From an uncultured Bacilli bacterium (GTDB taxonomy: Bacteria > Bacillota_I > Bacilli_A > RF39 > UBA660), in NCBI GenBank assembly GCA_947625575.1, contig CANQOV010000008.1:1-38091 (forward strand): 38,091 nucleotides of DNA, given 5' to 3'. Positions 1 to 38,091 of the stretch are shown here, in pieces. The notes under the pieces were generated by a model. The model saw only the letters and a program-made list of their open reading frames with translations, searched no databases and was not told where the DNA came from. A program made the translations under genes and the position numbers. How positions within the stretch are numbered: the stretch's first letter is position 1; each line of letters opens with the position of its first letter.

Positions 1-1
1 T

Positions 2-241
2 GAAGTTGATCAAGAAAAGTTAAGACTAGCAATGATAGATGAGATAGAGAAAAGAAGCTATAATGAGGGACATGATAGCGGATATAGTCAAGGCATGGAA
101 AAAGGGCTTTCTCAAGGCCTTAGCCAATTAAAACAAGAAAAACTAGAAATAGCTAAAAATCTTTTAAAAACAGGTATGGATATAGAAAATGTAAGCGAAA
201 TAACATCATTAAGTATTGAAGAAATAAAATCTATAAAATAA
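2..241 (+). CDS. C-terminal fragment of Rpn-family / PD-(D/E)XK nuclease-like putative transposase (open at left edge)
   Basis: Frame is open to the window edge (EVDQEKLRLAMIDEIEKRSYNEGHDSGYSQGMEKGLSQGLSQLKQEKLEIAKNLLKTGMDIENVSEITSLSIEEIKSIK). The G-x-x-x-G repeat tail and 'AKNLLKTGMDIENVSEITSLSIEEI' are typical of Rpn-family C-termini. Confidence 0.65.
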   Translation, partial: EVDQEKLRLAMIDEIEKRSYNEGHDSGYSQGMEKGLSQGLSQLKQEKLEIAKNLLKTGMDIENVSEITSLSIEEIKSIK

Positions 242-392
242 AGTTTTATGCAACTAAAACTTTGTATGCTATTCTCTTTTTACCTAAATTTACCTAAAAA
301 ACTATAGAAAAATGTTGTATTTTTGAAAAAACTGCTGTATAATTTAAAAAGCAGTGAAAAATAAGCTAAAATAAAAATAAAGGAGTGATAAT

Positions 393-575
393 ATGGCAGT
401 CCCAGCAAGAAAAGTTTCTAAAACAAGAGGAGCAACACGTCGTGCACATATGGCATTAAGTGCAAAAGCAACTACTAAATGTCCAAAATGTGGTGCTGTT
501 ATAAAATCTCATCGTGTATGTAAAAATTGCGGTGAATACAAAGGTACAAAAGTAATAAGTAAAGAAGAAGAGTAA
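393..575 (+). CDS. rpmF: 50S ribosomal protein L32
   Basis: MAVPARKVSKTRGATRRAHMAL...CPKCG...CKNCGEYKG; zinc-ribbon L32; RBS aaaggag upstream. Confidence 0.97.
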   Translation: MAVPARKVSKTRGATRRAHMALSAKATTKCPKCGAVIKSHRVCKNCGEYKGTKVISKEEE

Positions 576-608
576 TTACTAGCAAAAAATAAATAATTAT
601 AAAAACAA

Positions 609-640
609 AAAGTTGTTAGAAATAACATCTTTTTCTTTTA
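609..640 (+). terminator. Putative rho-independent terminator after rpmF
   Basis: AAGTTGTTA-gaaa-TAACATCTTTTT, near-perfect stem followed by T-rich tail. Confidence 0.55.
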
Positions 641-697
641 CTTTTTTTAAAGACAAGAGTATAATAAAAAATAGTTAATAACTAATTAGGTGGTTTT

Positions 698-1183
698 ATG
701 GATTATATATATGTTGGACGAATTATTACAACTCACGGTTTAAAAGGAGAATTAAAAATAAGATCGAGCTTTACTTATAAACAACAAGTATTTAAAGTAA
801 ATAATACACTCTACATCGGTAAAGAAAAAACTTCTCATAAAATATTAAATTATCGACCTCACCAAGATTACGATATGGTTTTACTAAAAGACATTTCTGA
901 TATTGATACTGCTATAAGATATAAAAACGAGCCAGTATATATTGATAAAAACCTAATAAAATTACCAGAAAACGAATATTTAGATAGTGACTTAATTGGT
1001 TTAAGAGCCTATTATAACGATAAAGAAATAGGAACTATTAAAAACATAGTTAACACTGGAGGAAATAACAATTTATTTTTAATAGATAAAAATAAATATA
1101 TTCCTAAACAACCAAATTTTATAAAAGAAATAGATTTAAATAAAAAAGAAATACATTTTAAAAACATTGAGGGATTATTATGA
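698..1183 (+). CDS. rimM: Ribosome maturation factor RimM
   Basis: YVGRIITTHGLKGELKI N-terminal motif; directly upstream of trmD with 4-nt overlap. Confidence 0.95.
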   Translation: MDYIYVGRIITTHGLKGELKIRSSFTYKQQVFKVNNTLYIGKEKTSHKILNYRPHQDYDMVLLKDISDIDTAIRYKNEPVYIDKNLIKLPENEYLDSDLIGLRAYYNDKEIGTIKNIVNTGGNNNLFLIDKNKYIPKQPNFIKEIDLNKKEIHFKNIEGLL

Positions 1184-1842
1184 GAATAGATATATTAACA
1201 TTATTTGAAGATATGTTTACTGGATTTTTGAACGAATCAATTATAAAACGTGCTATCGACAAAAAATTAGTAGAAGTAAACATTATTAATTTTAGAAAAT
1301 ATTCTTCTGATCCTCATCAAAAAGTAGATGATACCCCTTATGGTGGAGGAGCAGGCATGGTTTTGATGATTGAGCCAATTTATAATGCCATAATGGATTT
1401 GAAAAAAGAAGATACTAAAATAATATTACTGACACCAGACGGCAAAACATATAACCAAAATATGGCAAAAGATTTTACCAAATATAAACATTTAATAATT
1501 ATCTGTGGACATTATGAAGGTTTTGATGATAGAATAAGGTCATTAGTAGATTTTGAAGTTTCTATTGGCGATTACATCTTAACTGGTGGCGAGATCCCCG
1601 CTATGGCAGTAAGTGATTCAATAATAAGATTAATAGACGGCGTAATAAACAAAGAATCACTAAAAGATGAATCATTTAATAACAATCTTTTAGACTATCC
1701 AACCTACACAAAACCTAGACAATTTAAAGGTATGGAAGTCCCTGAAGTACTATTAAGTGGCAATCATCAGCAAATAGAAGAATATCGAAGACAAGAACAA
1801 TTAAAAAAAACATCACAAAAAAGAAAAGATTTGTTAAATTGA
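1180..1842 (+). CDS. trmD: tRNA (guanine-N1)-methyltransferase
   Basis: MRIDILTLFEDMF; DDTPYGGGAGMVL; ICGHYEGFDDR; SIGDYILTGGE motifs. Confidence 0.98.
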   Translation: MRIDILTLFEDMFTGFLNESIIKRAIDKKLVEVNIINFRKYSSDPHQKVDDTPYGGGAGMVLMIEPIYNAIMDLKKEDTKIILLTPDGKTYNQNMAKDFTKYKHLIIICGHYEGFDDRIRSLVDFEVSIGDYILTGGEIPAMAVSDSIIRLIDGVINKESLKDESFNNNLLDYPTYTKPRQFKGMEVPEVLLSGNHQQIEEYRRQEQLKKTSQKRKDLLN

Positions 1843-1851
1843 GGTGGTTAT

Positions 1852-2307
1852 ATGGCTGTATCTAAACGTTTTATAGTAAAAAAAGAAGCAAACAATGATG
1901 TAATATCATACTTTGAATATGATAAGTTAAAAGGATATAACGTTCATCCTAAAAAAAATGTTAGTTTTGAAAACATGATTAATGTTAATGAAATGGTTAT
2001 AATAAATCCAAGTTTAATTACCAAATTAGTAGGCAAAAAATGTTCTAGATCTTTAGAAAAAATTATCAAAGACATGAGCTTATTATATGACGATGATGAC
2101 GATACTGATTCAGGTATTTCCTTGGTATTAGATGAATTGGAAAGATTTCGCACTATTCTTATGAATAGATATAGAGAATATATGAAAAAAGAAGAATATA
2201 ACTTATATTTAAAGAAATTAGAAATTATTAAAAAAGAACTTGAATTAAAACAACAAGTCTTATTAGAACGTGAATATTTTGAGCAAGACACTCATAAGTC
2301 AAGATAA
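1852..2307 (+). CDS. Hypothetical protein with acidic run and C-terminal coiled coil
   Basis: Intact ORF with RBS (gaggtgg); DDDDDTDSG run then Lys/Glu/Leu-rich helix; no family recognised. Confidence 0.8.
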   Translation: MAVSKRFIVKKEANNDVISYFEYDKLKGYNVHPKKNVSFENMINVNEMVIINPSLITKLVGKKCSRSLEKIIKDMSLLYDDDDDTDSGISLVLDELERFRTILMNRYREYMKKEEYNLYLKKLEIIKKELELKQQVLLEREYFEQDTHKSR

Positions 2308-2320
2308 GATTATTTTTAGC

Positions 2321-2340
2321 TAAAAGTGTAGCACTTTTTA
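2321..2340 (+). terminator. Short hairpin terminator before murG
   Basis: AAAAGTG-tag-CACTTTTT. Confidence 0.5.
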
Positions 2341-2347
2341 AAAGATG

Positions 2348-2356
2348 TGATATAAT
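2348..2356 (+). promoter_or_regulatory. Extended -10 promoter element (TGATATAAT) upstream of murG
   Basis: TGnTATAAT consensus 19 bp before the murG start. Confidence 0.55.
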
Positions 2357-2374
2357 GAAGTAGGATGTGATTGT

Positions 2375-3445
2375 ATGAAATACCTAATTAGTGCTGGAGG
2401 TACTGGAGGGCATATTTATCCTGCTATATCCATAATAAATACTATTAGAAAAAATGATAAATCTCATGAAATACTATTTATAGGTACGACTACAAGGATG
2501 GAAAAAGACATAATTCCCCAATTAGGAATAAAATACATAGGATTAGATATTATAGGACTAAGTAAAAACCCTCTAAAATTGGTAGAAGCTCTATACTACA
2601 ATTTAAAAAGTTATAAAAAAAGTTTAAAAATAATAAAAGATTTTAATCCCGATATTACTATTGGTGTTGGAGGATATGTGACAGCTCCAGTATGTTTAGC
2701 ATCTCATAAACTAAACGTACCAATCTTGCTTCATGAGCAAAACTCTATTCCTGGCAAAGCCAATAAAATGTTATCAAAATATGCAACAGTTGTTTGTCTA
2801 TCCATGGAAAATAGCAAAAAATATTTTTCAACTAACAACTGTGTCTACACAGGTAACCCAAGGGGAGAAGAAATATTAACTTATCCTAAGGCCAATAAAA
2901 AAGATTATGGTTTAAATGAAAATAAAAAATTAGTATTAATAACCACTGGCTCTCTAGGAGCAGAAACAGTAAATGAAAAAATTAAAGAAATGCTAAAGAA
3001 TTTTAACGAAACATCATATGAAATACTATTTGTAACAGGCAAAAAAACTTATGAATATTTTAAAGATTGTACTAAAAAAGGTGTCAAAGTTGTTGATTAT
3101 CTTGAAGATATGCCTAAAGTATTAAAAATAACTGATTTAATAGTTTCAAGGGCAGGAGCTACCACCATTTCTGAGATAACCTCACTTGGTATACCATCAA
3201 TTTTAATACCATCTCCATACGTAGCTAATAATCATCAATACGTCAATGCCAAGGATTTAGAAGATCATAATGCCTGTGTTTTAATAGAAGAAAATCACCT
3301 AGATCCCAACGAATTATTAAAAGAAATAAATAATATTTTAAACGACAAAGAAAAATATGATAAATTGAAAAAAGGTGCACAAAAATTAGGTGTTTCTAAC
3401 AGTGCTACAAGAATTTATCAAGAAATTTTAAAAATTGTTAAGTAG
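2375..3445 (+). CDS. murG: UDP-N-acetylglucosamine--LPS N-acetylglucosamine transferase
   Basis: ISAGGTGGHIYPA; GVGGYVTAPV; HEQNSIPGKANK; SRAGATTISEI motifs. Confidence 0.97.
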   Translation: MKYLISAGGTGGHIYPAISIINTIRKNDKSHEILFIGTTTRMEKDIIPQLGIKYIGLDIIGLSKNPLKLVEALYYNLKSYKKSLKIIKDFNPDITIGVGGYVTAPVCLASHKLNVPILLHEQNSIPGKANKMLSKYATVVCLSMENSKKYFSTNNCVYTGNPRGEEILTYPKANKKDYGLNENKKLVLITTGSLGAETVNEKIKEMLKNFNETSYEILFVTGKKTYEYFKDCTKKGVKVVDYLEDMPKVLKITDLIVSRAGATTISEITSLGIPSILIPSPYVANNHQYVNAKDLEDHNACVLIEENHLDPNELLKEINNILNDKEKYDKLKKGAQKLGVSNSATRIYQEILKIVK

Positions 3446-3453
3446 GAGACTGT

Positions 3454-4356
3454 ATGAAAAACGTAAATGAATTTTTAAACAAACAAGAAATTACCTATCA
3501 AGAAAACGTATCGTTTAAACGCCTTACAACTTATCGCTGTGGAGGAAAAGCAAAATATGTAGTTTTTCCTGATAGTGTTACTAAATTAAAAAGTTTATTA
3601 AAATATTTAAAAGATAATAATATAAAATATAAAGTCTTTGGAAATGGCTCTAATATTTTAGCTAGTGAAAAAGACTATGACGGTGTTATCATTAAGCTAA
3701 CTAAATTTAACAAATACACTATTGATAATGATGTAGTAACAGCACAAGCTGGAGTTAATCTATCACTTTTAGCTAACGAATTATCCAAAAACTGTTACAG
3801 TGGACTAGAATTTGCTTGTGGTATACCCGGGACAGTAGGAGGAGCTATCTACATGAACGCGGGTGCTTACTTAAAAGACATTGCTTCCCTAGTAATAGAT
3901 GTAACATTGTTAGATGAAAATCTAAATGTGCTAGTGCTAAAAAAAGAAGATTTAAATTTTTCTTATCGAAGCTCACTATTGCAAAGTAAAAATTATATTT
4001 GCCTAGAAGCTAGACTAAAACTTGAAAAACAAGAAAACAATGAACAAATATTAACCGTAGTATCTAATAGATTAAAGCGTAGATTATCAACCCAACCACT
4101 AGATTATCCCTCTGCAGGATCTGTATTTAGAAATCCCGAAGATGATTTTGCGGGTAGGTTAGTAGAAGAGTGTAATCTAAAAGGAAAAATTATCGGGGGT
4201 GCTATGATAAGCGATAAACATGCTAATTTCATAATTAACAAAGATAATGCTAAAGCAACTGATATTAAACAACTAATGGATTTAGCCCAAGAAGAAGTAT
4301 ATAAAAAGTTTAATGTAAAATTAAGAATAGAACAAGAATTATTCAATTGGGAGTAA
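3454..4356 (+). CDS. murB: UDP-N-acetylenolpyruvoylglucosamine reductase
   Basis: FKRLTTYRCGGKAKYVVFP; GNGSNILASE; GIPGTVGGAIYMNAGAY; PSAGSVFRNP. Confidence 0.97.
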   Translation: MKNVNEFLNKQEITYQENVSFKRLTTYRCGGKAKYVVFPDSVTKLKSLLKYLKDNNIKYKVFGNGSNILASEKDYDGVIIKLTKFNKYTIDNDVVTAQAGVNLSLLANELSKNCYSGLEFACGIPGTVGGAIYMNAGAYLKDIASLVIDVTLLDENLNVLVLKKEDLNFSYRSSLLQSKNYICLEARLKLEKQENNEQILTVVSNRLKRRLSTQPLDYPSAGSVFRNPEDDFAGRLVEECNLKGKIIGGAMISDKHANFIINKDNAKATDIKQLMDLAQEEVYKKFNVKLRIEQELFNWE

Positions 4357-4359
4357 AAA

Positions 4360-5028
4360 ATGAAAAAAAGAAGATTATCAAAAAAGGGGAAAATATTATT
4401 TTTAACTATTATCTTTATAATTATAATAGTCTTTAGTTATCTATATTTTATTGATCACTCTATCAAAGGAATATTTATAGAAAATAATAATATAGTAAGT
4501 GATGACGAAATAATAAAACAAGCCTCATTGGAAGATTATCCCAATTTCTACTTAACAACAAGTTATAGCATAAAAAAGAAATTATTAAAAAATCCTTATA
4601 TCAAAGATGTCAAAATAACTAAAAAATTTTATCATGAAATCCATATTTTTATCGAAGAACATAAACCTTTATTTATAAATCAAGAAACAAATAAAATAAT
4701 ATTAGAAAATGGACAATCTATTACTAATGACGATAAATTATCACTTCCAGTATTAATAAATCATGTTGAACAAGAAGAATATGCTAATTTCATAAATAAA
4801 ATAAGTAGAATTGATAATTTAATAATAAACAAAATATCTGAAATAAAATATGATCCCACCACTTTAGATGAAGATCGTTTCTTACTATATATGAACGATC
4901 AAAATTATGTTTATATAACTTTAACAAAAATAGAATTATTAAACAAATATGATGAAGCAGTGACTAAATTAAATGGTAAAAAAGGAATATTATATTTAGA
5001 TTCAGGAAATTATTTTGAAATAAAATAG
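4360..5028 (+). CDS. divIB: Cell division protein FtsQ/DivIB-like (TM + POTRA)
   Basis: Single N-terminal TM, then 'IKGIFIENNNIVSDDEII...NPYIKDVKITKKFYHEIHIFIEEHKPLF' POTRA-like pattern; follows murB. Confidence 0.85.
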   Translation: MKKRRLSKKGKILFLTIIFIIIIVFSYLYFIDHSIKGIFIENNNIVSDDEIIKQASLEDYPNFYLTTSYSIKKKLLKNPYIKDVKITKKFYHEIHIFIEEHKPLFINQETNKIILENGQSITNDDKLSLPVLINHVEQEEYANFINKISRIDNLIINKISEIKYDPTTLDEDRFLLYMNDQNYVYITLTKIELLNKYDEAVTKLNGKKGILYLDSGNYFEIK

Positions 5029-5037
5029 GTAAAAATA

Positions 5038-5066
5038 TTGAAATCAAAGTAAAAAAGTAGTATAAT
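5038..5066 (+). promoter_or_regulatory. Sigma70-type promoter for tRNA-Arg
   Basis: TTGAAA-N17-TATAAT, 28 bp before the mature tRNA 5' end. Confidence 0.8.
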
Positions 5067-5094
5067 CTACAAGTGTAATCAATATTTTTATTCT

Positions 5095-5171
5095 GTGCCC
5101 GTAGATCAATTGGATAGATCGTTTGGCTACGGACCAAAAGGTTGAGGGTTCAAATCCTTCCGGGCACGCCA
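5095..5171 (+). tRNA. tRNA-Arg(ACG)
   Basis: Cloverleaf: acceptor GTGCCCG/CGGGCAC, anticodon stem TTTGG/CCAAA with loop CTACGGA (anticodon ACG), T-arm GAGGG TTCAAAT CCTTC, encoded CCA. Confidence 0.95.
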
Positions 5172-5182
5172 AATGTTAAATA

Positions 5183-5216
5183 AAGTAACTTTATATTTTA
5201 GAAGTTACTTTTTTTG
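5183..5216 (+). terminator. Rho-independent terminator after tRNA-Arg
   Basis: AAGTAACTT-tatattttag-AAGTTACTTTTTTTG. Confidence 0.85.
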
Positions 5217-5358
5217 TTATTATATAAAAAAACTAAATCAAAAAACTATGTAATATTTAAGGTATACTTATAAAGTTTATCAAAACCCTATCAAGTTAAA
5301 TAATTTTTATCCAAAGTATAAATAATTTTATAATGCTCACAATAATAATGGTGATAAT

Positions 5359-6799
5359 ATGAGTATCTGGTCAATTGATGAAAAAAAACATCTTCCTCAA
5401 GAATTAACAAAAGATGAAACATTTAATACCCTAATAATTGGAGGAGGACTAACTGGTATGACTACCGCCTATTACTTAAAAGATAGTGAAAAAATATGCC
5501 TAATAGATTCTGGATTAATAGGACATGGAACAACTTTAAATACCACAGCTAAAATAACTTACTTTCAACAAAGAATCTATACTAAAATAGCAAAAATATC
5601 TAACCAAGAAAATGCTTCTTTATATCTAAAAAGTCAAAAAGAAGCAATCAATAGTCTAAAACAAATTATTGAAACTGAAAAAATAGATTGTGACTTAAAA
5701 AAAACTTTCTCATACGTCTTTGCTAACAGCAAAAAAGAAATAAAGCCTTTAGAAAAAGAAGTTGCCTTTTTAAAATCACAAAACATAAAAGTAGAAAATC
5801 TTCCTTTACCAAATAAAACCAAATCATATAGATCATATTGTATTTCTGATACTTATACTTTTAATCCAATAAAGCATATATGACATCATCAAAAAAACTG
5901 TTTCTATCTATGAAAACAGTCCCATAATTGATATCAAAAAAGAAAATGATTACTATCTATGTTCCACCAATAAAGCTACAATTAAATGTAAAAATGTTAT
6001 TTTAGCCTGTCATTATCCATTTTTTATATATCCTTATTTACTTCCTATACGCTGTTCAATTGAGAAATCTTACATCATCATAAGCAAAGTAAAAAAATAT
6101 TCTTCCTACACAGCAATCTCATCAAACAATCCTACCTATTCAATAAGATATTACCAAGATAAAAACGACATATATCAAATCTCTTTAGGACAATCTCATA
6201 ACACGGTCATTAAACAAAATGATAAAAAACATTTTAAAAAAGTTCAGAAAATGTTTAAATTAAAGAAAAAAGACATCAAAGAAAAATATACTAATACAGA
6301 CATAATGACCATTGATCATTTGCCTTACATCGGTAAAATAAAAGAAAATCTCTACCTAGCAACAGGCTATAACACCTGGGGTATAACCAACAGCATAATT
6401 GCAGCTAAAATAATATCAGATTTACTAGTTAACAAAGAAAATGAGTATGCCAAACTATTTAATCCTTTAAGAAAAAGCTTAGCATTTTTCTCCAAAATCC
6501 CATATTACATCTTATGTCAGACTAAATCCTTTCTAGGCCCAAAATTGAATCGAAGAAAATCTTGGTACAAAAACAATCTAAAAATAGAAAATAAACAAGG
6601 GCATAACATAGCTATTTACATCGATGAGAAAAATCATAAACACACTGTATACACAACCTGTCCTCATCTAGGTTGTACCTTAATATTTAACGAAGAAGAA
6701 AAAACTTGGGATTGTCCTTGCCACAGTTCAAGATTTGATATTGATGGCAAATGTATCAAAGGTCCAAGTCTTAAAGATATAACTTATCATGAAAAATAA
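5359..6799 (+). pseudogene. FAD-dependent oxidoreductase with C-terminal Rieske [2Fe-2S] domain (YhfW-like), frameshifted
   Basis: Frame 1 (5359-5883) has an FAD GGGLTG motif. Frame 2 is open from 5882 through 6799 (DIIKKTVSIYENSPIIDIKK...) and ends in a Rieske domain CPHLGC...CPCHSSRF. Both halves read as one protein apart from the frameshift at an ATATAT run (5876-5881). Confidence 0.8.
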
Positions 6800-6936
6800 A
6801 TAACAAATATTTTACAAAAAATTAAAAATATTGTAACATAAAAATGTATATACTTTATAGAACAAAAAATCTTTAGCATATTCTAAGACTAAAAGTGTTA
6901 AAATATAAAAGAAGTCTAAATTTCTAATAAGATTTT

Positions 6937-7188
6937 TTAATAATATGGATAATAAGGTCCATATTGATATGGTCTATATGGATAAGGTCTTACTCCTCCA
7001 GTAAGAAGTGGTGCAGATAAAAATCCGAGGGCAAATGGTAAAACGAATCCTCCTCCAAATCTGTTTGGTTGAGGTCTAGCTCCCGGTCTATTTGGATATG
7101 GTCTTACTTGACGACTGCTCTCATTTCTTGTAAAAGAAGGATATATAGACTGACTATAAGGTGAAACATAAGTATAATTTTGTTGCAT
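6937..7188 (-). CDS. Small Pro/Tyr/Arg-rich protein with central hydrophobic segment
   Basis: Good RBS (GAAAGGAG); VRPYPNRPG...FVLPFALGFLSAPLL...VRPYPYRPYQYGPYYPYY. Confidence 0.75.
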   Translation of the reverse strand: MQQNYTYVSPYSQSIYPSFTRNESSRQVRPYPNRPGARPQPNRFGGGFVLPFALGFLSAPLLTGGVRPYPYRPYQYGPYYPYY

Positions 7189-7242
7189 AACTATTACTCC
7201 TTTCTATAATAGTGTATGTAAAATAAATAAGAGGGTGATAAC

Positions 7243-8346
7243 ATGGAAAAAATAAAAAAATTAGCACAAACGATAGTAAACTATTCAATCAATGTCCAAG
7301 AAAATGAAAATGTTTTAATAACTTGTGATGATCTTGTAGCAAAACCACTAATAAAAGAATTAATAAAAGCTATAAAACTTCGTAAAGGTAATCCATTTGT
7401 TAATATAACCGATCAACAAATAGAGAACTTATTATATGACGCTACAACACCAAAAAGAATAGAAACTTTAAAAGATATTGATATGGAAACAATAAAACAC
7501 TATGATAGTTTTATAAGACTTCATTGTAGCATTAATGACTATGAAACAAAAGATGTAAATAAAGACATCATAAATAACATTAACAAAGCCAAAGAAAAAT
7601 CACATGATATCATGATTAATCAAAGAAAATGGGTCCTTTTAAATTACCCAACTAACTTAGATGCTTATAAAGCTAAAATGAGTAGTGATAAATACTTTGA
7701 TTATGCAATGGATACTATGTGTTATGACTATGCCAAAATGGAAGAAGATCTAACACCTCTAAAACAATTAATGGAAAAAACAGACAAAGTAAGATTGACT
7801 GCCTCAAATACAGATATAACTTTTAGTATTAAAAACATGCCAATAATTCCTTGCTGTGGAACAATGAATATTCCAGATGGTGAAATCTACTGTGCTCCAG
7901 TAAAAAATTCTGTAAACGGAACAATAACTTATAACACTCCGTCGACTTATCGTGGTAATGTCTACAATGGAGTTAGTCTAACATTTAAAAATGGTAAAAT
8001 TATTGAAGCAAAATGTGATAACGAACAACAAAATGCTAAATTAAATGAAATATTTAATAGTGATACTGGTGCAAGATATATTGGAGAGTTCTCTTTAGGG
8101 CTAAATCCATTAATAACCAAACCAATGAACGATATATTATATGATGAAAAAATAATTGGTAGTATTCACTTTACACCCGGCTCAGCCTATAAAGATAGTT
8201 ATAATGGTAATGATTCAATAATTCATTGGGACATGGTTTTAATCCAAACCAAAGAATATGGTGGAGGAGATATCTATTTTGATGATGTCTTAATAAGACA
8301 TAATGGTATCTTTGTTTTAGAAGAATTAAAAAAGTTAAACAAATAA
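7243..8346 (+). CDS. M29-family aminopeptidase (AmpS/AmpT-like)
   Basis: IPDGEIYCAP; GSIHFTPGSAYKDSYNGNDSIIHWDMVL C-terminal pattern; RBS gagggtg. Confidence 0.9.
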   Translation: MEKIKKLAQTIVNYSINVQENENVLITCDDLVAKPLIKELIKAIKLRKGNPFVNITDQQIENLLYDATTPKRIETLKDIDMETIKHYDSFIRLHCSINDYETKDVNKDIINNINKAKEKSHDIMINQRKWVLLNYPTNLDAYKAKMSSDKYFDYAMDTMCYDYAKMEEDLTPLKQLMEKTDKVRLTASNTDITFSIKNMPIIPCCGTMNIPDGEIYCAPVKNSVNGTITYNTPSTYRGNVYNGVSLTFKNGKIIEAKCDNEQQNAKLNEIFNSDTGARYIGEFSLGLNPLITKPMNDILYDEKIIGSIHFTPGSAYKDSYNGNDSIIHWDMVLIQTKEYGGGDIYFDDVLIRHNGIFVLEELKKLNK

Positions 8347-8365
8347 AGCCTAGAGCTTTATTTTT
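8341..8365 (+). terminator. Terminator overlapping the aminopeptidase stop codon
   Basis: AAATAAAGC-ctaga-GCTTTATTTTT. Confidence 0.75.
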
Positions 8366-8378
8366 CTTTTTCCTACCC

Positions 8379-8407
8379 TTGACATATTCCTAATTTAAAA
8401 TTAAACT
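8379..8407 (+). promoter_or_regulatory. Promoter upstream of rny
   Basis: TTGACA-N17-TAAACT. Confidence 0.6.
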
Positions 8408-8452
8408 AGAATTAGGTTAGAAATAATCTAAAAAAAGAAATGGAGGAATAAT

Positions 8453-10006
8453 ATGAAAGACACATTATTCTCCATTATGTTGATCATAAGTGGAATTGTA
8501 ATTGGAGTAGTATTATTTTACATAATTAATCACTTTAGAGTAAAAAACACTACAAAAATAATTGAGAATATGCTAGAAAACGCCAAAAAAGACGGCGAAA
8601 AAGCTAAAAGAGATTTAATATTTGAAGCCAAAGAAGAGTCATATCGCTTAAAACAAGAGACAGAAAAAGAAATAAAAGATAAAAAAGCTGAAGCTAAAGA
8701 ATTAGAACAACGTCTTATCCAACGTGAACAAAACATGGATAAAAGAGATGAAAATTTCCAAAAAAGAGAACAGCTTTTAGAAGAAAGAGAAGAACATCTT
8801 CAACAAAAAATACTTAAAATTCAAAATGATCAAATAGAAATGGAGAATTTAAAAGAGCAACAAATACAACAATTATCTAAAATTAGTAATTTAAATAAAG
8901 AACAAGCTAAAAAAATGATTTTAGATAAAGTAGAAGAAAGTATCTCCCAAGAAATATCAGCATACATCAAAGATAAAGAAGATCAAGCAAAATTAGAATC
9001 TGACAAAAAAGCTAAAGATTTATTAATCTTATCAATGCAAAAATATGCATCAGAAGTAGTAAATGAACAAACTGTTTCTACTATAGCCTTGCCAAACAAT
9101 GAAATGAAAGGCCGAATAATAGGAAGAGAAGGTAGGAACATTCGTACCATTGAATCCATAACAGGAGTAGATTTAATAATTGATGATACACCAGAAGCCA
9201 TAGTTATCTCATCATTTGATCCATTAAGAAGAGAAATTGCCAAAATAACTATTGAAGCTTTAATAAAAGACGGCAGAATCCATCCAACAAGAATTGAAGA
9301 GCTTTATGATAAAACAGTTCGTGATATGAAAAATAAAATTTTAGAATATGGTAATAATGCCTTATTTGAACTAGGCCTTGCCAAAATGGACACTGCTTTA
9401 GTGGAGTTAGTAGGACGTTTACAATTTCGAACTAGCTATGGGCAAAATGCTCTATCACACTCTATCGAAGTAGCAAACCTTGCTGGTATAATGGCTGCAG
9501 AGCTAAATGAAAATGTAAACCTTGCCAAAAGAGCAGGACTATTACATGACATCGGTAAAGCAATAGATCATGAAATTGAGGGTAGCCATGTTGAAATTGG
9601 AGTAGAATTAGCTAAAAAATATCATGAAAACGATATTGTAGTAAATGCCATTGCTTCTCATCATCAAGATACTGAAGCTACATCAATAATTTCTATTTTA
9701 GTAGCTATCGCTGATACCTTATCAGCCTCACGTCCCGGTGCAAGAAGTGATTCTTTAGAAAGTTACATCAAACGTCTTGAACAACTTGAAGGTATGGCAA
9801 GTGATATAAAAGGAATCGATAAAGTTTATGCTCTTCAAGCAGGTAGGGAACTAAGAATCTTAGTAAAACCAGAAGAGATAGATGATTTAACAGCACACAA
9901 AATAGCTCGTGAAGTAAAAGAAAAAATAGAAAAAAATATGCAGTATCCTGGTACTATCAAAGTAACAGTTATTCGTGAAGCAAGATATCAAGAAGAAGCT
10001 AAATAA
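8453..10006 (+). CDS. rny: Ribonuclease Y
   Basis: N-terminal TM + coiled coil, KH domain ([17 protein letters not shown]), HD domain ([12 protein letters not shown]). Confidence 0.98.
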
Positions 10007-10011
10007 TAAAA

Positions 10012-10044
10012 CTGAAGTTTAACTTTAAAAACTTTAGTTTTTTT
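10012..10044 (+). terminator. Terminator after rny
   Basis: ACTGAAGTTT...AAACTTTAGTTTTTTT stem with one G-U pair. Confidence 0.65.
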
Positions 10045-10088
10045 ATACAATTTTTAATGTTATAATAAATATAAATGGAGGCAAAATT

Positions 10089-12659
10089 ATGAAAAAAGTA
10101 ATCTTAATAGATGGTAATAACTTACTTTTTAGAAGTTACTATGCCACTGCCTATAAAGGAAATCTTTTAAGAAACTCTAAAGGATTCCCCACAAATGCTT
10201 TATATAGCTTTATCAATATGTTAAATAAAATAATAAGTGAAATGCACCCAAGTTATGTCATGATAGCATTCGATAAAGGTAAAACCTTTCGCCATGAAAA
10301 ATACACTTCATACAAAGAGGGAAGAAAAGATACTCCCCTTGAATTAAAACAACAATTTCCTGTCGCTAAACAAATTGCTAAATCCATGGGTTTGCATTGC
10401 TTTGAAATAGATAACTATGAAGCCGATGATATCATTGGAACATTTGCCAAAGTTGTAGATGAAAATGATGATTTTACAGCAACAATCATAAGTAGTGATA
10501 AAGATCTTCTTCAACTAATTAGCAAAGATGTAGATATGAAATTATTAAAATCTAACGACTACATCATGATGAACGAAGAAACATTTTTCTCTACTTATGG
10601 TATAACCCCTGATAAAATGATTGATTTAAAAGGTTTAATGGGTGACAGTAGTGATAACATCAAAGGAGTTCGTGGCATTGGTGAAAAAACAGCCCTTGGT
10701 TTACTTCAAAAATATGGTAATCTAGAAAATATCTATAAAAACATCGATAATATTTCTGCTAAAACCAAAGAAAAACTTCTAGAAGACAAAGAAAGTGCTT
10801 TCTTCTCAAGAGAACTAGCTACAATCTATAAAGACGTTCCTATTGATACATCACTAGACAAAATATCTTACCAAGGAATAATTACTGATGAATACATCTC
10901 TTTACTAAAAGAATATGAATTTTCTTCAATAATAAATAAACTAGATATAAAACAAACAAAAGAAGAAAATATTGAATTTGAATACACTACCAATCTAGAT
11001 ACAATTGAAGATTTAGATTACAGCATCTATCTAGAGTGTCAAGGCTCATATCATGATAAAAATGTTTTAGGACTAGCCCTATATCACCCAGATAAATCCT
11101 ACTTTCTAGAAGGCAAATACTTAGAAAACACTTCCTTTTTTACCAAAGAAACTAAAAAAACAACCTATGATTTAAAAAAACTATTAGCAATCTTAAAATA
11201 TAAAAATATTCCCTATAATAAAAATTATGATGATTTAATGCTTATCTCTTACTTACTAAACTTAAGTATTAAAGACGATTTATCCTATCTTATGAACATA
11301 ACTGGGGAAGAAGTAGAACAGCTAGATAACCTTTTAAAAGAAAAAGATTACTCTTTATCATTACTTGCTCAAAACACTATGAAAAAAGCTAAATTTATAT
11401 ATGATAACAAAAATAACTACTATGACCAACTAACAGAGAAAGAAAAAAAACTATATAACGAATTAGACTTACCAACGACCTATGTCCTTGTGGATATGGA
11501 AACAACTGGTGTTTTAGTAGATAAAGACTTCCTTTTAAACATGAAAGAAGAACTAAAAGAAAAAATAGATAACGTAACAGAAGAAATCTATAAACTTGCT
11601 AATACCACATTTAATATCCAATCTCCTAAACAACTATCAAAAATATTATTTGAAGATTTAAAAATTCCTTATCCTAAAAAAACTAAAAAAGAAAATCTTT
11701 CCACCAGTAGTGAAATCCTAGAAAAATTAATAGACTACCCAATCGTAGTAAAAATCTTACTATTTAGAACTCTATCAAAACTATATAGTAATTATTGTCT
11801 AGGTTTACTAGAAGAAATAAAAGAAGATGGTAAAATTCATACAACATTTACTCAAACTCTTACAAGAACAGGACGTTTATCTTCCATAAACCCTAATTTA
11901 CAAAATATTCCTGCAAGAGAAGAGTATGGAAGACTAATAAGAAAAGCCTTTATCCCAAGTAAAGACTCTGTAATCATCTCTAGTGATTACTCCCAAATAG
12001 AGCTAAGAATATTTGCCCATATGTCTCATGCTGAAAACCTAATCAAAGCCTTTAATGAAGGTATGGATATTCACACCAAAACAGCCATGGACATCTATCA
12101 TGTCCAAGAAAAAGATGTCACTAAAACAATGCGTCGTGATGCTAAAGCAGTAAACTTTGGCATATTATATGGTATAAGTGGTTTTGGTCTATCTGAAGAT
12201 TTAGGAATAAGTCTAAAAGAAGCAAAAAGTTTTATTAATAACTATCTAAATACATATCCCGGAATCAAAAACTATATGGATACTTTAATCAAAGAAGCTA
12301 AAGAAACAGGCTATATTCAAACTTTATTTGGTAGAAAACGTCAAATTGAAGAATTAAAAAGTAATAACTTCATGGTAAAAATGCAAGGAGAAAGAATGGC
12401 TTTAAACACTCCAATCCAAGGTACTGGAGCAGATATCATCAAAAAAGCTATGATTGAAATAAGTGAAGAATTTAAAAAACAAAACATCAAAGCTAAAATG
12501 ATAATCCAAGTTCATGATGAACTATTATTTGATTGTCCAAAACAAGAAGAAGAACAAGTAAAAACAATAATCCATGATATCATGGAAAACACCTATAAAC
12601 TAGATGTACCACTAAAAGTTGACATAAATGTCGGTCAAAATTGGTACGAAGCCAAATAA
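10089..12659 (+). CDS. polA: DNA polymerase I
   Basis: 5'-3' exonuclease domain (IDGNNLLFRSYYA, GLMGDSSDNIKGVRGIGEKTA) and polymerase domain (SSDYSQIELRIFAHMS; RRDAKAVNFGILYGISGFGL; QVHDELLFD). Confidence 0.98.
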   Translation: MKKVILIDGNNLLFRSYYATAYKGNLLRNSKGFPTNALYSFINMLNKIISEMHPSYVMIAFDKGKTFRHEKYTSYKEGRKDTPLELKQQFPVAKQIAKSMGLHCFEIDNYEADDIIGTFAKVVDENDDFTATIISSDKDLLQLISKDVDMKLLKSNDYIMMNEETFFSTYGITPDKMIDLKGLMGDSSDNIKGVRGIGEKTALGLLQKYGNLENIYKNIDNISAKTKEKLLEDKESAFFSRELATIYKDVPIDTSLDKISYQGIITDEYISLLKEYEFSSIINKLDIKQTKEENIEFEYTTNLDTIEDLDYSIYLECQGSYHDKNVLGLALYHPDKSYFLEGKYLENTSFFTKETKKTTYDLKKLLAILKYKNIPYNKNYDDLMLISYLLNLSIKDDLSYLMNITGEEVEQLDNLLKEKDYSLSLLAQNTMKKAKFIYDNKNNYYDQLTEKEKKLYNELDLPTTYVLVDMETTGVLVDKDFLLNMKEELKEKIDNVTEEIYKLANTTFNIQSPKQLSKILFEDLKIPYPKKTKKENLSTSSEILEKLIDYPIVVKILLFRTLSKLYSNYCLGLLEEIKEDGKIHTTFTQTLTRTGRLSSINPNLQNIPAREEYGRLIRKAFIPSKDSVIISSDYSQIELRIFAHMSHAENLIKAFNEGMDIHTKTAMDIYHVQEKDVTKTMRRDAKAVNFGILYGISGFGLSEDLGISLKEAKSFINNYLNTYPGIKNYMDTLIKEAKETGYIQTLFGRKRQIEELKSNNFMVKMQGERMALNTPIQGTGADIIKKAMIEISEEFKKQNIKAKMIIQVHDELLFDCPKQEEEQVKTIIHDIMENTYKLDVPLKVDINVGQNWYEAK

Positions 12660-12693
12660 AATAACAAAAAAGTTTTGCAATTTTAAAAATATC

Positions 12694-12702
12694 TGATATA
12701 AT
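12694..12702 (+). promoter_or_regulatory. Extended -10 (TGATATAAT) upstream of rpmG
   Basis: TGnTATAAT 26 bp before the rpmG start. Confidence 0.5.
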
Positions 12703-12727
12703 ACTAATGTAAACGAGGAGGGATAGT

Positions 12728-12892
12728 ATGGCTAAAGTAGGAAATAGACAAGAAAAAACACTTGCTTGTACAGTTTGCAAAAGTCAAAATTATCGTACAT
12801 CAAAAAATGTAAAAAATACAACAGATCGTATAGAGTTAAATAAGTTCTGTAAAACTTGTGGTAAGCATACACTACATAAGGAAGAAAAATAG
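12728..12892 (+). CDS. rpmG: 50S ribosomal protein L33 (absent from the ORF track, <60 aa)
   Basis: [54 protein letters not shown]; zinc-ribbon L33; RBS gaggagg. Confidence 0.95.
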
Positions 12893-12907
12893 TAAGTAGG
12901 TGGAATA

Positions 12908-13465
12908 ATGATAAACGTAAATGATTTAAAAACAGGTATAACAATTAAAGTAGATGATAACATCTATACAGTATTAGAATTTCAACACGTAAAACCGGGA
13001 AAAGGTGCTGCTTTTGTAAGAACAAAATTAAAAAATTTAAGAACAGGTGCTACTATTGAAATAACATTTAATTCAGCAACCAAAGTTGAAACTGCAAGAA
13101 TAGAGAAAAAACCAATGCAATTCTTATATGCAAGTAATGATGAATATAACTTCATGGATATGAACGATTACTCACAGGTTACTATTCCAGCATCAAATCT
13201 TAAAGATGATGTAAAATTCTTAAAAGAAAACTTAGATGTTGACATAGCCTTTTATGAAGGTGAAATGTTAGGACTATATTTACCAGACAAAATTGAAATG
13301 GAAGTAATTGATACTGAAAAAGCTGTAAAAGGCAACACAACCAACAATGCAATGAAAGATGCTACCCTAGAAACAGGATATGTCATAAAAGTTCCATTAT
13401 TTATTGAACAAAATGAAAAAATATTAGTTTCAACTAAAGATGGAAAATATGTCTCAAGAGCATAA
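12908..13465 (+). CDS. efp: Elongation factor P
   Basis: LEFQHVKPGKGAAFVRTKLKNLRTG motif with Lys at the modifiable loop. Confidence 0.97.
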   Translation: MINVNDLKTGITIKVDDNIYTVLEFQHVKPGKGAAFVRTKLKNLRTGATIEITFNSATKVETARIEKKPMQFLYASNDEYNFMDMNDYSQVTIPASNLKDDVKFLKENLDVDIAFYEGEMLGLYLPDKIEMEVIDTEKAVKGNTTNNAMKDATLETGYVIKVPLFIEQNEKILVSTKDGKYVSRA

Positions 13466-13472
13466 CTAAAAC

Positions 13473-13506
13473 AAAACTATTGGTCTATAGATCAATAGTT
13501 TTTCTT
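13473..13506 (+). terminator. Terminator after efp
   Basis: AAAACTATTG-gtctatagat-CAATAGTTTTTCTTT. Confidence 0.85.
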
Positions 13507-13556
13507 TACAATTATTTAAAAATAAACTATAATTTGTATATCAAAAGAGGTAAGAT

Positions 13557-14399
13557 ATGGATAAAATTATAGTAATAGACAAAAAGAAAGGTTATACATC
13601 AAGAGATATAGTAAACATCTTAACAAAAAAATTAAACACCAAAAAAATAGGACACTTTGGTACTTTAGATCCTTTAGCTACAGGCATATTAGTAATGGGT
13701 ATTGGTCGTTATACTAAACTATGTAATAATGAAATATTTAATAACAAAACCTACTTAGTTGAAGTAAAAATAGGTATTCAAACAGATACTTTTGACATAA
13801 CAGGAAAAATCATCAAACAAGCTCCATTAAAAGACTTTGATATAAACAAATTTAAAGAAGTTTTATATTCTTATAAAAAAACCTATCTTCAAGAAGTACC
13901 AATCTATTCAGCAGTAAAAATAAATGGTAAAAAACTATTGTCATACGCTAAAGAAAATATACAACCAACTTTACCTAAAAAAGAAGTAACTATCTATAAT
14001 ATCAATTTTATCTCTTATAAAAATGATTTAATAACGTTTGAAATAGATGTAAGCAAAGGAACATACATAAGAAGTTTAGTAAACGATATATCAAAAGACT
14101 TAAACTATCCACTTACAGTAAATAACTTAAGAAGAACAAAACAAGGTTGTTTTACTCTAAAAGATGTAAGTGATTATGAACATGATAACTATAACTTTAA
14201 AGATATTATAGACATAACCAAAGTAACAGTAAAACAACTAACTAAAGATAAAGAAAAAGAAATATTAAATGGTGTTAAACAAAAACAAGAAAAAGAAGAT
14301 GAAGATCTAATCCTTTGGAAAAAAAATGATCAAAACATCTTTCTTTATAAAAAAGATAAAACATCTAATTATACTAAACCATATATCTGTTACTTATAA
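13557..14399 (+). CDS. truB: tRNA pseudouridine(55) synthase
   Basis: IDKKKGYTSRDIV; KIGHFGTLDPLATGILVMGIG; GTYIRSLVND. Confidence 0.97.
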   Translation: MDKIIVIDKKKGYTSRDIVNILTKKLNTKKIGHFGTLDPLATGILVMGIGRYTKLCNNEIFNNKTYLVEVKIGIQTDTFDITGKIIKQAPLKDFDINKFKEVLYSYKKTYLQEVPIYSAVKINGKKLLSYAKENIQPTLPKKEVTIYNINFISYKNDLITFEIDVSKGTYIRSLVNDISKDLNYPLTVNNLRRTKQGCFTLKDVSDYEHDNYNFKDIIDITKVTVKQLTKDKEKEILNGVKQKQEKEDEDLILWKKNDQNIFLYKKDKTSNYTKPYICYL

Positions 14400-14409
14400 G
14401 GAGGTTAAA

Positions 14410-14601
14410 ATGAATTTTAATACTAAAGAAGAACTATTTGAAAGAGTATTACCTGCATTAAAAATAAAAATAGAAGAATTAAAAGAAAAAAATATAATTT
14501 TAACTGAAAAAGAATTATTTCTTAAAATTGAAGAAGAAAAATGGAAGAAAAGTAGTAATTTAACATTATCAGATATAGTAAATGATATCTTAAAATATTA
14601 A
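14410..14601 (+). CDS. ComN-like post-transcriptional regulator family (63 aa; start downstream of the listed ORF start)
   Basis: LKIKIEELKEKNIILTEKELFLKIEEEKWKKSSNLTLSDIVNDIL resembles the Post_transc_reg (ComN/YrzD) pattern; RBS aaggagg. Confidence 0.6.
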   Translation: MNFNTKEELFERVLPALKIKIEELKEKNIILTEKELFLKIEEEKWKKSSNLTLSDIVNDILKY

Positions 14602-14614
14602 GGAGGATTTACTT

Positions 14615-16750
14615 ATGAAAAACGAATTAATAACCTATGAAAAACTAGAAAAAATAATAAATACTTATATAAAAGATAAAGATAGTCTAAATTTAATAAG
14701 AAAGTCTTATGATTTAGCAAATCGTCTTCATGATGGACAAAAAAGAAGAACAGGTGAAGACTACATAACTCACCCTCTTTCAGTTGCGGAAATCTTAACT
14801 ACTATCAAAGCAGATAAAGAAACATTATGTGCTGCTATATTACATGATGTTTTAGAAGACTGTGATATCACCAAAGAAGAATTAGAAAAAGAATTTGGTC
14901 ATACCATAGCATCTTTAGTAGACGGAGTAACTAAAATTAATAATATTAACGTATCCACAGAAAACGATTACTTAACAAACTACTATAAAAAAATAATCGT
15001 AGGAATAAGTGAAGATGTAAGAGTAATAATAATCAAACTAGCAGATCGTTTACATAATATGCGTACTCTTTATGCTATACCAATAGAAAGACAAAAACTA
15101 AAAGCTAAAGAAACCCTAGAAATATTAGCCCCAATTGCTCATAGATTAGGTATGCATAAAATAAAAAGTGAATTAGAAGATCTATCTTTAAGATATTTAA
15201 AACCTGAAGTTTACTATGATATTGTAGAAAAACTAAACAATAAAAAAGTTGAAAGAGAAGAATATGTTAGTAAAATGATGGAAGAAGTAAGCAAATTATT
15301 AAAAGCTAACAATATCAAACATGAAATAAAAGGTCGAGCTAAAAGTATTTATAGTATCTATAAAAAACTAGATAAAGGAAAACAATTCTCTAATATATAT
15401 GACTTACTAGCTATAAGAATATTAGTTAACAAAGAACAAGAGTGTTATCTTGCTTTAGGTTTAATTCACTCTAAATATAAACCAATGGCTAAAAGATTTA
15501 AAGACTATATAGCTATGCCTAAAACCAATCTATATCAATCACTACATACTACAGTTTTTGGTTTAGATGGTCATTTATTTGAAATTCAAATAAGAACATT
15601 TGATATGGATGAATATGCTGAAAATGGAGTAGCATCTCACTGGGCTTATAAAGAGGGCAAAGATGGTGCTATTGCCATGCAAAACATCACTGAAAAGAAA
15701 CTCCAATTTTATAAATCAATAATAGAATTAAATGAAGACAAAATGTCTGCTAAAGAATTTGTTGCAAGTGTAAAAGATGAAGTATTAAATAATAATATAT
15801 ATGTCTATACCCCAAAAGGTGATGTAATAGAATTAGCAAAAGGAGCAACCCCAATAGACTTTGCTTACAAAGTTCATAGTAAAGTTGGAGATACAACAAC
15901 AGGTGCTATAGTAAATGATTTAATCGTACCACTATCATATGAATTAAAAAATGGTGACATAGTTAAAATAATAACTAATAAATCTTCTCAAGGTCCTTCA
16001 AGAGAGTGGTTAAACATTGCTAAAACAACCCAAGCTAAAAATAAAATAAAAAACTTCTTTAACAAAACAAGTAAAGAAGAATATATAACTTTAGGTAAAG
16101 AAGAACTAGAAAAAGAATTAAGACGAAACAAAATATCCATAACAGAATTTACAAAACAAAAAAATATAAATGAAATATTAAAAACAAACAAACTAGAATC
16201 TTTAGATGATTTGTATTTTAATATAGGAAACAATAAAATATCAGCCAAAGCCCTAATAAAACAAGAGCAACCAAAAGAAGAACAACCAAAAAAAGTAGAA
16301 CATATAATCTCTACAGAAAATGATATTTTAGTAGGAAATATTCCTTCAATTCAAACCCATATTGCCAATTGTTGCCTACCAGTTCCAGGAGATAACATTG
16401 TAGGATATATAACCCGTGGTAATGGTGTAAGTATCCATAAAATGAGTTGTCAAAATATTAATCATGAAGATGATAGAATAATAAGTGCTAAGTGGAATAA
16501 TAAAACTAAAAATAAATATGAATCAGACTTAGTAATATATACCAATACTAAAGATAATATCTTATTTGATATAGTCCAAACTGCCTCTAATTTAGCAATT
16601 CAAGTAGAAAATATATCTACCCTAGGTAAAGAAACAGGTACCATTTATAGTGTTACAGCCCTAGTAAATAATTTAGATGAATTAAATAAATTAATACTTT
16701 CTTATGAACATTTAACTAAAATAATAAGAGTAGAAAGGATTAATAAATAA
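14615..16750 (+). CDS. rel: Bifunctional (p)ppGpp synthetase/hydrolase Rel
   Basis: HD domain (HDGQKRRTGEDYITHPLSVAEIL; HDVLED), synthetase (YQSLHTTVFG), TGS (IYVYTPKGDVIELAKGATPIDFAYKVHS), ACT. Confidence 0.97.
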   Translation: MKNELITYEKLEKIINTYIKDKDSLNLIRKSYDLANRLHDGQKRRTGEDYITHPLSVAEILTTIKADKETLCAAILHDVLEDCDITKEELEKEFGHTIASLVDGVTKINNINVSTENDYLTNYYKKIIVGISEDVRVIIIKLADRLHNMRTLYAIPIERQKLKAKETLEILAPIAHRLGMHKIKSELEDLSLRYLKPEVYYDIVEKLNNKKVEREEYVSKMMEEVSKLLKANNIKHEIKGRAKSIYSIYKKLDKGKQFSNIYDLLAIRILVNKEQECYLALGLIHSKYKPMAKRFKDYIAMPKTNLYQSLHTTVFGLDGHLFEIQIRTFDMDEYAENGVASHWAYKEGKDGAIAMQNITEKKLQFYKSIIELNEDKMSAKEFVASVKDEVLNNNIYVYTPKGDVIELAKGATPIDFAYKVHSKVGDTTTGAIVNDLIVPLSYELKNGDIVKIITNKSSQGPSREWLNIAKTTQAKNKIKNFFNKTSKEEYITLGKEELEKELRRNKISITEFTKQKNINEILKTNKLESLDDLYFNIGNNKISAKALIKQEQPKEEQPKKVEHIISTENDILVGNIPSIQTHIANCCLPVPGDNIVGYITRGNGVSIHKMSCQNINHEDDRIISAKWNNKTKNKYESDLVIYTNTKDNILFDIVQTASNLAIQVENISTLGKETGTIYSVTALVNNLDELNKLILSYEHLTKIIRVERINK

Positions 16751-17169
16751 TGAAAGTAGTATGTCAAAAAGTAACTAAAGCAAACGTAAAAGTAAATAAT
16801 AAAATAGTATCTAAAATATCTAATGGATTACTAATTTTAGTAGGATTTACAACTAATGATAACCAAGAAAAACTAAATAAAATGGCTTCTAAAATACTTT
16901 CTTTAAGAATTTTTAATGACTTATCAATCAAAGATATAAATGGCGAAATACTAGTAGTATCACAATTTACACTATATGCTAATACTAGTAAAGGTAATAG
17001 ACCAAGCTATTCTCTTGCTCTAAATCATCAAGAAGCCAAAATTCTCTATGATAAATTCTGTGATATTTTAAAAGAATCAAATTTAACAATAAAAACAGGA
17101 ATATTTAGAGAAAATATGCAAGTAACTCTAACAAATGACGGACCAACTACCATAATAATAGAAAATTAA
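16750..17169 (+). CDS. dtd: D-aminoacyl-tRNA deacylase
   Basis: VSQFTLYANTSKGNRPSY; TNDGPTTIIIE. Confidence 0.96.
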   Translation: MKVVCQKVTKANVKVNNKIVSKISNGLLILVGFTTNDNQEKLNKMASKILSLRIFNDLSIKDINGEILVVSQFTLYANTSKGNRPSYSLALNHQEAKILYDKFCDILKESNLTIKTGIFRENMQVTLTNDGPTTIIIEN

Positions 17170-17227
17170 ACATAAAAATCTTTATATTAAAACTAATGCG
17201 TGATATAATAACTTAAAGGTGAGGTTT

Positions 17228-17698
17228 ATGGAAGATTTAGATTATTTATTAAAAGAATTAAATAAATATAGAAATAATAAAAATTATAGGCAAATACTAG
17301 AAGAATTACAAACAAATATTATAAAAATAAACAATGTAAGAATAATTTATAAATTTGCAAAATATGTTATAGATGCCGACATATCTTTACTAGAAGACAT
17401 AATAATAAAAACTAATAATCCAAGATATATCTATTTATTTGCTAAAGATGTATCTGGGGCTAATATATCTTTATTAGAAGACGCTATAATAGCTACAAAA
17501 GATGTAGATTATATTTATTTGTTTGCCAAAGATGTAGCTAATACTAATGTTTTAAGATTAAAAAATGTCATCAAAACTTTTGATAGTGAAAAATATGAAA
17601 ATCTATTTAATCAAGAAAACAAAAACATAACGTCACAACATCCAATTGATAGTTTAGAAATTTGTTATGAAAAGTTAAAAAGGGAACTAAAATATTAA
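17228..17698 (+). CDS. Repeat protein with 28-aa units (paralogue of the next ORF); listed GTG start at 17219 overlaps the RBS
   Basis: Units DISLLEDIIIKTNNPRYIYLFAKDVSGA / NISLLEDAIIATKDVDYIYLFAKDVANT / NVLRLKNVIKTFDSEKYENLF; RBS aaaggtgagg precedes ATG 17228. Confidence 0.85.
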   Translation: MEDLDYLLKELNKYRNNKNYRQILEELQTNIIKINNVRIIYKFAKYVIDADISLLEDIIIKTNNPRYIYLFAKDVSGANISLLEDAIIATKDVDYIYLFAKDVANTNVLRLKNVIKTFDSEKYENLFNQENKNITSQHPIDSLEICYEKLKRELKY

Positions 17699-17717
17699 AA
17701 ACATAAAGGAGTTATTC

Positions 17718-18653
17718 ATGAAAAAACAGGATATAACAACAATGTTCCATGAGTTTAATAAATATAAAAAAGATCCAAGATATCAAGAATTATTAAAAAA
17801 TATCCAAACTGCAGTAATAGATTCTTTAAATGCAGAAATAATATATTATTTTACTCTAATTATAAAAGATAATATTGATATAGATTTATTAGAAAATGCA
17901 ATAACTAACACCAAAGATGCAAAATATATCTATTTCTTTACTAAAGATATACCAAATGCTGATATAAACAAATTAGAAGAAGCAATAATAACTACTAAAA
18001 ATCCAGAATATATTTATTCATTTATTGTAAATATTAATAATTGTAACAAAGATAGATTAGAAGAAGAATTAATATCCTTAAATTATGCAGAATATATATA
18101 CAAAATAGCATTACATGAACAGTATTATAATAAAGAAAAATCTTCTTATAAATCAACAATAACAAGATTAGAAAATGCTATAATAGAAAGCGAAAATCCC
18201 CAATATGTATGTTTATTTGCTCTTAATATCAAAGGTTGTAATATAACAAGATTAGAAGAAGTATTACTATTTTTAAAACATCCAGAATATATCTATGAAA
18301 TAGCACTATATGAACAATTAATTCTAGATACAGATACTTTTGTAACACAACATTTAGATAAACTACAAAAAGCAATAATTGAAAGTAATAATCCATTTTA
18401 TATGTTGTTATTCGCAAGAGATATAAAATCATCAAATAAAGATTTATTGGAACAAGCTATACTAAATACTAAAAATGAAGAATACATAACTTATTATAAT
18501 AAGTTAATAAAAAATATTGATGTTTCTTTTCCTGAAGATAAACCAAAAGAAAATAAAACAATATCATTTCCTAATCAAAATCAATCTTCGAAAGATGAAA
18601 TATTAATATGTTATAATAATATTCAAAAGAATCTAACTAGAATAAAAAAATAA
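17718..18653 (+). CDS. Repeat protein with seven tandem units (28-28-37-28-37-28-28 aa)
   Basis: xxxxLExAIxxTKxPEYIYxFAxxIxxx repeated seven times; shares N-terminal 'EFNKYKKDPRYQELLKNIQT' with upstream paralogue. Confidence 0.88.
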   Translation: MKKQDITTMFHEFNKYKKDPRYQELLKNIQTAVIDSLNAEIIYYFTLIIKDNIDIDLLENAITNTKDAKYIYFFTKDIPNADINKLEEAIITTKNPEYIYSFIVNINNCNKDRLEEELISLNYAEYIYKIALHEQYYNKEKSSYKSTITRLENAIIESENPQYVCLFALNIKGCNITRLEEVLLFLKHPEYIYEIALYEQLILDTDTFVTQHLDKLQKAIIESNNPFYMLLFARDIKSSNKDLLEQAILNTKNEEYITYYNKLIKNIDVSFPEDKPKENKTISFPNQNQSSKDEILICYNNIQKNLTRIKK

Positions 18654-18671
18654 ATAGTGAAAAGATAAATA

Positions 18672-18710
18672 AAATGTGTTATTATATAAATAAAGAATAA
18701 CACATTTTTT
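18672..18710 (+). terminator. Terminator between repeat-protein gene and the poly-G gene
   Basis: AAATGTGTTAT...ATAACACATTTTTTG. Confidence 0.8.
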
Positions 18711-18733
18711 GTTATGTTAAAATGGAGGATTCT

Positions 18734-21308
18734 ATGAAAGATAAAAAAACAGTCTGGGGGGGGGGCAACTAGAAAAAATATAATCCTAATCGGAGGATTA
18801 GTGTTAACTTTGTTATTAGTAGGAACAAGTTATGCTCTTTTTAGAGCAAACTTATTAGGAAGTAAAATTAATAGTGTTGGAACAGAAAGATTTGAATTAC
18901 ACTTTAAAGAAGGTAATGAACTAAATGTAGTAAATATGTATAAAAGTGATGAAGAAGCAATAAAAGAAGTTCCATACTTTGAATTTACTATTGAAGGCAA
19001 ATATCAAAAAGGAAGTAGTTTGGATTATACAATATATTTAGAAGAGATATCAAAAGATAAAGATATAACTTTGGAATCTGTTAAATTAAATTTAAAAAAG
19101 ATAGTAAATAATAAAGAACAAGAAGTATTAAAAACAACAAAAATAAGTGAGTTAGAAAAATATAAAGAAACAGATAATAAATACTCACTATATAGTGATA
19201 CCATGACTTTTTCCAAAGTATATTCTAATCCAAAAGACACATATAGATTAAGAAGTTGGATAAATGAACAAAACATAGATTTAGGTAATCTTGGGGAAAT
19301 AGATGGGCCAATAGTAATCGAGCCAAAGAGTTATAAATTTAGAATAAATGTCGAAGCAGGAAATATAGAAGAACAAAATGTCAATGCACCAATACTACTA
19401 GACAACATGATACCAGTAATCTATGATGAAGAAAAAGAAAGTTGGGTAAAAACAACTACAGATAATTGGTATAACTATGACAAAAAGCAATGGGCTAATG
19501 CTGTAACATTAGACACAACAAAAGCTTATGATTTATCAAAAAATAAAAACCATGCCACAATATCTGGGCCAACAAAAGTATCAAAAGGTTTAAAATTTGA
19601 CGGAATAGATGATTATATTGATATAGGATATGCAAATAAAGAATTTACAAATGGAATAACAAGAGTTATAAAATTTATTCTTCATCAATTGCCAAGTAAT
19701 TCAACATATGTTTTGCTTTCGAATACAGAAGCTGGCGGTAGCGCCATTAATATAGAGCCCACTGGAAGATTTGGATTTAATTTGCATGACGGATCTGGTT
19801 ATACAGATATATATTCTTCTAAAAATTTAGAAATAAATAAAGAATATGAAGTAATAATGACATTTGATAATACTGATGGAAAAATATATTTAAATGGTGA
19901 GTTAGTAGGAAGTCATCATTGGGAAACACCAATTAAAATGAAGTCATCATCAAAACCATTTATAATTGGTGCTGAGCCTGACGGAAACAAATATGTATCA
20001 TATATTAATGCTACATTTCAAGAAGTAAGATTATATGAAAGAGCATTAACCGAAGATGAAGTAAAAAAATTATATAACAATGAAGAGGTAAGCGATAAAG
20101 GATTGTTATCATATTATAACTTTGTAGACGAATTTAAACCGGGTCAAGTAATAGATACGGACATGATAACAACAATGTGGGTGTGGATACCAAGATATAA
20201 ATATAGAATATTTAATGCTAACTTAAATGGTAATGAGGTAGCCGAAGAACAACAAATAGAAATAATGTTTGAAAAAGACACTCAAACAACAGGAACAGTA
20301 AATTGTGTCGATAACATCAATAATAGTGAGGGTACAAGTGAATTTTGTGAGGATAAAACAAATGGAGAAATAATAAATGGTGTAAGTACTTATACTCACC
20401 CGGCATTTACTTTTGGAGGAAAAGAATTAACAGGATTCTGGTACGGTAAATTTGAAGATAGTGTTGATTCATCATCACATATTTTAATAAAACCAGATGT
20501 AATATCAAATCGCTCTAAAACTTTAGCAACAAGATTTCAAGAAATAAGAAGTATGGAATTAAAAAATAATATATATGGATTCCCAAGTAATGCAACAGCT
20601 TATACAGAAACCGGAGACTTAACAGGAGATAATAATAACTTTGATACTCATCTAACTAGAAATATGGAGTGGGGTGCAGTAGCTTATTTAACACAATCCA
20701 AATATGGAAGATGTACAAATGGCACTTGCACAGAAATATATGTAAATAACACTAGTCAATATACAGGAAGAAGTGGAGGAGTTAATAAAATATTAGGGTC
20801 AGGATTTACAACTTATGGAACTTATTCATATGATGACTATTTAATAAATTCAAGTAATGAAAGAACAACAAAAGTTGAGGGTAAAGGTGTTGGAGCAAGT
20901 ACAACTGGAAATATCTATGGAGTATATGATATGTCTGGAGGTTTATGGGATACTATTATGACAGGTATTAAAGGACAAGATATAACAAGAACAGGTTTTA
21001 CTAGCTATCCAAACAAAAAATATTATGACGAATATAGCAATGGAACAACCCATTTTGATACAGCTGCTTACAAAAGATGTAAGCTTGGTGATGCAACGAA
21101 AGAAATAATAAAAACAATTAATACACAATATGGAGGTTGGTATGGGGACGAAAACTATTTAATTAGTGGCATTTATCAAGTTTTCTATCGCGGTGGTGGA
21201 ATAACAGAAAGAGGAAACGAAGAATATCGTGGAATATTTGATTTTGCTTGTGATAGCGGATATGCTACTTCAGCTCATACTGATCGTTCTGTATTAGTAA
21301 TCTATTAA
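18734..21308 (+). pseudogene. Surface protein with TasA/camelysin-like N-terminus, LamG domain and C-type-lectin/FGE-like C-terminus; out of frame at a G10 tract (candidate phase-OFF)
   Basis: ATG 18734 with RBS ggagg reads MKDKKTVWGGGN*. Removing one G gives MKDKKTVWGGATRKNIILIGGLVLTLLLVGTSYALFRANL... continuous with the 18801-21308 ORF (857 aa). Confidence 0.85.
18756..18765 (+). repeat. Homopolymeric G10 tract within the 5' coding region
   Basis: agtct-GGGGGGGGGG-caact; I saw no other G or C run of comparable length in this AT-rich window. Confidence 0.97.
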
Positions 21309-21335
21309 AAAACGCAATAAATAATGCGTTTTTTT
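21307..21335 (+). terminator. Terminator overlapping the stop of the lectin-like gene
   Basis: AAAAAACGCA-ataaataa-TGCGTTTTTTT. Confidence 0.85.
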
Positions 21336-21368
21336 AAAAGCCATGATATAATTTAATGGGTGATAAAT

Positions 21369-22676
21369 ATGTTTGAATTATTAAGTGATAGATTACAGCA
21401 AGTTATAAAAAACATTAAAGGCTATGGTAAAATTACTGAAGAAAATATAGATCCAATGTTAAGAGAAGTAAGATTAGCTTTACTAGAAGCTGATGTTAAT
21501 TATAAAGTAGTTAAAGAGTTTACTACTACTGTCAAAGAAAAAGCTTTAGGAGAAGAAGTTAAAAAAAGTTTATCTCCAGGAGAAATGTTTGTTGGCATAA
21601 TAAGAGATGAACTACAATCTTTATTAGGTGGAGATAACCAACAATTAAATCTAACTGGCAATCCAGCAGTTTTAATGTTAGTAGGTTTACAAGGTAGTGG
21701 TAAAACAACAACAATTGGTAAATTAGCTAATTTATTAAGAAAAAAACATAATAAAAAGCCTCTTTTAGTTGCTTGTGATATCTATAGACCTGCTGCAATT
21801 GATCAATTAAAACAAATTGGTAAGCAATTAAACATCGAAGTATATGAAATGGGTAACACCGATCCCAGAAAGATAGTATCCAATGCTAAAGAATATGCTA
21901 TTAATAATGGTTATGACTATATTTTAATTGATACTGCAGGAAGACTACATATTGATGAAGAATTAATGCAAGAATTAAAAGACCTAGAATCAATCATGAA
22001 GCCTGAAGAAGTTTTACTAGTAATAGACGCCATGATGGGTCAAGACGCCATTAATGTTATAAATGGATTTAATGATAGCCTAAATTTAACTGGTGTTATT
22101 TTAACAAAAATGGACGGAGATACTAAAGGTGGTGTTGCTTTATCTGTAAGACATCTTACTAACGTTCCCATAAAATTTATTGGTACCAGTGAAAAACTAG
22201 ACGGAATAGATTATTTTTATCCTGATAGAATGGCTTCAAGAATAATTGGCATGGGAGATATTTTATCTATCGTCGATAAAGCCGAGGAAGTCTTTGATGA
22301 AAAAGACGCCGAAAAGTCATTAAAAAAAATGCAACAAGGCAAATATGATTTAGAAGATTTTTTATCTCAAATGAAACAAATGCGTAAATTAGGTCCCCTA
22401 GAAAGTTTATTAAAACTACTTCCGGGTGCAAAAAAAATGGGTCTTGATAAAATAACTATCAATCCTAAAGATTTATCTCATATTGAAGCCATAATTTTAT
22501 CTATGACAAAATATGAAAGAACTCACCCAGAAATAATTAAAGCTGAAAGAAAACAACGAATTGCTAAAGGCTCTGGTCGAGATGTTAGTGAAGTAAATCG
22601 TTTATTAACCCAATTTGAACAAAGTAAAAAAATGCTTAAACAGATGACTAGTGGCAATTTTAAAATGCCATTTTAA
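21369..22676 (+). CDS. ffh: Signal recognition particle protein Ffh
   Basis: MFELLSDRLQQ start; LQGSGKTTTIGKLA; DTAGRLHID; TKMDGDTKGGVALS; M-domain. Confidence 0.98.
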   Translation: MFELLSDRLQQVIKNIKGYGKITEENIDPMLREVRLALLEADVNYKVVKEFTTTVKEKALGEEVKKSLSPGEMFVGIIRDELQSLLGGDNQQLNLTGNPAVLMLVGLQGSGKTTTIGKLANLLRKKHNKKPLLVACDIYRPAAIDQLKQIGKQLNIEVYEMGNTDPRKIVSNAKEYAINNGYDYILIDTAGRLHIDEELMQELKDLESIMKPEEVLLVIDAMMGQDAINVINGFNDSLNLTGVILTKMDGDTKGGVALSVRHLTNVPIKFIGTSEKLDGIDYFYPDRMASRIIGMGDILSIVDKAEEVFDEKDAEKSLKKMQQGKYDLEDFLSQMKQMRKLGPLESLLKLLPGAKKMGLDKITINPKDLSHIEAIILSMTKYERTHPEIIKAERKQRIAKGSGRDVSEVNRLLTQFEQSKKMLKQMTSGNFKMPF

Positions 22677-22680
22677 ATAA

Positions 22681-22713
22681 AAAATGTGTTTTCCTTTTCC
22701 AAAACACATTTTT
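22681..22713. terminator. Bidirectional terminator between convergent ffh and rnhC
   Basis: AAAATGTGTTTT-ccttttcc-AAAACACATTTTT perfect 12-bp stem. Confidence 0.9.
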
Positions 22714-22717
22714 ATTT

Positions 22718-23620
22718 TTAAAAAATCATCGTTTTCAATATTTTTTGAGTATTAGCAAAATTCTTTTTAGCAATTTTATCTAAAACATCTTTTCCATATT
22801 TTTCAACAAGTTCTTCACCAACTGTATCAACATTAGCTCCCGCACCCTTTGGTATAGGCACATGATAGAAATCTGATAATTTATCCATTTCTTTTAAAAA
22901 TAAATATCTACTAATCATTGAAGCCGTTGCAACAGCCATGTTTTTATCTTCAGCCTTAATCATAAAAGTAATATTTTTTAAAACATTATCACTTTCTTTA
23001 ATATATTCATAATATCTATCTTCTTTAGCAAACTGATCTACCACAACATATTGAGGTTTCTCTTCAACCTCATTATATAAACTATATAAAACTTTATTAT
23101 GCATAATTGCTTTAATTTTATTCATATTAGTATCTTTATTATATTTTTGATTATATTCTTCATTACTTAAAATAATACTTTTATATTTAATATCTTTAAT
23201 AAACTTTGGTACAATCTTTAAAATTTGTTCATCATCAAACTTTTTAGAATCTCCAACCTTTAATTTTTTCAAATCATCAATTTGATCTTTTCTTACATAA
23301 CTTGCAGTTACTACAATTGGACCAAAATAATCACCAGTTCCAACTTCATCAGAGCCAATTGAAGTACAATATAAATACTTATCATCAACTTTCTTTTTAG
23401 TTTTTGAACTATTGCTATTTACTTCTTTCCAGATATTCGCGTCAACATCAGCACTTACCCCTTGAAACATAACTTTTAACGATTGATACATCGTAATAGT
23501 AGTATCATCATTTACAGCTTGAAAAATAGCATAGGGAGGAGTTTTTTCTTTAATTTTATCTTTATAATATTCTAACATTTTATTTTTAGTTTCTTCATTA
23601 ACTCTAATTACAATATTCAT
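22718..23620 (-). CDS. rnhC: Ribonuclease HIII
   Basis: SIGSDEVGTGDYFGPIVVTASYV; KVGDSKKFDD; AVATASMISRYLFLKEM; PKGAGANVD. Confidence 0.96.
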   Translation of the reverse strand: MNIVIRVNEETKNKMLEYYKDKIKEKTPPYAIFQAVNDDTTITMYQSLKVMFQGVSADVDANIWKEVNSNSSKTKKKVDDKYLYCTSIGSDEVGTGDYFGPIVVTASYVRKDQIDDLKKLKVGDSKKFDDEQILKIVPKFIKDIKYKSIILSNEEYNQKYNKDTNMNKIKAIMHNKVLYSLYNEVEEKPQYVVVDQFAKEDRYYEYIKESDNVLKNITFMIKAEDKNMAVATASMISRYLFLKEMDKLSDFYHVPIPKGAGANVDTVGEELVEKYGKDVLDKIAKKNFANTQKILKTMIF

Positions 23621-23734
23621 TAAATATCACCAACTTTATTTTATCAAAACAAAAACTATAAATCTATAATTTTATTAAACATTATAGCATAAATTTTAAA
23701 AATAAGTTATACTAATATTATGGAGGTACAAACT

Positions 23735-24445
23735 ATGAACATTGTAGACGCTATAATTATTGTTATAATTATTTTAGTGGCCTTAAATGGTTTTAAAAAT
23801 GGTTTCTTTAAACAGTCAGTACTTACAATAGGAACAATCTTAGTATTTGTTCTATCATATTATTTTAAAGATTATTTAGCTAACTTTTTCAGTTACAATC
23901 TCCCATTTTTTAATTTTGCTGGTCCTTTTTTAGGATTGAAATCAATAAACATTATCTTATATCAATTATTAGCATTTTTAATAATATTTGTTTTCTTATC
24001 CGCCGTTTTAGTAGTCTTACTTAAAATTACAGGTGTCTTTGAAAAAATATTAAAATATACTGTAGTATTGGGAATACCCTCAAAAATATTAGGTTTTATC
24101 TTAGGATTAGTTGAGGGATATATAATTGTTTTTATTGCTTTATTTTTCTTAAATCAACCAGCAGTAAATATAAAAGAACTTGATAATTCACGTCTTATGC
24201 CCGTAATACTTGATTCATCATATGGTCTATCTAATGTTGTAAAACAAACTAACGAAGCAGTAAAAGAAGTATCTAGTTTAATAAATGATTATAACGAAAC
24301 CAAAGATGTTGATAAATTTAACTATGACGCTACTAAAATTTTATTAGATAAAAAAATAATAACAAGTGAATATTTAAGTAAATTAAAAGAAAAAAATAAA
24401 ATTTCTTTTAAAGGAATAGATGATTTAATAAATAATTATAGATAG
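23735..24445 (+). CDS. CvpA family membrane protein
   Basis: MNIVDAIIIVIIILVALNGFKNGFFKQSV, four predicted TM segments; RBS ggagg before ATG 23735. Confidence 0.8.
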   Translation: MNIVDAIIIVIIILVALNGFKNGFFKQSVLTIGTILVFVLSYYFKDYLANFFSYNLPFFNFAGPFLGLKSINIILYQLLAFLIIFVFLSAVLVVLLKITGVFEKILKYTVVLGIPSKILGFILGLVEGYIIVFIALFFLNQPAVNIKELDNSRLMPVILDSSYGLSNVVKQTNEAVKEVSSLINDYNETKDVDKFNYDATKILLDKKIITSEYLSKLKEKNKISFKGIDDLINNYR

Positions 24446-24454
24446 GAGTAAATT

Positions 24455-24748
24455 ATGATAAAATATTTAGAAAATGAAAATTTAAAAGATTTAGTAAAAG
24501 GTGATTTAGTAATAGTAGATTTTTTTGCTACTTGGTGTGGACCTTGTAAGATGTTACAACCAGTTTTAGAAGAATTAAAAGATTATGAAATTATAAAAGT
24601 AGATGTAGATCAGCATGAAACTTTAGCCAAAGAATATGCTATTATGTCTGTACCAACTCTTTTAATCTTTAAAAATGGGGAAATTAAAAAAAAGTTAATA
24701 GGTTTTAGACCAAAAGAAGCTTTATTAGAAGAAATAAATAATTTATAA
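24455..24748 (+). CDS. trxA: Thioredoxin
   Basis: VDFFATWCGPCKMLQPVLEEL; MSVPTLLIFKNGE. Confidence 0.96.
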   Translation: MIKYLENENLKDLVKGDLVIVDFFATWCGPCKMLQPVLEELKDYEIIKVDVDQHETLAKEYAIMSVPTLLIFKNGEIKKKLIGFRPKEALLEEINNL

Positions 24749-24801
24749 AACACTAGACAGACAAAAAAACATATGTTATAATTACATACGTTATAAAAAA
24801 A

Positions 24802-24834
24802 AGCAATCCGCTGGATTTTGTATTTATGATTGCT
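24802..24834 (+). promoter_or_regulatory. Candidate rplS (L19) leader structure
   Basis: AGCAATC...GATTGCT outer stem; AATCC-gct-GGATT alternative hairpin; immediately upstream of the rplS RBS. Confidence 0.4.
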
Positions 24835-24856
24835 GGTTAGTAAAGGAGAGTATAGT

Positions 24857-25225
24857 ATGAACGTATTAGACAAGATTGCTAGTAAGCAATTAAAAGACGA
24901 TATTCCAGAATTTAGAGTTGGAGATACAGTTAGTCTAGATGTAAAAATCATTGAAGGCGGAAAAGAACGTATCCAAGTCTATGAAGGAGTAGTAGTAGCT
25001 CGTAAAGGCTCAGGTTTAAGTGAAACATTTACTGTAAGAAAAGAATCATATGGTGTCGGAGTAGAAAGAATATTCCCAGTTCACTCACCAAAACTTGCCA
25101 AAATTACTGTTGTAAGAACTGGTAAAGTAAGACGTGGAAAACTTGGTTACTTAAAGAACTATGTAGGTCAATACAAAATTAAAGAAAGAGGACAAAAAAC
25201 TAAAAGTGAAGATAAGACTTTATAA
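24857..25225 (+). CDS. rplS: 50S ribosomal protein L19
   Basis: [56 protein letters not shown] aaaggag. Confidence 0.97.
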
Positions 25226-25263
25226 TCATAGTCTTATCTTTTTATTTAAGTGGAGGATATATT

Positions 25264-25803
25264 ATGGATAAAAAAGAAAAGAAATCTATTTGGAAAGAAT
25301 TATCAACATATTTTATAATTTTTGTATTTGTTGTATTAATAAGAACATTTATTATAACACCAATAAGAGTAAATGGTGCGAGTATGGAAGCCACTTTATT
25401 TGATAAAGAAATAATGTTTTTAGATAAAATAAGTTATAAAGTATCTAAAATTAAAAGATTTGATATTATTGTTTTAAAATATCATAACAACATTTTAGAT
25501 AAAGATGAATACTTAATTAAAAGAGTAATAGGCTTACCAAACGAAACATTAAAATATGAAAACGATAAATTATATATAAATGATGAGTTAGTAGAAGAAA
25601 ACTTCAACAAAGACACAACAGAAAACTTTAATATAACATCACTAGGCTTTGAAAAAATTCCTGATAATTGTTACATAGTTTTAGGAGATAATCGTAACGA
25701 CTCAACAGACTCAAGAATATTTGGCTGTGTTGAAAAAGAAAACATCTTAGGTAAAGCAAATTTAGTAATATATCCTTTTAACCATTTTGGCATAAAAAAA
25801 TAA
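25264..25803 (+). CDS. lepB: Type I signal peptidase (P-type, Ser/Lys)
   Basis: VNGASMEATL (Ser), LIKRVIGLPNE (Lys), LGDNRNDSTDSR. Confidence 0.95.
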   Translation: MDKKEKKSIWKELSTYFIIFVFVVLIRTFIITPIRVNGASMEATLFDKEIMFLDKISYKVSKIKRFDIIVLKYHNNILDKDEYLIKRVIGLPNETLKYENDKLYINDELVEENFNKDTTENFNITSLGFEKIPDNCYIVLGDNRNDSTDSRIFGCVEKENILGKANLVIYPFNHFGIKK

Positions 25804-25835
25804 GAAAGATTTTTTATAAGTCTTTCTTATTCATT
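25799..25835. terminator. Bidirectional terminator between lepB and rpmB
   Basis: AATAAGAAAGA...TCTTTCTTATT. Confidence 0.75.
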
Positions 25836-25996
25836 TTATTCATACTTCTTTTTTCTTTCATAGATATTCTTGCCTTATTTCCATCATCTAAAGTAACAAC
25901 TTGTAAATTTAATCCTTGTTTTTTCTTAGTACTATTTAAGGCATGAGATCTTAAGTTTTTAACATTTGGTTTTCTGCTAGATAAATTTTTTGCCAT
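25814..25996 (-). CDS. rpmB: 50S ribosomal protein L28
   Basis: NVKNLRSHALNSTKKKQGLNLQVVTLDDGNKARISMKEKRSM; RBS AAGGAGGAG. Confidence 0.9.
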   Translation of the reverse strand: MAKNLSSRKPNVKNLRSHALNSTKKKQGLNLQVVTLDDGNKARISMKEKRSMNKMNKKDL

Positions 25997-26066
25997 AAAA
26001 ACTCCTCCTTTTTAAATAAGCATTATAAATTTATCATAAAAAGCTTAATAAGTCAACTTAAACTAC

Positions 26067-27584
26067 TTATTTATTTAAAATATCATCATCTATTTTTTTA
26101 ATTAACTCTGTTGTTCTATCACTATCTTTAATAGATTTTTCTTTATTAAAGACATCACTATATTTACTAACAATATCATTAATATCGAAATCACTATCTT
26201 TTTTCTTTTCTTCTATTTTTATAGAATTATCTAATAAAGGTTTATTAACGAACTTTTCTAAACTTTTTTTAATATCAGGTTTAACATCTTCTTTTGTATT
26301 ATTTTTCAAGTTCTTATTTTCATCATCAACTCTTAATTTATTAAAGACATCTTTTTTATTATTTACTTCCACCACATCAACATCATCATATAAATTGCTA
26401 GGATCATCTTCAATATCTACAAGTCTTAATACTTCACTAATGGAAGTGATACCGTCTAATACTTTTAAAAGTCCGTCTTGTAAAAGAGTTCTTACATCTT
26501 TTTTATAAATTAATTTCTTTAATTGTCTTCTGTCAACATGGTTATTTATTGCTTCTCTAATATCATCATTAATAATTAAAACTTCTTGAATAGCAACTCT
26601 TCCAGCATATCCATTATGACAACTATCGCACCCTTTAGAATCATATATTTCATCTACGTCAAGATTTAAAACCTTTTTAAATATTCTTTTTTCCACTAAA
26701 GAAGTCTTTCTTAGAACGCGACACTTTGGACATAATCTTTTAGCTAAATTTTGAGAGATAATACCTTTTAAAGAAGAGGATAACAAATATCTTTCAACGT
26801 TCATATCCAAAAGTCTTTCTATTGTAGTAAGAGAATTATTAGTATGTAAAGTAGATAAAACTAAATGTCCCGTAATAGAAGCACGAATAGCTATTTTACT
26901 AGTTTCACTATCACGTATCTCACCAATTAAAATTACATTAGGATCCTGTCTTAAAATTGAACGTAAAACAGTAGCAAAATCAAGCCCAATATCAGGATTA
27001 ACTTGTACTTGGTTAATACCCTCAATATTCATTTCGATAGGATCTTCTACTGTTATTATATTAATTTCTTCTTTATTTATTCTCTGAAGCATTGAATAAA
27101 CTGTTGTAGTTTTACCACTTCCAGTTGCACCAGTAATCAAAATAATACCATTTGGACTTTCTAACATTTTAACAATCTTTTTATAGTTATCACTACTAAA
27201 ATCTAAAGCTTCAATACCTTTTAAACTCATCGAATAATCAAGAATACGAATAACTACTTTCTCACCAAAGTTAGTAGGTAGGGAAGAAACACGCAAATCA
27301 ACATCTTTATCCAATATTTTTTGTTTAATGGCACCGTCTTGAGGCAATCTCATCTCTGTAATATTCATCCCAGCCAACAACTTAACACGTGTAATTAAAT
27401 TTCTTTTATATTTATTGCTAACAAGAGCATAATCTTGTAATTCGCCATCAACTCTAACTCTAATTCTCAAATAATTTTCACTAGGATCAAAATGAATATC
27501 ACTAGCATTTAAATTAATAGCATCTAAAATTATTTCATTTACAATATCTACAATAGCTACTGCTTCAAAATTAAACTCTTTCAT
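26067..27584 (-). CDS. GspE/PilB/ComGA-type secretion/pilus assembly ATPase with long charged C-terminal tail
   Basis: Walker A ITGATGSGKTTTVYSML; VEDPIE; ILRQDPNVILIGEIRDSETSKIA; ATLHTNNS-like; CPKC...CDSCHNGY zinc motif. Confidence 0.93.
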   Translation of the reverse strand: MKEFNFEAVAIVDIVNEIILDAINLNASDIHFDPSENYLRIRVRVDGELQDYALVSNKYKRNLITRVKLLAGMNITEMRLPQDGAIKQKILDKDVDLRVSSLPTNFGEKVVIRILDYSMSLKGIEALDFSSDNYKKIVKMLESPNGIILITGATGSGKTTTVYSMLQRINKEEINIITVEDPIEMNIEGINQVQVNPDIGLDFATVLRSILRQDPNVILIGEIRDSETSKIAIRASITGHLVLSTLHTNNSLTTIERLLDMNVERYLLSSSLKGIISQNLAKRLCPKCRVLRKTSLVEKRIFKKVLNLDVDEIYDSKGCDSCHNGYAGRVAIQEVLIINDDIREAINNHVDRRQLKKLIYKKDVRTLLQDGLLKVLDGITSISEVLRLVDIEDDPSNLYDDVDVVEVNNKKDVFNKLRVDDENKNLKNNTKEDVKPDIKKSLEKFVNKPLLDNSIKIEEKKKDSDFDINDIVSKYSDVFNKEKSIKDSDRTTELIKKIDDDILNK

Positions 27585-27678
27585 AATAATTCCCCTTATT
27601 CTTTAATTTATTCTAGTAATTATGATAAATTTATTATATAATAATTTTAAGATATAATCAAGAAGGGGAAAAGAAAAT

Positions 27679-28134
27679 ATGAAAAATAATAAAGCATTTG
27701 CTATGGCAGAATTACTAACTGTAATTATTTTAATCTTAGTCATATTTGCTATGATCTATTCTACTTTTATACCCACCACTGCAGAATATGAAAAAAGAAA
27801 ATATTATCAAGATGTATCTTCTACCTACAAAGCTTATTATTACAAAAAAATTTATAAACAGTACTCTTTAATAGATTTAAATAACCAAAAAGATAACTAT
27901 ATAACCTTATATGACGGTACTTGTAATTATCTAGATTCTTCCATGACTAATCTTTGCAATGAATACTCAAATCTTTCTAATATAAAAAAAGCTTTATTAG
28001 TAAAAGATATTAATATTACTACAACTGATGAATCCCTAAATGATTATCTAAAATATTTAAAAAACACTAAAAATAGTTCTTATCAAATAATAATAGAAAC
28101 AAAATCAAATAAATATGCTGCCATAAACTTTTAG
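27679..28134 (+). CDS. Type IV prepilin-like protein
   Basis: KAFAMAELLTVIILILVIFAMI N-terminal prepilin-like cleavage/TM motif; divergent from the GspE-like gene. Confidence 0.75.
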   Translation: MKNNKAFAMAELLTVIILILVIFAMIYSTFIPTTAEYEKRKYYQDVSSTYKAYYYKKIYKQYSLIDLNNQKDNYITLYDGTCNYLDSSMTNLCNEYSNLSNIKKALLVKDINITTTDESLNDYLKYLKNTKNSSYQIIIETKSNKYAAINF

Positions 28135-28142
28135 AGGTATTT

Positions 28143-28856
28143 ATGAAAAAACTAAATAATCATGCTTTTTCCATTATGGAATTAATAATTTGTTTTTCTA
28201 TAATTTCTATAATAACTTTAGGTATGTTTAAAGTAATAACATCTTTAAATAGTGGTAATAACAATTTAAGTATCATAAGACAACATGAAGATTTTAAAAA
28301 TAATTTATTAATAAAAATCCAAAATGATTTAATATTAAAAGGTTACCAAGAATCTAAAGATTGTTCTTTAAATAACATTATCTGTAGAAATATAATCTTT
28401 GCTAATAAAGAGACAACTACAATTAAAATAGATTTAAATAACTATATTATCTATTATGATAACATCAAATATTTAATAGACAAAACCTCTTTAATTTTAG
28501 ATAAAGATAACACTAAAATAACTGAAGAAAATAACATCTTTTTAATAAATATTCCCTTATCATATAAAAACAAAAAAATAAAAGATGACTTAAATATAAA
28601 TATTGTTCATCCTCTTTTAACTTCCAATAAAACTGGTACTTATGAAATAAAACAAACAAGTATCAATGGAGGACTATTAATTCAGCCTAATGCTAATGCT
28701 TCAGATTTAGTAGTTTTTACAACTCATGCTAAAACTGGTTATGTTTATAAAAACGCTATCTTAAAATATAATAATGAAGAACATCTATTAGAAACCAAAG
28801 AATTTATCATGCCAGATACTTCTGTTGAAATAATTCCTAATTTTATAAAAGAATAA
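28143..28856 (+). CDS. Prepilin-like protein with C-terminal Flg_new_2/B-repeat-like domain
   Basis: NHAFSIMELIICFSIISIITLGMF prepilin motif; C-term NGGLLIQPNANASDLVVFTTHAKTGYVYKNAILKYNNEEHLLETKEFIMPDTSVEIIPNF. Confidence 0.75.
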   Translation: MKKLNNHAFSIMELIICFSIISIITLGMFKVITSLNSGNNNLSIIRQHEDFKNNLLIKIQNDLILKGYQESKDCSLNNIICRNIIFANKETTTIKIDLNNYIIYYDNIKYLIDKTSLILDKDNTKITEENNIFLINIPLSYKNKKIKDDLNINIVHPLLTSNKTGTYEIKQTSINGGLLIQPNANASDLVVFTTHAKTGYVYKNAILKYNNEEHLLETKEFIMPDTSVEIIPNFIKE

Positions 28857-29796
28857 CGTAAATAAGAAAACTTATAATACAGCCAATTATTCCCTGAACA
28901 AATCTAGCTTTTAAAAAAGGTAAATAACTTATCTTTTTTTCTTTTAAAATAGACATAATCTGTGCATGAACACAAAACCCTCCAAAACAGATAAAAAATG
29001 TCGCAATAATAAACTTATACATAAGACTAATATTAATACTACTAAGTAGTTTAAGTCCACTAGTAACTTCTAAAATACCACACAATAACATAATAATAAA
29101 ATCATTTTTAATCTTAAACAAATTAGCAATAACATAAGTAATAATTAAAAAACTAATAATAATACCAAATATATCCAACAAAACCTTTAAAGCATTACTA
29201 ATTGAATTAAATAATAAATCAATAAAACTATCATTATTAATATGATTAATAAAATCTTTAAAAGAAGACTTATCTTTTTCATTAACATAATTTCTATCTC
29301 TAAAAATAATACCTACAATAATATTAGAAATAGCTTGAACAACTATTAAAATAACCCCTAATAATTTATTATTTAAAAACATAACCCCAACAGTATTAAT
29401 TAAAAATAAAGGATTAGAAAAGAAAGTAAAATTTAATATTTTAGAAGCCTCATCTTTATTAATAAGTCCTTTATCAATTAAATTATCAATATATTTTCCC
29501 GAAGAAGGAAACCCACTAAAAAAACTCATAAAAAAGATAAAAGATGCTTCTTTTTTAATATGAAAAACTTTATTCATAATATTTTTAAACAATTCTCCTA
29601 ATAAATTAGCAAACCCAATATTGACTAAAATATTAGAAATAACAAACATTGGAAACAAAGATGGAAACACATTAAAAATAAAAATATTACACCCTAATAT
29701 TATAGAATTATAAATTTCACTAGAAAAAGCAAAAAAACTAAATAAAAAACCTAATAAAATGCCAATAATTGTCAAAGAAAATAACTTTTTTTTCAT
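28843..29796 (-). CDS. YlbJ-like (nucleoside-recognition/Gate domain) integral membrane protein
   Basis: GCNIFIFNVFPSLFPMFVISNIL; SFFSGFPSSGKYIDNL; FFSNPLFLINTVG; internal ATG used (29796 or 29805). Confidence 0.8.
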   Translation of the reverse strand: MKKKLFSLTIIGILLGFLFSFFAFSSEIYNSIILGCNIFIFNVFPSLFPMFVISNILVNIGFANLLGELFKNIMNKVFHIKKEASFIFFMSFFSGFPSSGKYIDNLIDKGLINKDEASKILNFTFFSNPLFLINTVGVMFLNNKLLGVILIVVQAISNIIVGIIFRDRNYVNEKDKSSFKDFINHINNDSFIDLLFNSISNALKVLLDIFGIIISFLIITYVIANLFKIKNDFIIMLLCGILEVTSGLKLLSSINISLMYKFIIATFFICFGGFCVHAQIMSILKEKKISYLPFLKARFVQGIIGCIISFLIYVILL

Positions 29797-29842
29797 AAGT
29801 ATCATAATCCTTGTTATAATTATATTAAGGAGTAGGATAAAA

Positions 29843-30895
29843 ATGTTCAAAAAAATAAAAAACTTCTTTTTCTATGAAACAGAAGATAATACAACTTTTA
29901 AAGAAAGATTTATTAATACTTTAAAAAATCCTAAAGAATTATTAAAGACAGTAATTCCTATTATATTAATTTTAAGTTTACTGTTACCAGTACCATATTA
30001 CATAACTACATCCGGAGGTATAATTAATCTTGAAGATAAAATAAAAGTAGAAAATAAGCCAAGTATTAAAGGTAGTTTTAACTCGGCCTATGTAACTCAA
30101 ATAAGAGGTACAGTTTTTAGTTACTTACTATCGTATATCATCCCCGATTATGAAAAAGAAAAAATAAGTGATGTAAAACTAGATAATGAAGAAATAAAAG
30201 ATTATACTTTTAGGGAAAAATTATATTTTAAACAATCTATTTCTAATGCCACTAAAGTAGCCTTTGATTTGGCAAACGAAAACATAACTAAAGAAAAAGA
30301 AGATATCTATGTTGTCTATATAGAAGATAAAACCAAAACTACTCTAAAAGTTCAAGATATTATTTTAAAAGTCTTTGATGAAAAAATATCCTCTAAAGAA
30401 GATCTTTTAAATGCTATAAATAAATACTCTTATAAAGATGAAATAAATATGGAAGTATTACGAGGTAATAAAAAAGTAGATACTGTTAGTAAATTTACTA
30501 CTAATGATAATGAAAAAATATTAGGTATATCTGTTATGGAAGATGTTACTTATAAAAAAGATAAAGATATTACTTTTAAATTTTCTTCCAAAGAAGAAGG
30601 ACCAAGTGGGGGATTAATGATTGCTTTAAGTATCTACAATCAATTAACAAAAGATGATTTGACCAAAGGAAGAAAAATTGCTGGTACAGGTACCATTTCT
30701 TTAGACGGCACAGTAGGAGAAATAGGAGGTATCAAATATAAATTAAAAGGTGCAGTAAAAAATAAAGCAGATATATTTTTAGTGCCAAAAGAAAATTATG
30801 ACGAGGCTCTAAAATATAAAAAAGAAAAAAATTATGACATCGAATTAGTAAAAGTAGAAACAATTAAAGATGCCATAGAATATTTACAAAAATAA
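29843..30895 (+). CDS. PDZ + Lon-type Ser/Lys protease (YlbL/SepM-like)
   Basis: VPYYITTSGGIINLEDKI; PDZ region; EEGPSGGLMIALSIYNQLT (Ser); GTVGEIGGIKYKLKGAVKNKADIFLVPKENY (Lys). Confidence 0.9.
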   Translation: MFKKIKNFFFYETEDNTTFKERFINTLKNPKELLKTVIPIILILSLLLPVPYYITTSGGIINLEDKIKVENKPSIKGSFNSAYVTQIRGTVFSYLLSYIIPDYEKEKISDVKLDNEEIKDYTFREKLYFKQSISNATKVAFDLANENITKEKEDIYVVYIEDKTKTTLKVQDIILKVFDEKISSKEDLLNAINKYSYKDEINMEVLRGNKKVDTVSKFTTNDNEKILGISVMEDVTYKKDKDITFKFSSKEEGPSGGLMIALSIYNQLTKDDLTKGRKIAGTGTISLDGTVGEIGGIKYKLKGAVKNKADIFLVPKENYDEALKYKKEKNYDIELVKVETIKDAIEYLQK

Positions 30896-30923
30896 AAAGT
30901 AGATCAAAAAAATCTACTTTTAT
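30893..30923. terminator. Bidirectional terminator between ylbL-like and ppa
   Basis: AAAAGTAGAT-caaaaa-AATCTACTTTT. Confidence 0.8.
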
Positions 30924-30933
30924 TGTGCTATAA

Positions 30934-31422
30934 CTATAATTGTTCTTTATACTTTTCTCTACACATATCAATAACTTTTAAAGCTTCGTCTTTATCATGA
31001 AACTCTTTAGTAACAACTTTAATATTTTGTAATTTTTTATATGTTTCAAAAAAGTTTTTAATTTCCAACAAAACATGATGATTAACATCATTAATATTAT
31101 TAATATCATCAAATCTAGGATCAACATTATTAACTGCAATTATCTTATTATCATTAAATCCATTATCTATTGTTTCCAAATATCCTACAACTCTAGCATC
31201 CATAATACAACCGGGAAATGTAGCTTCCGTAGTTAAAACCAAAATATCCAACGGATCATCATCAAAAGATAAAGTATCTTCAATAAAACCATATTCTGCT
31301 GGATAAGTAATTGAAGAATACTGAACTCTATTTAACTTAATTTTTCCAGTTTTCTTATCAACCTCATATTTATTTTTAGTTCCCATAGGAATTTCAATTG
31401 TAGCTTCTACTATATCTTTCAT
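30934..31422 (-). CDS. ppa: Inorganic pyrophosphatase (family I)
   Basis: MKDIVEATIEIPMGTKNKYEVDKKTG; YPAEYGFIEDTLSFDDDPLDILVL; RBS GAAAGGTGGT before 31422. Confidence 0.95.
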   Translation of the reverse strand: MKDIVEATIEIPMGTKNKYEVDKKTGKIKLNRVQYSSITYPAEYGFIEDTLSFDDDPLDILVLTTEATFPGCIMDARVVGYLETIDNGFNDNKIIAVNNVDPRFDDINNINDVNHHVLLEIKNFFETYKKLQNIKVVTKEFHDKDEALKVIDMCREKYKEQL

Positions 31423-31533
31423 AAAACCACCTTTCAAATATTATTGCTACTAAAATTATATAATATAAAAAAATTATTATCAAGACTGTTTAAAATAAGA
31501 AAAAAACACCCATTATTAAAATGGTGATAACTT

Positions 31534-32376
31534 ATGATTAAAGAAATATATCTTGGAGCAGGACCATTTCATGGAACAGAAAAATATTTTTCCTTAGTAA
31601 AAGGTATTATAAAAACAGAAGTAGGATATATTGATAAAACAGAAATTGTACATCTAAAATTTGATGAAAATAAAATATTATTAAGTGATATCCTAGATTT
31701 GTTTTATGACATCATAAATCCTATAGAAATCAAAGAAGAAAAATATAAAAGTATCATTTATTACACAACTGATAAAGAAGTAATAACTTCCTCCCTAAAA
31801 CAATTACAAGAAAAATATAAAGAAAAAATAACTATTGAAGTCAAAGAATTTTCCAAATTTATAAAAGCGAGTGAAGAAAATCAACAGTATATAACCAAAA
31901 ACCCCTTTGCTTACTGTCATATCCCAAGAGATAAGATAAGAAAAGCAAAAACTTTTCAAAAAAACAAACCAGCTTTTTCGTTTCTAAATGAATATGTAAC
32001 CAAATCAAAAGGAACTGAGCCACCTTTTATCAATGCTTACTGGGATTTATATCAAGACGGAATTTATGTTGATATTGAAACAGGCAAAGCTTTATTTTCT
32101 TCCACTTCTAAGTATAACAGTGGTTATGGTTGGCCCAGCTTTTACAGTGTTTTAAATGAACAAGAAATCTATATAAAAATAGATTATTCCTATGGTATGA
32201 TGCGTGAAGAAGTCCTAAGTACAAGTAGTAACAATCATCTAGGATATCGTTTTAATAATGGTCCAATTGATAAAGGAGGCAAAAGATATTCAATCAACAG
32301 TGCCTCAATAAAGTTTATCCCCAAAGAAGAATTACAGACAAAAGGTTATAAAAAATATTTAAAATTATTTAAATAA
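31534..32376 (+). CDS. MsrA-MsrB fusion-like protein lacking canonical catalytic cysteines
   Basis: Overall MsrAB architecture (IYLGAGPFHGTEKYF; NPFAYCHIPRDKI; GTEPPFINAYWDLYQDGIYVDIETGKALFSS; GWPSF; HLGYRFNNGP; RYSINSASIKFIP); GCFWG->GPFHG, RYCINSAS->RYSINSAS. Confidence 0.9.
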   Translation: MIKEIYLGAGPFHGTEKYFSLVKGIIKTEVGYIDKTEIVHLKFDENKILLSDILDLFYDIINPIEIKEEKYKSIIYYTTDKEVITSSLKQLQEKYKEKITIEVKEFSKFIKASEENQQYITKNPFAYCHIPRDKIRKAKTFQKNKPAFSFLNEYVTKSKGTEPPFINAYWDLYQDGIYVDIETGKALFSSTSKYNSGYGWPSFYSVLNEQEIYIKIDYSYGMMREEVLSTSSNNHLGYRFNNGPIDKGGKRYSINSASIKFIPKEELQTKGYKKYLKLFK

Positions 32377-32431
32377 TGTCAAGTTTTTACAAGTAAAGTA
32401 TATATAATTAGCAAAAAATATCCAAAATATC

Positions 32432-32460
32432 TTTACAAATTATCATTATAAATATAAAAT
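32432..32460 (+). promoter_or_regulatory. Promoter of the mraZ operon
   Basis: TTTACA-N17-TAAAAT immediately upstream of GTGG boxes. Confidence 0.55.
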
Positions 32461-32500
32461 TGTGGTAGGCAGTGGAAATAAGTGGGGAAAAGTGGTGGTT
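32461..32500 (+). promoter_or_regulatory. MraZ-box-like operator: four GTGG boxes at exact 10-bp period
   Basis: TGTGGTAGGC|AGTGGAAATA|AGTGGGGAAA|AGTGGTGGTT. Confidence 0.85.
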
Positions 32501-32503
32501 ATT

Positions 32504-32935
32504 ATGTTAATGGGAGAGTACCATAGAAATATTGATGAAAAACAACGTCTTGCAATTCCAAGCAAGTTAAAAGAAGAGCTAAAAGAAGAAGTAGTAGTGA
32601 CAAGAGGATTAGAAAATTGTCTTTTTATCTATCCAGTTTCTTCTTGGGAACAAATAACATCAAAATTAAAAACTTTACCATTTACAAAAAAAGACGCCAG
32701 AGCCTTTACAAGAATATTCCTATCTGGAGCCACTGTATGCGATTTTGATAAACAGGGCAGAATAACTTTGACACCACAACACATTGCTTATGCAAACTTA
32801 AAAAAAGAGTGTGTCCTACTTGGAGTAAATGATCGCTTAGAACTTTGGGACAAAGCTACTTGGGAAGAGTTCTACACAACTAAAAAAGAAGATTTATCAG
32901 ATTTAGCAGACCATCTATTTGATATTGATATGTAG
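32504..32935 (+). CDS. mraZ: Transcriptional regulator MraZ
   Basis: MLMGEYHRNIDEKQRLAIPSKLKEEL; GCLFIYP-like; DKQGRITLTPQHIAYA; upstream of rsmH; real start is ATG 32504. Confidence 0.95.
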   Translation: MLMGEYHRNIDEKQRLAIPSKLKEELKEEVVVTRGLENCLFIYPVSSWEQITSKLKTLPFTKKDARAFTRIFLSGATVCDFDKQGRITLTPQHIAYANLKKECVLLGVNDRLELWDKATWEEFYTTKKEDLSDLADHLFDIDM

Positions 32936-32941
32936 GTTTTT

Positions 32942-33871
32942 ATGGAAAAACATATAAGCGTTTTAAAAGAAGAAGCTATTGCTTCACTGCATATTAAAGA
33001 AGATGGAATATATGTTGATATGACTTTAGGTTATGCCGGTCATTCACAAGAAATTTTAAAAAGGAATAAAAAGGGGTTTTTATTCGCCTTTGATAAAGAT
33101 GAGACTGCATGTAATGAAAGTAGCAAAAAATTAAGTATGATATCATCTAATTTCAAAATATTTCATACTGGTAATATCCACATGAAAGAAACATTGGAAA
33201 ATGAAGGTATCAAAGAAGTAGATGGCTTCTTATATGATCTTGGTGTTTCATCTGCTTTAATCGATGAAAAAGATCGTGGTTTTAGTTATATGCAAGATGC
33301 TCGTCTTGATATGCGTATGAATCAAGATGATAAATTAACAGCCTATGAAATTATTAATAATTATAAAGAAAATGAACTAATAAAAATATTTAGACTTTAT
33401 GGCGAAGAAAAACACGCCGGAAGAATAGCAAGAAATATAATCATAGCAAGGGAAAAAAAGCCAATTACAACCACTCTTGAGTTAGTGGACATAATTGATA
33501 AAAGTATTCCATACAAAGATAAAAAATCATCTCATCCAGCAAAAAAAGTATTTCAAGCTTTAAGAATTGAAGTCAATCATGAATTAGAAGAATTTCAAAA
33601 TTCTCTAGAAGATGCTCTATCAATGTTAAAAATAGACGGTAGGATAGCAGTAATTACTTTCCACTCTCTAGAAGATAGAATCTGTAAAACAATATTTAAA
33701 GAAGTAACTGAAGTTGATCCTGTAATAAAAGGATTACCTAATATAGATCCAAGTTTGCTTCCTGATTTTGAATTAATTACTAAAAAACCAATTTTACCAA
33801 CTCAAATGGAAATTTTAAATAATTCTCGTTCAAAATCAGCCAAACTTCGAGTAATAAAAAGAATAAAATAA
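32942..33871 (+). CDS. rsmH: 16S rRNA (cytosine(1402)-N(4))-methyltransferase
   Basis: HISVLKEEAI; DMTLGYAGHSQEIL; DLGVSSALIDEKDRGFSYM.DARLDMRM; HSLEDRICK. Confidence 0.97.
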   Translation: MEKHISVLKEEAIASLHIKEDGIYVDMTLGYAGHSQEILKRNKKGFLFAFDKDETACNESSKKLSMISSNFKIFHTGNIHMKETLENEGIKEVDGFLYDLGVSSALIDEKDRGFSYMQDARLDMRMNQDDKLTAYEIINNYKENELIKIFRLYGEEKHAGRIARNIIIAREKKPITTTLELVDIIDKSIPYKDKKSSHPAKKVFQALRIEVNHELEEFQNSLEDALSMLKIDGRIAVITFHSLEDRICKTIFKEVTEVDPVIKGLPNIDPSLLPDFELITKKPILPTQMEILNNSRSKSAKLRVIKRIK

Positions 33872-33884
33872 AAAAGGTGATAAC

Positions 33885-34181
33885 ATGAAAAAGACAAAAA
33901 AAAGATTAAGGTTAAAAGGTAATAATTTTCAAAAGATGATATATTTACTAACAATATTAACAGTAGTATCATCACCTTTTATGATGATATATGCCAAAGC
34001 AACTTTATCAAAAGTAAATTATGAAGTTGAAGAAGCCAAAGAAAAAATAATAAAAGAAGAAAAAGAAAATGAAAGTTTACAAATGAAGATAAATGAGTTG
34101 GCCTCATTAGAAAATTTAGAAAGTATTGCCAAGGAAAAGGGTTTAAGTTATACTAGTGATAGTGTCAAAACTGTAAAATAA
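33885..34181 (+). CDS. ftsL: FtsL-like small bitopic protein
   Basis: 98 aa; basic N-terminus, single TM, coiled coil, between rsmH and pbp. Confidence 0.75.
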   Translation: MKKTKKRLRLKGNNFQKMIYLLTILTVVSSPFMMIYAKATLSKVNYEVEEAKEKIIKEEKENESLQMKINELASLENLESIAKEKGLSYTSDSVKTVK

Positions 34182-34193
34182 GGAAGTGCTTAA

Positions 34194-36317
34194 ATGAAAA
34201 AAAAGAGTAGGAGCAAAATAAATTTTATGAACTTGTTTTTAATGCTGACTCTTTTTTGTTTTGGCATTTTTATAGCAAGGTTTACTTATCTTGCAACTGC
34301 TAAAACAATTGATGGCATAGATATGGTAGAATTTGCTAAAACAAGAAGCACTGCTAAAGAAGTATTAAAAGCAAATCGCGGAACAATATATGATGCCAAT
34401 GGTGATATTCTAGCTCAAGATGTTTCTTCATATACTTTAATTGCTTATCTAGATCCCAAAAGAAGTGAAAATGAAGATAAATTATATCATGTTGCTGATA
34501 AAGAAAACACCGCTAAACAATTAGCCACCGTAATTGACATGAAAGAAGAAGACATTTTAGATATTTTAAATCAAAAAGATTTATATCAAGTTGAATTTGG
34601 TACTGCTGGTAAAGATTTATCCGAACTTCAAAAAGAAAAAATAGATAACTTAAATTTACCGGGCATTGATTTTATTGAAGATAAAAAAAGATATTATCCT
34701 AATGGTAAATTTGCTTCTTACACTTTAGGTTATGCCAGAAAAAATGAAGAAGGTCAAATAACCGGAGAAATGGGAATAGAATCTTTATTAGAATATGTCC
34801 TAAAAGGTACTGATGGCTACCGTATATATCAAAAAGATGTAAATGGTTTCCAAATACCAGGTACAAAAGAAGATTATCAATCTTCAACTGACGGCAATGA
34901 TGTTTATTTAACAATCGATTCTAATATTCAATTTTTTATTGAGCAAGCTATGAGCGAAGTAGAAGAAAAATATAAATTTGATTGGATGATTGTTATAATC
35001 TGCGATGCTAAAACAGGTAAGATTTTAGGCCTTAGTCAACGACCATCATTTGATCCTAATATATTAGATATTGATAATTGGAACGATTACACAGTCTATC
35101 CGTATGAGCCGGGCTCTATTATGAAAATATATACCTACATGGCTGCAATGGAAGCAGGTAAATATAATGCCACAGATAAATTTAAATCAGGTAGTTACAC
35201 TACAGATGATAACATTACAATATACGACTGGAAAAGATCTGGTTTTGGCAATATAACTTATGATCAAGGTTTTATAACTTCATCAAATGTTGGAGTAATT
35301 AACTTAATTAATAAATATATAAATAAGGATATTTTAAAAACTTACTTTAAGAAAATGGGCTTTGGAAGTAAAACAGGAATAACTTTAGCTAATGAATTTG
35401 AAGGAAAGATTAGTTTTACTCATCAAACAGAAATTTATAATGCTGGTTTTGGTCAAGGTATTACTACAACACCTATGCAACATATTCAAGCCTTAACATC
35501 ACTTGCTAATGACGGTACGATGTTAAAACCATATATCATTGATAAGGTAGTAAATAAATCTGGTGAAGTTTTATTTGAGGGAGAAAAAAAAGAATTAGGT
35601 CAAGTAGCTTCCAAAGAAACAGTAGAAAAAATAAAACAGTTAATGTATGATACAGTTCACTCAAGTTGGTATGCAGCAACAGGAACAGGTTATAAAGTAA
35701 AAGGATATGACTTAATTGGTAAAACAGGTACAGCTCAATTAGTAAACCCAAATACTAATGAATATTACACTAACGATTATTACACTACTAAATCTTTTGT
35801 AGGCTTATGGCCTAAAAATGATCCTGAAGTAATAATATATACATCTGTTAACAAATCATCTGGCGGCTCATCCAAGCCTCTTACTACTGTAGTAAAAAGT
35901 TTAGTAAAAAACGTTAGTAAATATTTAAATATATTTAGCGATAACAAAGAAACAACAATTGAAAATTATGTTCTTGATGATTATACCAATAAAAGCCTCA
36001 AAGAGGTTACAAAAACTTTAAAAGATAAAAATATCGATGTAATAACATTAGGTAGCAAAGATAAAATAGTCGCTCAATACCCTAATAAAGGCGATGTTGT
36101 TGGAATAAATGATAAAGTTTTCTTCTTAACCAATGATACAACTTTTACTATGCCTGATTTTAAAGGACTAAGTAGAAAACAAGCCAATGAAGTTTGCAAG
36201 TTGCTAAGTTTAGAGTGTGAATTTAAAAATCAAGGATATGTCAAAGAACAAAGCATAAAAAAGGGTACAAAGATAACAAATAAAAAACTAACTTTAACAT
36301 TAAAAGATATATACTAA
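34194..36317 (+). CDS. Class B penicillin-binding protein (PBP2/FtsI-like) with C-terminal PASTA
   Basis: ANRGTIYDANGDILA; YEPGSIMKIYT (SxxK); SSN; GKTGTAQ; C-terminal TMPDFKGLSRKQANEVCKLLSL PASTA. Confidence 0.95.
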   Translation: MKKKSRSKINFMNLFLMLTLFCFGIFIARFTYLATAKTIDGIDMVEFAKTRSTAKEVLKANRGTIYDANGDILAQDVSSYTLIAYLDPKRSENEDKLYHVADKENTAKQLATVIDMKEEDILDILNQKDLYQVEFGTAGKDLSELQKEKIDNLNLPGIDFIEDKKRYYPNGKFASYTLGYARKNEEGQITGEMGIESLLEYVLKGTDGYRIYQKDVNGFQIPGTKEDYQSSTDGNDVYLTIDSNIQFFIEQAMSEVEEKYKFDWMIVIICDAKTGKILGLSQRPSFDPNILDIDNWNDYTVYPYEPGSIMKIYTYMAAMEAGKYNATDKFKSGSYTTDDNITIYDWKRSGFGNITYDQGFITSSNVGVINLINKYINKDILKTYFKKMGFGSKTGITLANEFEGKISFTHQTEIYNAGFGQGITTTPMQHIQALTSLANDGTMLKPYIIDKVVNKSGEVLFEGEKKELGQVASKETVEKIKQLMYDTVHSSWYAATGTGYKVKGYDLIGKTGTAQLVNPNTNEYYTNDYYTTKSFVGLWPKNDPEVIIYTSVNKSSGGSSKPLTTVVKSLVKNVSKYLNIFSDNKETTIENYVLDDYTNKSLKEVTKTLKDKNIDVITLGSKDKIVAQYPNKGDVVGINDKVFFLTNDTTFTMPDFKGLSRKQANEVCKLLSLECEFKNQGYVKEQSIKKGTKITNKKLTLTLKDIY

Positions 36318-36332
36318 TTAAAAAAAAGATGT

Positions 36333-36338
36333 TATAAT
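36333..36338 (+). promoter_or_regulatory. -10 element upstream of the camelysin-like gene
   Basis: TATAAT between pbp stop and RBS agggagtg. Confidence 0.4.
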
Positions 36339-36363
36339 AAAATCATAATAAGGGAGTGTTGAT

Positions 36364-36924
36364 ATGAATAACAGAAGATTATTATTAATTTTAGTAGGCA
36401 TTTCCATGATACTTTTTGTGGTGGTGGGAACAAGTTATGCTTATCTAACCTTTAGTGTGACTGGAGACGATAACTACATCAAAGCAAGTTGTTTAAAATT
36501 AAATATAATTGATGAATCAGAAGGCATAAATTTAGAAAATCAACAACCAATGACTGATGATGCTGGAAAAAATTTAACTAATCCATATACTTTTTCTGTA
36601 AAAAATGTTTGCAATACTGAAGCAAAATATAATATAATTCTAGGTGTTTTAAAAGAAGAAGATATTACAAATGCTAGTAATGTAAAAATGTATCTAACAG
36701 GACATCAGACAACAGAGCCAAAAGTAGTATCAGAAAGTGCTACTACCTTAAATCAAAGTTTAAGTTCTATAAAAGCAAGCTATTTAATAGATACTGCAAC
36801 AATTGGTGTTGGTCAAACTCAAACTTATAGTTTAAGGTTATGGATTGCTCAAAATGCATCAAGTTTTACGGGAGGTTTTGACAATAGAATATTAATTGAA
36901 GCTTCCCCAAGTGATGAAAAATAA
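36364..36924 (+). CDS. TasA/camelysin-like surface protein with SipW-type signal
   Basis: LLLILVGISMILFVVVGTSYAYLTFSVTGDDNYIKASCLKLNI; QTYSLRLWI...FDNRILIEA; same motif as N-terminus of the 18734 gene. Confidence 0.7.
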   Translation: MNNRRLLLILVGISMILFVVVGTSYAYLTFSVTGDDNYIKASCLKLNIIDESEGINLENQQPMTDDAGKNLTNPYTFSVKNVCNTEAKYNIILGVLKEEDITNASNVKMYLTGHQTTEPKVVSESATTLNQSLSSIKASYLIDTATIGVGQTQTYSLRLWIAQNASSFTGGFDNRILIEASPSDEK

Positions 36925-36941
36925 TTAATTAAATGAATAAT

Positions 36942-36985
36942 AAACTTCTTTATACATTTTAAATGTTTTAAAGAAGTTTTTGTTT
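36942..36985 (+). terminator. Terminator after the camelysin-like gene
   Basis: AAACTTCTTT...AAAGAAGTTTTTGTTT. Confidence 0.85.
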
Positions 36986-37376
36986 GGGAAAAAAATTAAT
37001 AAAAAAAATAAAAATTTAATTTATCAGTGAATAATTTATGCAATAATATTATTGAGTCAAGAAGTTTATCAAGCAATATAATTATGTTATAATATTTATG
37101 AAATTTATTGCACTTTTTGATGAAATAAATAATTTTAATATAACATTTAATGTAAAAGTAGAAAAAAGGTGCTAAATTAATAAAGAATGTAATGACTGCA
37201 AATATAGGTAAAAAATGGAAATTTTTAATGCAGAATTATTATATTTGGTAAAATTTTCCAATTAAGACTTTAGATATGCAAAAGAAAAAAGTAAAAACTA
37301 GGCAATATAAAAATAAAGGAAATTTATAAGAAAAAATTTAATTCTTGATATTTTTAAATGAAAGGAGATGAATTCA

Positions 37377-37703
37377 ATGAGTGATAAATTAGGAACAATT
37401 TCCAATCTTTTTGAAGGAAAAGAAATAAGAAGTATTTGGGATAGTGAAAAAGAAGAATATTATTTTAGTGTTGTTGATGTTATAAATGCGTTAACTGATA
37501 GCAATGATGCTAGAAAATATTGGTCTGTACTAAAGTTAAGATTGAAAAAAGAAGGACCTGAGTTGACTACATTTTGTAGTCAACTGAAGTTAAGAGCAAA
37601 AGATGGAAAATTTTACAACACGGATGTATTAGATACTAAGGGAATTTTAAGGCTAATTGAATCAGTCCCATCAAATAAAGCAGAAGTGTTTTGTACAAAA
37701 TGA
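37377..37703 (+). pseudogene. Truncated Bro-N (phage antirepressor-like) domain protein
   Basis: IRSIWDSEKEEYYFSVVDVINALTDSNDARKYWSVLKLRLKKEG...LDTKGILRLIESVPSNKAEVF then abrupt CTK*; ends where Bro-N domains normally continue with KxWLA. Confidence 0.7.
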
Positions 37704-37840
37704 CATTAAATAAAAATATACAAGATATACTTTATTTTAAAGGAATTATTGATTTTAGCAAAGATTATGTAAAATTAGATATTACTGATAAAAAAGAAAA
37801 TAATGGTAATTGGAATGTTGTATTGTCTGTTTTAAAATAA
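37700..37840 (+). CDS. Small ORF (46 aa) overlapping the Bro-N stop by 4 nt (ATGA); possible remnant
   Basis: MTLNKNIQDILYFKGIIDFSKDYVKLDITDKKENNGNWNVVLSVLK; no family recognised. Confidence 0.35.
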   Translation: MTLNKNIQDILYFKGIIDFSKDYVKLDITDKKENNGNWNVVLSVLK

Positions 37841-37922
37841 TCAAATTGTCGTGTTCTTATGATTATATAATTTAATAATAAAGTATTATGATAAAATGAA
37901 ATATTATTTTTGATTAGTGGTT

Positions 37923-37951
37923 AAGATATGTTTAATAAAAAGACATATCTT
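37923..37951. repeat. Perfect inverted repeat upstream of relaxase gene
   Basis: AAGATATGT-N11-ACATATCTT, followed by TTTATT. Confidence 0.8.
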
Positions 37952-37987
37952 TTATTATGTAAAAATATAAGAAAGAGAGGATAATAT

Positions 37988-38091
37988 ATGAATTATGGAA
38001 TATTTAGAAGTCAGCCAATTATGACTATCAATGATTTAGCACAAATCGGATCACACAATAAAAGAGAAAAGAAAGCATATAAAAGTAATAA
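37988..38091 (+). CDS. N-terminus of MobV-type (Pre/Mob) relaxase, open at right edge
   Basis: MNYGIFRSQPIMTINDLAQIGSHNKREKKAYKSN matches the Mob_Pre start pattern (aPhi-R-xxK/P ... HN-RE...Y); RBS agagagg. Confidence 0.7.
   Translation, partial: MNYGIFRSQPIMTINDLAQIGSHNKREKKAYKSN

Follow-up and report, generated by a model that had tools for sequence, protein, structure and literature searches.

The window analysed here, a 38,091-nucleotide stretch of DNA from an uncultured Bacilli bacterium, carries at positions 31534 to 32376 of the forward strand an ATG-initiated open reading frame of 280 amino acids plus a stop codon, with zero internal stops and an intact Shine-Dalgarno-like GGTGAT (31523–31528, +), read in the sequence, 5 bases upstream of the start. 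Reading of the frame, Pfam and PDB matches identify it as an MsrA-MsrB fusion (msrAB) in which each domain has lost catalytic residues. Repair of oxidised methionine by MsrA and MsrB is textbook enzymology, and natural copies lacking their catalytic residues are informative given how well the two mechanisms are defined. Pfam and alignment place an MsrA-like domain at residues 1–130 (31534–31923, +) and an MsrB-like domain at residues 151–278 (31984–32367, +); the PMSR (8.1e-23) and SelR (1.9e-35) matches both exceed the curated cut-offs, and their occurrence in one chain marks the protein as an MsrAB homologue. Its nearest PDB relatives are the complete MsrAB fusions of Treponema denticola (5fa9) and Helicobacter (7e43) and 3e0m, with which, as with PilB of Neisseria, it shares domain order, length and fold. 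Identity to the three solved fusions is 34–38% over both domains but, unlike these known fusions, the window protein has no catalytic cysteine in either domain, no His103 and no Asp129 loop, and carries a deletion of about 15 amino acids in MsrA.

Residues are given here in Neisseria numbering, and invariance was scored against 35 outgroup MsrABs from other bacteria and seven canonical members of the family to which the genome belongs. Positions C51, W53, C63, H103, D107 and C117 are 100% invariant in these proteins and are all replaced in the window protein, which differs at 20 of the 59 strictly invariant columns, 17 of them by substitution. Canonical family relatives outside genus g3 have 0–4 of the 59 columns changed, so the losses are not attributable to chance. 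In the MsrA half, the catalytic Cys51 of the GCFWG motif, found in all 35 outgroup proteins of the alignment, is Pro11 (C51P; CCA, 31564–31566, +), and Trp53 is His13 (W53H; CAT). Two in-frame deletions, which the initial annotation of this DNA did not mention, have removed about 15 residues after GY, up to the kept Glu94, and a 6-residue loop holding Asp129, which like Trp53 is a feature of MsrA enzymes. Retained are F52, Y82, E94, Y134 and C198; the general acid Glu94 and the proton donors Tyr82 and Tyr134 correspond to E37, Y32 and Y71 in an alignment that is slightly uncertain across the deletion, and C128, in AYCHIP, occupies the Cys198 position and is the sole cysteine of the protein.

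The MsrB half, which has zero cysteines, shows C63Y (Tyr198; TAT, 32125–32127, +), H103Y (Tyr238; TAT, 32245–32247, +), D107N and C117S (Ser253; TCA, 32290–32292, +). In MSRA the nucleophile is Cys51, the regenerating cysteine Cys198 and the general acid Glu94, the corresponding residues of MSRB being Cys117, Cys63 and His103 (PMC6210582). All three MsrB chemistry residues are thus lost in the window protein, and all six listed substrate contacts (T26, W65, R89, H100, F105 and N119) are retained, contact roles being taken from PMC8417374 and from PMC4287342, the latter in X. campestris numbering and mapped by position. The initial annotation had described an intact frame without either catalytic cysteine, given the codons CCA, CAT and TCA, noted a tyrosine for the regenerating cysteine of MsrB and HLG-Y for HLG-H, and placed the only remaining cysteine in AYCHIP; the alignment bears out each of these points. 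Damage is unevenly spread, with 16 of 30 invariant columns changed in MsrA vs 4 of 29 in MsrB (Fisher p 0.002), and MsrA is the more eroded half. The probability that four changed MsrB columns would cover all three chemistry residues is 0.001, or a merely suggestive 0.07 once corrected for the gene having been picked for its missing cysteines.

The initial annotation also held that the Msr mechanism requires these cysteines, in agreement with the assigned nucleophile roles (PMC6210582). Because the mechanism needs a nucleophile and both domains lack one, the protein should be unable to act as a methionine sulfoxide reductase, and the loss of catalysis, as read from the sequence, is well supported. 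The same annotation had advised looking for a second canonical Msr: in a family search of the assembly (94% complete), this gene was the sole match for MsrA and the sole match for MsrB.

Redox partners are present. A thioredoxin with an intact WCGPC motif is encoded on the same contig (24455–24748, +), and thioredoxin is what usually supplies Msr enzymes with electrons; the family search found a thioredoxin-reductase-like gene in the genome. Together with the retention of C128 at the Cys198 position, E94, Y82 and Y134, they leave room for methionine sulfoxide still being reduced by some other route, for example via C128. We regard this as very improbable, as C128 is a regenerating cysteine and not a nucleophile, the MsrB half is Cys-free and the known mechanism requires a nucleophile (PMC6210582). 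Another redox gene of the contig, encoding an FAD-dependent oxidoreductase with a C-terminal Rieske domain (5359–6799, +), is split by an apparent single-base frameshift near 5881, due either to recent inactivation of the gene or to a mistake in the assembly.

We also rejected the idea of a recoded cysteine: in neighbouring genes CCA and TCA make good sense as Pro and Ser, and the sense recodings reported for bacteria affect Arg codons (PMC8629427). An assembly or sequencing artefact is conceivable in a draft genome of 75 contigs, the only one of its genus in the comparison set, but the changes comprise several multi-base codon replacements and two in-frame deletions with the frame left open, the contig carries intact housekeeping genes and independent assemblies show similar changes; we consider such an error extremely improbable.

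An AlphaFold2 model of the protein, built on an alignment of 31 rows, has a pLDDT of 92.9 and a pTM of 0.56, the latter indicating that the predicted mutual orientation of the MsrA and MsrB domains is uncertain. Target-normalised TM-scores reach 0.89–0.95 in the best cases for the MsrB half against solved bacterial MsrBs and 0.74–0.77 for the MsrA half against Neisseria MsrA. The fold is thus predicted to be intact, which serves as supporting evidence only, because the alignment behind the model consists of active enzymes and biases it towards their fold.

Relatives were surveyed in a family set of 388 draft genomes from 152 genera, with a genome size of about 1.1 Mb. MsrA was found in 13 of the 388 genomes and MsrB in 12; every MsrB (12/12) is part of an MsrAB fusion, these occur in five of the 152 genera, and msrAB is missing from 376 of 388 genomes (97%). 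Scarce msr genes and small genomes would suit anaerobic Bacilli that live in association with a host. The family MsrABs form one group in 82% of bootstrap trees, and a search of the order added three more canonical MsrAB carriers. Five of the 12 family copies, from three genera, have lost catalytic residues, and the residues lost differ between copies. The listed catalytic residues are canonical in genera g88 and g2. In g3, two copies (G172 and G276; L032 and L033) are MsrA variants without the Asp129 loop that keep Cys51 and the MsrB catalytic set, and two others (G002 and G409) have His103 replaced by Tyr and Cys63 lost with Cys51 and Cys117 present, the G409 protein being also shortened at its C-terminus. 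In g28, the MsrA of G027 lacks Cys51, Trp53 and Tyr134 and its MsrB keeps Cys117 and His103, and in G286 neither half retains its nucleophile and a large part of the MsrB pocket is gone, with changes at T26, W65, R89 and H100. The damaged copies thus fall into MsrA-dead with an intact-looking MsrB (G027), MsrB-damaged with the MsrA cysteine kept (G002 and G409) and dead in both halves (the window and G286). By these residue patterns, damage to msrAB is repeated across the family, and the half affected differs. The initial annotation had regarded canonical cysteines in close relatives as a sign of strain-specific decay; in a comparison made across genera, related genera do have them, which counts in part against the pseudoenzyme reading. 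The Asp129-loop deletion is common to the window, g3 and g28 and suggested a single clade; the tree neither backs nor clearly refuses such a grouping (p-AU 0.056). In another genus of the family, a weak MsrA-like match (L040, in G108; E 8.6e-4) with four internal stops may represent an MsrA-type pseudogene or have arisen by chance.

Between the two g28 genomes, identity is 97% for Ffh, the signal-recognition protein, vs 56% for MsrAB, so constraint on MsrAB is strongly relaxed there. Their Cys-less MsrA domains nevertheless have an omega of 0.08, or 0.19 when dS is set to the Ffh value of 1.5, and a likelihood ratio of 48 rejects omega=1; this low-omega conservation across two species is of the kind expected of a pseudoenzyme and concerns the g28 MsrA domain only. 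At the cysteine position the two carry AAT and GAT, codons that differ by a single base, and this suggests that Cys51 was lost once, before their split. Neutral evolution is also rejected in whole-branch tests against omega=1 for the window (30.9) and G286 (26.6); because these branches are saturated at synonymous sites, the omega values are rough, and they describe each branch as a whole rather than the period after catalysis had gone. The dN/dS calculation suggested by the initial annotation thus rejects omega=1 for the window branch, and its absolute value there is uninformative because of that saturation.

A neutral simulation, in which point mutations were applied to the canonical gene of G312 and the 59 invariant columns were scored, gives a further measure. 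With 16 of 59 columns changed, no stop had appeared in 0.25–0.75% of runs, and with 20 of 59 changed, 0 of 400 runs were stop-free; at window-like damage (17 substitutions) the frame stays open in less than 1% of runs. If only the four MsrB changes are taken to have followed the death of the gene, 22–30% of runs keep the frame open, and for the window gene alone a recent death of the MsrB half is possible. The window gene lacks the stops, the frameshifts and, on a whole-branch test, the near-unity omega of a neutral pseudogene, and these results support the conclusion that selection preserved the frame during the losses, which simple neutral decay as a pseudogene does not explain. That msrAB is an ordinary neutral pseudogene, recently dead and open by luck, would fit its absence from 97% of the family, the apparent frameshift in the redox gene at 5359–6799 of the same contig and the ease with which four MsrB changes leave a frame open. 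Against it stand the 16 of 30 altered MsrA invariants and two in-frame deletions accumulated without a stop or frameshift, the whole-branch rejection of omega=1 and a matching pattern of losses that spare the frame in two further genera, and we hold this reading to be improbable.

On balance we consider it somewhat more probable than not that the window MsrAB is unable to reduce methionine sulfoxide and arose by stepwise, frame-kept erosion of a dispensable enzyme in a reduced-genome lineage. The excess of changed columns in MsrA over MsrB, taken with the simulation, suggests that MsrA chemistry was lost under selection on the frame and MsrB chemistry later, an order derived from the degree of damage. 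The MsrA half would have died first, with the frame still selected and the MsrB half keeping the gene useful, a state that G027 still shows; MsrB chemistry would have been lost afterwards, through C117S, H103Y and C63Y. What is left would be at most a binder without reduction, or a gene near loss.

The reading offered at the outset, a repurposed pseudoenzyme, is partly supported. It shares with erosion the loss of catalysis, which stands given that neither a nucleophile nor another Msr was found; its claim of repurposing fares less well, since erosion fits the family pattern at least as well. Under repurposing, the MsrB half would bind or sense methionine sulfoxide, or some other ligand, without reducing it, and MsrA would be its structural partner. 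Three lost chemistry residues beside six retained contacts, and selection that acted on frame and scaffold, point in this direction. Engineered N. meningitidis variants, C117S MSRB (3hch, with Met-R-O) and C51S MSRA (3bqf), form crystal complexes with Met-O (PMC6210582), and by analogy binding may outlast loss of the nucleophile. In the window the nucleophiles are likewise replaced, by the identical C117S in the MsrB half; compared with the engineered variants, its losses are natural, affect both domains at once and extend to the MsrB general acid, the regenerating cysteine and MsrA Trp53. Cereblon, through its CULT domain, and other beta-tent folds similarly show an MsrB-type fold binding a ligand non-catalytically, without a catalytic cysteine (PMC4287342), but the CULT family is only distantly related and has an aromatic cage, and the window protein is plainly MsrB in sequence. 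On the other side, the doubly dead G286 has changed T26, W65, R89 and H100, which argues against a shared binding role; the lost His103 itself touches the substrate (PMC8417374); no conserved msrAB neighbourhood was found among relatives; and the concentration of MsrB changes on chemistry residues weakens once selection of the gene is allowed for. A functional tie to ppa and mraZ, which adjoin the gene, was likewise rejected: in the stretches read from 14 relatives, neither ppa nor msrAB ever lies upstream of mraZ. Repurposing is therefore a possible but doubtful explanation, and its most specific form, a natural methionine-sulfoxide binder derived from MsrAB that lost the chemistry of both halves, kept the MsrB pocket and now senses or carries oxidised methionine in a bacterium of reduced genome, is more tentative still. 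Stepwise erosion is favoured because there is no congener, no conserved neighbourhood, near-universal absence of the gene in the family and a lost pocket in G286, and it is judged likelier than a new function, to which we give a clear minority chance.

The literature searched yielded no report of Cys-less or pseudoenzyme Msr proteins, which does not prove that none exists. Canonical, MsrA-dead, MsrB-damaged and both-dead states in one family would represent intermediate stages in the dismantling of a bifunctional enzyme whose frame stays open. Annotation from domain matches alone would credit some genomes with an activity, methionine-sulfoxide reduction, that they probably do not have. The MsrB fold also occurs outside the usual stand-alone enzyme setting in the SelR protein of the Tetrahymena mitoribosome (6z1p chain BL), which, unlike the window protein, is eukaryotic and a ribosome component. 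In another family of the class, the MsrAB of G038 (L006) carries an N-terminal thioredoxin-like domain (WCSVC), a PilB-like architecture.
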